Below are positions 1 through 64,000 of a DNA stretch of 64,000 bases, piece by piece. The position numbers were made by a program, and so were the translations under genes. The first letter of the stretch is position 1. The number at the start of each line of letters is the position of its first letter. Origin of the DNA: Streptococcus chenjunshii. Lineage in GTDB: Bacteria; Bacillota; Bacilli; Lactobacillales; Streptococcaceae. The DNA lies in contig NZ_CP031733.1 of the NCBI RefSeq assembly GCF_003086355.1, forward strand, positions 2,232,001 to 2,296,000, in the 5' to 3' direction. Under the pieces are notes generated by a model, which saw only the letters and a program-made list of their open reading frames with translations, ran no database searches and was not told where the DNA came from.

Positions 1-1745
1 ATCCTCTTTGTCGAGCGATACTTCATAGATCAGACGGGCAATCTTAGATGCATCAATTGCCGAACCGCCCCCGATAGCAATAACTGTATCCGGTTTGAAA
101 TCACGCATCTGTTTAGCAATTTCGATAGTTTGTCCCAGTGTCGGATCCGGTTTGATCGTTCCATAGAGCGATGTCACAACTTTCTCATCACGCAGGGCCA
201 GCTGTGCATAAACAGTATCAACGAAACCAAACTGAACCATACCCGGGTCAGCTACAATCAGTGCGCGTTCCATTGGTTCATAGGCATCCTGCAAGTAGGA
301 AATAGCGTTCTTTTCGTAGTATGTTTTTTCCGGCAGACGAACCCATTGCGGACGGTTGCGGCGTTTGGCAACAGTTTTCACATTCAGAAGGTCGCTGGTT
401 GATAAATTGTGAGACAATGAATTTTTCCCCCATGATCCTGTTCCAAGAGTTAAGCTGGCTTCCAATGCATCCGTATAAACATCGCCGATACCGCCGACTG
501 AATCCGGTTGGTTAACCAAGACACGGGATGAATTCAAAGCATCGCCAAATTCGGTGACAAATGGGTCGGCTTGTGAGCCGATTTGGATAGCGCAGTTGTG
601 GCCTGCCCCTTGGTAGTCCAAGAGAGCAGCTACAATTTCAATACCATCCTGACGGTCCTTAGCCTTGTAAACAGACAAGAGCGGGGAGAGTTTTTCAGAT
701 GAGAGCTTTTCTCCAATGTTTTTCTTGTCCAGTTCAAACAAGAGAACATCTTTGCCTTCAGGCAGTTTTACACCAGCCTGTTCACAGATCCACTGTGCTG
801 ACATACCTGCAACCGGTCCGTTAACGCCGTGACCATCATTGAACACGAAATCTTCAAGTTTCTTGTAGTCTTTTTTAGGAACTAAGTAAGCTCCCTTTTC
901 CTGCATTTTTTCCAGCCATTCTTGATAGATTGGCGCTTCGACAACTGCTGAGTTTTCAGTTGCACAAATCATACCGTTATCGAAACGTTTTGACAGAAGA
1001 AGATCTTCGACCGCACGGTCAAGGTGAGCTGTCGCATCAACGAAGACGGCACCGTTGCCGGCTCCGACACCCATAGACGGGTTCCCTGATTTAAGAGCTG
1101 CGTTAACCATGCCCGGCCCGCCGGTTGCCAAAATCGAAGCGATCTTTTTGTTGGAAATCAAGGCACTGGTATTGGCAATTGAAGGGGTATCAATCCATTG
1201 GATAATATCTTTAGGTGCCCCAGCTTTAAGTGCTGCGTCATACAGGATTTGAGCCGCATGAGCTGAACAGTTCTGTGCTGCCGGGTGGAAGGCAAAGACA
1301 ATAGCGTTTCTGGTCTTTAAAGCTACCAAGATCTTAAACATGGTTGTCGATGTCGGATTAGTCGTTGGAACAATACCTGCTAACACACCGAGAGGAGCCG
1401 CGATTTTGATACTGCCTGACACCTTATCTTCACCGATAATGCCTACCGTTTTTTCATTTTTAATTCTTTCATAAACATTCTCTGTCGCAAAGTGGTTTTT
1501 CGTATCCTTGTCTTCAACAACACCGCGCCCTGTTTCTTCGTGCGCTTCTTTTGCCAGCTGCAGGGAAGCTTCAGATCCGGCTAAAGCCATAGCCGCTACG
1601 ATTTTATCAACCTGCTCCTGTGTATAGGTCGCATAAGCTTCCTCGGCCACCAAAGCTTTTTCAACTAAGGTATTTGTGTACTGTGCCGCAGCTTCTTCCG
1701 CGGTAAGCTCTGTCTTTTCGACATTTGTTTTTGCTTCTTTAACCA
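1..1745 (-). CDS. adhE: Bifunctional acetaldehyde-CoA / alcohol dehydrogenase AdhE (3' end outside window)
   Basis: Only the first 581 codons are inside the window; the gene runs off the left edge. AdhE converts acetyl-CoA to acetaldehyde and then ethanol, regenerating NAD+ in mixed-acid fermentation. The aldehyde dehydrogenase half is complete, with the catalytic Cys in GMICATENS near residue 260 and LATGGPGMV upstream of it. The iron alcohol dehydrogenase half begins with RALIVADPGM and reaches the nucleotide-binding GGGSAIDASK before the edge. The start is the ATG at 1743-1745, preceded by AAGGAG. A strong promoter and two Rex-like boxes lie upstream, so expression probably follows the NADH/NAD+ ratio. 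No frame break is seen in the visible part. Confidence 0.96.
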
Positions 1746-1804
1746 TTAAAAACTCCTTTACAAAAATAGCGCCGGATACTTTCCTTTAGCTTAAGAAAAG
1801 TATT

Positions 1805-1822
1805 TTGTGATTTTTTTCACTT
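1805..1822. promoter_or_regulatory. Rex-like operator over the adhE transcription start
   Basis: TTGTGATTTTTTTCACTT fits the Rex consensus TTGTGAA-N4-TTCACAA closely. It lies just downstream of the adhE -10 box, where a bound repressor would block initiation. Rex is the redox-sensing repressor of adhE in many Firmicutes; binding here is inferred. Confidence 0.7.
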
Positions 1823-1825
1823 GCT

Positions 1826-1854
1826 ATTATATAATTTTCCGCAGGTGAAATCAA
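1826..1854 (-). promoter_or_regulatory. adhE promoter
   Basis: On the minus strand TTGATT (1849-1854) and TATAAT (1826-1831) are separated by exactly 17 bp. The predicted start near 1819 leaves a leader of about 75 nt before the adhE ATG. Confidence 0.82.
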
Positions 1855-1861
1855 GTATTTT

Positions 1862-1879
1862 TTGTGATTTTTTTCATTT
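1862..1879. promoter_or_regulatory. Second Rex-like operator upstream of adhE
   Basis: TTGTGATTTTTTTCATTT is a near copy of the box at 1805-1822. It sits just upstream of the -35 hexamer, so the promoter is bracketed by two boxes 57 bp apart. Confidence 0.55.
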
Positions 1880-2057
1880 ATTTTCTCTCCCAGTATCGAA
1901 GGGCTGATTTACAGGCGTCCCAAAGCTTTTTGATAAAAACGGCAGCCACTGTACAGCTGGGAAGGAAGCTGATGGAAGGTCCCTATTATCTTTGTGTTTG
2001 CAGCATTTCAGCCGAAACCTGTCTCAGCAGTTTCCACTATGGCCTTTTATCTTGTCA

Positions 2058-2370
2058 GAACTGAACACAGCCTAAAACTCTTTGCAAAAAAGATATAGCT
2101 AAGTTTAGAATTGATTTAAAGTTAACTAGCCGTGGGCATCTGAAAGCTTTGTCGCCTTAACAGCCGACCGCATCCTTCTAATCATCCTGGCAGGGGTGCG
2201 TCTGCGAAATCGGAGATTTCGGACTTACCGCCAGCCGTAGCTGATTGAAGGCTTTGTCGTCTTAGCAACCGACCGCACCCTTCTAATCATCCTGGCAGGG
2301 GTGCGTCTACGAAATCGGAGATTTCGGACTTACCGCCTTTTCATATGGATTTCTTAGCGGTTTTTGTTTC
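2058..2370 (-). repeat. BOX-like interspersed repeat, degenerate copy with doubled core
   Basis: Read on the minus strand this has the family start (a degraded GATACAAAGCC end at 2351-2370) and the family end GAACTGAACACAGCC at 2058-2072. The core, with hairpin CGAAATC-GGA-GATTTCG, appears twice (about 2126-2232 and 2233-2340). This copy fills most of the adhE-rpsO gap; no gene is seen in 1880-2430. Confidence 0.8.
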
Positions 2371-2379
2371 TACATAAAA

Positions 2380-2420
2380 AAAACAAAGCCAAGAATCGTC
2401 TGTTTTGGCTTTGGTTTTTT
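2380..2420 (-). terminator. rpsO intrinsic terminator
   Basis: On the minus strand CAAAGCCAA pairs with TTGGCTTTG (2405-2413 and 2384-2392), followed by a run of eight T. It lies just past the rpsO stop. Confidence 0.85.
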
Positions 2421-2436
2421 AAAATGATGAGTTTGC

Positions 2437-2706
2437 TTAACGGCGCAGTCCCAATGACTGAATCAGTTCACGGTAGCGGTTAACATCTGTGCGGCGCAGA
2501 TAAGCCAGCAAATTGCGGCGGTGACCGATTTTCTTCATCAAGCCCCGGTATGTTGCATGGTCTTTTTTATGCTGTTTGATGTGTTCGTTCAAATGGTTAA
2601 TTTCCCAAGTCAAAACAGCTACTTGAACTTCTACGCTGCCGGTATCGCCCTCATGGCGCGCATACTGTGCAATAATTTCATTTTTTTTCTCTTTTGAGAT
2701 TGCCAT
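2437..2706 (-). CDS. rpsO: 30S ribosomal protein S15
   Basis: Encodes 89 residues, the standard S15 length, starting [12 protein letters not shown] and ending QSLGLRR. S15 binds 16S rRNA early in assembly of the small-subunit platform. The conserved [11 protein letters not shown] and [11 protein letters not shown] segments are present. The start at 2706 matches the family; an in-frame ATG two codons upstream (2712) sits closer to the AAGGAG and cannot be excluded. The gene stands alone, with its own consensus promoter and terminator. The leader of roughly 80 nt contains GC-rich pairs that could serve S15 autoregulation, but I cannot define a binding site. Confidence 0.97.
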
Positions 2707-2798
2707 AATCATTTCTCCTTTTATTGCTTCATCCGAGTTCTGGGTTTTGGCAGCTCCCGGAACCAAGAAAAAGTTAGTTTGTCTTTGCGACTGCTCCT

Positions 2799-2827
2799 AT
2801 TGTAACAAATTCAAAAAAGCCCGTCAA
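2799..2827 (-). promoter_or_regulatory. rpsO promoter
   Basis: TTGACG (2822-2827) and TACAAT (2799-2804) on the minus strand with a 17-bp spacer, a near-consensus vegetative promoter. Confidence 0.85.
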
Positions 2828-2906
2828 TCATTACCGGGCAAAAAGAATCGTAAGCCAGATAATTCTGATAAATGGGGCTGAACTGCTGGTTACCGATAGA
2901 ATGGCT

Positions 2907-2940
2907 GCTGCAATAGAGTTTGGATTGTCTCTATTGCAGC
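2907..2940. repeat. 12-bp inverted repeat between rpsO and def
   Basis: GCTGCAATAGAG at 2907-2918 is perfectly complementary to CTCTATTGCAGC at 2929-2940, with a 10-nt loop. Neither strand has a following T-run, so it is not a standard terminator. It lies between two divergent transcription units (rpsO minus, def plus). Function unknown. Confidence 0.6.
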
Positions 2941-3079
2941 CCCTGATTATACATGACAGAGACAGCTGCCGAGCATTTCATAAAGAAGGCTCACTTCTTT
3001 ATTTACGGGGCATTTTGTGATATAGTAGATTTGTTTGAATTCAAAATTAATTTAATGTTGAATTAATAAAGGAGATACT

Positions 3080-3694
3080 ATGTCAGTACAGGACAAATTA
3101 ATACGGCCGAGCCATAATATTAATATGGACGATATTATCCGCGAAGGGCATCCGACGCTGCGGGCGCGGGCCAAAGATGTCTCTCTTCCTCTTAAGGATG
3201 AGGACGTCATTCTGGGAGAAAAGATGCTGCAGTTTTTGAAACACTCACAGGACCCTGTGATGGCTGAAAAAATGGGGCTGCGCGGTGGCGTAGGTCTGGC
3301 AGCCCCCCAATTGGACATTTCCAAACGGATCATCGCTGTTTTGGTTCCTAATCCGGAGGATGAAGAAGGCAATCCGCCGGAAGAAAGCTACAGCCTGCAG
3401 GAAATAATGTACAATCCGCGAATTATCGCCCACTCTGTTCAGGAAGCTGCCCTAGCTGACGGTGAAGGCTGTCTGTCTGTTGACCGGGAAGTTCCCGGCT
3501 ATGTTGTCCGGCATGCCCGTGTAACCGTTGAGTACTTTGATAAACAAGGCAGCAAAAAGCGGATGAAGCTGAAAGGCTACCATGCCATTGTGGTTCAGCA
3601 TGAAATTGACCACACAAACGGTATTATGTTCTTCGACCGTATCAATGAAGCCGAACCCTTCGCCGTTAAAGAAGGCATGCTGATTATTGAATAA
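3080..3694 (+). CDS. def: Peptide deformylase
   Basis: Encodes 204 residues. Removes the formyl group from the N-terminal Met of new proteins, using a metal held by one Cys and two His. All three motifs are visible: GVGLAAPQ (residues 72-79), EGCLS (near 130) and QHEIDHTNG (173-181). The length and the insertion between motifs 1 and 2 fit the Gram-positive type 2 class. The start is the ATG at 3080, seven bases after AAAGGAG. The next gene begins 18 bp downstream with its own ribosome site, so the two are probably cotranscribed. The promoter is not clear: a TATAGT near 3021 lacks a good -35. Confidence 0.96.
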
Positions 3695-3712
3695 AACATC
3701 AAGGAGAACATT

Positions 3713-6343
3713 GTGAAAAGAATGATCAATTGGGTAGAAAAGCGGCAGAAACTTCTAATCAGTCTGGTCTGCGCCTTAGCTTTTTTTTCCTATGTTTTTT
3801 TGCTGCGCAATGAACTGAAAGTTGCAAATAATAACGGGAATATCAAAATTGTCGCAGCCAAGCAAAAAGATCCATTAGCGGCCGGTTACCGTGAAAATAC
3901 CAGACAGATTGCTCTTGAAGGACAACCCCTGAATGATGATGAGATTGTGCGCAATGACTGGGGAGTCTACAGCGCTGCTGTTCCTATTCCTATTAACATC
4001 ACCGAAGCCACAGATGACTTGGAAAATCCGACTATGGAAATCCAGCATGATGGACCGGTCAGAAATATTTCCTTTGAATACAGCCGCTACTATCTTGGCG
4101 GCTATCTGCAGATCTATCTGGATGATGTGCTTTATATGCAGCTCAACACATATCAGGAAGAAGAGAGCTACGAACTGCTGACTATTGATTTTCCTCAGCA
4201 TTACGGTCTAAGCAGCACCAATGCTGTCTGGTGGCTGCAGATGGCCATTTTAGCAGCAGCGCTGCCGCTTTTTGTGCAGCTGGAACTCTATAAACGGCTG
4301 CCCTTCCGGCGGTTCCTGCTGGCTTTTATCTTGCTGGCTGCTTCCTATTATGCCTTAGCGGCGGGCTTGAACTATACCCTGCCGCAAAGCTTCGTTTTTT
4401 CCAACACCCTATACAGCTTCAATAAAGCTATGCTGGTGCTGACGTTATTCACTTTTTTTGCTTTAATATTGGGTCAGGTTCTGTTCTACTTTGTAAAAAC
4501 ACGCTGGCGCTATTGGGGACAGCTCCTTTACTTGCTCCTGATTGTGCCCGCTCCCTTTTTAACTTTTTATCTGCTGGAAATGCCTTCCGCTTATGATTCC
4601 TATCTAAAAGCTGCGGATATTCCGGCTAATCTGGCTATCATTACTGTCATCTGGCTGACGTTGGCTATGCTGACGACTTCCCTGCGTATGGCAAGTATGC
4701 TGGCTGCTGCGGGCGGACTGATTATGGGCATTGTCAATAAAGCGCTGATTGCTATCCGGTCCACACCGCTTCTGGCCTATCATTTCCTGCAAATTCGCGA
4801 TGGTCTGAATGTTGCGCAGAACACCAAAATCACTGTTGAATTAATTATTCCGGAGTTAATCTTTTTAACCGCCTTTTACCTGATTGCACTGGCTTTCCTG
4901 CCGCCTTCCAGAACATTATTTGCCTGGCCTGAACCGCTTCCGTTTTGGCAAAAACTGCCGAACCGCTTAGCTTTTCTAAGAAAAACACTTTACCAGAAGC
5001 TGATAATCTCGGCTGTTGGTATCCTGACCGCACTCTTTGCCCTAAGACCTCTAGTTTATCATATCGCTAACAGTGTGGATATGGATTTGCTTTTCTTTTC
5101 CATGCAGAAAACCTACTATGAACATGGTTTTGCCCTTTCATTTACAAGATTTTATGAGGTTTCACAGATTACTGAACCAGAGGGATACAGTAGCGAGGCC
5201 GTAACAGATATTTTGGATCACTATCCCAGAAAAGACAATTCTGCCAAGCAGAAACCTAATATTATCATTATCCAAAATGAATCGCTGACTGACTACGGTC
5301 AGCTGACCTCTCTGAACTTTAGTCCCGATCCGCTGGAATTTATCCATTCCATGACCGATAATACAATTAAGGGGGCTTTTTATGCCTCTGTATTGGGCGG
5401 CGGTACTGCTAATACTGAGTACGAGGTGCTGACCAGCAACAGTTTAGCGATTTTGCCGCCAAATGCTTTCCCTTATCAGCAGCTGATTACTTCTCCCAAA
5501 AATAACATAACCAGTGCTTTAAACAGTTACGGCTACCAAAGCGTGGCCGTTCATCCCTATCTCGAAAATTTCTACCGGCGCAATCTGGTCTATGATTATT
5601 TAGGTTTTGATGAGTCCTATTTTAATAATTCTAAGCCTGCAATCTCCGATCTTGTTGACGTTGAGAATCTGCGGGGTTATGTCAGCGACGAATCCCTTTA
5701 TCAAGCCAGCCAAAAGCTGATTGAAGACACAGATGACCCCCTCTTTAATTTTATCGTGACAATGCAGGGGCATGAGAGCTACGGTCTTTCAGAAGAAGAA
5801 AATCCAAGGACTGTCTCTATTACCAACAGCCCCGATGACAGCAGCGCCACCGATTTTCTATCCAGTGTGAGGGCTTCTGATCAGGCGTTCAAAGATTTCA
5901 TCAACTCTCTTAACGCTTCGGATGAACCCACTGTTGTTATCATGTACGGTGACCATCAGCCCGAGCTCTCCAACAGTTATTTTGAGCCGGCTTTGGATGC
6001 CAATGACCCCAGCGCTAAATACCAAACCCCTTTTATCATGTGGGCTAACTTTGATTTGCCTCAGGACGATGACATCAAGCTCAGTCCTAATTACCTTGTG
6101 CCTTATCTCCTCAGTACTCTGACAAAGACGGATTATCCGCTGCCGGTCTCCTCTTATTACCAGTTCCTCTCCGAACTGCAGCAGCAAATCCCGATTATGA
6201 CCACTTGGGGCTACTATAATGCCGATTACGCTTACTCTGCTGAAGCACCTGCTGATAATCAGCTGCTCAGTCAGTACCGCCTGATTGGCTACAATAATGT
6301 GGTGGATAAAAGCGCCTTGAGCTTGACAAACTATTATGAATAA
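3713..6343 (+). CDS. LTA-synthase-like membrane sulfatase / phosphoglycerol transferase family protein
   Basis: Encodes 876 residues. One N-terminal membrane segment (about 13-31) is followed by a roughly 140-residue extracellular stretch, a multi-pass region (about 170-445), and a C-terminal alkaline-phosphatase-fold domain. Sulfatase motifs are NIIIIQNESLTD (metal-binding Glu, about 515-526), GGGTANTEYE with the presumed catalytic Thr near 565, and YGDHQPEL near 745. Family members transfer glycerol phosphate to surface polymers or glycolipids. Classic LtaS has five TM segments and about 650 residues, so this larger protein is a paralog class rather than LtaS itself; the substrate is not readable. 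The start is GTG at 3713, six bases after AAGGAG; the ATG at 3722 is too far. A terminator follows directly. Confidence 0.85.
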   Translation: MKRMINWVEKRQKLLISLVCALAFFSYVFLLRNELKVANNNGNIKIVAAKQKDPLAAGYRENTRQIALEGQPLNDDEIVRNDWGVYSAAVPIPINITEATDDLENPTMEIQHDGPVRNISFEYSRYYLGGYLQIYLDDVLYMQLNTYQEEESYELLTIDFPQHYGLSSTNAVWWLQMAILAAALPLFVQLELYKRLPFRRFLLAFILLAASYYALAAGLNYTLPQSFVFSNTLYSFNKAMLVLTLFTFFALILGQVLFYFVKTRWRYWGQLLYLLLIVPAPFLTFYLLEMPSAYDSYLKAADIPANLAIITVIWLTLAMLTTSLRMASMLAAAGGLIMGIVNKALIAIRSTPLLAYHFLQIRDGLNVAQNTKITVELIIPELIFLTAFYLIALAFLPPSRTLFAWPEPLPFWQKLPNRLAFLRKTLYQKLIISAVGILTALFALRPLVYHIANSVDMDLLFFSMQKTYYEHGFALSFTRFYEVSQITEPEGYSSEAVTDILDHYPRKDNSAKQKPNIIIIQNESLTDYGQLTSLNFSPDPLEFIHSMTDNTIKGAFYASVLGGGTANTEYEVLTSNSLAILPPNAFPYQQLITSPKNNITSALNSYGYQSVAVHPYLENFYRRNLVYDYLGFDESYFNNSKPAISDLVDVENLRGYVSDESLYQASQKLIEDTDDPLFNFIVTMQGHESYGLSEEENPRTVSITNSPDDSSATDFLSSVRASDQAFKDFINSLNASDEPTVVIMYGDHQPELSNSYFEPALDANDPSAKYQTPFIMWANFDLPQDDDIKLSPNYLVPYLLSTLTKTDYPLPVSSYYQFLSELQQQIPIMTTWGYYNADYAYSAEAPADNQLLSQYRLIGYNNVVDKSALSLTNYYE

Positions 6344-6344
6344 A

Positions 6345-6376
6345 TAAAAAAAACTCACCTGATGTGAGTTTTTTTA
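6345..6376. terminator. Bidirectional terminator
   Basis: AAAAAAACTCAC-CTGAT-GTGAGTTTTTTT is symmetric, with an A-run and a T-run. It ends the def-sulfatase unit on the plus strand and could also end the FMN reductase transcript arriving from the right. Confidence 0.88.
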
Positions 6377-6448
6377 TTAGAACTAGAACTCTGTGAAGCT
6401 CGGTTAAAAAGCCTAGGTTCATGTTGTACAGGCTGGGCTGCTGCAAAA

Positions 6449-6997
6449 TCAGCCCTTCAGGGCAGACAGAACTGCTTCTGCCTGTTTGCCTAATTCTTCC
6501 AAAATATCATCGCTTAAGGTCAGTTCTCCTGTTGCCCAAGCTTCATCATTAATGCGGGAAGCTGTTACCTGATCTACAAAATTGGTCCGAATAAACGGAA
6601 GCAGAGCGCGGTAAATATCTGCAGCCTGTTCATGACCGCCGTTAGCCAGAAGAGAAACTGTAGTGACTTTACTGTCAATAGCGGAAGGGCCTGATGGATC
6701 TGCAAGATCAACTGCACGCGATGCCCAGTCTAACAAATTTTTCACTGGTCCTGGAATTGAAAAATTATAAACCGGCGAGAAAATCCAGACAGCATCTGCT
6801 TCCTGAATAGCCTTGCGGACTTCTGCTACTGCAGGCAGTACCGGAGTTTCAAGATCCTGATTAAAAATAGGCACTTGACTGTAATCTAAATATGAGACCT
6901 GTGCTTTTCCGGCGAGGATTTTTTTCGCTGCTTGAGCCATTTGCAAATTAAAAGAACCTTCACGGAGGGAACCGACAACAAATAAAATAGATTTCAT
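6449..6997 (-). CDS. NADPH-dependent FMN reductase family protein
   Basis: Encodes 182 residues from the ATG at 6997. Flavodoxin-like fold: [17 protein letters not shown] is the first strand plus the phosphate-binding GSLR.GSFN loop, and [19 protein letters not shown] is the FMN-contacting YN.S.PG segment. Members reduce FMN, azo dyes or quinones with NAD(P)H in the cytosol. The start at 6997 follows AAGGAG at good spacing. A second ribosome site, AGGAG, precedes an in-frame ATG at 7042 and would add 15 residues ahead of the first strand. The gene lies downstream of a MarR gene on the same strand with its own promoter full of palindromes, so MarR control is likely. Confidence 0.85.
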
Positions 6998-7063
6998 TTC
7001 TTCTCCTTTAAAAAACTGTTTTAGTGAGCTAATAAAAGACATGTGCACTCCTATCTGTTTACT

Positions 7064-7124
7064 GCTATATAGCTACATTTATTACTATGTAGTAAATTAT
7101 AAAACAGCTTGCTGCTAAAGTCAA
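7064..7124 (-). promoter_or_regulatory. FMN reductase promoter with palindromic operator candidates
   Basis: TTGACT (7119-7124) and TATAAT (7096-7101) are spaced by 17 bp on the minus strand. Just downstream of the -10 lie CTACAT/ATGTAG arms (7073-7078, 7087-7092) and a perfect palindrome GCTATATAGC (7064-7073). The symmetry suggests a repressor site, most plausibly for the adjacent MarR protein. Confidence 0.7.
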
Positions 7125-7133
7125 TCATAATGC

Positions 7134-7559
7134 TTATAAGTCTTTAAACCTTTTCAGCAAAGCAGTCAGCTCTTCTTGCTCTCTTTCTGAAAGCAGAGAA
7201 AAAACGTCTTCTATTTTTTGAATATGGGCCGGAAGAGCATGTTCAATGACCTGTCTTCCTTTATCTGTCAGATCTACCAGATAGGCGCGCCTGTCATCAG
7301 GACTTGTCCGGCGGCTGACCCAGCCCTTCTTTTCCATATTTTTGATAACAACTGTCATATTGCCTGATGTGGCCAGCACATTGTCGATTAACTCTCCGAT
7401 TTTCATCTGTCCCTTGGCGTAAAGGACATCAAGGACGGCGAACTGAGCGGCTGTCAGATTATCCTCTTTATATGATTCTGAAACCTTGGTATCAATTGTC
7501 CGAAAAGCTTTACGCATGACAACCATTAACTTAACTGCTGCATTTTTAAATTCTGCCAT
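7134..7559 (-). CDS. MarR family winged-helix regulator
   Basis: Encodes 141 residues. Starts MAEFKNAAVKLMVVMRKAF and contains the wHTH core (LTAAQFAVLDVLYAKGQMKIGEL), the recognition helix around ATSGNMTVVIKNMEKKGWV, and the wing RRTSPDDRRAYLVDLTDKG. The DDRR wing motif is diagnostic of MarR. Members repress by binding short palindromes and are released by phenolics, oxidants or metals. The start at 7557-7559 follows a GGGGGAG site. The open frame continues upstream into the polC end, but nothing there resembles MarR. It probably controls itself and the downstream FMN reductase. Confidence 0.9.
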   Translation of the reverse strand: MAEFKNAAVKLMVVMRKAFRTIDTKVSESYKEDNLTAAQFAVLDVLYAKGQMKIGELIDNVLATSGNMTVVIKNMEKKGWVSRRTSPDDRRAYLVDLTDKGRQVIEHALPAHIQKIEDVFSLLSEREQEELTALLKRFKDL

Positions 7560-7587
7560 TCTCTCCCCCTCATAGTGATTTTCTTCT

Positions 7588-7616
7588 ATCCTAACACTAA
7601 TTAGGTATTTTCTCAA
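7588..7616 (-). promoter_or_regulatory. marR-type gene promoter with central palindrome
   Basis: TTGAGA (7611-7616) and TAGGAT (7588-7593) with a 17-bp spacer. The 8-bp palindrome CTAATTAG (7597-7604) lies between them, a plausible autoregulatory operator. Confidence 0.65.
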
Positions 7617-7621
7617 CTGGC

Positions 7622-7658
7622 AAAAAAGCTCCAGGCAGTCGGGCCGACTGTCCGGAGC
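7622..7658 (-). terminator. polC intrinsic terminator
   Basis: A 13-bp stem (GCTCCGGACAGTC with GACTGCCTGGAGC, one mismatch and one G-U) is followed by T6 on the minus strand, about 100 bp past the polC stop. Confidence 0.85.
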
Positions 7659-7755
7659 AAATAAGTTTATGCCGTGATGACTCGGCGGGCGGGCCATCAG
7701 ACAGGGCACTGTTTTTGCCCTTTCAGGATAAATGCCTTTTGAGCTCAACGGCTGA

Positions 7756-10700
7756 TCAAAAGAAATCATCAAACAGACTGAGCTGATTGTCTTCCGGCAT
7801 ATTGCCCAAAATCCCCATTTCATCCATCTTCTCAACAAGAGTAGCCGGAACACCGCCGCGTTTGCGCAGCTCCATTTTCGATAAGAATTCTCCTTCTTTC
7901 CGGGCGCTGACAATCTGTCTGGCAACATTCTCACCTAAGCCATCTAAAGCCACGAAAGGCGGTATCAGGGTATCGCCGTCAATCAAAAACTCTACAGCAT
8001 CGCTGCGGTAAAGATCCAGCTGACCGAATTGATACCCGCGTTCCAGCATTTCGTTGACAATCTCTAAGCTGGTGAACAGGTCTATTTCAACATTAGAAGC
8101 CTCATTATTTCTTCGTTTTGTACTGATATCCGCCATCCGCGCTTTAACTGCAGCCAGTCCGGCACTCATCGTTTTCAGCTCAAAGCCCTTAGCTCGGATA
8201 GAAAAGTAGGCACAATAGTAATAAAGCGGGTAGTGGACTTTAAAGTAGGCAACACGCAACGCCATCAGCACATAAGCAGCGGCGTGAGCTTTAGGAAACA
8301 TGTACTTAATTTTCCCGCAGGACTCAATGTACCAATCCGGAACATTGTTCTCTCGCATCGCCTGAATATAGCCATTGCGCTCTTCTTCGGAAATTTTCAG
8401 CCAAGCTCCCTTGCGGACGCGTTCCATAATGGTAAAAGCCATTTTGGGTTCGAGCCCTGCGTGCATGAGATACACCATAATATCATCACGGCAGCCGATA
8501 ACCGTTGATAAGGTGGCAATCCCTTCCTTAATCAAATCCTGGGCATTCCCCAGCCAGACATCCGTTCCGTGCGACAGGCCTGAGAGCTGCAAAAGTTCGG
8601 CAAATGTGGTTGGATGAGTTTCATCAACCATGCCTCGGACAAAATTGGTCCCAAATTCCGGAATCCCCAGCATGCCGGTCGACGCTCCGATTTGCTCCGG
8701 TGTAACTCCCAGTACATCGGTTCCTGAGAAAAGTTTCATCACATCAGGGTCATCAGCAGGAATTTCAGTTGGGTCAATCCCTGACAAATCCTGCAGCTTG
8801 CGAATCATCGTGGGGTCATCATGCCCCAGAACATCCAGCTTAAGCACATTTTCATCAATATCGTGGAAGTTAAAATGGGTGGTTCGCCACTCAGCGTTCG
8901 AATCATCAGCGGGGTACTGGACCGGAGTGAAGTCATAGACATCCATATAACTAGGAATAACAACGATCCCGCCAGGATGCTGGCCGGTTGTCCGCTTGAC
9001 TCCGGCAGAACCGCTGGCCAAACGATCCACTTCCGCATCGCGGTAGTATTTTCCATAATCACGCTCATAGCCTTTAACAAAACCGTAGGCTGTTTTTTCG
9101 GCCACTGTGCCTACTGTTCCTGCCCGGAAAGCATACTCTTTGCCAAAGATATCACTGACATCGCGGTGAGCCCTCGGCTGATCATCACCGGAAAAGTTTA
9201 AATCGATATCCGGCACCTTATCGCCATCAAAACCTAGGAAGGTTTCAAAAGGAATATCCTGACCGTCTTTTTGATAAGGCGTTCCGCATTCCGGACAGTC
9301 TTTATTCGGCAAATCATAGCCGGAACCGACTGAACCGTCTGTAATGAATTCTGAATGCTGACAGTTGGGACAGACATAGTGCGGCGGCATAGGGTTAACC
9401 TCCGTAATGCCAATCATCGTCGCAACAAAACTTGAACCGACCGACCCGCGCGACCCGACTAAATAACCGCGTTCATTAGAACGGTTAACCAACATTTGTG
9501 AAGCCAGATAAATCACTGCAAAGCCATTTCCCAGAATAGACGTCAGCTCTTTTTCAATCCGCAAATCAATAATATCAGGCAGTGGATTGCCATACACGGC
9601 AAAGGCTTTTTGGTAGGTCATCTCAGCCACCCGCTCTTCTGCATTTTCAATAAAAGGCGTATAGAGGTCCGATTTTACCACCTCGACCTCTTCAATCTTA
9701 TCAGCGAAAGCATTGGTATTTGTGACAACAAGCTCATAGGCTAAATCTTCGCCTAAAAAGGCAAAGTCATCCAGCATTTCATTGGTCGTGCGGAAATGGG
9801 CCTTCGGCAGAGGAGCAGGCTGAGCATCTTCGCCGCGGCCGATCGGCCTGTTTATAGCCGCTCCCTGACCCAAGCTGCGTACAATAATTTCCCGGTAAAT
9901 GTCTTCTTCAGGTTCAATGTAATGAACATTCCCGGTAGCCATGACAGGTTTTTGCAGACGCCGGCCAACTTCAATCAGATCTTTGATCAGCTGCTGAATT
10001 CCTGCTTCATCCTTAACCAGCTCACGTGCAACCAGCGGCTCATAAATGGCCGGCGGCATCACTTCAATGAAATCGTAATATTTAGCAGCTTCTACAGCGG
10101 CATCAACACCGCTGGTCAGCACAGCATCAAAAACTTCACCTTCAGTACAGGCAGTCCCAAGCAGCAAGCCTTCACGGTGCTGATCCAAAACCGTTCTGGG
10201 AATTCGGGCAACACCGGCAAAATATTTCACATTCGCCAGACTGACCAATTTAAACATATTTTTCAGCCCTGTTTGATTCTGTACATATATCGTCGCATGC
10301 TTAACCCGTGCTTTTTTATAAGAATCCTGAGCGACCAGCTTGGTATTAAGGTCTGCCAAATCAGTTAATCCGTGTTTGTCACGCGCTTCCTGCAAAAAGA
10401 TAAACAGCAGGCGGCCTGTCGCTTCCGCATCGTAATTAGCCATATGATGATGCTCAAGAGCAACCTGAAAACGTTTGGTCAGAGGACCCAGACCGTGGCG
10501 CTTGTACTCCGGATAAAGATTGCGGGCAAATTCTAAGGTATCGATAACCGGCTGGCTGATGATTGGCAAGCCCTGACGCTCATAATTGGCATTCATAAAG
10601 CCGACATCAAAACTGGCATTATGTGCAACCAGTACTGTGTCCTGACAAAAGTCCTGAAACTCCTGTAAAACCTGCACTAAAGGCTTGGCACCTTTAACAT

Positions 10701-12150
10701 GGTTATCTGTAATACCGGTCAAATCTGTCGTAAAAGCGGACAGAGGATGTCCCGGGTCAATAAACTCATCAAACTGCTCCACAATATTCCCCTTAAACAT
10801 TTTAGAAGCAGCAATTTGAATCAGGTCATTATTGACAGCAGAGAGCCCCGTAGTTTCAACGTCAAAGACAACATAGGTCGCCTCATGCAGATCTACAGAA
10901 GCAGGATGGTAAACAATAGGAACCTTATCCTCAACGATATTAGCTTCTAAGCCAAAAATCGCCTTGATCCCAGCCTGCTTAGCCCTATGGTAGCCGTGCG
11001 GAAAACTTTGGACATTGCCGTGATCGGTGATGGCCACTGCCCGGTGTCCCCACTTAGCTGCTGTATCAATCAGCTTTTCGACAGTTGGTAAAGCATCCAT
11101 CGTCGACATATTAGTATGGGCATGAAGCTCAACGCGTTTCTGCCCTTCCGGCATTAAATCTTTGCGTTCCTGATGGGCGATGGCCTTGACATCCTGAACA
11201 TTCATGGTTAACGTCCGGGTAAACTGATTATTTTCAATATTTCCCCGGACACGCAGCCAGGCACCTTTGGCAATCATATCGTACTTTTTGAGCTCATCAT
11301 CATTTTTCACCCATTTTTGCATGGCAAAACTGGATGTGTAATCTGTCATCTTGAAATTAATAATATGGCGGCCGGTCCGCGTCGTCTTGCGTTCAGCTTC
11401 AAATACCATGCCTTCAAAAACAATGCGGTTTTCTTCTGTTTCAATATCCGCCATAGGTGTAATGGCCGCTTTTTCAAAACTGGACTGCCGTTTTTGACTG
11501 TAACCGGCAAAATCATAACTGGCTTTTTCCGGTTCCTGAGGAGGCGGGGCTGCAGCTTCCAGTGCTTTTTGGGACTCCCAGCTGTCCTGTACAGCCTTCT
11601 CCAGCAGGGCCTCACGGCTGGCCTCAAAAGAAGCTTTGAGCTCTTGAGTCATCGCTTCATCGGCAGCGATGGCAAAATGTACTTTTCCAAAACCAAAAAG
11701 CTCGAACTGCTCTTTCAATTTTGGCAGATGGTTTTTGGTGAAATGTTCATTGCTGACAAACTGAGGAGCCGTAATCAGAATCTGATCGCCATCGCAGCTG
11801 AGAGGCAGATGGGCAAAAGCCGATTTGAAGCTGGCACTGCTGCACAGCGGCAGTTCAAAAGCATAGCGGTAATAGTCCTGCAGCAAATCCAGAGAAAAAT
11901 CGACTGTTTCCGCCTGAATCGTAAAAGTGGTTTTAATATCTGCCTTTTGAAAGGCTGATGACAAACGAAAAGACAGTTCACGATAATAGTCAAGCGGCAG
12001 AATTTCCGGGAAAGCAAAATGAAACTCCCACAGACGCGAGACAGAGTGCAGTTTCACTTCAATAATATCCGCAGCTGAAAAAACACTTGAAGTTTTTATT
12101 TCAAGCGGCATTTCGATTTGATCCATCAATTGATTAAATAAATCTGACAT
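7756..12150 (-). CDS. polC: DNA polymerase III alpha subunit, PolC type
   Basis: Encodes 1464 residues, the replicative polymerase of low-GC Gram-positives. Domain order: N-terminal domain, OB fold (about 230-330), a PHP domain split around the exonuclease (HAHTNMST near 344), DEDDh proofreading exonuclease (VFDVETTG near 430, HNASFDVGF near 505), a four-Cys zinc motif (CPNC...CPEC), the palm with [10 protein letters not shown] near 983 carrying two catalytic Asp, and a C-terminal helix-hairpin-helix region. The start [13 protein letters not shown] at 12150 matches the family. An upstream TTG at 12162 directly abuts the AGAGG and is less likely. A promoter lies 25 bp upstream, partly inside an inverted-repeat element. 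Confidence 0.98.
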
Positions 12151-12174
12151 AGTTTTTCCCAACCTCTTAGCATT

Positions 12175-12203
12175 ATTCTATCACAACCCTCTCTAATTTT
12201 CGA
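12175..12203 (-). promoter_or_regulatory. polC promoter
   Basis: Extended -10 TGATAGAAT (hexamer 12175-12180) and a weaker TCGAAA (12198-12203) at 17 bp on the minus strand. The -35 lies in the arm of the inverted-repeat element at 12187-12343. Confidence 0.65.
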
Positions 12204-12343
12204 GCAGGAATTGAACAGGCCTGAGCCCCTTGCCAGCTGCCTGATTTCTCTTGGCATAATACCTCCTTTGCTTAAAACTAAACACGGTCTGAACGCTGTG
12301 GGAGTGCACAGGCAGTCCGAACTTGAAAATTAGAGAGTGAGGG
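12187..12343. repeat. 157-bp MITE-like element with terminal inverted repeats
   Basis: CCCTCTCTAATTTTCGAG at 12187 matches the reverse complement of CTTGAAAATTAGAGAGTGAGGG at 12322-12343, apart from one base and a 3-nt gap. A small hairpin CTGTG-GGAGTG-CACAG lies inside the right half. No coding capacity. The element supplies the polC -35. Confidence 0.55.
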
Positions 12344-12372
12344 AATCCTCTAATTTGAGGTTCTGTCACAAG

Positions 12373-12521
12373 ACTTAGCCAGCCGTAGCCGTCTGAAAGC
12401 TTTGCCGTCTTCACAGCCGACCGCACCCTTCTAATCATCCTGACAGGGGGCGTCTGCGAAATCAAAGATTTCGGACTTACCGCCTATTTTCTCTTTGCGT
12501 TCTTAACGGCCGTTGTATCTT
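12373..12521 (-). repeat. BOX-like interspersed repeat, truncated copy
   Basis: Read on the minus strand it begins with AAGATACAACGGCCGTTAAG and then AACGCAAAGAGAAAATAGGC, followed by the CGAAATC-TTT-GATTTCG hairpin and the AGACGGCTACGGCTGG tail. The GGSCGTGTTCARTTC end is missing. Lies between proS and polC. Confidence 0.8.
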
Positions 12522-12523
12522 AT

Positions 12524-12553
12524 AAAACCGCTGAGCACAGGCAAAGCGGTTTT
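12524..12553 (-). terminator. proS terminator
   Basis: AAAACCGCT and AGCGGTTTT form a 9-bp stem around a 12-nt loop, about 70 bp after the proS stop. The minus strand ends in TTTTATA, a short T-run, so strength is uncertain. Confidence 0.6.
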
Positions 12554-12620
12554 AACAGTTCGTTTATTAGCTGTTCGTTTTTCTCATCACAGATGCAGAA
12601 AGGCAAACAGAAGCTCTGTT

Positions 12621-14514
<1,894 letters not shown>

Positions 14515-14696
14515 CAAAGGAAAATGGTCAAACATCTCTCCTGTTTTATTGATGTTTTTTCAGTCCTGATGCACTTCCTTTCAAATATTATATGATTAAC
14601 AAATTAGTTTTGACGATTGATGCGGCTTATTCAGAAGATTATTTATCTCTCAATAAGCCAAACCGGACAGATATTTTCCGGCCGGCAGCAGAGAAG

Positions 14697-15956
14697 CTAG
14701 AAAAAAGCCCGCATAATATCATTCCATGTCACCGCAATCATTAAAATAATCATTAGGGCAACTCCTGCCAATGTAACATAATTTTCTGTTTCCTGCCTGA
14801 GAGGCTTGCGGCGGACAAGTTCAATAAGATTAATCAGTATTTTCCCGCCATCCAAAGCCGGTATGGGAATCAAGTTGAAAATTCCCAAGTTGATTGAAAG
14901 CAGAGCCATGAGTGAAAGAACGGACTCCAGACCGTTTTGGGCCGCCTGATTGGACAGCTGGTACATGGCAACCGGACCGCCAAGCTGGTCCAGGCTAAAA
15001 TGGGAAAACAGATTTCTTAAAGCTGTCAGGATGAGGGTAGCACCGTCCCAAGCCATCCTGAAACCGCCAAAAACTTTGTCTCTGAAACTGGTTTTTAAAG
15101 CTTGAGATACACCAATATAGTAAGAACCATTTTGCTCCTGCGGCTGAATGGCCAAGTTTTTGGTCTGACCGTTTGTTTCAACTGTTACCGCAATGCTCTC
15201 TCCAGGTTTTAGGTTTTCTGTCGCCGCGCTGACAGCCTCAGTCAAATCAGTCCAGTCTGCAATTTTCCGGCCGCCGATCTGTAACACACGGTCTCCATTT
15301 TTGACACCGGCCTGAGCCATTGCGCCATCCTCAATGACTCGGACCTGATTCGTATCAGGATTGGCAGCGCCGCCCTGTACAAAGACCAAAAGAATAAAAA
15401 CAAAGATCCCTAAAATAAAGTTATTTAAGGGGCCGGCAAAGTTCGTGATGAGACGCCCCCAAACAGAAGCATTCTGATACTGAACATCCAGCGGAGCAAT
15501 CCACAGTTCCGTCCCATCCTCCTCGATAATAGTAGCGTCATGTGCGACGGAATATGTCTTCTCCTCATCCAGCACCCTGCCTGTAATTTCCAGTTTATCC
15601 TCTAAGTCGTAGCTTAAAACAGTCATCGGCAGGGCTGTCTGATCAGTGTATTTCGGCGAGAGATTGATCCGGCTGACCAGACCTGCCTGATTGATTGTTA
15701 AACTGGCTAAAGAGCCGGTTTTGATGTCAGTTTCATCATCACCCCATCCCGCCATGCGCACATAGCCTCCTAAAGGCAGGATACGGATGGTGTAGGCCGT
15801 CCCTTGTCTGTCAATATGTGAAAAAATCTTTGGCCCCATCCCAATGGAAAATTCCCGGACCAAGATACCGGATTTTCTGGCAAAATAGAAATGTCCAAAT
15901 TCATGGACAACAACCAAGATGCCAAAGACCGCAATAAACGTCAAAATTCCTAGCAT
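14697..15956 (-). CDS. rseP: Site-2 intramembrane metalloprotease RseP/Eep
   Basis: Encodes 419 residues. Cleaves membrane-embedded substrates such as signal-peptide remnants and anti-sigma factors; in streptococci and enterococci (Eep) it processes peptide pheromones. Zinc motif HEFGH lies in the first TM segment (residues 18-22). A PDZ domain occupies about 195-270 ([17 protein letters not shown]). The second catalytic segment is [18 protein letters not shown] near 360, and TM segments close the protein. The ATG at 15956 follows GAAAGGAAA. Downstream of cdsA by 246 bp and probably in the same operon. Confidence 0.96.
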
Positions 15957-16058
15957 AGTTTTCCTTTCAAAAGTCTTTAAGCAAGCAGCCAGCTTAGCGT
16001 AAAAGCAGATAGCTTATAATAATTAATGATAAGCCGCTGATTAAAAAAAGAAGAGCAA

Positions 16059-16082
16059 GGCTTCAGTCCGTAAAATGAAGCC
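16059..16082. terminator. Hairpin between cdsA and rseP
   Basis: GGCTTCA (16059-16065) pairs with TGAAGCC (16076-16082). The plus side is followed by ATATTTTTC, and the minus side by a T-run only after about 10 nt. It may act as a weak terminator or processing site within the operon. Confidence 0.4.
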
Positions 16083-16202
16083 ATATTTTTCTGCCATACA
16101 GACAAACCTGCAGTTGCTGCCGCAGCCGGCATTATAGCAGAAAAGAAAGGACAGTCTCCCTCCAGTTACAAGCTGCTTTATGGTCTTCAAAGAGACCGCA
16201 GC

Positions 16203-16997
16203 TTAGAACAGACCAAAAAGATGCATAATTGGAAAAACAAAAATCATGCTGTCAAAACGGTCCAGTATGCCGCCGTGCCCTGGAATTAACCGGCCGGAAT
16301 CCTTAACACCAAAATGGCGTTTAATGGCACTCTCTACTAAGTCTCCAAATTGACCGCAGATGCTAAAAATCATAACCAAAAGCAGCATGACAAAGAAATT
16401 GCGGGGTTCATAAACACCTCTTCTCAGCAGCATAAAGACAGCCGCAACAATTAAGGCGGATACGATGCCCCCTAAGCTGCCTTCCACTGTTTTGTTCGGT
16501 GACACTTTGGCAAGGAGTTTTCTTTTCCCGAACCGGCGTCCAATCAAATAGGCGCCGATATCGGTTGCCCAAACAATAAAGAGCGCAAGGAGTACCTTGT
16601 CTATTCCGCTGATACGGGCATTAACTAAATTTTGGAAGCCAACCCCAACATATAGGCTGGCAGCAATCGGATAGGCAGCATCCTCAAAAGAATAAGAATC
16701 ACTGCTAAAAACCGTCCCCGCCAGTAAAAAGAAAACAAGCAGACTGAAAACGGAAAAACTGGCATCAATAGGCAAAAAAATTAAATAGTTATCCAAAGGG
16801 ACCGTAAGAACAAAAGCCCCTAACATAGCGAAAACACCTTCTATTGAAAAGGCTTCGAGTTTTTTCATTCTCAGCATCTCAGCTACACCAAGCATGGCCA
16901 GCAGACCGACAAAAAACTGAAAAGGCAGACCTCCCCATACCAGAAAAGGGATAAAGATAAGCAAAGCAATACCTGCCCAAATAACACGTTCTCTCAT
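16203..16997 (-). CDS. cdsA: Phosphatidate cytidylyltransferase
   Basis: Encodes 264 residues from the ATG at 16997, preceded by GAAGGA. Makes CDP-diacylglycerol from phosphatidate and CTP for phospholipid synthesis. A polytopic membrane protein with about seven TM segments. The C-terminal signature is present: ATDIGAYLIGRRFGKRKL, KVSPNKTVEGSLGG and GDLVESAIKRHFGVKDSG.LIPGHGGILDRFDS. Starts 13 bp after the uppS stop, so the two are translationally close and cotranscribed. A longer frame upstream overlaps uppS and is not supported. Confidence 0.96.
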   Translation of the reverse strand: MRERVIWAGIALLIFIPFLVWGGLPFQFFVGLLAMLGVAEMLRMKKLEAFSIEGVFAMLGAFVLTVPLDNYLIFLPIDASFSVFSLLVFFLLAGTVFSSDSYSFEDAAYPIAASLYVGVGFQNLVNARISGIDKVLLALFIVWATDIGAYLIGRRFGKRKLLAKVSPNKTVEGSLGGIVSALIVAAVFMLLRRGVYEPRNFFVMLLLVMIFSICGQFGDLVESAIKRHFGVKDSGRLIPGHGGILDRFDSMIFVFPIMHLFGLF

Positions 16998-17010
16998 TAT
17001 GTCCTTCTTT

Positions 17011-17757
17011 CTAAACACCGCCGAAACGGCGCTGACGCCGATTGTATTCACTAATTGCTTCTAAAAGACCTTCTTTTTTAAATTCCGGCCACATAGTTGG
17101 AGTGAAATAAAATTCACTGTAGGCAGACTGCCAGGACAGAAAATTGCTAAGCCGCTGTTCCCCGCTGGTCCGAATAATCAAGTCAGGATCACGGTAAAGA
17201 TAAGGCAGACTGCCAGTCATCAAATAACTGGAAAACAGTTCTTCTGTAATATCTCCCGGATTGAGCTTAGCCTCCAAAACATCCTGAGCGATCAATTTAG
17301 CTGCATGAGTAATATCAGCCCGCCCCCCATAATTCAAAGCAAAGTTGAGGATTAATCCTGAGTTGTGCTTGGTTTTTTCTCGGGCACGCTCCATCGCATC
17401 AAAGGTTGCTTCCGGAAGCTGGCTCACATCTCCTATCACCTGAATGCGGACATTATTGGCATGAAGCCGAGGAACATACTGATCAAAAAACTCCACGGGC
17501 AGATTCATAATGAACTTAACTTCCTCTTGGGGGCGTGACCAGTTTTCAGTAGAAAAGGCGTAGACTGTCAGGACTTTAACACCAAGATCCGAGGCCGCAA
17601 TTGTCACCTCCTGCAGCATTTCCATTCCTGCCTTATGTCCAAAAACACGGGGCTGCATACGCTTTTTAGCCCAGCGCCCATTGCCGTCCATAATAATAGC
17701 AATATGATTGGGAATGTCTTCCAAAATGAATTCTTTTTTTCTTCTAAATTTAAACAT
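17011..17757 (-). CDS. uppS: Undecaprenyl pyrophosphate synthase
   Basis: Encodes 248 residues from the ATG at 17757. A cis-prenyltransferase that adds eight isopentenyl units to farnesyl-PP, giving the lipid carrier for cell wall and teichoic acid synthesis. Signature HIAIIMDGNGRWAKKR near the N-terminus holds the catalytic Asp; the C-terminal DPDLIIRTSGEQRLSNFL and SEFYFTPTMWPEF motifs are intact. The start MFKFRRKKEF follows a GGAAGAG site. A frame extending to 17832 has no supporting ribosome site. First gene of the uppS-cdsA-rseP-proS run. Confidence 0.97.
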   Translation of the reverse strand: MFKFRRKKEFILEDIPNHIAIIMDGNGRWAKKRMQPRVFGHKAGMEMLQEVTIAASDLGVKVLTVYAFSTENWSRPQEEVKFIMNLPVEFFDQYVPRLHANNVRIQVIGDVSQLPEATFDAMERAREKTKHNSGLILNFALNYGGRADITHAAKLIAQDVLEAKLNPGDITEELFSSYLMTGSLPYLYRDPDLIIRTSGEQRLSNFLSWQSAYSEFYFTPTMWPEFKKEGLLEAISEYNRRQRRFGGV

Positions 17758-17788
17758 TGCTCTTCCTACAGATATTATTGCTTTTTCT

Positions 17789-17794
17789 ATTTTA
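17789..17794 (-). promoter_or_regulatory. uppS extended -10 promoter
   Basis: TATGGTAAAAT on the minus strand is an extended -10 (TG-N-TAAAAT). No good -35 is seen at 17 bp. The start would be about 25 bp before the uppS ATG. Confidence 0.5.
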
Positions 17795-17983
17795 CCATAC
17801 TTTAAACGTTTTTTACCCATTTTATGCATCATTCGCTGCCTTACAAGAAAGAAATGTGTTTCCGCAGCAAAGCCGAACTGAACTGCGATACTGTTTTACA
17901 TATACCTATTCTCCCTCTAAAACAGCGGTACTTCAACCCCCCGGATATTAAAAACACTCCGCATTCTCACGGAATCAAATAAC

Positions 17984-18010
17984 AAAAAAAGCAGCTATAG
18001 GTTAACTGCT
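17984..18010 (-). terminator. Original yajC terminator, now cut off by the IS
   Basis: On the minus strand AGCAG and CTGCT form a short stem followed by seven T. Joining the two IS flanks places it about 20 bp after the yajC stop. The IS now lies between gene and terminator. Confidence 0.6.
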
Positions 18011-18019
18011 GTCTTTTGT

Positions 18020-19427
18020 GGCTCTATAATTTCTGTAGTGGGTAAATCCACTGCGAAGATTATAGGGCTTTTTAATGCAGACAAAAAGTCCCATATGACT
18101 TATAATGAAAAGCGTTGAAACAACTCATTAGAAAGATTCATATGGAACAACTCTATCATACTACAGAATTGATTGGAATTAAAGATAAAAACATTACTCT
18201 GAATAAAGTTTTTAAGTGTCAAACACACATTGAGGTCTGGGCTAGGCTTGATTATGAGCCTAAATCTTGTCCAACTTGTGGGGGAAAGCAGATAAAATAC
18301 GACTTCCAAAGGCCGTCAAAGATTCCATACCTTGAAATTGCTGGATTTCCTAGTCTTATCAAACTCAAAAAGCGTCGTTTCCAGTGCAAAAGCTGTCGCA
18401 GAGTTACAGTCGCTGAGACTAACTTGGTTCGGAAAAACTGCCAAATCGCTGAACCTGTTAGACAAAAGATCACACAAGGCTTGATCAAACGTGATGCTCT
18501 GACACACATCGCTCAGAACTTGGCTGTTTCAACGTCAACTGTCCATCGTAAGCTCAAGCAATTCACCTTCAAAGAAGACTTTTATCATCTGCCTGAGCTC
18601 CTCTCCATCGATGAATTTTCTTATCAAAAGGGTAAACTAGCCTTCATTGCTCAAGATTGTGAAACCAAGAAAATCATCACGATCCTGGATAATCGGACAC
18701 AAACAACCATTCGCAATCATTTCTTTAAGTACTCTAAAAAGGCTAGAAACAGCGTTAAAAGCGTTACCGTTGATATGTCTGGCAGCTATATTCCTCTTAT
18801 CAAAACTCTATTTCCTAATGCTCAAATCGTTCTTGATAGATTTCACATCGTACAGCATATTAGCCGAGCTCTTAATCACACTCGCATTCAACTCATGAAA
18901 CAGTTTGACAAGAAATCTCTGGAATATCGTGCCCTCAAATACTACTGGAAACTGGTCTTGAAAGACAGCCGAAAACGTTCTTTGAACCGTTTTTACTCAA
19001 GAACTTTTAGGGAGACCCTGACACCAAAAGAATGCTTGACCAAAATCTTCCAGCTTGTCCCTCAATTACAGGGCTACTATGACCTTTATCAGCTCCTGCT
19101 TTTCCACTTGCAAGAGAAAAACGCTAACTGTTTCTTTGACCTGATAACAGAAGCTTTCCCACACCTTAATCAAACCTTTAGAACCACTCTTGCCACACTT
19201 GTTCGCTATAAAAAATACGTTACAAACGCCATACAGATGCCCTATTCTAACGCCAAACTTGAGGCTACAAACTCATCAAGGACATCAAGCGTAATGCCTT
19301 TGGTTTTCGGAACTTTGACAATTTTAAAACTCGCATCCTTATCGCTTTGAACATAGCAAAAGAGGAGACGAACTTTGTCTCCTCTCGTGCTTAGCTATAA
19401 GTCACCCACTACAGTTGACAATGAGCC
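18020..19427 (+). mobile_element. ISL3-family insertion sequence, 1408 bp
   Basis: Left end GGCTC-N8-CTGTAGTGGGT (18020) is matched in inverted orientation by the right end, ACCCACTACAG-N8-GAGCC (19404-19427). An exact 8-bp target duplication TCTTTTGT flanks it (18012-18019 and 19428-19435), as expected for ISL3. The right duplication directly abuts the yajC stop codon, so insertion was just downstream of the gene. The intact duplication and ends suggest recent arrival. It carries one transposase gene, which is frameshifted. Confidence 0.93.
18142..19394 (+). pseudogene. ISL3-family transposase, frameshifted near the C-terminus
   Basis: The frame starts at MEQLYHTTELIGIKDKN; a TTG nine codons upstream is also open. 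N-terminal zinc-ribbon Cys pairs (CPTCGG, CKSC) bind DNA, followed by an HTH near 150. The catalytic DDE residues are LSIDEFSYQ, VTVDMSGSY and the Glu in NAKLEATN. Right after LEATN the frame breaks: the expected ACAAAC-AAACTC reads ACAAACTC, consistent with loss of one 4-bp AAAC unit at about 19270-19275. The frame used beyond it encodes IKDIKRNAFGFRNFDNFKTR and ends at TAG 19392-19394, while the shifted frame stops at 19350. The Glu is retained, so activity cannot be excluded. Confidence 0.85.
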
Positions 19428-19435
19428 TCTTTTGT

Positions 19436-19792
19436 TTACTGGCTGTCAATAGCCGAATCCATTGCATCTTCTGCTTCTGAATCATTATCGGCAGCAGCAT
19501 CACCCGCTTCCAACACTTCTTCAGCTGCAGCAGATGCCTTAGTAATAACCGTTTTAAGGGCTGATAATTCAAAAGTTAAATAAACGCCATCAACATCAAG
19601 CACCATTCGTTTATTCTCATTATCGATCTCATCAATAATGCCGTAAAGTCCTCCGATTGTGACAATCTCATCGCCTTTTTGAACAGCATTCAGCTGATTC
19701 TGACGCTCCTGAGCCTGCTTTCTCTGCGAACGCTGCATAAACCACATCAGCCCAAGCAGCACCACCAGCATAATAATCGTTGAATAACCCAT
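19436..19792 (-). CDS. yajC: Preprotein translocase subunit YajC
   Basis: Encodes 118 residues. A single N-terminal membrane segment (STIIMLVVLLGLMWFMQR) is followed by the YajC cytosolic domain, with RKQAQERQNQLNAVQKGDEIVTIGGLYGIIDEID, and an acidic tail of about 30 residues. YajC associates with SecDF and the Sec channel. The start at 19792 follows GGAGGAGG. A promoter lies about 260 bp upstream and the leader is occupied by two BOX-like repeats. The ISL3 element inserted at the stop codon, leaving the coding sequence intact. Confidence 0.94.
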   Translation of the reverse strand: MGYSTIIMLVVLLGLMWFMQRSQRKQAQERQNQLNAVQKGDEIVTIGGLYGIIDEIDNENKRMVLDVDGVYLTFELSALKTVITKASAAAEEVLEAGDAAADNDSEAEDAMDSAIDSQ

Positions 19793-19804
19793 AATTTCCT
19801 CCTC

Positions 19805-20034
19805 CAATAAGATACAAAGCCCGTTAAAAGAGCAAAGCAAAAATAGGAGGCTGGACGAAGAGCCACAGGGCTCTAGGACAGACTGTCTTTTTTGCACAGC
19901 TCTTAGGGTGTGTTCAGTTCCAATAAGATACAAAGCCCGTTAAGAAAGCGACTGAAAAATAGGGGCCCAACCGATGTGCTGCAAACACGAGGGAGGGACA
20001 TCTTTTTTCCGAGCTTTTAGGGCGTGTTCAGTTC
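19805..20034 (+). repeat. Two BOX-like repeat units in the yajC leader
   Basis: Unit 1 is 19805-19920 and unit 2 is 19921-20034. Both start CAATAAGATACAAAGCCCGTTAA and end in GGGYGTGTTCAGTTC. Arms pair within each unit: AAGAGC/GCTCTT with CCC/GGG in unit 1, AAAGC/GCTTT with CCC/GGG in unit 2. Unit 1 has an inner hairpin AGAGCC-ACAG-GGCTCT. Unit 1 ends right at the yajC ribosome site. Confidence 0.85.
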
Positions 20035-20058
20035 CGACAGTGTTTAGCACTAAGTGTT

Positions 20059-20087
20059 ACTATACCAAATTTACGGCCAACAGGCAA
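20059..20087 (-). promoter_or_regulatory. yajC promoter upstream of the repeats
   Basis: TTGCCT (20082-20087) and TATAGT (20059-20064) with a 17-bp spacer on the minus strand. The predicted start near 20052 puts both repeat units in the yajC mRNA leader. Confidence 0.7.
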
Positions 20088-20310
20088 GTCTTCCTGAACA
20101 GCTGGCAAAGGAGCAAGAGATTTTTCTAAACTTCGATGCCTGTATTTTCAATCGATGTTCCGCTGTAAAAAGCGGCTGTCCGATAAATAGCAGCACTGAA
20201 ATGTTGAAGCCCCCGTTCATATACGGAAATAAAAAATCCCTGTATTGCCTCTGCTCGGATATTCAGAACATTTTTCTGCCTTCAGACTTTTGTTTGGCAG
20301 CAAGAGCTGC

Positions 20311-20375
20311 ACGGAGGCGGGATGGTAAAGCCGAAATCGTCATTTTATGACAGCTACCGACTGCTGTCCCACACT
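20311..20375 (+). repeat. Second interspersed repeat family, copy 1
   Basis: GGAGGCGGGATGG, then CGAAATCGTCATTTTATGAC, then ACCGACTGCTGTCC. Related copies are at 46554-46625 (+) and 58293-58360 (-). It lies just past the thioredoxin-like gene. The rest of 20088-20310 shows no gene, only a small CCGCT/AGCGG hairpin. Confidence 0.6.
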
Positions 20376-20389
20376 CTGCTCTCCCGCTT

Positions 20390-20734
20390 TTAGCCAATAA
20401 ACTCTGCAATAGCTTCCTCAGACAGGGAGGAATCGCAGATCACCTTGACTTGTCCTTGTTCAGCTACCAAGAGCCCTGGGACTGTCGGAATCTCATATTG
20501 CTGTCTGAACGCCTGAATAGCCTGCGCATCTGCTGCGTCTTCACTGTTTAAAAAGGAAACCTCAGCATTAGCTGCCAGTGCAGCCTGGGCAAGCTTAGGA
20601 GCAAAACGCCTGCAGAATGGACAGGTTTCGCGGCCGACAAACAAAATAAATTTGGCTCCGGAGCTTATCTGTTCCTGCGCTGCAGCAGCTGTAATTTCTG
20701 TAAAATGTTGGATTGATTCTGTAAATGTTGACAT
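20390..20734 (-). CDS. Thioredoxin-fold protein with CPFC motif
   Basis: Encodes 114 residues. Thioredoxin fold with redox motif ETCPFCRRFAPKL near residue 37 and a cis-Pro in EIPTVPGLLV. No signal peptide or membrane segment, so cytosolic. The CPFC sequence and length resemble the streptococcal bacteriocin-accessory (Bta-like) and thioredoxin-like group; the substrate is unknown. The ATG at 20734 follows GGGAG and lies 53 bp after the leuS stop on the same strand, suggesting leuS cotranscription. Confidence 0.8.
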   Translation of the reverse strand: MSTFTESIQHFTEITAAAAQEQISSGAKFILFVGRETCPFCRRFAPKLAQAALAANAEVSFLNSEDAADAQAIQAFRQQYEIPTVPGLLVAEQGQVKVICDSSLSEEAIAEFIG

Positions 20735-20787
20735 GATTTTCTCCCTTTTTCACAAAAGAACCGTTGACACTCTGATTCCGCTGCCCG

Positions 20788-23289
20788 CTACTTGACCACA
20801 ATGTTGACCAGTTTATTTGGTACAGCGATAACTTTGATAATATTTTTGCCAGCCGTTGCAGCCTTAATTCTTTCATCAGCCAGTGCCAGCTCTTCTAATT
20901 CAGCACGGCTGGCATCCTTGGCAACAAGCAGCCGGGAACGGACCTTGCCATTAATCTGAGCAACAATTTCAAGCTGATCTTCAGCTAAATAGCGCTCTTC
21001 ATAAACCGGCCAAGCTTCATAAGCCAGAGACTGCCCCGACTGGGTCACATACTGCCAGAGCTCTTCGGCCAAATGAGGAGCAAAAGGAGCCAGCAGCTGA
21101 ATATAGCCCTTAGCATAGTCAATAAAGAGCTCATCCTCTTTGTTGGCACTGTTAACAAATACCATGAGCTGAGCAATAGCAGTGTTAAACTTCAAATTTT
21201 CAATTTGTTCAGTGACGGCCTTAACTGTTTCATGATAAACTTTGTCCAAAGCGCCTTTATTTTCTGCAGCTATCGTTTTAGTCGTGATTAAGCGGTAGAC
21301 ACGGTCCAAAAACTTCCGGCTGCCTTCAAGTCTTTCCGAAGACCAGGCAATAGAAGCATCAAGCGGTCCCATAAACATCTCATAAATCCGCAGCGTATCT
21401 GCCCCAAACTGTTCCACAACATCGTCTGGATTGATAACATTTTTAAGAGATTTAGACATTTTAGCCGGTGCCTGCTCCAATTTTTCACCTGTTTCCAGAT
21501 GGAAATAAGCGCTGCCGCGTTTCTCAACTTTATCTGTTGCGACCAAAGCTCCGCGGCTGTCACGGTAGCTGGTCCCTAAAATCATCCCCTGATTAAAGAG
21601 TTTTTGGAAAGGTTCCTTGGTCGCCACAATCCCTAAATCATAGAGGAATTTATGCCAGAAACGGGCATAAAGCAAATGAAGAACCGCATGCTCGGCACCG
21701 CCGATATAAATATCGACCGGCAGCCAGTCCTTAAGCAGCTCAGGATCTGCCAGAGCTTTATCATTATGAGGGTCAATATAACGCAGATAGTACCAGCTGG
21801 AACCTGCCCACTGCGGCATGGTATTGGTCTCACGCCGTCCTTTAACACCATCTGCACGAGTCACCTCCAGCCAATCTGTCAAATTAGCCAGCGGGCTTTC
21901 CCCTGTTCCGGACGGCTTAATGTCATCTGTCTTAGGCAGGACAAGCGGCAGTTCCTCTTCGGGAACAGCAGTCGAACTTCCGTCTTCCCAATGAATAATA
22001 GGAATAGGTTCTCCCCAGTAGCGCTGGCGGCTGAACAACCAGTCGCGCAGACGGTAAGTGACCTTCTCTTCACCTGCCCCCCGAGCTTCAAGCCAAGTTA
22101 TCATTTCAGCAATGGCGGTATCTTTATCTAAACCGTTTAAAAAGTCAGAATTAATGTGCGGCCCGTCTTCAGTGTAGGCTGCCTGAGCAATATCGCCGCC
22201 CTCAAGAACTGGGATAATATCAAGATTAAACTGCTTAGCAAACTCCCAGTCACGTTCATCATGAGCCGGAACCGCCATAATGGCTCCTGTCCCATAACTA
22301 GCCAGAACATAGTCAGCGATCCAAATCGGAATCGCTTTGCCGTTAACAGGATTGACAGCGTAACTGCCAGTCCAGACCCCCGTTTTTTCCTTAGCTAAAT
22401 CAGTACGCGCCAAATCCGATTTGAGGCTGGCCTGCTGCCTGTATGCCGCAACAGCCTGTGCCTGTTCTTCTGTTGTAATAGCCTCTACTAGTTCGTGTTC
22501 AGGCGCCAGTACCGCATAAGTCGCTCCAAAAAGTGTATCAGGACGGGTGGTAAAAACGGTAAAGCGCTCACTGCTGTCTTTAACAGTAAAAGTCACATTG
22601 GCCCCGACAGACTTGCCGATCCAGTTGCGCTGCATATCTTTGACAGACTCCGGCCAGTCCAGCTCTTCCAAATCATTCAGGAGGCGCTCAGCATAAGCTG
22701 TAATCTTTAACATCCACTGGCGCATAGGTTTCCTGACAACAGGATAGCCGCCGCGCTCAGAGGTTCCGTCCGGCAGAACCTCTTCATTGGCAATCGCCGT
22801 CCCCAGCTCCTCAACCCAGTTGACCGGAACTTCCGCCTCATAGGCTAAGCCTTTCTCATACAGTTTCGTAAAAATCCACTGCGTCCATTTATAGTATTCA
22901 GGATCAGTTGTATTAATTTCCCGATCCCAGTCATAAGAAAAACCGAGAGCATTAATTTGGCGCTTGAAGTTAGCAATATTTTCTGCCGTGAAATCAGCCG
23001 GATCATTCCCTGTGTCCATAGCATACTGCTCGGCCGGCAGACCGAAAGCATCCCATCCCATAGGGTGCAGCACATTGTAGCCCTGAGCACGTTTATAGCG
23101 GCTGAGGATATCTGTAGCGGTATATCCTTCAGGGTGGCCGACATGCAGGCCTGCTCCGCTGGGGTAAGGGAACATGTCAAGAGCATAAAAATTGGGCTTG
23201 GCACTGTCTGTACCGGTTTTAAATGTATGGTCAGCAGCCCAGAAAGCCTGCCATTTTTTCTCAATTTTGTGATGATTATAGAAAGTCAT
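20788..23289 (-). CDS. leuS: Leucyl-tRNA synthetase
   Basis: Encodes 833 residues; charges tRNA-Leu and edits mischarged products. HIGH motif region is [19 protein letters not shown] (about 41-59). The CP1 editing domain is around 220-420 with [25 protein letters not shown] and the KMSKS loop ([11 protein letters not shown] near 610) complete the class I core, followed by the anticodon domain and the C-terminal [10 protein letters not shown] domain. The ATG at 23289 follows GGGAGG. No T-box leader is visible in the short upstream region, unlike many Gram-positive synthetase genes. Confidence 0.98.
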
Positions 23290-23338
23290 TTTTCCTCCCG
23301 TTAAGCGGTCCTGCGACCCATTAGATATCTATCTTTTT

Positions 23339-23344
23339 ATTATA
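23339..23344 (-). promoter_or_regulatory. leuS extended -10 promoter
   Basis: ATGATATAAT on the minus strand, an extended consensus -10 about 50 bp before the leuS ATG, without an obvious -35. Confidence 0.6.
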
Positions 23345-23475
23345 TCATTTTTACAAAGAATGAACAGAAAAATCAGCGCAGCAATATTCAGAAAACCGCT
23401 GACTCTCATTCGCCGGAACGTAACAGCAGCTACATATAGATAAGAGATAAACCGCAGCTGCCGTTTATTGTTTCT

Positions 23476-23519
23476 CAAAAAGCAAGAGGTCAGAACTTCT
23501 ATTCCAACCTCATTCTTGC
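23476..23519 (-). terminator. Surface-protein gene terminator
   Basis: GAGGT/ACCTC plus GCAA/TTGC arms with a small bulge, followed by TTTTTG on the minus strand, about 55 bp past the stop. Confidence 0.6.
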
Positions 23520-23572
23520 AACTATCTATAATGCTGACGGTCAGCTGATAAGAACTGACTATTGTTTAATGA

Positions 23573-25333
23573 CTATTTTTTTCGGCGAAGTAGGAAGAGA
23601 GCTGCAATTGCTATAATAACTATTCCTAAACCAGTCAGAAAGATACCGGTTTGTTCCCCTGTACTTGGCAGTTTTTTCTGATTCTTCTGGTTTTTAGCAC
23701 TGCTGCTTGCCGCTGTGGTTGAAGGACCCTGACCGCCCGAAGAAACCGTTGTTCCATTTGTACTTTGCAGGCTTGTTTCTGGATCCCCTGTAGTTGGCTC
23801 AGACGTTGTTGCCGGATCAGTTGTCACAGCTGATGTTGTTGCTGATCCAGAAGTGGTTGCTGAACCGCTTGTAGTCGTCTCGGCAGCGGTTGTCGTAACA
23901 GCAGTTGTAGTTGTCGTTGCTGTTGTTGTCGTCGACGTAGTGGTCGTCGCAGGTTCTTCCATGGTAGTTGCTGCTTCTGTTGTTGTCGGTTCTGTAAAGG
24001 TATTGGTAAAGACCGGTGCCGCATCATAGTCCACAGTCCCCATTTTGACACCATTTTCATCTGTAACCGTTACAGTTGTCCTGTATTCTGCAGAATCATA
24101 GGCAATATTTGCTTCTGCAGTATCTTTCTCCTTGATGACATATTGATAGGTTCCCTCAGCCGAATAGGTCATCGCTGAAAAAGTGACCGAACCGTCTGCA
24201 GCGTTTGTCACCGTTTGAATAGGGGTTGTTAAATCTTCTGCCGAATAGAGTTCAAAAGTAAATTCCCCTTCTGTCAGTGTTTTACCCTCTAAAAGCTTTG
24301 TCGCCTGCAGGACAACATGCTCTGATTTTTCAGATGAAGCTGTCCCAGAAGCCGTCTGCAGCCTTACCAAAGCTTCCACACTGCGCGTTTCAAAATTAGA
24401 TGCTGACCATGACAGATTATTATTAACAAGGGCACCGGCTGGCGTATTATCCGACAGGTAGGTTGAGTATTCAATATACATCGCCCAGTTATGATTATCT
24501 CCGTAAGGAATCGTAAAACCGGTAATGCCTCCGTCTGAATTATAATCAAAAACAGCCTTATCGGTAAAATTCTCAACCGGATCCAAGGTCAGCAGATGAT
24601 CTTCCGACCGAATTTTAGTTGGTTGTGTTTCATAGCGGACCGCCCGCAGACTTCCGGGCACCAGAGTCTGGCCTTCGCCGAAGACATCTGAAATGGTCAT
24701 GTCGCGAATCGTATCCTGTGTCGCATTTAAAACAACCCGCCATTTGACAATACCGGCATCTTCCTGAGCTTGATAGCCGTATTTCATTTCATAGTCACCG
24801 GCTTCTCCTTCTTCTGTTTTATAGGTATAAGAAAACGTAACACCGCCAAAAGTGACTGTTGTCTCCCCTTCTGTGTTTTTTCCTCTGTCAGCTAGGATAG
24901 TGATGTCAAAAGACATCTTTTTGTTTTCCGGAACCTTAGAAAAATGATCGGTAAAAGTAACGGTCACTGTCTTGGAAGCCGCATCCGCCTGAGCCGTTCC
25001 GACAACTGTTCCGTCTGCTGCTGTAATCGGAAAGGACATCGTTGTCACTAAGGCAAACTCATCCGGCAAGGTAATGGTCAGTGTATCCCCCTCGTTAATG
25101 TCCTGAGAATTAGGAAATTCAATATTATTAACCAGTCTAAGATACACTCCGGACTGAACAACAACCTCTGCAGTCGAGGAGGTGATTTCAATATTGGTTT
25201 TTTCCGGATCATAATAAAGCGTGGCTGCATTGCTGTAATTCGTTATTTCTGCAGCCTTGACTGTCGTCAGAGCCAGCAAACTGCCGCATAAGACAGCCAG
25301 CACTGAAAACAGGCCTAAAAGCTTTAATTTCAT
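23573..25333 (-). CDS. LPXTG-anchored cell-wall adhesin with pilin-like domain
   Basis: Encodes 586 residues. Signal peptide about 1-28 (LLGLFSVLAVLCGSLLALTTVKAA). Residues 30-170 and 175-330 look like paired adhesion Ig-like domains of the collagen-binding/Sdr type. Residues about 340-455 are a Spy0128/FctA-like pilin domain (LLEGKTLTEGEFTFELY, GTYQYVIKEK, VFTNTF). A Thr/Ser-rich stalk of about 100 residues follows, then LPSTG, a hydrophobic segment and RRKK for sortase A. The VIKEK and VFTNTF positions are where such domains form isopeptide bonds. Own promoter and terminator; the ligand is unknown. No YSIRK motif in the signal peptide. Confidence 0.9.
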   Translation of the reverse strand: MKLKLLGLFSVLAVLCGSLLALTTVKAAEITNYSNAATLYYDPEKTNIEITSSTAEVVVQSGVYLRLVNNIEFPNSQDINEGDTLTITLPDEFALVTTMSFPITAADGTVVGTAQADAASKTVTVTFTDHFSKVPENKKMSFDITILADRGKNTEGETTVTFGGVTFSYTYKTEEGEAGDYEMKYGYQAQEDAGIVKWRVVLNATQDTIRDMTISDVFGEGQTLVPGSLRAVRYETQPTKIRSEDHLLTLDPVENFTDKAVFDYNSDGGITGFTIPYGDNHNWAMYIEYSTYLSDNTPAGALVNNNLSWSASNFETRSVEALVRLQTASGTASSEKSEHVVLQATKLLEGKTLTEGEFTFELYSAEDLTTPIQTVTNAADGSVTFSAMTYSAEGTYQYVIKEKDTAEANIAYDSAEYRTTVTVTDENGVKMGTVDYDAAPVFTNTFTEPTTTEAATTMEEPATTTTSTTTTATTTTTAVTTTAAETTTSGSATTSGSATTSAVTTDPATTSEPTTGDPETSLQSTNGTTVSSGGQGPSTTAASSSAKNQKNQKKLPSTGEQTGIFLTGLGIVIIAIAALFLLRRKK

Positions 25334-25387
25334 AGCTTAAATCTCCTTGAGCATTAAAATAGTATGATATAGTAATATACCACTAAT

Positions 25388-25416
25388 ATTATAACCTACC
25401 CTTATCAGAAATACAA
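25388..25416 (-). promoter_or_regulatory. Surface-protein gene promoter
   Basis: TTGTAT (25411-25416) and TATAAT (25388-25393) with a 17-bp spacer on the minus strand, about 50 bp before the start; the ribosome site AAGGAG follows. Confidence 0.75.
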
Positions 25417-25498
25417 TACATTTTAAACATTTATTTTCGTTTTAAAAAATAAAAACTGGGTGACACTTCCTCCCGTAAGGGTCCCCCAACAGATTAAA

Positions 25499-25594
25499 AT
25501 GATTTAAAAGCTCATACTGCCCCAGCGCATTGATGGCATAAATGGTCTGGTCCGCAATCCCCTGTGCCGCCTTTTCCGGCTGATAGGGCGCTCC
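25499..25594 (-). pseudogene. Isolated 96-bp fragment of essC
   Basis: This stretch matches essC positions 37131-37226 base for base except for about three differences, and both flanks then diverge abruptly. It encodes essC residues of roughly 868-899 (around GIADQTIYAINALGQYELL) but has no start and no downstream essC sequence. It marks the far boundary of the LXG cargo region and is best read as a recombination scar. Confidence 0.88.
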
Positions 25595-25647
25595 AGCTAA
25601 CACTCCACAATACTATCGAAGCGGTTATCCCTTTTATCTTCTTCGGG

Positions 25648-26697
25648 CTAATCGTCTTTTGTACCATATCTTTCTTCCAGCCTTTCGTTACGTGTTTTAT
25701 AATAGCGCATAAACTCCTCATAAGAGTTGACTGTGTGTTCCTGACCGTCCTTGCTGTAGTTAGAAGGGATCGTGACCCTTTCAAACAGATTGGCCCCCTC
25801 AGGGTAAAACTGCTTCAAAACATCAGTCCCCACTTTCACCTCTTCATCATCAAAGAGCAGATAAAAATAGCTGTCTTGCTTCTTCATAATCTTCAAAACA
25901 TCCGGGGACTCACCGGCAACCAGCCAGGTCTTAGTCACTGAAGCCTTTGGAGCACCGTCATCACTAAACATCATAAAGGGAGGATAAAACTCCAGATGCT
26001 GGTTGTTCAGCGATGACCTAAGACTCGTTATAGAAATATAATCATAAATCCATACATTCAACTGCCTAAAAGGAGTTCCTGGCACAAAGTCATGAATATC
26101 ACCTGTGGATAAGTCTATATATTTTTGGATGGGCTGATTCCCAGATGATAAATGATAAAGAGAAATAGTAAGGACTTCCTCTCCTTCTATAATCTCAACT
26201 TCCATATTATCACTCAGAGTATAGTCATCTTTATATTCTGATAAAAGCTCATAGAGGTCATAAGTTTTTTTGTGCAGAGTCCCATCCGAGGTGTCATACA
26301 CACTGAGAGTCCAGTATTCATCCTTCTCCTGCTTTAGGTCAGAATTTAAAAGCTTCATATTTTGCCGGACTATATAGCGTTCCCCAGAGGTCACGACCTC
26401 ACTAAGACTGTTCTTGACTTCTGCCGTATAAGCCACTGAATTATTCTGATCACGGTACTGTTCAATTAAGGCATCTTCTTCCGGATTCTCACTGACCCAC
26501 TGTAAGGCAACACCTTTCCCGCTCTTAATGAAAGCGTAGTCGGAAATCGTATAGGTCCCGCTGTATACCGCATACTGACCGTACTTCTCCTCCAGTGCAG
26601 CAGTCTGCTGTTCCTGATACCACTGATAGCCCATATAGCCCCCTATGGCCAAAAGGCAGAGGGCAAATAAACTGATTAGCGTTTCTGGTTTTTTCAT
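25648..26697 (-). CDS. Membrane-anchored protein of unknown function in the type VII region
   Basis: Encodes 349 residues. One N-terminal hydrophobic segment (about 7-26) with MKKPE before it predicts a cytoplasmic N-terminus and an extracellular body of about 320 residues, rich in acidic and aromatic residues. No Cys lipobox and no recognised motif. The ATG follows TAGGAGC. It is the last cargo gene, after the broken LXG copy and before the essC scar, so a role as immunity factor or secretion accessory is possible, but nothing in the sequence shows it. Confidence 0.7.
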   Translation of the reverse strand: MKKPETLISLFALCLLAIGGYMGYQWYQEQQTAALEEKYGQYAVYSGTYTISDYAFIKSGKGVALQWVSENPEEDALIEQYRDQNNSVAYTAEVKNSLSEVVTSGERYIVRQNMKLLNSDLKQEKDEYWTLSVYDTSDGTLHKKTYDLYELLSEYKDDYTLSDNMEVEIIEGEEVLTISLYHLSSGNQPIQKYIDLSTGDIHDFVPGTPFRQLNVWIYDYISITSLRSSLNNQHLEFYPPFMMFSDDGAPKASVTKTWLVAGESPDVLKIMKKQDSYFYLLFDDEEVKVGTDVLKQFYPEGANLFERVTIPSNYSKDGQEHTVNSYEEFMRYYKTRNERLEERYGTKDD

Positions 26698-26776
26698 CTC
26701 TGGCTCCTAACTCCCATACTCAAAGCGTTTTAGATAATTTAATAGTTGTTTTTTGCCATCAATTCTTTATTGCCCA

Positions 26777-27040
26777 CTACGCTCCTGCAGTTAGCAGGAA
26801 ACTCAACACCTCATCAGCCAAAGCTTGGGAGAGGAGTTTAGCCCCTTCAACCAAGGGAATCAGGACAGCACTGGCATAGTTCTTGGCACTACTGTAAGCT
26901 TGCCCTTGCAGGTCAGAAGCGCCGATGAAGGTTTCTAAGGCACTGACCAGACCCTCATAGGCCGATGTCCGGTTGGACATGGCCGCTGAGACTGTACTGG
27001 CCTGGGTCTCCGAACTCCCCAAACTCATTTTAATCCCCAT
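26777..27040 (-). pseudogene. Truncated LXG toxin N-terminus (third copy)
   Basis: The first 74 residues (MGIKMSLGSSETQASTVSAA... through SQALAD) match the two full LXG proteins almost exactly. A small indel in the codons for ADDAVKF then shifts the frame, giving EVLSFLLTAGA and a stop. DNA similarity continues past the stop to about 26770 and then ends. The ribosome site AAGGAG is intact, so an 87-residue fragment could still be made. No toxin domain remains. Confidence 0.88.
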
Positions 27041-27077
27041 CTAGTCGCTCCTTTATGCTATAAGAATTGATCATTTT

Positions 27078-27377
27078 TTATAACTCCTCAATCGTTAAAC
27101 GTGGATAATTAATTTTATCTGCCTGATTCTTGAACCTTTCCTGAAGCTGTTCCTCTTGTTCATCTATGTAACCGGTGAAATAAGTTTCTGCGATATTCTC
27201 ATGATTAAAGAAATAGGCTTGATTGTTGGTATTCCCCGCTGGATACAGACAGCCGGCATAATCAAAATAGCCAATTGTTCCTTGGTTATTATAAAGCGGA
27301 AAACGTGTCGTAATCATTACTTTTTGTTTCCCATGATGTAGCCGAACAACGCTGCCAAGCGGTAATAATGTTGTCAT
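27078..27377 (-). CDS. DUF4176 family protein
   Basis: Encodes 99 residues. Matches the DUF4176 pattern: LPLGSVVRLHHGKQKVMIT near the start, then YFDYAGCLYPAGN, FFNHENI and YFTGYIDEQEE. DUF4176 proteins are small soluble proteins regularly found in type VIIb/LXG loci of Firmicutes; their role is unclear. The ATG follows TTAGGGAG. It sits between the membrane-protein array and the broken LXG copy. Confidence 0.8.
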   Translation of the reverse strand: MTTLLPLGSVVRLHHGKQKVMITTRFPLYNNQGTIGYFDYAGCLYPAGNTNNQAYFFNHENIAETYFTGYIDEQEEQLQERFKNQADKINYPRLTIEEL

Positions 27378-27419
27378 AAGTGTACTCCCTAAGTTTTTAT
27401 TGTTTCCTTTAGCTTTAAT

Positions 27420-27956
27420 CTAAATGGTTTGCACTAATTGTTTAATAATCTGCCGTCTTTCCCACAGTCGGCTGCACAAAAACAAAACAAGCGGGAAGGT
27501 TAGTACCACAGTTACAAATAAAAAGAGGAAGTAAGAGGTACGGAGGTAGCCGTAGCCACACAGCAGAATGACTGCAGTCAGAATACCAATCGTCAGAAAA
27601 GCCGTGCGGACATTCTTCTCTTCTTTCTGCAAAAACGGTTCAAGTTCTTCCTCAGTCAAGAATATTTCCTGTAAATGCAGCCTAAGGTAGCTTTTGCGGG
27701 CATAATGGCCTGCAAAAGCAGCAGATGCTGCTATCCCCGCAAATAAGAGAAACAGTCTAGCCCCAAAATCTTCTACTATAAAATCTGCATCCAGCCATCT
27801 TACCAAAGGAAGACTGACAAGAGTCAGAAAGACAGTCAGAGTTGTTGAAACTTTCTGCTCATCAGTACTGGTATACCATTCGCCAGTTGCTTTATCATAA
27901 AAAAGAGCTTTTTTATTCAAATTTCCAATAGCAATCATTTGTTTAGAATACTTCAT
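27420..27956 (-). CDS. Polytopic membrane protein, candidate LXG immunity protein (array member 4, intact)
   Basis: Encodes 178 residues. A short N-terminal domain (ALFYDKATGEWYTS) precedes about four membrane segments. The same plan (Y.D..TG..Y, then SLPLVRWL-like, then TM segments) recurs in the three neighbours to the right, so these are paralogs. Size and topology resemble DUF443/TsaI-type membrane immunity proteins that protect against membrane-depolarising LXG toxins; I assign that by resemblance, not by a definite motif. The ATG follows GGGAG. Confidence 0.65.
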   Translation of the reverse strand: MKYSKQMIAIGNLNKKALFYDKATGEWYTSTDEQKVSTTLTVFLTLVSLPLVRWLDADFIVEDFGARLFLLFAGIAASAAFAGHYARKSYLRLHLQEIFLTEEELEPFLQKEEKNVRTAFLTIGILTAVILLCGYGYLRTSYFLFLFVTVVLTFPLVLFLCSRLWERRQIIKQLVQTI

Positions 27957-28041
27957 TAGCGTTCTCCCTTACTCAAAAGCACTGCTGCGGAAATCAAACT
28001 CCATGAACTGCAGTAAATGCCCTCTTGTGTCTTCTCATTTT

Positions 28042-28581
28042 TTAAGTCATCAGTATTTCCTCATCTAACTCTTTGATAGCCCGATACCGTTTGAACAAAT
28101 CCAGTTCATTAATAATGAACCAAGAAAAGAGGAAACCTGCAAAGGCAATGGCCAAACCTAACAGAATTGAGAAAGCTAAAAAGAGATAGAAGCCAATAAC
28201 AGCTGCAAGAGAAAAGGCAACAGTCATAGTGCTTAACCCTTTGACAAGTTTCTTAGAGTGGCTTAGCAAATCACTGACAGTCATTACCTGACTGTCTAAT
28301 AATACAAAGCCTTTATCATTTGAGTTGCGTTTCACAAAACCATTCAAATAATAACACGCAGCAAACAGCAGAGGCAATAGCTCTGTACCACCTGTTAACC
28401 ACAATAGATAAAAGCCCAACTGCTGTTGACAATCCTGTAGATTTTGCCAGCAGCTGCTGACTGTGCTCTCTGTATTTCAGCGTATCCAGTTCGTGCTGAT
28501 AGAACTGCTTAGTCTTTTAGTATCATAATAAAAAGACCTCTCCCCATCGTGAAACAGTTCAACTTTAGGCCCTGACTTCAC
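28042..28581 (-). pseudogene. Frameshifted candidate immunity gene (array member 3)
   Basis: Starting at GTG 28581 the frame reads VKSGPKVELFHDGERSFYYDTK, the family N-terminus, then breaks. The next frame gives KTKQFYQHELDTLKYREHSQQLL, and a third gives FYLLWLTGGTELLPLLFAACYYLNG through EELDEEILMT-like membrane sequence to the stop at 28042. At least two frameshifts are needed. The total of about 180 codons equals the intact neighbours, so this is a decayed full-length paralog. Confidence 0.75.
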
Positions 28582-28639
28582 CGTACTCTTCTCCTGACTA
28601 TCTATATCTGAACCAGTTTTAACAGTCCCAGCTCCAGTA

Positions 28640-29194
28640 TTACTTTTTCAGTTTTTCAGTTAGCCTGACAATCAGCTTTCGTCTAGCGTGCAGACGTAAT
28701 GTCGGCGCTATCAGAGAAATGACATACCATAGCAGCACACTGATAATGATAAAGACAGTTCGGGACAGCAGAATAAACAGTATGGCCGTCAGTAAAAATA
28801 AGATTATCAGACTCAGCAGCAGTACTGTATTGGCTCTTAAACTGTTTTGGGCCTTTGACAGAATATCTGAAAGGTCATTTGCAGTAGCCGAAAATTCCTT
28901 ATACTCTACAAATTTTTCCTATCGTTTTAATTGTTTTTGGGACATAAGCACTATCAAAAACATAAATAGGACTAATAGCGCTGTATTAAAAAAAGGTGTT
29001 GAAAACGGCAGATACAGTCTATCTGCCTGCTTAATGACCGCTGCTCCGGCAATATATAAAAGCAGCAGCCTATTTTGGTTTGCAGATACTGTCTTCGTCT
29101 CAAAAACTTTATACAGCTGACCTGTCACGCTGTCGCCGTAAATAAAATAGCTGTCTTCCTTGATTAAAGGAACTTTGGTTTTATCAAACAGCAT
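28640..29194 (-). pseudogene. Candidate immunity gene with one in-frame TAG (array member 2)
   Basis: The frame opens at ATG 29194 after AAGGAG and reads through FIYGDSVTGQLYKVFETK and a first membrane segment to MSQKQLKR. TAG at 28919-28921 interrupts it. The same frame then continues uninterrupted for 92 further codons (EKFVEYKEFSATANDLSDIL, two membrane segments, KLIVRLTEKLKK) to TAA at 28640-28642. Total 185 codons, the paralog length. Apart from the TAG no damage is visible, so this is a very recent nonsense mutation, a read-through case, or a sequencing error. Confidence 0.85.
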
Positions 29195-29214
29195 CGTTCT
29201 CCTTTATCGAAACA

Positions 29215-29805
29215 CTAACTTTTAACCGCCTTATGTAATACAAAATAAGATGTGACTGAGGTCACCAAGAATAGGTAGTTTGTTAACAGAAACATCAGCA
29301 GGTACAGAAAAAGAATCAGCAAGTGCGAAAAAAACCAAAACAGCAGACCAAAAATCAATGTGATGACCGCAAAACACAGCCTGACGGCAAAAACTTTCCA
29401 GCAGTGCCTGCGGACTTTCAGCACAATCGCTTTGACTTCTTCTAAACTGTAAGTCATTTTTAAGTAATCTAAGCTCCTGTAATAAGCCGCTTGCCTTTTC
29501 TTAAAAAACTTAGCATATTGCAGGAAGAGCAGCTGACAAATGAGTGAAAGCCCCGCTAAAATAGAAACATTAGCAGCAAATGTCGTCCATGCCTCAAAAT
29601 AAGCTGAAAAGTAAGCACCTAAGATTAAGAGTATCGGAATAATGACGGGAAAGCTTTTTCTGAAAAAAGAGACTGCTGTCAGAATCTTTTGTTCTTTCTC
29701 AGAACCATATACTGACAAGTTCAAAGCACGGTAAAAATGCTTATCTTCTGTGTCAAAATATAAATAAAAATCGTGATCAATACTGTATAAAGGTAGTTTA
29801 TTCAT
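29215..29805 (-). CDS. Polytopic membrane protein, candidate immunity for the adjacent LXG toxin (array member 1, intact)
   Basis: Encodes 196 residues from the ATG at 29805, which follows GAGGAC; an ATG three codons upstream has no ribosome site. N-terminal motif SIDHDFYLYFDTEDKHFYRAL corresponds to the family beta-hairpin, followed by about four membrane segments. It lies 26 bp after the LXG gene at 29832-31166, the usual place for the cognate immunity gene. Because that toxin has a membrane-active-looking C-terminus, a membrane immunity protein makes sense. Pairing is inferred from position. Confidence 0.65.
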   Translation of the reverse strand: MNKLPLYSIDHDFYLYFDTEDKHFYRALNLSVYGSEKEQKILTAVSFFRKSFPVIIPILLILGAYFSAYFEAWTTFAANVSILAGLSLICQLLFLQYAKFFKKRQAAYYRSLDYLKMTYSLEEVKAIVLKVRRHCWKVFAVRLCFAVITLIFGLLFWFFSHLLILFLYLLMFLLTNYLFLVTSVTSYFVLHKAVKS

Positions 29806-29831
29806 CGTCCTCATTGTATATGTTAAAAAAA

Positions 29832-31166
29832 TCAGTTAAAAGCACTGCCTAAACCAGAAAAGAAACCGGAAACTGCATCTCCCACTTCATTCAATGTTTG
29901 ACTGACATCGTCAATAAACTGTTCCCCAGTATTTACAATGTCATCTTTGAAATTATCATAGCCCCAATCAAAAATCATAGAACCTGCAACACCAACAATA
30001 AAACCGGCCACAGCTCCTACAGTAGCACCTGATACCGTTCCTATACCAGGAAAGACTAAAGTCCCTATTGAAGAACCAATTGATGCGCCAACCTTAGCTG
30101 CTCCAATACCAATAGCTACATGCGCACCAGTTTTAATAGCGGCATCTCCCACTTCTTCACCGCTTGATACCTGCATGCCAAAATCAAGAGCTGCACCTAA
30201 CACTGGAGCTCCGTATCTAGCTGCACCGCTGACAAAATTACTATAGGCTGGATTGACATTTATCGGAACGGTATAGTTACCACCGCCGACTACTGCGCCT
30301 ACTGCGCCGAACTGCATATTTTGAACATTACGGGTTAACCATTCTAAAGCTTCTTGTGTAAAGGTTTCAACAGCAACATCCGTAACCTTGCTTTGAGCCA
30401 ACTCTTTCAAAAATGCTGCCCCGCCACTGATAATACCGCTCCATATTGAGCGATAAGTCTCTTCAGAAATAAGTCCCTTTTTCTTATCTTCCTCGGCCTG
30501 TTTTAAAATAGCCTTTGAATCATCATCCAGTATAGCTTTAGAATTATCATTGCTTGCACTGATAGCCGTCTGAATGGTCTGCAGCCAAGGCATGGACCGC
30601 GTGCTTACATCCGGAAAAGTCCCGCTGAAGCCCTTTAAATCACCCTGTACTTCTGATAGCCCTTGGTTAACCGCCTGTGATAAACCGTCTAAATCACTAG
30701 TATAACCAACAGACGCTCCATCATAAGCCCTCAGCTTGGCTAACTTCTCCTCGGCCTTCTGCTTATAAGCGCTGGCTACCGTCATCGCCTTCTGATACTG
30801 CTGGATCGCCGCGTTCAATAACGATTCGTTGTTGCTCAGGATAGTCTCATAACGTCTGATTTCTTCCAATAGCAGGTCTTCATCTAGGTCTTCATCCCCA
30901 ACCATACTCCTGTAGTTGGTCGGAAACTTGACCGCATCATCAGCCAGGGCTTGGGAGAGGACCTTAGCCCCTTCAACCAAGGGAATCAGGACAGCACTGG
31001 CATAATTTTTCGCACTGCTGTAGGCTTGCCCTTGCAGGTCAGAAGCACCGATAAAGGTTTCTAAGGCACTGACCAGACCCTCATAGGCCGATGTCCGGTT
31101 GGACATAGCCGCTGAGACTGTACTGGCCTGGGTGTCTGAACTCCCCAAACTCATTTTAATCCCCAT
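29832..31166 (-). CDS. LXG-domain type VII secreted toxin 2 (glycine-zipper C-terminus)
   Basis: Encodes 444 residues. Residues 1-195 form the helical LXG targeting domain and are nearly identical to those of the toxin at 33073-34539, with a 10-residue deletion after LLNAA. The sequence diverges at the end of LQTIQTAI. The C-terminal 250 residues hold a Gly/Ala-rich hydrophobic region (AIGIGAAKVGASIGSSIGTL and ATVGAVAGFIVGVAGSMIF), a glycine-zipper pattern seen in pore-forming LXG toxins such as TspA and TelE. Membrane permeabilisation is therefore likely. The ATG follows GGAGGAG; ATG 12 bases downstream is also possible. Confidence 0.85.
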   Translation of the reverse strand: MGIKMSLGSSDTQASTVSAAMSNRTSAYEGLVSALETFIGASDLQGQAYSSAKNYASAVLIPLVEGAKVLSQALADDAVKFPTNYRSMVGDEDLDEDLLLEEIRRYETILSNNESLLNAAIQQYQKAMTVASAYKQKAEEKLAKLRAYDGASVGYTSDLDGLSQAVNQGLSEVQGDLKGFSGTFPDVSTRSMPWLQTIQTAISASNDNSKAILDDDSKAILKQAEEDKKKGLISEETYRSIWSGIISGGAAFLKELAQSKVTDVAVETFTQEALEWLTRNVQNMQFGAVGAVVGGGNYTVPINVNPAYSNFVSGAARYGAPVLGAALDFGMQVSSGEEVGDAAIKTGAHVAIGIGAAKVGASIGSSIGTLVFPGIGTVSGATVGAVAGFIVGVAGSMIFDWGYDNFKDDIVNTGEQFIDDVSQTLNEVGDAVSGFFSGLGSAFN

Positions 31167-31198
31167 CTAACCGCTCCTCCTTCTTCTCCTCTTCCTGT
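30562..31198 (-). repeat. Duplicated LXG segment, copy B
   Basis: 637 bp nearly identical to 33905-34571. It covers the LXG domain and extends about 30 bp upstream into a remnant of the DUF3958 gene end, including the ribosome site. A clean 30-bp in-frame deletion distinguishes it from copy A. Both edges are sharp. Confidence 0.9.
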
Positions 31199-31201
31199 CT
31201 C

Positions 31202-31657
31202 TCAATAAGCGTAGCCTAAAAAAATAGTGATTCGCCTTGGGTCTTCCTGAGAAATGACATGGTAAAAAGGCGTATTAACTTCCTGATGGTTCACGTCCAA
31301 TGTCCACAGGAGTTTGGCATAGGCCTCTTCTGCTAAGGTGTTATAGTCATGGTCAACCACTGTCAAAATCGTATTATTCATCTCAAAGTAAGACGAAAAA
31401 GCTAATCCCCCCTGACCAATCTCTGTTTCTTGAATCGGCAGGAAAAATTCAATGTCCACCATTTCATCATAAGGAACATTGTTAAGACTGTAAAACAACG
31501 AACCTTTTGGGTGCAGACCCTGTGAAGCCACCTCGTCTAAAAAAGCTTCCGCTTCCTGCGACATCTGGCCGACAGGAAAGGTCAGCCGTTTTTTAACAAC
31601 ATTCTCAGCCGAAAAAACATCGCTGTTCGTTACGCCTTCTGCTACTGTATAAGTCAT
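31202..31657 (-). CDS. DUF5085-like protein b (LXG partner)
   Basis: Encodes 151 residues, soluble. The region FLDEVASQGLHPKGSLFYSLNNVPYDEMVDIEFFLP fits the DUF5085 pattern (G.-GP/SLFYSLN followed by IEFFLP). DUF5085 proteins accompany LXG genes in Firmicutes and may bind the toxin before export. The start overlaps the stop of the preceding gene by 4 bp (ATGA), so the two are translationally coupled and perhaps form a heteromer. The gene ends 35 bp before the LXG toxin. Confidence 0.7.
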   Translation of the reverse strand: MTYTVAEGVTNSDVFSAENVVKKRLTFPVGQMSQEAEAFLDEVASQGLHPKGSLFYSLNNVPYDEMVDIEFFLPIQETEIGQGGLAFSSYFEMNNTILTVVDHDYNTLAEEAYAKLLWTLDVNHQEVNTPFYHVISQEDPRRITIFLGYAY

Positions 31658-32121
31658 ACCTCTACCTCACTGTAAACATCCACCATTAAGTCTTCCCCCT
31701 GATAGAACAAGACGTGGTAGATAAGGATAGCTTCTAATTCTGCTTGGGAATACTGCTGAGAAAGGGTTTGGTAATAGTCCCCAAGCTCTTCCGGCCTTAT
31801 ACGGGTATAACCCTTGCTCTTTACCAAGACCGTCTCCTGAAAAAGAATCGAGCTGGTGTTCTCCTTGACCCGCTCAAAGGCATTCCCAAACGTGGTGAAG
31901 ATGAAAAGCTCCTGCCTTCGAGCTGAAGACCGTGAAAAAGGAGACGACCGGAAATAAACCGGGCCGTCTGAATAAAACCCCATATCCAAAAGATCAAAAA
32001 TGAAATTTTGGGCTGATTTAAACACTTCCTGACAAAGACTGGGGTAAGACCAGTCTTTAGGCAAGTGTGTCACATAGCCAACCTGATTGGTTAAGCATAA
32101 ACTGCGTGTCTCTAACTCCAT
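31654..32121 (-). CDS. DUF5085-like protein a (LXG partner)
   Basis: Encodes 155 residues from the ATG at 32121 (MELETRSLC). Shares the plan of its neighbour: FIFDLLDMGFYSDGPVYFRSSP followed by ELFIFTTFGNAF, corresponding to the GP.Y/FY and IEFFLP segments. The two are therefore likely distant paralogs acting together. An upstream frame start at 32136 overlaps the membrane-protein gene by a few bases. Function beyond toxin association is not visible. Confidence 0.6.
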   Translation of the reverse strand: MELETRSLCLTNQVGYVTHLPKDWSYPSLCQEVFKSAQNFIFDLLDMGFYSDGPVYFRSSPFSRSSARRQELFIFTTFGNAFERVKENTSSILFQETVLVKSKGYTRIRPEELGDYYQTLSQQYSQAELEAILIYHVLFYQGEDLMVDVYSEVEV

Positions 32122-32132
32122 AACATCCCTCC

Positions 32133-33089
32133 TCACTTCGAACGCTTAAACAGCCCAAACACTTTTCGGATAAGCTTAAAAACCTGCCAAATCGCCATAC
32201 CGATCCAGTCCACCAGGAAAACAAATCCCAGAACCCGCATCCAGGGAGCGGGATCAGTGCTTGCAAAACCAGTTAAAGCTCCTTGTGCAAACGCTAAGGT
32301 AAGGAACAAACCTATCTCAGTAAATAAGCGGTTGCCCGGTTTCCTCAGTGCTGTTAACAGAACCCGCCATAAGCTCTCCGGACTCTGAACGTAAACTTCC
32401 CGCTCAGACGGGTTCTTCCTCAGGCAATAGATGGCATAGCTGCAGTCCACAATCAAAGCCGGAAAAACGGATGTTATCAACAGGCTAATAACCAAACTAA
32501 ACACCAGCAAAATGCGCCCTGTTAACAGGGCCGGTGCCAAGATGGCCAGCCCAAAAATCCAAAGCCAGCTCTCATTATAGTTAAAACGCTCTTTAAGCGT
32601 CTGTTCCAAATCAGTTACTGGCGGCCCGGCCTGTCTTAGATGGGCCCGTCTGTAGATTAAAGCATAAATTGCCGTAGCGGCACAGAAAACCACGAGCATG
32701 GCTGCCGCGTAGAGCTGCTCAGGAAGACCCTGCAGCAGCAGCCCCTCAAGACCGTCTGAACCATCATAGTAGCCGCCGCAAAAAAGGAACAAACCGAGGG
32801 CATCTATACAAAAGATGAACAGCAGAAACTGAACAGCCGATGCCGCCAGAACCAGCAGCTGAAAGCGGTACAGCAGCTTACGGAAAAAGCCCATCACAGC
32901 CCACAGCACGCTGTGGATCAAACCAAAAGCCACCACCAGATAGGTCAGTGGAATAAAGCCAAAGGCCCCTCTGACAAGGCCGTACAGCAGTAAAAAGAAA
33001 AAGCAGTTAACCCATGTAACATAGATAAAATTCACCCGAGCCGGGCCGGATAATATTTTGAGATAATACCGTTCAGTCATTTCCGCCAT
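32133..33089 (-). CDS. Polytopic membrane protein, candidate immunity for LXG toxin 1
   Basis: Encodes 318 residues with about eight membrane segments and no recognised enzymatic motif. The start ATG at 33089 overlaps the end of the LXG gene (stop at 33073-33075), giving translational coupling; ATG 33080 is a second choice. Genes overlapping the 3' end of a toxin gene are usually its immunity gene. It is unrelated by eye to the four-gene membrane array to the left, so two immunity families would coexist here. A role in toxin export is the alternative. Confidence 0.6.
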   Translation of the reverse strand: MAEMTERYYLKILSGPARVNFIYVTWVNCFFFLLLYGLVRGAFGFIPLTYLVVAFGLIHSVLWAVMGFFRKLLYRFQLLVLAASAVQFLLFIFCIDALGLFLFCGGYYDGSDGLEGLLLQGLPEQLYAAAMLVVFCAATAIYALIYRRAHLRQAGPPVTDLEQTLKERFNYNESWLWIFGLAILAPALLTGRILLVFSLVISLLITSVFPALIVDCSYAIYCLRKNPSEREVYVQSPESLWRVLLTALRKPGNRLFTEIGLFLTLAFAQGALTGFASTDPAPWMRVLGFVFLVDWIGMAIWQVFKLIRKVFGLFKRSK

Positions 33090-34539
33090 ACACTCCTTTT
33101 ATACTTTCTTTAAACCAACCAGTGATGCTTTGTTTGCCAAAAAATTCAAAATCATAGTTTAGAACAACATTCGCAAACATACCCACGCCTGCTCCAATAA
33201 CTGTCCCCAACGGTGGGACAAAGAAGGAGCCTATCGCTGCTCCTGCGGCAGTCGCTCCGGCAGCCGACCCTAAATCAATAGACGTATCCACCGCAAAATT
33301 AGCCCAATTCTTCCCGTCATTGACACCATTGTCACTTTTGATAAAGTTCTCATTAATATTGCTTCCAATAGTCAGACCGGTACTGAGAATACCTAAGAAC
33401 TTACCGGTCTTCGTTAACTTGGTCGCCCCTTTCCAGCCTTTAAAATCCGTCAAAGGATTGATGGCTTCCTTGAAAGCCACTTTGCCTACCCGTCCGGCTT
33501 CTTTCCAGTCTAATGTGCCTGCAGCTGTTCTAGCATACGATGTTTTAGCAATATCAATCCCTGAGCTGGCTTGGAGCTCTTTCCCAGCATTGTAGACATT
33601 ACCGGTAGTTTTATTGTAAAGGAACCGTTTGCCCCATTTAATGCGCCCCATCGTATCAACAGTAATCGCTTGGCCGTTTAAAAAGGCTTTGCCGTCTCGG
33701 TATTTGACATAAGTTGCCAGAACTTTTTGAGCTTTTTTACTCCAGCCTACCGGTGCCTTGGCCATAAGAATATAATCCATGACCTCTTCTACTGTCAGAC
33801 CGCTCTCTTGAGCTATTTTCTGAACCTCTTTGTCAAAGTCCTGCTCTTGTACCTTAGACAGGTAAGCTTGGTAAGGGTGAGAGCCATTGGATTCCTGCTG
33901 GGCTATAGCCGTCTGAATGGTCTGCAGCCAAGGCATGGACCGCGTGCTTACATCCGGAAAAGTCCCGCTGAAGCCCTTTAAATCACCCTGTACTTCTGAT
34001 AGCCCTTGGTTAACCGCCTGTGATAAACCGTCTAAATCACTGGTATAACCAACAGACGCTCCATCATAAGCCCTCAGCTTGGCTAACTTCTCCTCGGCCT
34101 TCTGCTTATAAGCGCTGGCTACCGTCATCGCCTTCTGATACTGCTGGATCGTCCGCTCATCCGGGGTCTCCTGCTTCATCGCCGCGTTCAATAACGATTC
34201 GTTGTTGCTCAGGATAGTCTCATAACGTCTGATTTCTTCCAATAGCAGGTCTTCATCTAGGTCTTCATCCCCAACCATACTCCTGTAGTTGGTCGGAAAC
34301 TTGACCGCATCATCAGCCAGGGCTTGGGAGAGGACCTTAGCCCCTTCAACCAAGGGAATCAGGACAGCACTGGCATAATTTTTCGCACTGCTGTAGGCTT
34401 GCCCTTGCAGGTCAGAAGCACCGATAAAGGTTTTTAAGGCACTGACCAGACCCTCATAGGCCGATGTCCGGTTGGACATGGCCGCTGAGACTGTACTGGC
34501 CTGGGTGTCTGAACTCCCCAAACTCATTTTAATCCCCAT
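33073..34539 (-). CDS. LXG-domain type VII secreted toxin 1
   Basis: Encodes 488 residues. Residues 1-205 are the LXG domain; the rest diverges from toxin 2. The middle (about 215-330) is polar and includes YVKYRDGKAFLNGQAITVD. The C-terminal part has a Gly/Ala hydrophobic stretch (GSAAGATAAGAAIGSFFVPP and VIGAGVGMFANVVL) and ends FKESIKGVYGGND. A membrane-acting mechanism is plausible but less clear than for toxin 2. The ATG follows GGAGGAG and overlaps the DUF3958 stop by 11 bp, tying toxin and helper translation together. Confidence 0.85.
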   Translation of the reverse strand: MGIKMSLGSSDTQASTVSAAMSNRTSAYEGLVSALKTFIGASDLQGQAYSSAKNYASAVLIPLVEGAKVLSQALADDAVKFPTNYRSMVGDEDLDEDLLLEEIRRYETILSNNESLLNAAMKQETPDERTIQQYQKAMTVASAYKQKAEEKLAKLRAYDGASVGYTSDLDGLSQAVNQGLSEVQGDLKGFSGTFPDVSTRSMPWLQTIQTAIAQQESNGSHPYQAYLSKVQEQDFDKEVQKIAQESGLTVEEVMDYILMAKAPVGWSKKAQKVLATYVKYRDGKAFLNGQAITVDTMGRIKWGKRFLYNKTTGNVYNAGKELQASSGIDIAKTSYARTAAGTLDWKEAGRVGKVAFKEAINPLTDFKGWKGATKLTKTGKFLGILSTGLTIGSNINENFIKSDNGVNDGKNWANFAVDTSIDLGSAAGATAAGAAIGSFFVPPLGTVIGAGVGMFANVVLNYDFEFFGKQSITGWFKESIKGVYGGND

Positions 34540-34571
34540 CTAGCCGCTCCTCCTTCTTCTCCTCTTCCTGT
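33905..34571 (-). repeat. Duplicated LXG segment, copy A
   Basis: 667 bp nearly identical to 30562-31198 apart from a 30-bp insertion and a few substitutions. This copy is in its natural context, directly after the intact DUF3958 gene, so it is probably the donor. Confidence 0.9.
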
Positions 34572-34924
34572 GCTAACCGCTGACGCTCGTGATAAAGATT
34601 GTCCAAAGAATCATTCAGCTCTTTCTTCCCCTTTTTTAGATCTGTTTCTTGTTTCTCAAGAGCCTCATGCAAGTAACGATGAAATAAAGTCATATCACTG
34701 TGAACTTCCTGTACCCCCTGCAATGAGCTTGGCGATAGAGGAAGGAGTTCCAAATGCTGCAAAAATTGCCGCGTTTCTCCTTCAGTATTGGCCACTTGGT
34801 CAGATAAACGTGACAGACGTCTTTCTTCATGCTCTAAGTCGTCCAATTCTGCTAAAGTTTTCTTTTCCAACTGCAGATTAGCATCTATTTTTTCTTCTTT
34901 TGTCAGTTCTTTTTCTTCAGTCAT
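34529..34924 (-). CDS. DUF3958-like coiled-coil helper protein
   Basis: Encodes 131 residues, highly charged, predicted almost entirely helical with heptad-like runs (LEKKTLAELDDLEHEERRLSRL; KKGKKELNDSLDNLYHERQR). Small helical DUF3958 proteins sit upstream of LXG genes and, with DUF3130 partners, bind the LXG domain for targeting to the secretion machine. Position and shape match; the assignment rests on these. The ATG follows AAGGAG. The stop overlaps the LXG start. Confidence 0.7.
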   Translation of the reverse strand: MTEEKELTKEEKIDANLQLEKKTLAELDDLEHEERRLSRLSDQVANTEGETRQFLQHLELLPLSPSSLQGVQEVHSDMTLFHRYLHEALEKQETDLKKGKKELNDSLDNLYHERQRLAQEEEKKEERLDGD

Positions 34925-34949
34925 TTTTGCTCCTTATTAGCTTTGCGGG

Positions 34950-35384
34950 TTAATTTCCAAACAAAGAAGTATTTGGAATAGTCCCTTCTGAAGCTGTTGC
35001 CTTTTCCCATGGAGGGGCACCAATACCTTCTGTATAAGATGAAGAAAGAGAGGTTGATTTAGATGCTGTTTGACTGGGAGAAGACATCCCGTCCAAATAA
35101 ATAAAACCGGATTGTTTTTCAGCTATTTGCTGGCTCAAAGCGCTATCTAAAACATCAAATTCATTAGCCACTCCCTGAATAGTACTGACAAAGCTGCCAA
35201 TTTTACTGCCAACACTGTTAGCCAGACTGGCTTCATTCGTTATATGGCTTTTCATGCTCTCATTCCCTTGAATAACGCTGACTGTGTCCTGAACAGCAGT
35301 ACCGCCATTATTAACAGCACCGACACTGCTCATAATCCCAGTGGCACACATGCTTGGTGTCGTCTGGTTACTTTGGATAGTCAT
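34950..35384 (-). CDS. DUF3130/TIGR04197-like small type VII helper
   Basis: Encodes 144 residues. The first about 95 residues are a WXG100-like helical hairpin (ANSVGSKIGSFVSTIQGVANEFDVLDSALSQQIAE) and the rest is a Ser/Thr-rich flexible tail ending NTSLFGN. Such proteins pair with DUF3958 proteins and LXG toxins as export partners. First gene after essC (25 bp downstream). The ATG follows AAAGGAAAA. I do not see the WXG motif itself. Confidence 0.65.
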   Translation of the reverse strand: MTIQSNQTTPSMCATGIMSSVGAVNNGGTAVQDTVSVIQGNESMKSHITNEASLANSVGSKIGSFVSTIQGVANEFDVLDSALSQQIAEKQSGFIYLDGMSSPSQTASKSTSLSSSYTEGIGAPPWEKATASEGTIPNTSLFGN

Positions 35385-35409
35385 AACTTTTCCTTTCTTA
35401 CTCTATAAA

Positions 35410-38400
35410 TCATAAATGACTGATTTTTATTTTTTTATATTGTTTTCTATTATGTAAATAAATCTCATCCGCTTCAAGCCGTGCCTCTTTAGCATTATAA
35501 ACTTTATCCAAAAAGCTTTGATCATTGAGACGCATACCAAGAATAATCCACTGAAATTCTGAACGGATGGACTTCAGTAAATCATCAATCGATGTTCCAA
35601 TAAACTGATGGAAACAGCCAATAAGTAAGTACATCCCGTATTTCCAGCCAATTTTATATAGACGCATCAGCTGATCCCGTGTAATGGCACTTGCAGATAA
35701 AAAGTTATCTAAATCTGGAATAATAATAACCCATTTTTCAAAATGGTTCAACTCCTGACGCTTATCTAACTCCAGCATCAGCTGATTGCCCATATCTTGC
35801 AGTGTTTCATCATCATTGACATAGGTCGAAACATTCTCTTTGAAATTCAGAAATTCACTCTGACTGTCTAGTAACATGACTTTTAAATGCGACGATACAG
35901 CGGTAGCCTGCACTAAATGGTTTGTAATAGCCTTCAATGAATCACCATTGTCCGAAACATATAGCAGATGCTTGAAAGTTTGAATAGGGATATTTTCTGC
36001 TTCAACTGTTTCAAAGTCCAGACCAATCGAAATATTCCCCTCGTTAAGTGCTGTTTGGACACTGTCTATAGCCGTAAACTCTGCTATCGTCAGCTTCTCA
36101 GGCACCACAGGAATAGGAAGCGGACGCGGACCTAGCCAGGCGCTGTCCATCTGAGCCACTAAGTTCTGGAGATTCTCAAGCACCTCAAAATGCTCAGCTC
36201 CATAGGCCGGTAAAGCCGCCTGAAAGACCTCTGGACCGTCATAACGAACCAAACCGCGGCCCGGCAGGTCTTCCATGAGGTAGTCATGCCGCCCCATTAA
36301 GGTTTTGTTGTCGTTCTCGTCAGTCATCTTAAAAATCAGCCGGCTCTTCATATTCGCCTGCAGGGCCGGTCGGATAATCCCCGAACGGCTGGCGGTAATC
36401 ACCACATAAATCCCTAAGCTGCTGCCATCCCGAGCCACACTTTGAATCGTCCCTTCTAAATTGGGACCAATCTCGGTGTCCTCTCTCAAACTGTCATAGC
36501 CATCAATCATTAAAAAGACATAAGGCAGCCGGTCACCGCTCATCTGCCGGTACATGGTCATGTTAGCCGCACTGTAGCGGCTGAACAGCCGTTTCCTGCG
36601 GGCAATTTCTTCTCGTATCCGCCGCATAAACTTCGGTAATTTTTCCGTATCTTCCAGAGACAGACTGTCAATCACATGCGGCAAACGCCGAAGCGGCAAA
36701 AGACCGTTGGTGCCAAAGTCAAACAGGTAAAACTGGACATTTTCGGGGGTATGCTGCTGAGCTAAATCCATAATCATGGTCTGCAGCAGGGTGGATTTCC
36801 CCATACCAGGACCAGAGTAAATCACAAGATTGCCCTGCCGTTCAAAGTTGTGGCTGACAATCTCCTGGGTCTGCAGACGAGGCAAATCGACAAAGCCCAG
36901 TAAGGCAGACAGACCCTCCTTAGCCTCTTGCCAATGTTCCTTAAAGGAACCCGGCCGTAAATCCTGCGCATAAATCCGCTCTTTTAACGGCGGCAGCCAT
37001 GGTTTGGTCAGCTCACCAATGTGTTCCCTAGCCGCAACAGAACCGATTTCGGCTACCACAGCCTCCAGCTCCGTCGGCACTTCCTCGATGCTCTGGGCAC
37101 CGTCTAAACCGGATAAGTCCTGATTTAAAAGCTCATACTGCCCCAGCGCATTGATGGCATAAATGGTCTGGTCCGCAATCCCCTGTGCCGCCTTCTCCGG
37201 CTGGTAGGGCGCCCCCGACCAGGCCGACTGAAAGAGCTCATACACTTCGTTGTTGCCCACCTGCAAGTAAGCCCGGCCGGTCTGCGTAATCTCCGCCGCA
37301 TCCGGTGTCTTGAGCATCTCCGTCGAATCCTGACGGTTGGCTACCTTCAAAGCAATCTTAAAGCGGGCATTGGACCAAATCTGATCGTTGACCACCCCTG
37401 ACGGTTTCTGAGTCGCTAGGATTAAATGCACCCCCAAGGACCGCCCCAAACGGGCCGTCGACACCAAGTCATCCATGAAGTCCGACTGGTTGGCCTTCAG
37501 TTCCGCAAACTCATCACTGATGAGAAAGAGGTGAGGCAAGGGTTCCTTCGCTTCCCCCTCCTTAAAGAGCTTCTGATAGGCATTGATATGATTGACCCCG
37601 TACTGGCTGAACAGCCGCTGCCGGCGCTTCAGCTCCGCATCGATGGCAATCAAGGCCCGCCTGGACTGGGCCCCGTCCAGATTGGTAATAGTCCCTAAAA
37701 GATGCGGCAGGTCTTTAAAGAGGTTGGCCATGCCGCCGCCCTTATAGTCAATTAAGAGAAAGCCCACATCATAAGGGTGAAAACTGACCGCCAAACTTAA
37801 AATATAAGACTGAATCAGCTCCGACTTCCCGGAACCAGTGGTTCCCGCAATCAGACCGTGTGGGCCGTGCGCCTGCTCATGCAGGTCCAGAGCCACCACA
37901 TCCTCCTGCCCCCGCAGCCCTAAAGGGACCGATAAGGTCCGGTGAGGGGCATGTGAGGCCCAGCGTTTGGCAATCCCTAACTCACTGACTGTCTCCACAC
38001 CGTAAAGCTCCAAGAAGGAGACCGTCTCCGGAATAGAGGCTTTCAGGTTCTGCAGGTGATTCAGAGGCGCTAAGCGTCTGGACAAGGCTTCCTTGTCATA
38101 GCCCGCTGGGAAATGGTCCAGAGCAAACGGCACGGCACGCAGTTCCCCTTCCTCCAAGACCAGCTCCCCGCTGTTGCGGTCCTTGATGGTGACAATGGTC
38201 TGCACATTCTCCGACAGGCTGGACAGCACGTCCTCCACAAAGACCAAGGAACAGCCCAAGGCTGTTGGGTCTTCGGTGAAGAACTCCATAATCACATGGT
38301 CCATCATCAAAGACCGGTCCGTCACCAGCACCACATAGTGGGGACTGAAAACCGTCCGCTCCTTCTGCCCTTCCTGCCGCTGTCCCTGACGGACCTTTAA

Positions 38401-39828
38401 GGTTTGGTTGAGACTGGTTAAGACCTGGTCCCGGGTCCGCTGATTGTAGACCAGCCCCCGGACATTGAGCGCCTGGAGCTTGGCATGCGGCAGCCAGCGC
38501 AGCCAGGACCACTGGGACACCTCCTCTTCCGGCAGCACGACGATAAACTGCAGGTCATGATAAGAGTGGAAAAAGGCCAGCTGCCGCACCATCAGCTGCA
38601 GCTGCTCCAAAACCAAAGCCCTGGGACCCGTATAGCCCACCGGACCATGCATGAGATTAGCCGCAATCGGCATCCCCGTGAGCTCCCGGCTCTTCTGATA
38701 AAGCTGATAGCCCTGAGCTTCCAGCGGATCGGTCTGCCCGCTCCGCTCCGTCTGGCTGTACTTGAGAGGGTAGCTGGCCGCCACCTTCCCCAGACCCAGA
38801 CGGTAGTGCAGGGCATCGAACTGCTGCAGGGTCTTTTCATAAATGCGGTGATGATACTGCGCCGCCATCTCGTCCAGCTGCACCGTATCCGGGTAGTGAT
38901 AGAACTGCCCTTGACGCTGGTCTCTGGCCAGAGCTTCCAGCTCCATGGCCTTATCGGACAGGTAGCGCTGGTAGTGGGCTACCCGGTCCTTCTTATCCCG
39001 CTTGTACTGCCGGCGTTTCTTGAAGTAATTGCTTATGGCAAAAATCACCGTCACCGTGGACATGGCCATGGTGATGATGATATAGATCCCCCGCGGCTGA
39101 ATGATGGAGATGACAATCAGGAGCGAGACCATAATCAGAGGCGGCAGAATCATGCGCAGGAGCCCGTCTTCCGGCTTTTTAGGCTCCTTTTCCGGCGCAT
39201 TGATGGTCACCGGGTCTTCCGAGCTCCGGTAAATGATGCGCGGCGAGCGGTGATAGTCCGGATAGCCCTCGTAAAAACTGTAGCGGGAGGCAGCCATTTC
39301 GGCCAAGGCCTCTGAAACGGCAAAAGCCCCGCTCACCCACAGCTCTTCGCCGTAGACCTTGAGCAGAAGCCCCTGCATGCTAAGTTCATCCCCCGGTTCC
39401 AGCTGGCAGACCGACTGGCTCAGGCGCCGATTGTTGAGATAGAGCTCGCCCTCCAGCAGATGCAGTTCCCAGCTTTTCTCTTTGCGCCGCAGCCAAAAAG
39501 CAGCAGGGCTCTTCTCCAGATAGAGGTCGCTCCCCGAACGGCTCCCGATTAGCAATTCCTGCTTGTCCAGCAGATTGTAAACCTGTCTGGCACCATCCAG
39601 ACTGTAAAAGGTCAGACCGGCAAGCTCAAGACCGTCAGTGATCCGACCCTCTGTTTTTTCATACCGATAGGTCAGCTCCCCTTCAGCCCAGCGCAGGGTC
39701 ACAGGAGAAGACAGACTGCTGATGAAGACCGCAGCGGGCTCTGACGGAGCCAGCACAGCCTCCTGCCCTTCGGCCAGGGACAGACTGTAACGGTAGTTAT
39801 CCGTATAGATGGCAATAGCTTTTGTCAT
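35410..39828 (-). CDS. essC: Type VIIb secretion motor ATPase EssC
   Basis: Encodes 1472 residues. Two N-terminal FHA-like domains (about 1-190), two adjacent membrane segments (about 228-270) and three FtsK/SpoIIIE ATPase modules. Module 1 has Walker A GTTGSGKSE near 662, module 2 has SGPGMGKST near 1007; in module 3 (near 1290) the Walker A position reads VSDNGDS and looks inactive. This is the central coupling ATPase that drives export of WXG100 and LXG substrates. The start follows GGGGAG; essB ends 9 bp upstream. A 96-bp piece of residues 868-899 recurs at 25499-25594. Confidence 0.97.
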   Translation of the reverse strand: MTKAIAIYTDNYRYSLSLAEGQEAVLAPSEPAAVFISSLSSPVTLRWAEGELTYRYEKTEGRITDGLELAGLTFYSLDGARQVYNLLDKQELLIGSRSGSDLYLEKSPAAFWLRRKEKSWELHLLEGELYLNNRRLSQSVCQLEPGDELSMQGLLLKVYGEELWVSGAFAVSEALAEMAASRYSFYEGYPDYHRSPRIIYRSSEDPVTINAPEKEPKKPEDGLLRMILPPLIMVSLLIVISIIQPRGIYIIITMAMSTVTVIFAISNYFKKRRQYKRDKKDRVAHYQRYLSDKAMELEALARDQRQGQFYHYPDTVQLDEMAAQYHHRIYEKTLQQFDALHYRLGLGKVAASYPLKYSQTERSGQTDPLEAQGYQLYQKSRELTGMPIAANLMHGPVGYTGPRALVLEQLQLMVRQLAFFHSYHDLQFIVVLPEEEVSQWSWLRWLPHAKLQALNVRGLVYNQRTRDQVLTSLNQTLKVRQGQRQEGQKERTVFSPHYVVLVTDRSLMMDHVIMEFFTEDPTALGCSLVFVEDVLSSLSENVQTIVTIKDRNSGELVLEEGELRAVPFALDHFPAGYDKEALSRRLAPLNHLQNLKASIPETVSFLELYGVETVSELGIAKRWASHAPHRTLSVPLGLRGQEDVVALDLHEQAHGPHGLIAGTTGSGKSELIQSYILSLAVSFHPYDVGFLLIDYKGGGMANLFKDLPHLLGTITNLDGAQSRRALIAIDAELKRRQRLFSQYGVNHINAYQKLFKEGEAKEPLPHLFLISDEFAELKANQSDFMDDLVSTARLGRSLGVHLILATQKPSGVVNDQIWSNARFKIALKVANRQDSTEMLKTPDAAEITQTGRAYLQVGNNEVYELFQSAWSGAPYQPEKAAQGIADQTIYAINALGQYELLNQDLSGLDGAQSIEEVPTELEAVVAEIGSVAAREHIGELTKPWLPPLKERIYAQDLRPGSFKEHWQEAKEGLSALLGFVDLPRLQTQEIVSHNFERQGNLVIYSGPGMGKSTLLQTMIMDLAQQHTPENVQFYLFDFGTNGLLPLRRLPHVIDSLSLEDTEKLPKFMRRIREEIARRKRLFSRYSAANMTMYRQMSGDRLPYVFLMIDGYDSLREDTEIGPNLEGTIQSVARDGSSLGIYVVITASRSGIIRPALQANMKSRLIFKMTDENDNKTLMGRHDYLMEDLPGRGLVRYDGPEVFQAALPAYGAEHFEVLENLQNLVAQMDSAWLGPRPLPIPVVPEKLTIAEFTAIDSVQTALNEGNISIGLDFETVEAENIPIQTFKHLLYVSDNGDSLKAITNHLVQATAVSSHLKVMLLDSQSEFLNFKENVSTYVNDDETLQDMGNQLMLELDKRQELNHFEKWVIIIPDLDNFLSASAITRDQLMRLYKIGWKYGMYLLIGCFHQFIGTSIDDLLKSIRSEFQWIILGMRLNDQSFLDKVYNAKEARLEADEIYLHNRKQYKKIKISHL

Positions 39829-39837
39829 AAACTCCCC

Positions 39838-41070
39838 TTATTCCTCTTCTGCAGATGCAGTCTGCGACGAAGCGCTCTCCCCGGAGGCTGCCTTCGCATC
39901 GTCACCGTCATTGAGACTGGTCTGCCGGTCCTCCCAGTATTTCTCATACTCGGACTGCAGACTAGCCAGTTCCTCTTCGCGTTCGCTTCCGGACAGGCTG
40001 TCATCATTGCGGACTTCCCGAATCTTTTGCACCAAACCGTAGATAATCAAATCCGAATCATCCAGACGTTTGGCGATATCGATGGCCTCATCATTGCGCT
40101 CACGGCCGCTCTCAATCCAGTAATCCAGATAGAGCTCATCTGATTTCAGGCTGACATTGTTCAGGATAATCTGCCGCTGTTCATCCGAGAGCTTCAGCAC
40201 CTGAATATAGGCATAGGCCAGCTCATATTTCTGTGTATAAGGCAGAGCTGCCACATCCACATCTTTCAGTTTATCAATCACGCCCGAGTAATCCACCTTG
40301 ATAAAAGCCGTATCCGCTTCCAGCATTTTTTCCTTAAAAGGATTGCGGACAAAAACCAAGTAAGCCAAAGGCAGCAGCAGCATAACCATACCGGCCGTCA
40401 GCCAAATGGAAGCATATTTGTAAAGTTTATGGCGGGACTTATTGACCAGAACCAGACTGTTGGCCTCCTGCTCCAGCCGCTGGCGGTAGCTGGTCTCAAG
40501 TTCTGAGCGGAGCTCCGCAGCTGTTTCCAGCGGCCGCAGGGCCTTTAGAAAGTCCGGCAGTTCAGCCACTTCCAAAGCCCCGTTGTAGAGCGACAGAAAA
40601 TCATATTTGGTAAAAAGACTGATAATAAAGCACTTAGCCTGCTTGACAAAATCTGCCTCGTCCATCTGTGCAGGCACCATGATTTCGGGAAGCCCCCGAT
40701 AAGCGATTTTAAACTGCTGATCCTTAGTGATAAACAGATTTTCCGGATGCAGAAAGAAGGTCACCGGCAGGCTGAGCGCCTGCTCCAAATCCAGCAGATT
40801 GAGAGCCAGACGCAGACGTTCAGACATCAGGCGCTTCTTGGCCGCCTCATAGCTGAGACCGTCAGCAGGTAAGCCATAAGTAAAAACAATCTCATCATCG
40901 TCAAAGGCTGTCTTCTGTTCCAAAAAGAGGGGGTGGTGCAAGTCCAAAAGCACCAGTTCCTCCAAGGTCTGGCTGGCCACATCCGAACGCTTCAAGGTCA
41001 GCTGCCACTGGTCAGCCTCTTTGCGGTAGACAAAGGCCTGCTCCAAAAAATCAAGATGCACCTCTCTCAC
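39838..41070 (-). CDS. essB: Type VIIb secretion protein EssB
   Basis: Encodes 410 residues. The N-terminal 210 residues form the pseudokinase-like cytosolic domain. A single membrane segment (WLTAGMVMLLLPLAYLVFV, about 225-243) is followed by a helical extracellular domain and a Ser/Ala/Glu-rich tail. EssB is a core component of the Staphylococcus/Streptococcus-type machine and interacts with EsaA and EssC. The start is GTG at 41070, directly after the esaB stop, so the two are coupled. Confidence 0.93.
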   Translation of the reverse strand: MREVHLDFLEQAFVYRKEADQWQLTLKRSDVASQTLEELVLLDLHHPLFLEQKTAFDDDEIVFTYGLPADGLSYEAAKKRLMSERLRLALNLLDLEQALSLPVTFFLHPENLFITKDQQFKIAYRGLPEIMVPAQMDEADFVKQAKCFIISLFTKYDFLSLYNGALEVAELPDFLKALRPLETAAELRSELETSYRQRLEQEANSLVLVNKSRHKLYKYASIWLTAGMVMLLLPLAYLVFVRNPFKEKMLEADTAFIKVDYSGVIDKLKDVDVAALPYTQKYELAYAYIQVLKLSDEQRQIILNNVSLKSDELYLDYWIESGRERNDEAIDIAKRLDDSDLIIYGLVQKIREVRNDDSLSGSEREEELASLQSEYEKYWEDRQTSLNDGDDAKAASGESASSQTASAEEE

Positions 41071-41310
41071 TTACTCAACCTCCTCAATGTTGACAATATC
41101 TCCCGTGGTCACAGGAAAATCTGCCAGATTTTTTCCCTCATCCAGCAGCAGCCCCTTATTGACGACCCGCAGCTGATATTTACGGCGTTTCTTCCCATAA
41201 CCGAAAATACCATCCAGTTCCTCAATGAGCGCGACCACCTCTATCTTCCGGGGAATCCGAATATCCATGACCTTCCCCTCCCAAATCAAACTCACATTAA
41301 TATGATCCAT
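41071..41310 (-). CDS. esaB: Ubiquitin-like type VIIb protein EsaB
   Basis: Encodes 79 residues from the ATG at 41310, typical for EsaB/YukD. Beta-grasp sequence MDHINVSLIWEGKVMDIRIP ... YQLRVVNKGLLLDEGKNLADFPVTTGDIVNIEEV ends like ubiquitin-fold proteins, without a diglycine tail. Cytosolic regulator or component of the secretion machine. The ribosome site is weak (GGTGG) and immediately upstream lies the last unit of the BOX-like repeat array, so translation could be influenced by it. Confidence 0.92.
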   Translation of the reverse strand: MDHINVSLIWEGKVMDIRIPRKIEVVALIEELDGIFGYGKKRRKYQLRVVNKGLLLDEGKNLADFPVTTGDIVNIEEVE

Positions 41311-41320
41311 CACACCACCA

Positions 41321-42355
41321 ACAAGATACAAAGCCCGTCTAAAGAGCAAAGCAAAAATAGGAAACTGGGCGAAGAGCCGCAAGGCTCTAGGACAGGCTGT
41401 CTTTTTTGCACAGCTCTTAGGGCGTGTTCAATTCCAACAAGATACAAAGCCCGTTAAGAAATCCGTATGAAAATGACGGCAAGTCCGAAATCTTTGATTT
41501 CGTTGACGCGCCTCTGCCAAGACGACTAGAAAGCTGCGGTCGACTGTTAAGGTGACAAAGCCTTCAGTCATCTACGGCTAGCTAACTTGGAATCAATTCT
41601 AAACTTAGCCATATCTTTTTTGCAAAGAGCTTAGCCCGTGTTCAATTAACAAGATACAAAGCCCGTCTAAAGAGCAAAGCAAAAATAGGAGACTGGACGA
41701 AGAGCCACAAGGCTCTAGGACAGGCTGTCTTTTTTGCACAGCTCTTAGGGCGTGTTCAATTCAAACAAGATACAAAGCCCGTTAAGAAATCCGTATGAAA
41801 ATGACGGCAAGTCCGAAATCTTCGATTTCGTCTGCGCACCTCTGCCAGGATGACTAGAAGGGTGCGGCAGGCTGTAAAGACTGCAAAGCCTTCAGTCATC
41901 TACGGCTAGCTAACTTGAAATCAAGTCTAAACTTAGCCATGTCTTTTTTGCACAGCTCTTAGGGCGTGTTCAATTCCAACAAGATACAAAGCCCGTTAAG
42001 AAATCCGTATGAAAATGATGGCAAGTCCGAAATCTTTGATTTCGTTGACGCGCCTCTGCCAAGACGACTAGAAAGCTGCGGTCGACTGTTAAGGTGACAA
42101 AGCTTTCAGACGTCTACGGCTAGGGTTGCTCTGTAATATCCTTACAACGATCGCGGTAAACTCCATCTTTTTCACTAGGATTTTAGGGCGTGTTCAGTTC
42201 AAACAAGATACAAAGCCCGTCTAAAGAGCAAAGCAAAAATAGGAGACTGGACGAAGAGCCGCAAGGCTCTAGGACAGGCTGTCTTTTTTGCACAGTTCTT
42301 AGGGCGTGTTCAATTCAAACAAGATACAAAGCCCGTTTAAAGAGCACAGCAAACC
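41321..42355 (+). repeat. Tandem array of seven BOX-like units splitting the type VII operon
   Basis: Units, all in the same orientation: a 41321-41434, b 41436-41647, c 41648-41762, d 41763-41976, e 41977-42200, f 42201-42316, g partial 42317-42355. Short type (a, c, f; about 115 bp) has AAAGAGC/GCTCTT arms and an AGAGCC/GGCTCT hairpin. Long type (b, d, e; about 215 bp) has the CGAAATC-N3-GATTTCG hairpin; in e the arms are AAATCC/GGATTT and TGAAAA/TTTTCA. Types alternate. The array fills most of the essA-esaB gap; 42356-42451 shows nothing further. Confidence 0.93.
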
Positions 42356-42451
42356 GCCAATCCGAACCGGCACTTCTTAACAAACCGAAATCCAGGCACT
42401 TCTGGTACAGTCTCTTTCCGCTTTTGGCCCGCATTGTAAAACTGTCTTTTT

Positions 42452-42919
42452 TCAGTCCGGCAGCTCATCTTTTCTGCCGGCCAGAAAACTGGCCAAACCG
42501 GCTCCGCCGACAAGCAGCAGGCAGACAGCACTGTAAAAGTAGCTGGCCATGCCGCCCTTTGCCTGACCAGCCGTCTGCGCTGTATCTAACTTGGTGGCAT
42601 AGCGGTTAGCATCGCCTTCCGCAAAGAGCTGGTCCAGCTGATAGATATCTGTCGCTTCCCGCTCCTTGGTAAAAAGCTGACCGGCCTGACTGTCCAGCGC
42701 CTCTGCCTGACTGTCTTTGACCTCGGCTAATTTTTTCGTATCGGCTTCCGAAAAGAGGGAAGCCAAAATCTCCGACTGCTGATAGAAAGCCTGCTCTTCC
42801 TCCTGCTCAATACGCCTGCTGTCCAATTTCAGATTATTGTCTTTCAGATCAGCTGCTGACGCGGGCACAGTCTGACAGATACACATAAGGGTTCCCAGCA
42901 GAAAAAGGATTTTTTTCAT
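42452..42919 (-). CDS. essA: Type VIIb secretion protein EssA
   Basis: Encodes 155 residues. N-terminal signal-like segment (ILFLLGTLMCICQTVPASAA), an extracellular acidic helical stretch, and a second membrane segment near the C-terminus (SYFYSAVCLLLVGGAGLASFLAG) ending in a short charged tail. This two-segment plan is EssA. The start lies one base after the esaA stop, so the genes are coupled. On the downstream side about 1.1 kb of repeat array separates it from esaB, whereas staphylococcal loci have these genes adjacent. Confidence 0.88.
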   Translation of the reverse strand: MKKILFLLGTLMCICQTVPASAADLKDNNLKLDSRRIEQEEEQAFYQQSEILASLFSEADTKKLAEVKDSQAEALDSQAGQLFTKEREATDIYQLDQLFAEGDANRYATKLDTAQTAGQAKGGMASYFYSAVCLLLVGGAGLASFLAGRKDELPD

Positions 42920-42920
42920 C

Positions 42921-45851
42921 TTACGCCTCAGAAAATCTTCTTATATTGAATGACCAGCTAAAGAAAACATTGACCGCAGTCAGAGCCAGTACCGCAGCAA
43001 TCAACAGCAGAAAAGCGGCCAGACCGACAGCAGAACCGTCAAAGTAAGCTGACAGATAGCCTTCGAGAAGCGAAAGCGGATTGATGCGTTTCAGCACTGC
43101 CAAGCTCCGGCTCAGACTGGCTGTTGTTCCAATAGCATTTGACAAATACACAAAACTGATAATCATAAAGAGACTGAGCCCCATTCCGGCAGCTTTCAGA
43201 TTTTTCAGCAGGAAATACTGCCCTTGAGTCAGCAGGAAGCTAAAGAGGGTCACTAAGAGCACCCATGAAGGGAAGAATTCAGCACCCACGCCCAGCTGAC
43301 GGCCGGAAAGCACACCCAGCAGGATACCGATGCCGGCTGCCAGCAGGCTGAGTATCCTCGCATTGACGATATCGGTATCGGCCAAACGGTCGCTGGTAAA
43401 TTTGTCTTTTACTTTTTTAATTAAATTATAATTAGCAAAGAGGTAAGCCATAAAGAGGGTAACCACTTCAAGCAGCAAAATCCAGGTGAACGGACGGTAG
43501 ACATTGACCGAAGCCTTAACAGACGATGAGTTTTCGGTCACTGGATTGGAGAGAAACTTCAGGAGCACATCATTGGCCACCCCATCGCTGTAGGCGTTGT
43601 TTAAGACTTTGACAAAAGCTTCAACAAAATCGCCGCTGTCTTCCAGTTCTTCATTAAAGGCCGCCATCAAATCTTCGGCATCTTTGGAAAGTTTTTGGCT
43701 GTCCCCCTGTGCTGTCTCAACACTCTGGTTAAAGGAAGAGAAGATCGTTCTGACTTGGTCCGCTTCGGTCACATTGGATTCCGATGACGATTTGGCACTG
43801 GCCGTTGCTGTCAGCAGAGACTGCAGTTCAGAACTCAGAGCAGTCAGGCTGCTGTCAGAAGCAGACAGTTTTTCCGAAGCTGAACTCTGCAGGCTGCTGA
43901 CATTATTGACCTGATTCTGCAAGTCAGAAAGTGCCTGCAGCTGACTGCTGATGTTAGTTGTCACGTCTTCATTGGTTTTTTGAACATCTGCAATCTGATT
44001 AGCCAGACTGTCGCGCTGCGTTTCTAAATCTTTTATTTTTTGATCCAGCCCGCTGTCGCTGATGCCGGATAAATTGGCACTAATGGCATCGGTCAGGAGA
44101 TTTGTCATCAGGTCCTTGGCATTTTGCCCGAACACAGCCATCAAAGTGTTGACTTTACCGTATTTCCCGTTAATTTCCTCAACCTTACGCGCATAGGCCG
44201 CCTCTGCTTTACGGTAAGCTTCTTCTTCGGTTGCCAGGCTGGCGACACTGATGCCGTTAATCACAATCTGAATGCTTTCGGAAGTATCGGAAGGAATATT
44301 ATCATTATAAGTATAGTCGAAACTAAAGCTGTTTCCGGAATCGCTCAAGTCCACTTCAACATCCTGAGTCGCAGTCCCCTTATTTTCTCCGTTGAGCGAC
44401 CAGCTGTTCAGAGTGATGTGGCTAGGAACCGCAATGCTGACCTTGGCAGAAAGTGAGCTTGTTTGGTTGACAGTCACCGTCTCATAATCATTCTTTCTGT
44501 CTTCCAGTTCCTTCTTGGCATCAGTCAATTCCTGCCGCAAAGTCGCAGTGCCTGTCGCAGATGGATTGTAGACAGCAGCCTGACCGATGTTGAAGGCTTG
44601 GACACTGTCAGCCGCATTGCCGTCAAGAACTGTCATGTCACTGATTAAATCACTAATCCCCGTACTATCAACTGCCGGCAAGTCAGAAATAGCGCTGGTG
44701 AGATCATCGGTCATTTCAGCCGGTTCCAAAAGATCAAAGAGTGTTAAATCAGCAATGTTCTCTTTGTAAGTTGTTTTCAAATAAGATTCGACAAAGCTGC
44801 TGATTTGATTTTTAGCACCGTCAATATTGGTTTGCTCTGTTGCCAGTGCTTCTTTCAGGCTGGCAATGGCCTCATCCAGACTGGTGACACTGACACCGCT
44901 GGCAGGTGCAGCCGCTGCTGCTCCATTTGCAGGCAGCGCATCGCTGGCAGCCTGGATTTGGCTGCTCAATTTTCCCTGTGTTGTTTGCAAAGTAGTTAAG
45001 AGCGTTGTGACCTGTCCGGACAGCACCTCACGGTTCATCTCCATTAAGGCTGTCACAAATTCTCCGTATGAGATTTGGTCTTGCGCCCTTTGCTCCACCA
45101 AGGTATTCAGATTGCCGTTAAAGCTCTGCTGTGAATTATCCAAGGTTCCAAACAGCTCGGCCGAACTGCGCAGGGTCTGTACCAGCGCCTCATTAGCTGT
45201 CAGTGAACTGTCGGAAGCAGAGACCAAAATAGGAAATCCATTTTGCAGAGCTGTAGCCGCTCCTAAGAGATTGGTCCGGTAAATCCCGACATTGCCGCTC
45301 TGTTCTTCTGTAATAGCCAGAATATTTCGCTGAGCCGTGTACAGATTGCTCAGAATACTGGCCATATACATATCCACCAGCTGACTGTTCAAATCGGCTA
45401 CAATATCCTTGCCCAGTTTTGCCGCCTCGGTTTCCAGTTGCTGATTGCCGTTCCCGTTCACCTCATACTTCACTTTGACCTGATCGACATTCACATTATT
45501 GATATCAAGAATTTTCTTAGAAAAATCACTGGGAATAGTCACCGCCAGCTGATATTTCCCGCTTTTGAGACCGCTGTCTGCCGTTCCCCGGCTGACTACA
45601 AACCAGTTTTGGCTGTCGTCCCTTTCGATGGTTTTGATATAGCTGTCTCCTAAGCTGTAGCGCACACCGTCTGCAGACACAATCGGCTGATCCTCATTGA
45701 CGATGGCCACATTCAGCTTGCTTTGCTGGCTGGTTTTCTGAGTCGCTGCTTCATTCTGGCGCCAGACCGCCATATTAAGACCGGCAACAGCTGCTAATAA
45801 AACCAGCACGGCTAAAATACTTAATAAATAATTTATAAATTTCTTTTTCAT
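42921..45851 (-). CDS. esaA: Type VIIb secretion protein EsaA
   Basis: Encodes 976 residues from MKKKFINYLLSILAVLVLLAA at 45851. One N-terminal membrane segment, a very long extracellular domain rich in coiled coil (about 560-760, QTQRDSLANQIADVQKTNED-like heptads), and about five C-terminal membrane segments. This YhgE/Pip-type architecture forms the cell-surface-spanning part of the machine and acts as phage receptor in other species. The upstream 16 codons lack support. The ribosome site is weak (AGAAGAC). A terminator-like hairpin lies just upstream. Confidence 0.93.
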   Translation of the reverse strand: MKKKFINYLLSILAVLVLLAAVAGLNMAVWRQNEAATQKTSQQSKLNVAIVNEDQPIVSADGVRYSLGDSYIKTIERDDSQNWFVVSRGTADSGLKSGKYQLAVTIPSDFSKKILDINNVNVDQVKVKYEVNGNGNQQLETEAAKLGKDIVADLNSQLVDMYMASILSNLYTAQRNILAITEEQSGNVGIYRTNLLGAATALQNGFPILVSASDSSLTANEALVQTLRSSAELFGTLDNSQQSFNGNLNTLVEQRAQDQISYGEFVTALMEMNREVLSGQVTTLLTTLQTTQGKLSSQIQAASDALPANGAAAAAPASGVSVTSLDEAIASLKEALATEQTNIDGAKNQISSFVESYLKTTYKENIADLTLFDLLEPAEMTDDLTSAISDLPAVDSTGISDLISDMTVLDGNAADSVQAFNIGQAAVYNPSATGTATLRQELTDAKKELEDRKNDYETVTVNQTSSLSAKVSIAVPSHITLNSWSLNGENKGTATQDVEVDLSDSGNSFSFDYTYNDNIPSDTSESIQIVINGISVASLATEEEAYRKAEAAYARKVEEINGKYGKVNTLMAVFGQNAKDLMTNLLTDAISANLSGISDSGLDQKIKDLETQRDSLANQIADVQKTNEDVTTNISSQLQALSDLQNQVNNVSSLQSSASEKLSASDSSLTALSSELQSLLTATASAKSSSESNVTEADQVRTIFSSFNQSVETAQGDSQKLSKDAEDLMAAFNEELEDSGDFVEAFVKVLNNAYSDGVANDVLLKFLSNPVTENSSSVKASVNVYRPFTWILLLEVVTLFMAYLFANYNLIKKVKDKFTSDRLADTDIVNARILSLLAAGIGILLGVLSGRQLGVGAEFFPSWVLLVTLFSFLLTQGQYFLLKNLKAAGMGLSLFMIISFVYLSNAIGTTASLSRSLAVLKRINPLSLLEGYLSAYFDGSAVGLAAFLLLIAAVLALTAVNVFFSWSFNIRRFSEA

Positions 45852-45874
45852 CTTTGTCTTCTGCTCATTAATTA

Positions 45875-45910
45875 TGAAAAAACCGGAACAGGTAAACACC
45901 TGTCCCAGTT
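45875..45910 (-). terminator. Terminator/attenuator between esxA and esaA
   Basis: A 13-bp stem AACTGGGACAGGT with ACCTGTTCCGGTT (two G-U pairs), GTTT loop, then TTTTTT on the minus strand. It would stop most esxA transcripts and let a minority continue into esaA. Confidence 0.88.
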
Positions 45911-45933
45911 CCTATTAAGCGTTACCCTAATAA

Positions 45934-46224
45934 TTATTGTTGAATTTGCGATGCAATCTGTGCATCAGTGTCTTCAATAGTAGTAGCAACTTGATTTAAC
46001 TGCTGATTAATTTCATCCAACAGATCAGCAAATTGGCTGACTTTTGGCGATAATTCATTGAACTGCTGATCAAAGCTGTCAAAAGAAGTACCGCTCCAGT
46101 TAGCTGCGATATCAGCTTGTGTGTTTGTCAGTGTCGTCAAAACATCGCGGACTGATGTTGCACCGTTAGTGTAGCTAGTAGCTTGTGAACGAAGTTCTTC
46201 TGGTGTTAATTTAATTTGAACCAT
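45934..46224 (-). CDS. esxA: WXG100 protein EsxA
   Basis: Encodes 96 residues, a helix-turn-helix dimerising substrate of the type VII machine. The turn is NWSGTSFDSF (W-S-G near residue 42). The C-terminal helix ends DTDAQIASQIQQ, which lacks a clear YxxxD/E signal, as is common in Firmicutes. The ATG follows TAGGAG. First gene of the secretion operon, with a near-consensus promoter and its own terminator, consistent with production in excess over the machine parts. Confidence 0.96.
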   Translation of the reverse strand: MVQIKLTPEELRSQATSYTNGATSVRDVLTTLTNTQADIAANWSGTSFDSFDQQFNELSPKVSQFADLLDEINQQLNQVATTIEDTDAQIASQIQQ

Positions 46225-46265
46225 AAACCAATCTCCTATTTATATTTATTTAATATGATAAGACT

Positions 46266-46294
46266 AGATTAACACTTTCTTTCCGTTCTGTCAA
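46266..46294 (-). promoter_or_regulatory. esxA / type VII operon promoter
   Basis: Perfect TTGACA (46289-46294), 17-bp spacer, extended -10 TGTTAATCT (hexamer 46266-46271). The only strong promoter seen for the locus. Confidence 0.85.
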
Positions 46295-46331
46295 ACGATT
46301 GATACCATTTTGTTACATTTTTGTAAATTCT

Positions 46332-46488
46332 TACAAGATACAAAGGCCGTTAAGAACGCAAAGAGAAAATAGGAGCCTGACCGCCGAGTCACTAAAGACT
46401 CAAGGGAGGGCTGTCTTTTTCTCACAGCGTTTAGGCCGTGTTCAGTTCAAATAAGATACAAAGGCCGTTAAGAACGCAAAGAGAACTA
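46332..46488 (+). repeat. BOX-like unit plus partial unit upstream of esxA
   Basis: Full unit 46332-46448 and a partial unit 46449-46488. GGCC/GGCC ends, arms AACGC/GCGTT and GAGAAAA/TTTTCTC, inner hairpin GAGTC-ACTAAA-GACTC. The partial unit runs straight into a perfect terminator-like hairpin. Confidence 0.88.
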
Positions 46489-46514
46489 GAGGCTGGGACT
46501 TTTGTCCCAGCCTC
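46489..46514 (+). terminator. Perfect 11-bp hairpin with T-run on the plus strand
   Basis: GAGGCTGGGAC-TTTT-GTCCCAGCCTC, followed by GTTTCACTTTTTT on the plus strand. No plus-strand gene needs it; on the minus strand it lies past the tgt stop without a T-run. The right half recurs at 54054-54074. Confidence 0.6.
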
Positions 46515-46553
46515 GTTTCACTTTTTTAGACATATAAGCTTGACACAGCGGTT

Positions 46554-46625
46554 GGTTGGAGGTGAGACGACAAAATCGAAAGCGTCATGGTATGACAATG
46601 TACCGATTTTTGCCCCGCTCTCAGC
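46554..46625 (+). repeat. Second interspersed repeat family, copy 2
   Basis: GGAGGTGAGACGAC, AAAATCGAAAGCGTCATGGTATGAC and GTACCGATTTTTGCC correspond to the copies at 20311 and 58360. Lies between tgt and the esxA-side hairpin. Confidence 0.55.
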
Positions 46626-46636
46626 TCTGCAGACGG

Positions 46637-47788
<1,152 letters not shown>

Positions 47789-47852
47789 TTATTATTCATT
47801 ACATCAAGGCTGTTTTAAACAAAGATGCAGCCTTAAGAACTAAACCTTATAA

Positions 47853-47881
47853 ATTCTATCAAAAAAACGGTCTTCTGTCAC
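47853..47881 (-). promoter_or_regulatory. tgt promoter
   Basis: GTGACA (47876-47881) and extended -10 TGATAGAAT (hexamer 47853-47858), 17-bp spacer on the minus strand. Confidence 0.72.
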
Positions 47882-47944
47882 TAAGCCTAACTGATATAGG
47901 ACAGCCAGCTGCTTTGCGCTGCCCTCAGCAAAAGACTATTGCAG

Positions 47945-47966
47945 AAAAAAAGAGCTAGGAAGCTCT
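47945..47966 (-). terminator. perR terminator
   Basis: AGAGCT-TCCT-AGCTCT followed by seven T on the minus strand, about 70 bp after the perR stop. Confidence 0.85.
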
Positions 47967-48036
47967 GTCCCTAACTCTGACAATATGATACATACTCTCT
48001 CCCAGCTAAACAGGCAGAGATTAATGCCAAGCTTGT

Positions 48037-48504
48037 TTAAGCATTCTTTTTTTGGGCCTGACAGTCCGGACAGATCCCGTACAGTATTAACTGTGCCTTA
48101 GTGACCTGATAGCCTGTCTGTTCATGAACTTCCTGATGCACTTTCAGCACATCCACATCCATAAAATCTGTAATTTTTCCGCAGACTTCACAAACGATAT
48201 GTAAATGCTGATGGCCCAGAAAATCATAATAAGCCGTGCTGTCATTGCTCAATTTCAGCTCGGAAACAAAGCCTTCATCAACGAGGAGTTTGAGATTATT
48301 ATAAACGGTAGCCAGACTCAGATTAGGATAAAGCGGCAAAAGCTCCTTATAGACCGTCTCAGCACTCGGATGCTCATGACTGTTTACCATATAGGCAATG
48401 ACCGCTTTACGGGTCTGAGTGAGGCGAATATGCTTTTCCTTAAGATGCATTAACACATTTTCATAAGCATCCAAGGCTTGATGATTATGGGAATGAACGT
48501 TCAT
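48037..48504 (-). CDS. perR: Fur-family peroxide regulator PerR
   Basis: Encodes 155 residues. Fur fold: winged helix with HPSAETVYKELLPLYPNLSLATVYNNLKLLV, a regulatory metal site using HQHLHIVCEVCG and nearby residues, and two structural CxxC zinc pairs (CEVC, CPDC). The His-rich N-terminus (MNVHSHNHQ) is typical of streptococcal PerR. It senses H2O2 by metal-catalysed oxidation and represses peroxide and metal genes. Streptococci usually carry this as their only Fur homolog. Preceded by the CoA-binding-protein gene on the same strand. Confidence 0.93.
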   Translation of the reverse strand: MNVHSHNHQALDAYENVLMHLKEKHIRLTQTRKAVIAYMVNSHEHPSAETVYKELLPLYPNLSLATVYNNLKLLVDEGFVSELKLSNDSTAYYDFLGHQHLHIVCEVCGKITDFMDVDVLKVHQEVHEQTGYQVTKAQLILYGICPDCQAQKKNA

Positions 48505-48643
48505 TGGCCTCTCCTTATTCTTACTTTACTGCATCAGAATGGAGGCGCAGAGCAAACTATCACGCTTTTAAAAAGCTAGCAGGACAGACTGAACAATATA
48601 AAACCGGTAAAACGGCTCTCCCCTCATTTGTTCGACTGCAGTA

Positions 48644-49075
48644 CTAAGCAAGAAGATTTAAATACTCTACCTTAATACATTTATTCATGACAATTTTGTC
48701 TCGGCCGGCATCCCGCAGAATTTTTTCAGCTTCTTCATTTTGCAGCCCCAGCTGAGCCCAAAAAATATCAGCATCTGCCGCTATAAAATCACGCGCGACA
48801 TCCGGCAGGAACTCACTGCGCCGGAAAACATCAACAATATCAACAGGCACTGGAATATCCTGCAGGGTAGCGTAGACTTTTTCTCCCAAAATCTCATCCC
48901 CAGCCATTCTGGGATTGACCGGAATAATCTTATAGCCGGCTGCCTGCATGACCTGTGACACCTTGTAAGCCGCTGTTTCTTCACGATCAGACAGCCCGAC
49001 AACAGCGATAGTCTCAGCTGCCTGTAAATAGTCTTTAATCACCTGCTCATCAGGATTTTGAAAAGTATAAGCCAT
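48644..49075 (-). CDS. CoA-binding (YccU-type) protein
   Basis: Encodes 143 residues. A Rossmann-like CoA-binding fold with AETIAVVGLSDREETAAYKVSQVM at the N-terminus and YKIIPVNPR and VDIVDVFRRSEFLPDV in the middle; KCIKVEY lies at the end. Small stand-alone members are cytosolic and of unknown role. The ATG follows AAGGAG. It starts 11 bp after the coiled-coil gene and precedes perR, so the three may form an operon. Confidence 0.88.
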   Translation of the reverse strand: MAYTFQNPDEQVIKDYLQAAETIAVVGLSDREETAAYKVSQVMQAAGYKIIPVNPRMAGDEILGEKVYATLQDIPVPVDIVDVFRRSEFLPDVARDFIAADADIFWAQLGLQNEEAEKILRDAGRDKIVMNKCIKVEYLNLLA

Positions 49076-49086
49076 AATAGTTCTCC

Positions 49087-49515
49087 TTACTGCTCTCTTT
49101 TAGAAGCCGGCCACAATTCTTCCATCATAGCCAAGGTCAGACCTTCCCTTTTTAAGAACTGCTCCTTTTGGAAACGGATATAGCCTTGCTCCTCTTCCAG
49201 CCGGTACTTTTCCCGCTTGACCTCTTCCAGCGTTTTATCAAAATCAGTTATTATCTTTATCATGTGCCCCTGTGCTTCCTGCACCTGTTTGCTCAAAAGG
49301 TCGTTGTGCGTGCTTTGGGCGTAGGCACTTATCTTTTGAATAGCCGGCAGCGTTTCATAGTATGTCCTAAAAACAGACTTTCTTGTCTTTTGGTAACTAT
49401 CCAATTTTACCTGCCTGACTCTTTCTTTCAGATCCAGCAGCCGCTCTTTAATCAGCAGCCGTTCCCAGTCTTTCTTTTTTTCGACATCAAGCTTTTCTGC
49501 CTTATTTTCAGACAT
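49087..49515 (-). CDS. Hypothetical charged helical protein
   Basis: Encodes 142 residues from MSENKAEKLDVEKKKDW at 49515, preceded by a G-rich ribosome site (GGGGGG). Strongly charged and predicted coiled-coil over most of its length (LLIKERLLDLKERVRQVKL; EEVKREKYRLEEEQGYIRFQKEQF). No membrane segment and no recognised domain. A BOX-like repeat ends directly at its ribosome site. Probably cotranscribed with the CoA-binding gene. Function unknown. Confidence 0.7.
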   Translation of the reverse strand: MSENKAEKLDVEKKKDWERLLIKERLLDLKERVRQVKLDSYQKTRKSVFRTYYETLPAIQKISAYAQSTHNDLLSKQVQEAQGHMIKIITDFDKTLEEVKREKYRLEEEQGYIRFQKEQFLKREGLTLAMMEELWPASKREQ

Positions 49516-49523
49516 AATCCCCC

Positions 49524-49898
49524 CAATAAGATACAAAGGCCGTTAAAAGCTCACAGCAAAAATAGGAACCTGACCGCCGAGTCACTAAAGACTCAAGGAA
49601 GGGTTGTCTTTTTTGCAAAGAGCTTAGGCCGTGTTCAATTCACCAAGATACAAAGGCCGTTAAGAAATCCGTATGAAAATGACGGTAAGTCCGAAATCTG
49701 TGATTTCGCAGACGCACCTCTGCCAAGACGGCTAGAAGGGTGCGGTCGGCTGTCAAGACGACAAAGCCTTCAGACGGCTACGGCTAGGGTTGTTTAGCAA
49801 TCTGCTTACATCACGATGACAGCCATCTTTTTCATTAGGATTTTAGGCCGTGTTCAATTCACCAAGATACAAAGGCCATTAAGAAATCCGTATGAAAC
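49524..49898 (+). repeat. BOX-like units between polA and the coiled-coil gene
   Basis: Short unit 49524-49641, long unit 49642-49860 and a partial start at 49861-49898. All carry GGCC-type ends. The short unit has hairpin GAGTC/GACTC; the long unit has CGAAATC-TGT-GATTTCG, GCACC/GGTGC and AAATCC/GGATTT arms. The block fills the whole 400-bp gap. Confidence 0.9.
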
Positions 49899-49923
49899 AT
49901 TAGCAAACCGGGCCTACAGCAGC

Positions 49924-52563
49924 TTACTTAGCTTCATACCAAGTTTGCCCCGCACTTTCATCAGCAACCAGAGGAACAGACAGTTCAATAGCTGTCTCCA
50001 TGGTTTCTTTCACCAAACGCTTAACAGTTTCCAGCTCGTCTTTTGGTACCTGCAGCACAATCTCATCGTGAACCTGCAGCAGCATCTTGCTCTTTAAATC
50101 AGCAGCAGCCAAAGCGCGGTCAAGATTGATCATAGCAATCTTTAAAATATCAGCAGCACTGCCCTGAATAGGCGAGTTTATTGCTGTCCGCTCCGCAAAA
50201 TTGCGGATATTGAAATTTCTGGAATTGATATCAGGGAGCTCCCGGCGCCGTTTAAAGAGGGTTTCTACATAACCCTTATCCTTAGCTTCACGTACAACGG
50301 TTTCCATATAATGCTTAATCCCCGGATAGCGCTCAAAGTAAGTATCAATATACTGCTTGGCCCGCTTGCGCGGAATGCCCAGATTGTTGGCCAGCCCAAA
50401 ATCAGAAATCCCGTAAACGATGCCAAAATTGACGGCCTTTGCGTTGCGGCGGTCATTTGGCGTGACATCTTCAGGTTTTTCAATGCCAAAAACCCGCATA
50501 GCCGTAGAAGTATGGATATCTGCGCCTTCCCTGAAGGCGGCAATCAAATGCTCATCCTGTGATATATGCGCCAAGACCCGCAGTTCAATCTGTGAATAGT
50601 CAGAACTCAGCAGCAGAGCATCCTCCTCGGACGGGACAAAAGCTTTGCGGATCAGCCGCCCCTGCTCCAAGCGAATCGGGATGTTCTGCAAGTTCGGATC
50701 AACACTGGACAAACGCCCAGTTTGGGTCAAATCCTGCAGATAGCGAGTATGAATCTTGCCATCAGACTGGATAAAGTCCTGCAGCCCCACAATATAAGTA
50801 GACTGCAACTTAGCAATCTGCCGGTATTCCAAAATCTTCGAAACAACCGGTGAAATAGGCGCCAGCCGCTCTAAAACATCACCTGCTGTAGAATAGCCCG
50901 TCTTGGTCTTCTTGGTCATAGTCAGCGGAAGCTGAAGTTTATCAAAAAGGACTTCTCCCAGCTGTTTAGGGGAATTAATATTGAACTCTGTTCCAGCCAG
51001 GTCATAGATTTCCTGTGTCAGCTGCTCAATGGCCTTTTGGTTAGCTGTCTCCATGTCCTGCAATGTTGCCTTTTGGACAGCAATACCGGTGATTTCCATT
51101 TTAGCCAGAACGTCAGCCAGGGGCAGTTCCATTTCAAAGAGCAAATCCTGCTGTTCATGCTCTGCTAATTGAGCCAGCATGACTTTTTCGGAATCCTGCA
51201 GAACCTTGACCTTCTTTGCTAAATGCGCAAGCAGAATGTCTTTTTCGGGAACAGCCCGTTTAACCCCCTTGCCGTAAACAGCGGTATCGGTCTCCAGCGG
51301 CAGGCTGGTATAAAGGCGGGCAATCGTGGATATATCATTATTCTCAACTGTTGACAGCAGATACTTAGCCAGACGGCTGTCAAAAGCGGCCTGAGGCAGG
51401 TCAATGCCCAAACGGCTGAGCAAGACTTTGCTGCGTTTGAAATCATAGGTTTTTATCGGCCGTGACAGTGCTTCTTTAAAAAGCGGTTCCTTCAGCAAAG
51501 CCACATCAGCCGAGGCATAGATAGCCTGGTCATTCCCCCAGGCGAAACCTATAATATCCTCAATATGATAGTTTTCTCCAAGCACTTCAAAGTAGAAAAA
51601 CTGATTATCTGCAAACATTGAGGCAGACAGGTCGTTCACTTCAGTATAAGCGGCCTCAAAACTTTCTTGGGCAGTGTCCCCATCCAAAGCCGCTCTAAAC
51701 TGCTTAAATTCCATTTCGTCATAAAATTTAAGCAGCCTGTCATTGTGAGGACCTTCATAAACAATATCTTCAAGACCGATAGCAATCGGCGCTTCCGTAT
51801 TGATTGTGGCTAACTGTTTGGACAGAAAAGCCAGCTCCTTATCATTGATAAGGTTTTCTTTCATTTTCGACCTTTTAAAGGATTCAATATTGTCATAGAT
51901 GCCCTCCAGACTGCCGTAATCGCTCAGTAGTCTCAGGCCGGTTTTTTCTCCGATTTTAGTTACACCGGGAATATTATCAGATTTATCACCCATTAAGGCT
52001 TTAAGGTCGATAAACTGCTCAGGCGTAATTCCCATCTTTTCCTTAAGATAGGCGGGAGTAAACTGTTCAAAGTCCGCCACTCCCTTTCTTGAAATCTCAA
52101 CAACCGTATTATTATCGGCCAGCTGGATGAGATCGCGGTCCCCGCTGACAATAGTGACCTCATACTGCTCCCCGTTTTCAGCTAATTTATCCAGAGTGCC
52201 AATAATATCATCCGCTTCATAATTCGGCAAATCATAGAAAGCTATCCCTAATCCCCGCAGCATATCACGAATATAAGGGAGCTGTTCACGGAATTCGTCC
52301 GGCGTTTTAGCCCGTCCGGCCTTATAATCCGCAAACATTTCTGTCCGAAAGGTTGTTTTCCCAGCATCAAAGGCCACCAGGACATGAGTCGGCTGCAGAC
52401 GTTCAAGCAAATGATTCAGCATCAAGTGAAAGCCGTAAATGGCATTCGTATGCAGACCGGAGCGGTTCTTAAAGCGGTCGATCTGATTATAAAGGGCAAA
52501 GAAAGCCCGGTAAGCGACGGAAGAACCATCGATTAAAAGCAGTTTTTTCTTCTTATCGTTCAT
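49924..52563 (-). CDS. polA: DNA polymerase I
   Basis: Encodes 879 residues from MNDKKKKLLLIDGSSVAYRAFF. N-terminal 5' nuclease (about 1-295, with YEADDIIGT and SGDRDLIQL), a central 3'-5' exonuclease-like domain that lacks the usual catalytic acids, and the C-terminal polymerase (DYSQIELRVLAHIS, RRNAKAVNFGIVYG, HDEIVLQVP). Needed for Okazaki-fragment processing and repair. The ATG lies only six bases after a TATAAT and has no ribosome site, so the mRNA is probably leaderless. The longer open frame upstream to 52692 has no family similarity. Confidence 0.97.
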   Translation of the reverse strand: MNDKKKKLLLIDGSSVAYRAFFALYNQIDRFKNRSGLHTNAIYGFHLMLNHLLERLQPTHVLVAFDAGKTTFRTEMFADYKAGRAKTPDEFREQLPYIRDMLRGLGIAFYDLPNYEADDIIGTLDKLAENGEQYEVTIVSGDRDLIQLADNNTVVEISRKGVADFEQFTPAYLKEKMGITPEQFIDLKALMGDKSDNIPGVTKIGEKTGLRLLSDYGSLEGIYDNIESFKRSKMKENLINDKELAFLSKQLATINTEAPIAIGLEDIVYEGPHNDRLLKFYDEMEFKQFRAALDGDTAQESFEAAYTEVNDLSASMFADNQFFYFEVLGENYHIEDIIGFAWGNDQAIYASADVALLKEPLFKEALSRPIKTYDFKRSKVLLSRLGIDLPQAAFDSRLAKYLLSTVENNDISTIARLYTSLPLETDTAVYGKGVKRAVPEKDILLAHLAKKVKVLQDSEKVMLAQLAEHEQQDLLFEMELPLADVLAKMEITGIAVQKATLQDMETANQKAIEQLTQEIYDLAGTEFNINSPKQLGEVLFDKLQLPLTMTKKTKTGYSTAGDVLERLAPISPVVSKILEYRQIAKLQSTYIVGLQDFIQSDGKIHTRYLQDLTQTGRLSSVDPNLQNIPIRLEQGRLIRKAFVPSEEDALLLSSDYSQIELRVLAHISQDEHLIAAFREGADIHTSTAMRVFGIEKPEDVTPNDRRNAKAVNFGIVYGISDFGLANNLGIPRKRAKQYIDTYFERYPGIKHYMETVVREAKDKGYVETLFKRRRELPDINSRNFNIRNFAERTAINSPIQGSAADILKIAMINLDRALAAADLKSKMLLQVHDEIVLQVPKDELETVKRLVKETMETAIELSVPLVADESAGQTWYEAK

Positions 52564-52569
52564 AATGCT

Positions 52570-52575
52570 ATTATA
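52570..52575 (-). promoter_or_regulatory. polA extended -10 promoter giving a leaderless mRNA
   Basis: TATGTTATAAT on the minus strand (TG-N-TATAAT). The predicted start, 6-7 bases downstream, falls on the A of the polA ATG. No consensus -35. Confidence 0.7.
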
Positions 52576-52704
52576 ACATACTAAAGGGCAGAAACTCATT
52601 TTCAAGTTTTTAGTCTGCCGTAAATCTTCAATGAAATACTGACCGTCACTGCAGCCGGCTGCAGAAATCTGAAACTCAGTGCTTCGGTTCATTTTTCACT
52701 TTTG

Positions 52705-52751
52705 TAAAAAAACACCCCAAAAGTGAGAGCTTACAGCTAATCTTTGGGGTG
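52705..52751 (-). terminator. XRE operon terminator
   Basis: CACCCCAAA and TTTGGGGTG form a 9-bp stem with a long loop, followed by TTTTTTT on the minus strand, about 55 bp after the stop. Confidence 0.88.
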
Positions 52752-52807
52752 CCCTTCAAACTGAACGTTTAACAGACCAAAACATTTCCGGTGAAAGATA
52801 AGCTGAC

Positions 52808-53023
52808 CTAACTGTCCTTATCCTCATTTAAACGAAAAATATCTTCTACAGGCAGCTGGATAACCGCAGCGATTTTCAGTGCCAGCTCAAGCGAGGGATT
52901 GTAGCGGTTGTTTTCCAAATGCACTATGGTTTCCCGCCGAACGCCGACCAGCTGGGCCAGATCCTGCTGGCTCAGCTTTCTGGCCTTGCGCAGCTCTTTG
53001 AGGTTTGTTAAAATATTGGCCAC
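52808..53023 (-). CDS. Small XRE-family DNA-binding regulator
   Basis: Encodes 71 residues from GTG at 53023, chosen because GAGGTGG lies six bases upstream; the start is one base after the previous stop. Essentially one Cro/C1-type HTH: NLKELRKARKLSQQDLAQLVGVRRETIVHLENNRYNPSLELALKIAAVI, ending PVEDIFRLNEDKDS. Small regulators of this YozG/YgzD type commonly follow a membrane-protein gene, as here. The target is unknown, perhaps its own operon. Confidence 0.88.
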   Translation of the reverse strand: MANILTNLKELRKARKLSQQDLAQLVGVRRETIVHLENNRYNPSLELALKIAAVIQLPVEDIFRLNEDKDS

Positions 53024-53024
53024 T

Positions 53025-53606
53025 TTAACCACCTCGCTTCTCAAAGACATAAAAAGCAAGGTCAAAAATGAAGATCATCGCAGCGCTGAAAATGAGAACC
53101 ATACCAGCAGTCAACGTAAAAGGCCTAAAGAAAGTCACAAGACTTAGCACAATGAAACTGAGCAGCACTAACAGCAAAGTGAAGCAGGCCGCCTTTGCTA
53201 AATTGGTGTAAAAACGATCATCAGGCAGTTCATCGACCTTTTTAAAGGCGAAGTAAAGCGTCAGCCCGGCAAAAACAGCTAAGCCAAGACCTAAAAACAC
53301 GTGCTTTATCCAGACAGGATCAGTATCCGGCGTAAGTGCCCAGAGACCCTTAATGTAAACAGCAAAAGCTGTAAAGATGGTGATAGTGTAAAGCTTTTCT
53401 GTTAAGCCAAAAAAAGGCTCTCTCTGAACTTCTGATTTTTGGAATAGCTGTAATTTTAGTATGATAAAAAAGCAGATCAGCTGAAGCAGCATAGTAATCA
53501 GAAATACAAGATGTTTAATCCATGACGGCTGACTCGGAGGAGTCAGTATCCAAATAATGAACATGGTTGACAGCCAAGGAATAATGATGGATGTGAAGTA
53601 TTTCAT
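53025..53606 (-). CDS. Multi-pass membrane protein paired with the XRE regulator
   Basis: Encodes 193 residues with six predicted membrane segments in three pairs and a short charged loop (KKVDELPDDRFYTNLAKA). No catalytic motif. The six-TM protein plus tiny XRE regulator is a recurrent two-gene module in Firmicutes, role uncertain. A strong promoter lies about 115 bp upstream. The stop overlaps the XRE start region, so the two are coupled. Confidence 0.75.
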   Translation of the reverse strand: MKYFTSIIIPWLSTMFIIWILTPPSQPSWIKHLVFLITMLLQLICFFIILKLQLFQKSEVQREPFFGLTEKLYTITIFTAFAVYIKGLWALTPDTDPVWIKHVFLGLGLAVFAGLTLYFAFKKVDELPDDRFYTNLAKAACFTLLLVLLSFIVLSLVTFFRPFTLTAGMVLIFSAAMIFIFDLAFYVFEKRGG

Positions 53607-53719
53607 GTTAACATTCCTTTCTAGCTTTTCTCTGGCTTATAGCAGCCTATCTGTTAAAGCAGCTGATGGATGACATCGCCGCGCCTGCCTTCCATAAAGC
53701 TTTTTTCTTTTCTGTTATA

Positions 53720-53748
53720 AATATATCACATTTTCCGGTTTTTATCAA
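53720..53748 (-). promoter_or_regulatory. Promoter of the membrane protein-XRE pair
   Basis: TTGATA (53743-53748) and TATATT (53720-53725) with a 17-bp spacer on the minus strand; the -10 is extended (TGATATATT). Confidence 0.8.
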
Positions 53749-53842
53749 GAAAAAGTTAACTATTTATAACAAAAATAGAATCAATGACAGTCTGCAAGTG
53801 AGGGAACTTTGTTATCTGAGTTCTGTCTCGCTCCCTAGCTGT

Positions 53843-53945
53843 TCTGGCAAAGGGGGGCAGACGAAATCACAGATTTCCGGCTTACCGTCAGCCCTAGACG
53901 TCTGAAGGCTTTGTCGTCTTGACAGCCAGCCGCGCCCTTCCAGTC
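53843..53945 (-). repeat. Degenerate BOX-like core
   Basis: Contains the hairpin remnant GAAATCACAGATTTC and the segment AGACGTCTGAAGGCTTTGTCGTCTTGACAGCC in the family order, but both end motifs are lost. Oldest-looking copy in the window. Confidence 0.7.
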
Positions 53946-53971
53946 AACCACCGCGCCAAACTTATCTGTTT

Positions 53972-54018
53972 AAAAAGTAAAAGGACTCAGTCCTGTTCAA
54001 TACAGAACTAAATCCTTT
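53972..54018 (-). terminator. busAB terminator
   Basis: A 17-bp stem (54002-54018 with 53980-53996), complementary throughout with three G-U pairs, 5-nt loop, then TTACTTTTT on the minus strand. It may derive from the adjacent IS remnant. Confidence 0.8.
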
Positions 54019-54029
54019 CAATAATTAAT

Positions 54030-54049
54030 TGTCCAACTTTTGGGGGCCA
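54030..54049 (-). mobile_element. IS3-type terminal repeat remnant
   Basis: TGTCCAACTTTTGGGGGCCA, which on the other strand reads TGGCCCCCAAAAGTTGGACA, resembles the ends of streptococcal IS3/IS150-group elements. No transposase or partner end is found nearby. Confidence 0.45.
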
Positions 54050-54092
54050 GTTCACTTTTGTCCCAGCCTCGTTTGAAATAACAGGTTTAGTC

Positions 54093-55829
54093 TTATTTTG
54101 TCCATTCGGCAACTTTATCAGGATTGTCCTCAATCCACTTTTTCGCTGCTTCTGCAGGCGATGAGCCGTTGCTGATATCCAGCATAACAGACTGCATGTC
54201 CTCATCGGTCCAGTTAAAGCGGTCAATGATCTGATAAGCCTTGGCATTGTCCTCTTTCAGCCCTTGACGAGCAATGGTGTGAATATCTTCAGAACCGCCA
54301 TAGACACCTTCGGGATCTTCCAGCATCGTTAGGTCATACTTGGCAAAAATCCAGTGCGGTGTCCAAGCCGTAATGACAATTTCTTCCTGATTTTTGATGG
54401 CTTGTTCCAGCGAGGTCACCATAGCACCGGTTGACGAAGGTGTCAGTTTCCAGCTGGAAAGGTTTGAATACGTATCCAATGCTTTTTCTGTGCTGGACAT
54501 AATTCCGGCACCAGGCTCAATTCCCACAATTTCTGAATTAGCCTGATTTGTTAAATCAGAGATACTGGTGAGATTCATGTAAGAAGGAACGGCTAAACTC
54601 AAACTGGTTCCCTTTAAATTAGCGCCTAAATCATCGAGCTGATCTTTATACTGTTTGTACTGTTCTGCATGGGTTGTCGGCAGCCAGGCGCTGGCAGAGG
54701 CATCTGCATTGCCCTCAGCAATCGATTTCCACATAACAGTATTATCCAGAGGAACCAAATCAACATCATAGCCTTCTTCTTTCAGCACTTCCGCTAACAC
54801 ATTAGTGGAAGCAACTTCTGAATCCCATTCCACATATGCCAGTGTTACTTTTTCTTTTTGTTCGCTGCGGCTGCTTAAGAAGGCCTGCGTTATCCCAGTC
54901 ATAAAGAAAGCGGCTAAGAGAACTGGAGCAATAAATTTCTGCCATTTGGCTTTCTTCTTGGCTTGACTTCTGTTCGATCCGCCTAAATTTTGCGTAAAAC
55001 GGTCGATAACAATCGCTAAAATAACCAGAGCCAGACCATTGACGAAACCTGCCCCAACTTCTGCACGCTGCAGAGCAGAGAGCACGCCGTTACCAAGCCC
55101 CGGCGCCCCAATCATTGAAGCTGTTACAACCATGGACAGTGACAGCATAATGGTTTGGTTGATTCCGGCCATAATTGTATTTTTAGCCAGCGGAAGCTCG
55201 ACTTTAAACAATTTTTGAACATCTGTGCTTCCGAAAGCGTCCGATGCTTCGATCAGTTCTGTCGGGATTTCCCGAATCCCCAAATTGGTGAAGCGGACAG
55301 TCGGAGGCAGGGCAAAGATGACCGAAGCGAAAACCCCAGGCACCATACCAATACCAAAGAAAGCTACTGCAGGAATCAGATAGACGAAAGCTGGCATGGT
55401 CTGCATGAAGTCAAGGATAGGATTAATGACCTTTTTGGCTCCTTCGCTTTTCGCCATCCAAATTCCCAAAGGAATCCCGATAACAATGGAGATAATACTG
55501 GAGAGCAGAACCAAGGTGAAGGTATTAATCATATCTCCCCAAAGCTCTTGATTATAGATATACAGAAGACCGACAGCCGTTAAAAGCGTAAACCCCCAGC
55601 GGCGCTTTGAGATGACGTAGGCTAAAGCCACAATAATCAGCATCAGCAGCCAAGGGTTGATAAAAGCCAGTGTATCTGAAATAAAATCCATAATACCGCT
55701 GCCGATAGCCTGAAGAACATTGAAGAAACCGGAAAAAACATCTGTAATCCAGTCAACAATCCGGTCGACAGAGTCTGCAACCGGCAGTTTAGTTTGTATG
55801 ATATTGCCAACGTTTTGTAATAAATTCAC
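54093..55829 (-). CDS. busAB: Glycine betaine ABC transporter permease/substrate-binding fusion BusAB (OpuABC type)
   Basis: Encodes 578 residues from GTG at 55829, just past the busAA stop. Two parts: a permease of about six membrane segments with the binding-protein-dependent motif (IMAGINQTIMLSLSMVVTASMIGAPGLG, near 215-240), and after a further membrane segment (about 300) an OpuAC substrate-binding domain (VTLAYVEWDSEVASTNVLAEVL to the end). The Trp residues in VMWKSIAEG, ASAWLPTTH and TAWTPHWIF are typical of the betaine cage. Imports osmoprotectants during salt stress. A TTG seven codons upstream overlaps busAA and is less likely. Confidence 0.95.
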   Translation of the reverse strand: MNLLQNVGNIIQTKLPVADSVDRIVDWITDVFSGFFNVLQAIGSGIMDFISDTLAFINPWLLMLIIVALAYVISKRRWGFTLLTAVGLLYIYNQELWGDMINTFTLVLLSSIISIVIGIPLGIWMAKSEGAKKVINPILDFMQTMPAFVYLIPAVAFFGIGMVPGVFASVIFALPPTVRFTNLGIREIPTELIEASDAFGSTDVQKLFKVELPLAKNTIMAGINQTIMLSLSMVVTASMIGAPGLGNGVLSALQRAEVGAGFVNGLALVILAIVIDRFTQNLGGSNRSQAKKKAKWQKFIAPVLLAAFFMTGITQAFLSSRSEQKEKVTLAYVEWDSEVASTNVLAEVLKEEGYDVDLVPLDNTVMWKSIAEGNADASASAWLPTTHAEQYKQYKDQLDDLGANLKGTSLSLAVPSYMNLTSISDLTNQANSEIVGIEPGAGIMSSTEKALDTYSNLSSWKLTPSSTGAMVTSLEQAIKNQEEIVITAWTPHWIFAKYDLTMLEDPEGVYGGSEDIHTIARQGLKEDNAKAYQIIDRFNWTDEDMQSVMLDISNGSSPAEAAKKWIEDNPDKVAEWTK

Positions 55830-55833
55830 TTTT

Positions 55834-57027
55834 CTATTCTCCCTCTTCAAGACCTTGCTTGGTCAGAGCTTCAATCACCCGTCCTTTGATGATAACGCCG
55901 ACCAGTCTATCCTTGTCAATAACCGCAATCGGTGCGGCAGAATCGTAAATCAAAGGCAGGATATCTGTTAAAACTGTATCTTTGGTGATTGTGCGGATAT
56001 CAGGGTCCACACAGTCAGCTAGAGGACGTCTGTTTTTTCGGGCCTCATAAGCCGCTTCAGCTGTGATGGTTCCCAGCAGTTTACGCTTACGGTTGGTTGC
56101 CAAAAGCATACTGACCTCTTCGGTATCCATCCGCTTGAGAGCCACATTAGGACCGTCAATATCCACATTCGTGGTAATCGGTTTAATCATAATATTTTGG
56201 GCTGTCAAAACTTTAGAACGGTCAACATCTTCAACAAATTCACGGACAAAATCATTAGCCGGCTGTGTCAGGAAGTCCTCACCAGTCCCAATCTGTATAA
56301 TTTCCCCGTCTTTCATCAGTGCAATACGGTCACCCAGACGCAGTGCCTCATTTAAATCATGGGTAATAAAGATGATGGTCTTTTGCACACGATCCTGCAA
56401 GTCAATCAGCTCATCCTGCATCTCTTTGCGAATCAGAGGGTCTAAGGCTGAAAATGCTTCATCCATCAGAAGGATTTCAGGATCATTGGCCAGCGCCCGT
56501 GCCAGACCGACACGCTGCTGCATCCCGCCGGAGAGCTGATCAGGATACTGGTCTTTGAAAGCCAGCAAATTAGAATTTTCCAGAGCCTGCTCAGCCATCT
56601 GCTGCCGCTCTTCTTTTGGAACGCCGCGGAGTTCCAAACCGTATTCGGTATTTTCTAAAATTGTTTTATGCGGGAAAAGTCCGAAATTCTGAAAAACCAT
56701 GTTGACAGAATGACGGCGGATTTCTCTCAACTCTGCTGTGTTCATCTTGGCAATGTCCTGGCCGTTCAGATAAATATCGCCGGAAGAAGGGTCAATCAAG
56801 CGGTTCAGCAGCCGGACTAAGGTGGACTTTCCGCTCCCGGACAGCCCCATGATAACGAAAATTTCGCCTTCTTTAACTGTAAAATTGGCATCGTAAACAC
56901 CGACTGTACAGCCTGTTTTCTCTAATATTTCTGTCTTGCTTTTCCCTTGTTTAACCATTTCCAAGGCTGCTTTTTGCTTTTTCCCAAAGATTTTAGTTAA
57001 GTGCTTAACTTCAAGAATGTTTTCCAT
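55834..57027 (-). CDS. busAA: Glycine betaine ABC transporter ATPase BusAA
   Basis: Encodes 397 residues. Walker [10 protein letters not shown] near 57, Q-loop, signature [15 protein letters not shown], Walker [13 protein letters not shown], and the ProV/OpuAA N-terminal extension. C-terminal tandem CBS domains (about 265-395) sense ionic strength or nucleotides in related systems. The ATG follows GGAAAGGA. A leader of about 260 nt separates it from its promoter. Forms one operon with busAB and is probably repressed by the upstream BusR. Confidence 0.96.
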
Positions 57028-57251
57028 CTGTATCCTTTCCTATTCTACAGAAAGCTTGTAATCATTTGCTACTCCTTAAAAATCAAAACAGCAGGCCGGA
57101 AGCAGGATAAGCCCCCAAACCGCAGAAACCGCACCAGCACCTCAGGGCAGGATCTGGCAGAAAATGCAGCTGTTCATCCATTTCTGAAGGACTTAACTGT
57201 TCTGATTTTCACTGAGTTTAAATGCTATTATGTTATAAAACAACTACTTTT

Positions 57252-57283
57252 ATAAAAAAAGAAACTGTTGTAATGAACAACAG
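57252..57283 (-). terminator. Terminator-like hairpin in the busAA leader
   Basis: CTGTTGT-TCATT-ACAACAG (arms 57277-57283 and 57265-57271), then TTTCTTTTTTTAT on the minus strand. It lies only a few bases after the predicted busA start, so nearly all transcripts would meet it. Confidence 0.6.
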
Positions 57284-57292
57284 AACATTTCC

Positions 57293-57321
57293 ATTTTATC
57301 ATATGTGGTCACTTTTGTCAA
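57293..57321 (-). promoter_or_regulatory. busAA promoter
   Basis: Perfect TTGACA (57316-57321), 17-bp spacer containing AGTGAC, extended -10 TGATAAAAT (hexamer 57293-57298) on the minus strand. Confidence 0.8.
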
Positions 57322-57418
57322 CCAACCGCAGGGATTCCCAACCGTCTGAAGCGCAAAACAGCCTAAATATCCTGCGTTTTCCCTAGCAGAGCAGAAGTTA
57401 CTTATGGCTGAAGCACAG

Positions 57419-57443
57419 GTGACTGTCTGTCAACGTTTTGACA
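57419..57443. promoter_or_regulatory. Candidate BusR operator upstream of busAA
   Basis: GTGACTGTCTGTCAAC overlaps a perfect inverted repeat TGTCAA-CGTT-TTGACA (57428-57443). It lies about 105 bp upstream of the busA -35; a related TGAC/GTCA core occurs in the promoter spacer. BusR is known to bind paired sites, so this is a reasonable guess. Confidence 0.4.
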
Positions 57444-57503
57444 CATAAAAATAACATAGATTTAGTCAGTCCTCCATGATCCATAATTCAAAAAATCTTT
57501 GCT

Positions 57504-58145
57504 CTAGCGCGTGCTGTCTAAGTTGAAAACATTTTGCATTCGCGAATACGACAGCTCATCACCGATAAAAAAAATGTGATCATCTTTCTCCAGAACAGCA
57601 TACGGGCCCGGAGAAATCAGGAGTTCTCCCTGATGCTCAATGGCGATAACAGTAGCGCCTGTCGCCTGCCAAAGATTCAGTTCATCAAGGGGAATTCCAA
57701 AACTGGTGCAGTCTTCTTCCAGCAGAAGTTCATAAGGTTCAAAAGGAAATTTCTGGTTCAAAAACCTATTTTGGGACACCAGACTGTCCACCAGACTTGA
57801 CAGGTGCTGCAAATCTTTTTGTTGCTGGCTGATGCCAGCACGAATTTCTTTTTTGATATTGCTGAGAGAATTCGTCATCTCAAAGTTCTTAAGAAATTCC
57901 TGAGCCCGCTCTCTTGAAATAATGGTAACGCCGCTGCCGTGCTTAACCTCTGCTATATCAAGATCTACCAGAATATTGATGGCTTTGCGGGCCGTTTCCG
58001 GAGAAACATTAAAATTACTTGCCAGAGTTGAACGAGATTTGATTTTTTCTCCAACACGGTATTTCCCAGCAACGATGCGCTTGGCTATCCCCACAGCAAC
58101 CTGCTGATAGCGGGCCTGCTGACGGTTTGAATGCGTTTTGGCCAT
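57504..58145 (-). CDS. busR: c-di-AMP-responsive repressor BusR (GntR + RCK_C)
   Basis: Encodes 213 residues. N-terminal GntR winged helix (ARYQQVAVGIAKRIVAGKYRVGEKIKSRSTLASNFNVSPETARKAINIL), a coiled-coil linker (about 85-125), and a C-terminal RCK_C/TrkA-C domain (GATVIAIEHQGELLISPGPYAVLEKDDHIFFIGD). This combination defines BusR, which represses busAB when c-di-AMP is high. The busAA-busAB genes follow directly. The ATG lies about 30 bp after a strong promoter. Confidence 0.94.
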   Translation of the reverse strand: MAKTHSNRQQARYQQVAVGIAKRIVAGKYRVGEKIKSRSTLASNFNVSPETARKAINILVDLDIAEVKHGSGVTIISRERAQEFLKNFEMTNSLSNIKKEIRAGISQQQKDLQHLSSLVDSLVSQNRFLNQKFPFEPYELLLEEDCTSFGIPLDELNLWQATGATVIAIEHQGELLISPGPYAVLEKDDHIFFIGDELSYSRMQNVFNLDSTR

Positions 58146-58179
58146 TTTACCCCCGTTTCTTTGTTTTGAAGATACTTTA

Positions 58180-58208
58180 ATTGTAAGGTTATTTTTCTAA
58201 ATAATCAA
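58180..58208 (-). promoter_or_regulatory. busR promoter
   Basis: TTGATT (58203-58208) and TACAAT (58180-58185) with a 17-bp spacer on the minus strand. Confidence 0.8.
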
Positions 58209-58292
58209 GTTAATAAATAACGTTTGAAAGAGCAGAACACATCAGGCGCGGTGCAGCGAAAGTGTTTTATCGTGAACATTTCAAAAACAAAA

Positions 58293-58360
58293 GAGCAGAA
58301 CAGCAATCGGTAAATGGCCATAAAATGACGTTTTCGATTTTGCCGTCCCGCCTCCGTACA
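58293..58360 (-). repeat. Second interspersed repeat family, copy 3
   Basis: On the minus strand: GGAGGCGGGACGG, CGAAAACGTCATTTTATGGC and ACCGATTGCTGTTC, closely matching 20311-20375. Fills the tkt-busR gap with the tkt terminator. Confidence 0.6.
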
Positions 58361-58436
58361 GTTGATTAGAGATGGCTGTCCCTTGTGCAGCAAGGGATAA
58401 GAATTTCCAATCAGCCACTGTGCTATACTCTTCTAT

Positions 58437-58476
58437 AAAAAAAGCAAAACGAGGCAGGACTTTTGTGCCTGCCTCT
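58437..58476 (-). terminator. tkt terminator
   Basis: GAGGCAGG and CCTGCCTC form an 8-bp stem, followed on the minus strand by GTTTTGCTTTTTTT, about 25 bp after the tkt stop. Confidence 0.85.
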
Positions 58477-58497
58477 TGTTCTTTCCCAATGCTTGGC

Positions 58498-60471
58498 CTA
58501 TAGCTGCCGAACCATTTTTATAATATTATCTACAGTAAAGCCATACTCTTCTATCACTTGAGCAGCCGGCGCCGAAGCCCCAAAACTATCTATCCCCATA
58601 ACAGCACCGTCTAAACCAACATATTTATACCAAGGCTGGCTGGCAGCCATCTCAATAGCCAGTCGGCGGCGAACGTTGTCAGGCAAAACGGCTTCTTTAT
58701 ATTCGGGGCTTTGCTGATCAAAAAGATTAGTCGCAGGGACTGAAACGACCCGAATTTTTTCACCCTCTTCCGCTAATACCTTAGCAGCACGAACAGCTAA
58801 ATTCACTTCAGAACCCGAAGCCAGTAAAATCATATCAAAGTCCGGATCTGATTCATAAACAACATAGGCGCCTTTAGAAACCGATTTAAAGCTTGACCCC
58901 GCCTCAACTTCTAAGTTTTGCCGACTTAAGACAAGCGCAGTCGGCCCTTCTTTGCTGGTCAAGGCATAGTGCCAAGCAGCTTGTGTCTCACGGGCATCTG
59001 CCGGACGAAAAACAGTCAAATTAGGCATGGCCCGCAGACCAGCCAGATGTTCAATCGGCTCATGTGTCGGTCCATCCTCACCAACTGCAATAGAATCATG
59101 TGTGAAGACATAAGTCACTGGCAGTTTTTGAAGAGCTGACAGCCGCATAGCAGCTTTTAAATAATCTGAAAAGACAAAGAAAGTCCCGCCGTAAACGCGT
59201 AAACCGCCATGCAGCGCCATCCCATTCAAAACAGCAGCCATGGCGAACTCACGGACGCCAAACTGAATATTGCGCTCCAGCGGATGCTGCGCATCTTGCA
59301 GAGCATCGTCCTTAATATAGGTCATGTTTGAATGTGCTAAATCAGCCGATCCGCCGAGAAAATTTGGCAGCACCGCTGCTGCCGCATTGATGGCATCCTG
59401 TGAAGAAAGGCGGCTAGCTTGTGAGAAACCATTTTCATAAACTGGAAAATCCCCTTCTTTAACCGTTACCGGATCCTTGCCCGCAATAATGGCATCGACT
59501 TCGCGTGCCAGTTCCGGATAAGCTTGGCGATAGCCAGTCAGCAGATTTTCCCAGTTATCATAAGCAGCACTGCCGCGCGTGGCAACATTTTCTTTAAAGT
59601 CAGTATAGACCTCTTCAGGAATCTCAAACGGCCCATAAGACCAGCCGAGGTTTTCTCTGGCTGCGGCAGCTTCCTCGCTTCCCAGCGGCGCACCATGAAC
59701 AGCATTGGTGCCTCCTTTAGTCGGCGCACCGAAACCGATAACCGTTTTGACTTCGATCAGGCTTGGTTTAGCAGCGCTCTTTGCTTCAGCAATAGCCAAC
59801 TCAATCGCTTCCAGATTATTACCATCTTCAACAAGACTGGTATGCCAGCCGTAAGCTTCATAACGGGCCCGAATATTTTCAGTAAAGGCATCCTTGGTTT
59901 CACCATCCAGACAGATAGCATTGGAATCATAAAGAACAATCAATTTATCAAGACTTTGCTTAGCGGCATAAGATGACGCTTCGCTGGCCACTCCTTCCAT
60001 AAAATCACCGTCCCCGGCGATGACATAAGTATAGTGGTCAAAAATAGGATAGCCTTCTCTGTTATACTTAACTGCCAAAAAACGTTCTGCCTGCGCTAAA
60101 CCAACAGCCATCGACAACCCCTGGCCCAAGGGTCCTGACGTCGCATCAACACCGGCTGTATGGCCGAATTCAGGATGCCCGGGCGTTTTAGAGCCCCACT
60201 GACGGAAAGCTTTCAGTTCCGACAGAGGCAGATCTTTAAAACCTGATAAATGCAGCAAGGCATACAGCAGCATGGAGCCATGGCCGGCTGAAAGAACAAA
60301 ACGGTCACGATTCAGCCAGCCCGGCTGATTAGGATTGATACGCAGATGTTTAGTAAAAAGACTGTAAGCCATCGGTGCAGCCCCCATGACAACACCAGGG
60401 TGACCGGACTTAGCCTTTTCAATAGCATCAACCCCCAAAAAACGAATCGCATTAACTGATAAATCTGACAT
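58498..60471 (-). CDS. tkt: Transketolase
   Basis: Encodes 657 residues from [26 protein letters not shown]. Thiamine-PP enzyme of the pentose phosphate pathway. TPP motif [32 protein letters not shown] (about 155-187), the catalytic HGAPLG loop, and the pyrimidine domain [24 protein letters not shown] are present. The start at 60471 follows AAGGAG. Located downstream of ulaG as in mutans streptococci, so it may act together with ascorbate/pentose use. A BOX-like unit begins just upstream of the ribosome site. Confidence 0.97.
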
Positions 60472-60484
60472 AAACTTCTCCTTT

Positions 60485-60688
60485 AACAAAGATACAAAGG
60501 CCGTTTAAAAATCCGTATGAAAATAGGGGCTGTCTTCGTGATGCCTAAGCATCACGAAGACAGCCATCTTTTTCACTAGGATTTTAGGCCGTGTTCAATT
60601 CACAAGATACAAAGGCCGTTAAGAACGCAAAGAGAAAATAGACGGTAAGTCCGAAATCTGTGATGTCGCAGACGTCCCCCTGTCAGAA
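60485..60688 (+). repeat. BOX-like unit with perfect 17-bp hairpin, plus a partial unit
   Basis: Unit 60485-60601 has AAATCC/GGATTT and TGAAAA/TTTTCA arms, but its whole interior is one perfect hairpin: GGCTGTCTTCGTGATGC (60528-60544), CTAA, and its complement (60549-60565). A partial second unit (60602-60688) keeps the start and a core whose right arm has mutated (GATGTCG). Confidence 0.9.
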
Positions 60689-60754
60689 AAAACCTGAGGC
60701 AGAAATCACAATATTCTGATTCTCTGTCTTTCTGCAGATGCTACAGCCTAACAA

Positions 60755-60784
60755 AATACCCGCACATCCTGCGACATGCGGATA
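60755..60784 (-). terminator. Possible ulaG terminator
   Basis: CCGCA/TGCGG with partial outer pairing, followed by GTATTTTG on the minus strand, about 75 bp after the ulaG stop. Weak T-run. Confidence 0.45.
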
Positions 60785-60857
60785 CGAAAAACCTTCAACC
60801 AGTTGCAGCTGACTGCTGAAAAAACTTATGAGGCAAGGGGAAAATCTAAAAACAGAT

Positions 60858-61949
60858 TTACAGTAAGGCCTTAAATTGAATATTGGAATCTTCTTCAAAA
60901 CAATCATCAAAGCCGCGAGGATGGTGGTATTCAATAAGGTCTTTATCCTGAGGATAAGTGTATTTGCCGCCGACTTCCCAGATAAATGGATGGAACTGAT
61001 ACTGAAGACGGTCTTTACGCATCTTCCAGAGCTGGATAATTTCATCCGTTGAAGCCATGAAGTTAGACCAGATATCATAGTGTACCGGAATAACAACTTT
61101 TGCCCGCAGATTTTCAGCCATACGCAAAAGATCAATCGAGGTCATTTTATCTTGAATCCCAACGGGATTATCACCGTAATTATTGATAGCAACATCAACA
61201 TCAAAGTCTTTGCCGTGTTTGGCAAAATAATTAGAAAAGTGTGAGTCTGCTCCATGGTAAACCGTACCGCCAGGCGTTTCAAAGACATAGTTAACAGCCT
61301 TGCGCGCCATTTCTTCGTCTGTAACAGGCAGTCCTGCCAATTCTCCGTCCTGAGCCTCAGCACCTTCTACCGGCAGAGTTACCAAGCAGGTCCGGTCGAA
61401 AGATTCAACAGCAGTGATTTTAAGATCTTTTAATGCAATCGTGTCGCCGGGTTTGACAACAATGATACGGTCTTCATCCACTCCCCAGTTCTTCCAAATC
61501 TTAGCGCATTCGTAAGGGCCGACAAACTTAACATGGTCGAGTTTAGGATTGTTAGCGATAGCTGCTGCAGTGTTGATATCAATATGATCGCTGTGAAAAT
61601 GCGAAACTAAATAGTAATCCAATTCATTAATGGCAAATGGATCGATAACCATAGGCTGAACACGGAGATTAGGCTGCAGTTTTCGTACTCCCGCCATATT
61701 AGCCATTTGATGGCCGCGAACCATATCTTTAACCTGCTTAGTATGTTTGCCTCGATTTGACCATAAATCCATGACAACATTGGCTCCGCCAGGGGTTTTG
61801 AACCATACGCCGCAGTTGCCCAGCCACCACATAGCAACATTGCCGGCTGGAACTGCTTCAGCTTCAATTTCTTCATTGAGCCAAGTTCCCCATTCCGGGA
61901 AGGTGTTTAAAATCCATGACTCTCTGGTAATGTCTTTAACATTTGGCAT
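60858..61949 (-). CDS. ulaG: L-ascorbate-6-phosphate lactonase UlaG
   Basis: Encodes 363 residues. Metallo-beta-lactamase fold: WLGNCGVWFKTPGGANVVMDLW at the start, the metal motif SHFHSDHID near 116, then VYHGADSHFSNY and VIPVHYDIW further on. It opens the lactone ring of ascorbate 6-phosphate in anaerobic ascorbate use. The ATG follows AGGAGGAT. It lies between a PRD/PTS-type regulator and tkt. A TATACT is present near 62000 without a good -35, which fits activator-dependent expression. The PTS genes themselves are not in this window. Confidence 0.95.
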   Translation of the reverse strand: MPNVKDITRESWILNTFPEWGTWLNEEIEAEAVPAGNVAMWWLGNCGVWFKTPGGANVVMDLWSNRGKHTKQVKDMVRGHQMANMAGVRKLQPNLRVQPMVIDPFAINELDYYLVSHFHSDHIDINTAAAIANNPKLDHVKFVGPYECAKIWKNWGVDEDRIIVVKPGDTIALKDLKITAVESFDRTCLVTLPVEGAEAQDGELAGLPVTDEEMARKAVNYVFETPGGTVYHGADSHFSNYFAKHGKDFDVDVAINNYGDNPVGIQDKMTSIDLLRMAENLRAKVVIPVHYDIWSNFMASTDEIIQLWKMRKDRLQYQFHPFIWEVGGKYTYPQDKDLIEYHHPRGFDDCFEEDSNIQFKALL

Positions 61950-62202
61950 AGTTTTATCCTCCTGAAAGTGTTACATTTTTCTACACTATTAGTATAGCCC
62001 CAAAACGGGACACAAAAAAGACCAAGTATCACACAAGCATGTGTACAAAAATGTGCTAAAGGCGCTGAATGGCCTTCATTGCTCAGAAGTCAGGACAAAC
62101 TTGGAGAGCTGGGAAACACTGGCAGATACCGGCACTATCGCTTTTACAATTAGATTAAAGCCAGCTGTCTGCGCTTTGAGGAACTGGGTAACTCAAGGAT
62201 TA

Positions 62203-64000
62203 TTATTGGTTGGCTACAATATAGTCGTAAATTTTATCAGGGGCTGACTGGTCAAGCGTTTTGAAAAAATCCTTTCGGGTAAGCAATTTCAGCAACTGAT
62301 TCATGGCTAACAGATGGACACTGCTCTTAGGTGCTGAAAGCAGTAAAATGTATTTAACTTTTGTCTGTGCTTTTATCACATAAGGTTTTTTCAAAACAAT
62401 CAGACTCATACCTAAGTGGTTGCCGCCTGTATCTCTGGCATGCGGCATACAAAACAGGTCTGTCAGCTGCATAATCTTTCCGGACTGATAGTCTTCCAAA
62501 AGTTTTTTTAAATATGACTCTTTAATGATTTTACTTCTCAGCAAGGGAGCGGCTGCCAGAATAATGCCTTCTTCATAGCTGGATATTTTAACAATACTTT
62601 GAATAAATTCCAAGCGCAAAATATCTGATAAGTTTGGTTTGGCCGAACCTTTTTCCTTATCTGTATCAATTGCCGGGCTCAGTAAATAATCATATAATTC
62701 ACCTTTGAGCTGCTCAGGATTTTTGATATCGCTGTTTTTACTGATAATAGCCATCAAGTCTGTTACCTTAGGGAAGCGAACCTGGCCGATACCAAATCTG
62801 CTGTAGACTTTCTTGAGCAGGTGATAGCGTTCCTGTGGTGTCATTGCCGGATTGACAATAAAAATATTTTTGTTGGCTTGATATAAGTCAACGTTATTTT
62901 CGGTTGAAAAAATCAAGTCAACCGAAGAAGTTTCCTGCAAAAAATGCTGACTGTCGTAAGGGCCGATGAAATGAAAATCCGGAAAAAGCAGCTTGAGCTG
63001 CTGAAAAATAAAACTTGAACTGCCGATACCTTTCTGACAAATAACAGCCGCAACTTTTTTTCCATCTTTTTTAATCCCGTAATCTTCAATAGCTACAATG
63101 AAATGCATGCTTAAATAAGCTACTTCTTCATCAGGAATCGGGAATTGATAGTAGGATTCAATCGCTTTTAAAGAAGAACGGACAAGCTGAAATAAGTTGG
63201 CATACTGTGAACGAATCCGTGCTGAGAAACTATTGAGAATCGGAATCTTATATAACATGCGGTAGTGAACCGCCCGAAAATGGCTGTACAGATTGCTTTT
63301 GACTTCTTTAATATTATAAAATTCAATACCGGATAAAAGTTCAAAACGATTGATGACCTTATTGACTAGATTAAGTATAACAGTCCGGTCAAAAGTGGCT
63401 TCTGAGATAGATACAGTTGTAAAGGTCAGAATCCATGAAGTCAAAAAACCAACAGCCTTTGGACTGGGAGAAAGGGCCAGAATTTTTTTGAGCACTGCTG
63501 CAGCAATCATGAATTCCTTGGATGATTTTAAAGAAGTATAGCCCACTGTATCCTGAGGGGCTGTCTTAGCCAGATAAGGCTTGAACAGGGTCAAAGTATA
63601 GGTAATTTCGAGCAGCTGCTTATCCGTAAGCGACAGTCCGTATTTTTCTACAGCATAGTGCCTAAAAATGGCTTTGATAGATGCTAAATCGTTAATTTTT
63701 TCATTATAAAACAAATAATCATAGAAAAAAGTCTGCCAATCTGAGGATAAGTCCTCTAAAATATAAGACATTGCCAAATAACGAATTTGATAGTCATCAC
63801 CCGATAAGTAATAACCGACAGTTCTGTCATTAGCAATACGGATATGATAAGGGAACAGTTCTTTTTGCAGCTTTTTAATATCTTCCATAACGGTCGATTT
63901 ACTGACTTTTAATGAAGCAAGGAAGTCGCTGGTTGACAGATAAGCTGTCCCCTTCCGAAAAAGAATAAAGTAAATATATTTGCGGCGTTCCTCTGCAGTC
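62203..64000 (-). CDS. BglG/Mga-type PRD and PTS-domain regulator, UlaR-like (5' end outside window)
   Basis: The frame is open to the right edge, so the start lies beyond 64000; about 598 codons are visible. At the edge an HTH is seen (YLSTSDFLASLKVSKSTVMEDIKKLQ). Two PRD domains follow, then an EIIB-Gat-like domain with a Cys P-loop (VAAVICQKGIGSSSF) and a C-terminal EIIA-like domain (FCMPHARDTGGNHLG, active His). Such proteins activate sugar PTS operons according to the phosphorylation of these domains. The neighbouring ulaG points to ascorbate as the signal. An internal ATG at 63888 is not the true start. Confidence 0.9.
   Translation of the reverse strand, partial: TAEERRKYIYFILFRKGTAYLSTSDFLASLKVSKSTVMEDIKKLQKELFPYHIRIANDRTVGYYLSGDDYQIRYLAMSYILEDLSSDWQTFFYDYLFYNEKINDLASIKAIFRHYAVEKYGLSLTDKQLLEITYTLTLFKPYLAKTAPQDTVGYTSLKSSKEFMIAAAVLKKILALSPSPKAVGFLTSWILTFTTVSISEATFDRTVILNLVNKVINRFELLSGIEFYNIKEVKSNLYSHFRAVHYRMLYKIPILNSFSARIRSQYANLFQLVRSSLKAIESYYQFPIPDEEVAYLSMHFIVAIEDYGIKKDGKKVAAVICQKGIGSSSFIFQQLKLLFPDFHFIGPYDSQHFLQETSSVDLIFSTENNVDLYQANKNIFIVNPAMTPQERYHLLKKVYSRFGIGQVRFPKVTDLMAIISKNSDIKNPEQLKGELYDYLLSPAIDTDKEKGSAKPNLSDILRLEFIQSIVKISSYEEGIILAAAPLLRSKIIKESYLKKLLEDYQSGKIMQLTDLFCMPHARDTGGNHLGMSLIVLKKPYVIKAQTKVKYILLLSAPKSSVHLLAMNQLLKLLTRKDFFKTLDQSAPDKIYDYIVANQ

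Follow-up and report, generated by a model that had tools for sequence, protein, structure and literature searches.

Repeat arrays in the window

The stretch of DNA analysed here, called the window, is 64 kb long and belongs to a genome made of a single contig of 2.44 Mb, whose same-genus relatives include named streptococci. Copies of a repeat family lie at eight places in it (around 2.1, 12.5, 19.8, 41.3-42.4, 46.3, 49.5-49.9, 53.9 and 60.5 kb). Each unit opens with a start motif (S) and closes with an end motif (E), in the layout start-(modules)-end. The features, in window coordinates, are the following.

49530..49641, + strand: unit 1, start to end, 112 nt, arms AAAGCTC..GCAAAAA / TTTTTTGC..GAGCTT; part of the alignment of ~110-nt units
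49642..49646, + strand: linker ACCAA between units 1 and 2, 5 nt
49647..49860, + strand: unit 2, 214 nt, with one B module (B core 49684-49708)
49861..49865, + strand: linker ACCAA after unit 2, 5 nt
49866..49897, + strand: partial start motif closing the 49.5-kb array
49513..49529, - strand: leader beside the start end of the 49530 array, TTATT + GGGGGG + ATT + ATG, opening an ORF that extends to 49087
19811..20034, + strand: two-unit array (units 19811-19920 and 19927-20034; linker CAATAA)
41325..42353, + strand: six-unit array, with a partial start from 42323
46337..46485, + strand: one unit (46337-46448), linker and partial start
60491..60668, + strand: unit 60491-60601, linker ACAA and a degenerate second copy (B core 60644-60668)
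12400..12519, - strand: start end (12519-12501) and B module, end motif uncertain
2058..2372, - strand: degenerate copy with two tandem B modules (cores 2310-2334 and 2205-2229) and end motif 2075-2058
53862..53886, - strand: isolated degenerate B core in which no start or end motif was found

All eight places had been recognised in the initial annotation, which credited each with the shared end motifs; this is right overall, except that the 53.9-kb copy is a degenerate inner (B) module only. The start ends of the 19811 array and of the 60491 unit adjoin the Shine-Dalgarno (SD) and ATG of - strand ORFs, the latter being the transketolase ORF. The leader at 49513..49529 looks by eye like a ribosome-binding site and failed the strict test described below, its SD-like part being non-canonical; a tblastn search with its ORF found no match in the loci of 24 relatives. 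Within the six-unit array, 41441-41648 and 41769-41976 are chimeras with unmatched arms.

Copy number and anatomy of the family

At no more than 3 mismatches the start motif has 17 matches in the window against 0.01 expected, and the end motif has 13 against 0.13. The whole genome holds 428 start motifs at this threshold, 207 on the + and 221 on the - strand, and none of the reversed-pattern control. Units were surveyed in an evenly spaced genome sample plus the window, 864 kb of the 2.44 Mb. This yielded 201 S motifs, 135 E motifs and 123 S-E spans, of which one, 23 nt long, is an artefact. The commonest unit is ~110 nt long (82 of the 123 spans measure 106-116 nt). Units of 162-167 nt carry an extra module of ~54 nt and no B module, those of 205-218 nt have one B module of ~105 nt, and most of those of 312-327 and 421-477 nt have two to four. 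Some units are solitary and others form tandem arrays, joined by linkers of 4-7 nt. Being short, non-coding, self-complementary and present in high copy, the family displays these MITE traits, and on sequence evidence the window arrays belong to a Streptococcus repeat family.

Compensatory change in the arms

The initial annotation proposed that the two arms co-vary within copies and that this reflects selection on a folded single strand. The covariation is confirmed by pairing counts within the genome, between species and at one orthologous gene. Within the genome, 78 distinct ~110-nt units of 79 collected (the odd copy L115:10857-10969 was left out) were scored at 21 outer pairs against shuffles that ignore relatedness. 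Paired cells amount to 98.5%, a level reached by none of 500 shuffles; shuffled partners give 88.1% and slid partners no more than 57%. Cells changed on both sides number 182 versus 67.3 in shuffles. Of the 21 pairs, 8 change on both sides, the shuffled mean being 6.8 and 17 of 500 shuffles reaching that count. The count of pair types does not exceed the shuffles (16 versus 18.4). One pair takes the forms CG, AU, UA and GC 22, 17, 17 and 16 times, respectively.

Two of its detailed claims were also checked. The correspondence of GCCC with GGGC and of GGCC with GGCC holds for most units (GSCC/GGSC with 58 GC and 13 CG) and breaks down in 7 of the 78, which are mismatched. The inner hairpin CGAAATC-N3-GATTTCG with its variable loop is real, but its stem is nearly invariant and adds little covariation. 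Among 122 units of at least 100 nt, arm types agree in 109; another 10, of which 9 exceed 150 nt and two lie in the window, are chimeras combining two types, and 3 have an arm that could not be assigned to a type.

Named relatives contributed 32 short units from eight species, nearly all of which adopt the same fold with other arms; L072:4433 did not fold like the others. Both sides change in 24 of 28 pairs among the relatives (121 model matches, 117 distinct) and in 20 of 28 at dnaJ loci (51 matches, 49 distinct), both alignments being fitted to a model of the family and thus biased towards it, with shuffles that ignore relatedness. Strong compensatory change in both arms at these three levels of comparison fits, and supports, selection on a folded single strand.

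The predictions also distinguish the strands. The S-to-E strand is predicted to fold better than the mRNA strand (78 of 78 without G.U pairs), which suggests that a role at the DNA level is at least part of the cause of the matched arms. G.U exceeds A.C on the S-to-E strand (124 to 14, 92 to 14 and 188 to 43), in a test dominated by few columns and not significant for the columns as a whole.

Position and orientation at ribosome-binding sites

The S end points at the gene on the strand opposite to S-to-E. A start end was scored as lying at a ribosome-binding site when an SD begins 4-11 nt after S and a start codon follows at 14-24 nt, opening an ORF of at least 60 codons. The test was applied to 85 of 108 S-first arrays of this genome, the rest being a lone S without recognisable arms or too near the end of a stretch. 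It was passed by 56 of the 85 start ends, compared with 56 of 4000 random positions, and by none of 28 end motifs. In the window, two of six tested arrays pass (19811 and 60491). According to a crude ORF finder, 40 of the 56 have a codirectional neighbour at their E end, and the 56 downstream ORFs look unrelated from their first residues.

In the relatives, 24 of 81 S ends pass and none of 58 E ends. The proportion is 14 of 18 in S. merionis, whereas few S ends pass in S. acidominimus (3 of 13), S. azizii (3 of 15) or S. cuniculi (1 of 9). The new observation is that copies occupy translation-initiation regions in one orientation, with the start end towards the start codon. Neither this fixed orientation nor the position at ribosome-binding sites is among the observations of the initial annotation, and titles and abstracts of the open-licence full-text literature yielded no report of these repeats at ribosome-binding sites. 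An atpD-like ORF has an occupied leader both in S. massiliensis (L104 3127) and in the window genome (L123, - strand array).

Base composition next to the start end

The 16 nt that follow S in the 56 positive leaders contain 4 C in 896 positions. S is followed by at least 14 C-free nt at 52 of the 56 positive sites and at 17 of the 29 negative ones; the frequency of such a run is 33% in empty leaders at equal distance, 10.8% at intergenic TT sites and 6.5% at random TT sites. Since empty leaders are often C-poor too, occupancy provides the fairer test. Among 432 ORFs of this genome with an SD, 36 of 147 C-free leaders are occupied, compared with 8 of 285 others (Fisher p 8e-12). In relatives the rule is weaker (23 of 81, random 5.2%), and S. 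suis shows hardly a trace of it (2 of 24). It may arise from the insertion machinery or from later selection.

Copies between the SD and the start codon in S. suis and at dnaJ

S. suis DE512T1 has 28 model matches, 24 of them with a readable S end, and in 10 of these 24 a start codon lies within 10 nt of S. The genes that follow, named by eye from their first residues, include prfA, dnaJ, thrS, carB, proS, purB, mutM and others. An SD is found within 40 nt 5' of the E end in all 10 start-codon copies versus 1 of the 14 other S. suis copies; the controls give 2.7% for random stretches and 0 of 28 for free E ends of the window genome. With the start codon at S and the SD 5' of E, these S. suis copies therefore sit between the SD and the start codon.

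The dnaJ site was followed in the best 30 matching loci among 197 genomes, nearest to S. suis. A copy is present in 29 of these best 30 loci, 27 by motif and 2 (L347 and L358) by model match with the SD not located; L363 is the sole one with a normal leader. Several arm types occur at this site among the best 30 loci, and the SD was located in 26 distinct dnaJ leaders. Of 34 distinct leaders whose folds were predicted (L343 left out), 18 bring an SD-AUG distance of 108-144 nt in linear sequence down to 7-8 unpaired nt and 16 keep 14-25 unpaired nt. Shuffled spacers are also compact, with a median of 15 unpaired nt and 15-76 of 100 shuffles reaching the observed value, and fold predictions for single leaders are not significant against shuffles. 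It is possible, from these modelled structures, that folding shortens the SD-AUG spacing and that the copies form a putative mobile "split ribosome-binding site". No report of a split site made of repeats was found in titles and abstracts of the open-licence full-text literature.

Mobility and candidate enzymes

None of the 29 other loci read for the transketolase leader, which is occupied at 60491, carries the element; 28 of them keep the SD and the remaining locus is a distant paralogue. In arrays, 37 of 88 linkers have their final 5 nt identical to the flank, where shuffling gives 9.5. Among the 52 whose adjoining units differ in their arms the match holds for 22, compared with 5.7 by shuffling and a maximum of 15 over 3000 shuffles. 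As linkers match the flank even between units of different arms, simple tandem duplication is no explanation. Insertion is thus supported, at the level of sequence comparison, by empty orthologous leaders together with flank-matching linkers. Target duplication at free end motifs is close to expectation (4 of 31 versus 2.9). As to a possible polarity of the arrays, the gene-proximal unit is closer to other copies in 9 of them and the distal one in 7, with 2 ties; mismatches in end motifs stand at 1.07 for distal units versus 0.40.

No transposase and no autonomous IS sharing the ends was found in the 864 kb surveyed of 2.44 Mb, and the sample's two types of multi-copy IS-like repeat do not share the ends of the family. 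Five spans from a start to a loose end, 1.1-3.2 kb long, were considered as autonomous elements and discarded, their ends fitting the motif poorly. Plasmid and phage sequences gave no match for one typed unit.

IS200/IS605- and REP-type elements are moved by Y1 transposases, have folded single-strand ends and reach many copies. The present family resembles them in its folded single-strand ends and many copies, but differs in the pairing of its two ends with each other and in linkers that repeat the flank. Of 197 genomes of the genus, 122 have Y1 genes, with no evident link to copy number, the repeat-richest genomes (this one, G059 and G021) having 1, 2 and 2. The single copy of this genome, ~1.6 kb from the nearest array in surroundings that look IS200-like by eye, was rejected as mobiliser. 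Target recognition of a guide type was likewise dismissed: mutual information between positions of the start arm and letters of the flank is at most 0.103 bits, and no pairing rule emerged.

Relation to known repeats and leader structures

A comparison with Rfam, suggested in the initial annotation, gives no gathering match on the arrays and, for 49400-50000, no match up to E=1. The claim that the sequences differ from pneumococcal BOX elements also holds: the BOXA1R / BOX-PCR primer, whose sequence we take to be that of boxA, has 0 matches in this genome and window at no more than 3 mismatches, and matches in 94 of 197 genomes of the genus. In the BOX-rich genome G074, of which 20 of 52 primer matches were taken, 1 of 19 boxA and 1 of 20 boxC ends have an SD and a start codon beside them. 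G106 and G074, both rich in primer matches, also have 16 and 15 matches to the present model, one of those in G106 being by dnaJ as judged from coordinates (L207). In S. azizii, a stretch similar to a pneumococcal boxC end (L075 ~5450-5531) directly adjoins the start end of a present element.

The family is probably not new as a repeat: by anatomy and species, not by sequence, the S. suis BOX A/C repeats (RepSU1, PMC3049150) are probably its counterpart. In the available part of that survey, the S. suis BOX-type repeats have A and C ends of ~50 nt, A1C1 being RepSU1, and B and D modules. Likenesses are the modular build, the two ~50-nt ends, the smallest form of ~100 nt and the variable inner modules (PMC3049150), as well as the species, S. 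suis DE512T1 carrying the present family. They differ in that the extra ~54-nt module here occurs without B, while boxD is reported only together with boxB (PMC3049150), its identity with the present module not being implied. A position at ribosome-binding sites is not mentioned for RepSU1 in the accessible text (PMC3049150), where thorough de novo searches did not extend to other species. With pneumococcal/mitis BOX the family shares a modular, folded, MITE-like nature and high copy number (PMC3049150). BOX is treated there as parasitic; a point of difference from the present family is its reported enrichment between convergent genes.

The split site has an experimental precedent by analogy in phage T4, where RNA structure between the SD and AUG cuts the spacing of genes 38 and 25 from 22 to 5 and from 27 to 11 nt (PMC3014915, as far as its accessible text goes). 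In both systems structure between SD and AUG would restore spacing. The T4 structures are short, gene-specific and proven by mutation (PMC3014915), whereas here the structure is a repeated element of 100-130 nt and is a prediction.

Proposed explanation and alternatives

We lean, with somewhat more belief than doubt, to an explanation in which the family consists of BOX-type, non-autonomous mobile elements of streptococci at home in initiation regions. In each unit, inner modules stand between a start arm and an end arm, which pair into a long hairpin. A recombinase, probably acting on the folded single strand, would insert copies where initiation regions are poor in C. Copies of the window genome and of S. 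merionis typically sit 5' of the SD. In S. suis and its kin many are placed between the SD and the start codon; there, pairing of the ends would loop out the element and leave SD and AUG at a working distance, as a split ribosome-binding site. The need to stay folded at that position and the folding of the transposing strand would both preserve the complementarity of the arms.

Several results speak against this explanation: shuffled spacers fold compactly too, 16 of 34 leaders keep 14-25 unpaired nt, the S-to-E strand folds better than the mRNA strand, 10 of 122 units are chimeras, free end motifs lack a target duplication, placement at ribosome-binding sites is low in S. acidominimus, S. azizii and S. 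cuniculi, the C-free rule is weak in relatives and nearly missing in S. suis, and the 35% of the genome surveyed holds no transposase for the family.

Our stronger formulation, to which we give slightly less than even credence, is that a mobile element inserts into a translation-initiation site and survives by folding out of the mRNA. The SD and the start codon, 108-144 nt apart, would then act together as a single split site, a "translational intron" consisting of nothing but RNA structure. The co-varying arms would record that selection, and the insertion machinery of some species would prefer C-free tracts upstream of start codons.

The arms could instead covary only through a folded single-strand DNA intermediate of transposition, leader placement being a choice of target (C-free tracts, often at ribosome-binding sites) without translational meaning. 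This is a serious contender that we hold to be rather improbable. The better predicted folding of the S-to-E strand agrees with it, as does the excess of G.U over A.C on that strand, not significant over the columns as a whole. Initiation needs no pairing where window-genome copies lie, 5' of the SD, and sites negative for a ribosome-binding site are C-poor as well (at least 14 C-free nt in 17 of 29). It does not account for the SD on the far side of all 10 S. suis start-codon copies, nor for the dnaJ copy kept with different arms in 29 of the best 30 loci.

That same persistence at dnaJ, across many genomes, would be expected of a regulatory leader, responsive for instance to temperature or RNase and kept to control its gene; dnaJ is a heat-shock gene. 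Also in its favour, boxA and boxC are reported to raise downstream expression in pneumococcus (PMC3049150). The 56 downstream ORFs, which look unrelated, and the orthologous transketolase leaders without a copy make such a function unlikely. Least credible of all, and in our judgement very improbable, is a parasitic repeat without selection on the fold, whose matched arms would be inherited within a few subfamilies. Arm types are indeed discrete and common to many copies, chimeras persist and the shuffles are not tree-aware. Yet 24 of 28 pairs change on both sides in 117 distinct rows from relatives, all four Watson-Crick types occur at one pair within the genome and slid controls are far lower.

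The favoured reading, mobile BOX-type hairpins in C-poor initiation regions with a split site in S. suis, bears on two old questions: how high-copy bacterial repeats persist without harm to the host, and what BOX-type elements do. A repeat in one orientation at ribosome-binding sites, possibly folding itself out, opens them to a direct test. Start-site annotation that seeks an SD close to the start would miss such split sites, and the C-free leaders offer a target rule for finding the missing recombinase.

Other repeats

A second recurring small hairpin, of the GGCTGGGAC..GTCCCAGCC type, is terminator-like and often stands beside ends of the elements. It is present in the window at 46487-46516 and also in L123, L129, L138 and L118. 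A repeat of ~1.4 kb at window 18014-19433 recurs almost identically in other stretches and looks like an IS, which we take to be ISL3-like. It contains a match to the Rfam "small RNA" family Srn266 (18020-18129), which may therefore represent the end of an IS. In L132, 5315-8476 is made of long tandem DNA repeats in steps of ~300 bp, 89-93% alike, perhaps a gene for a large repetitive surface protein.
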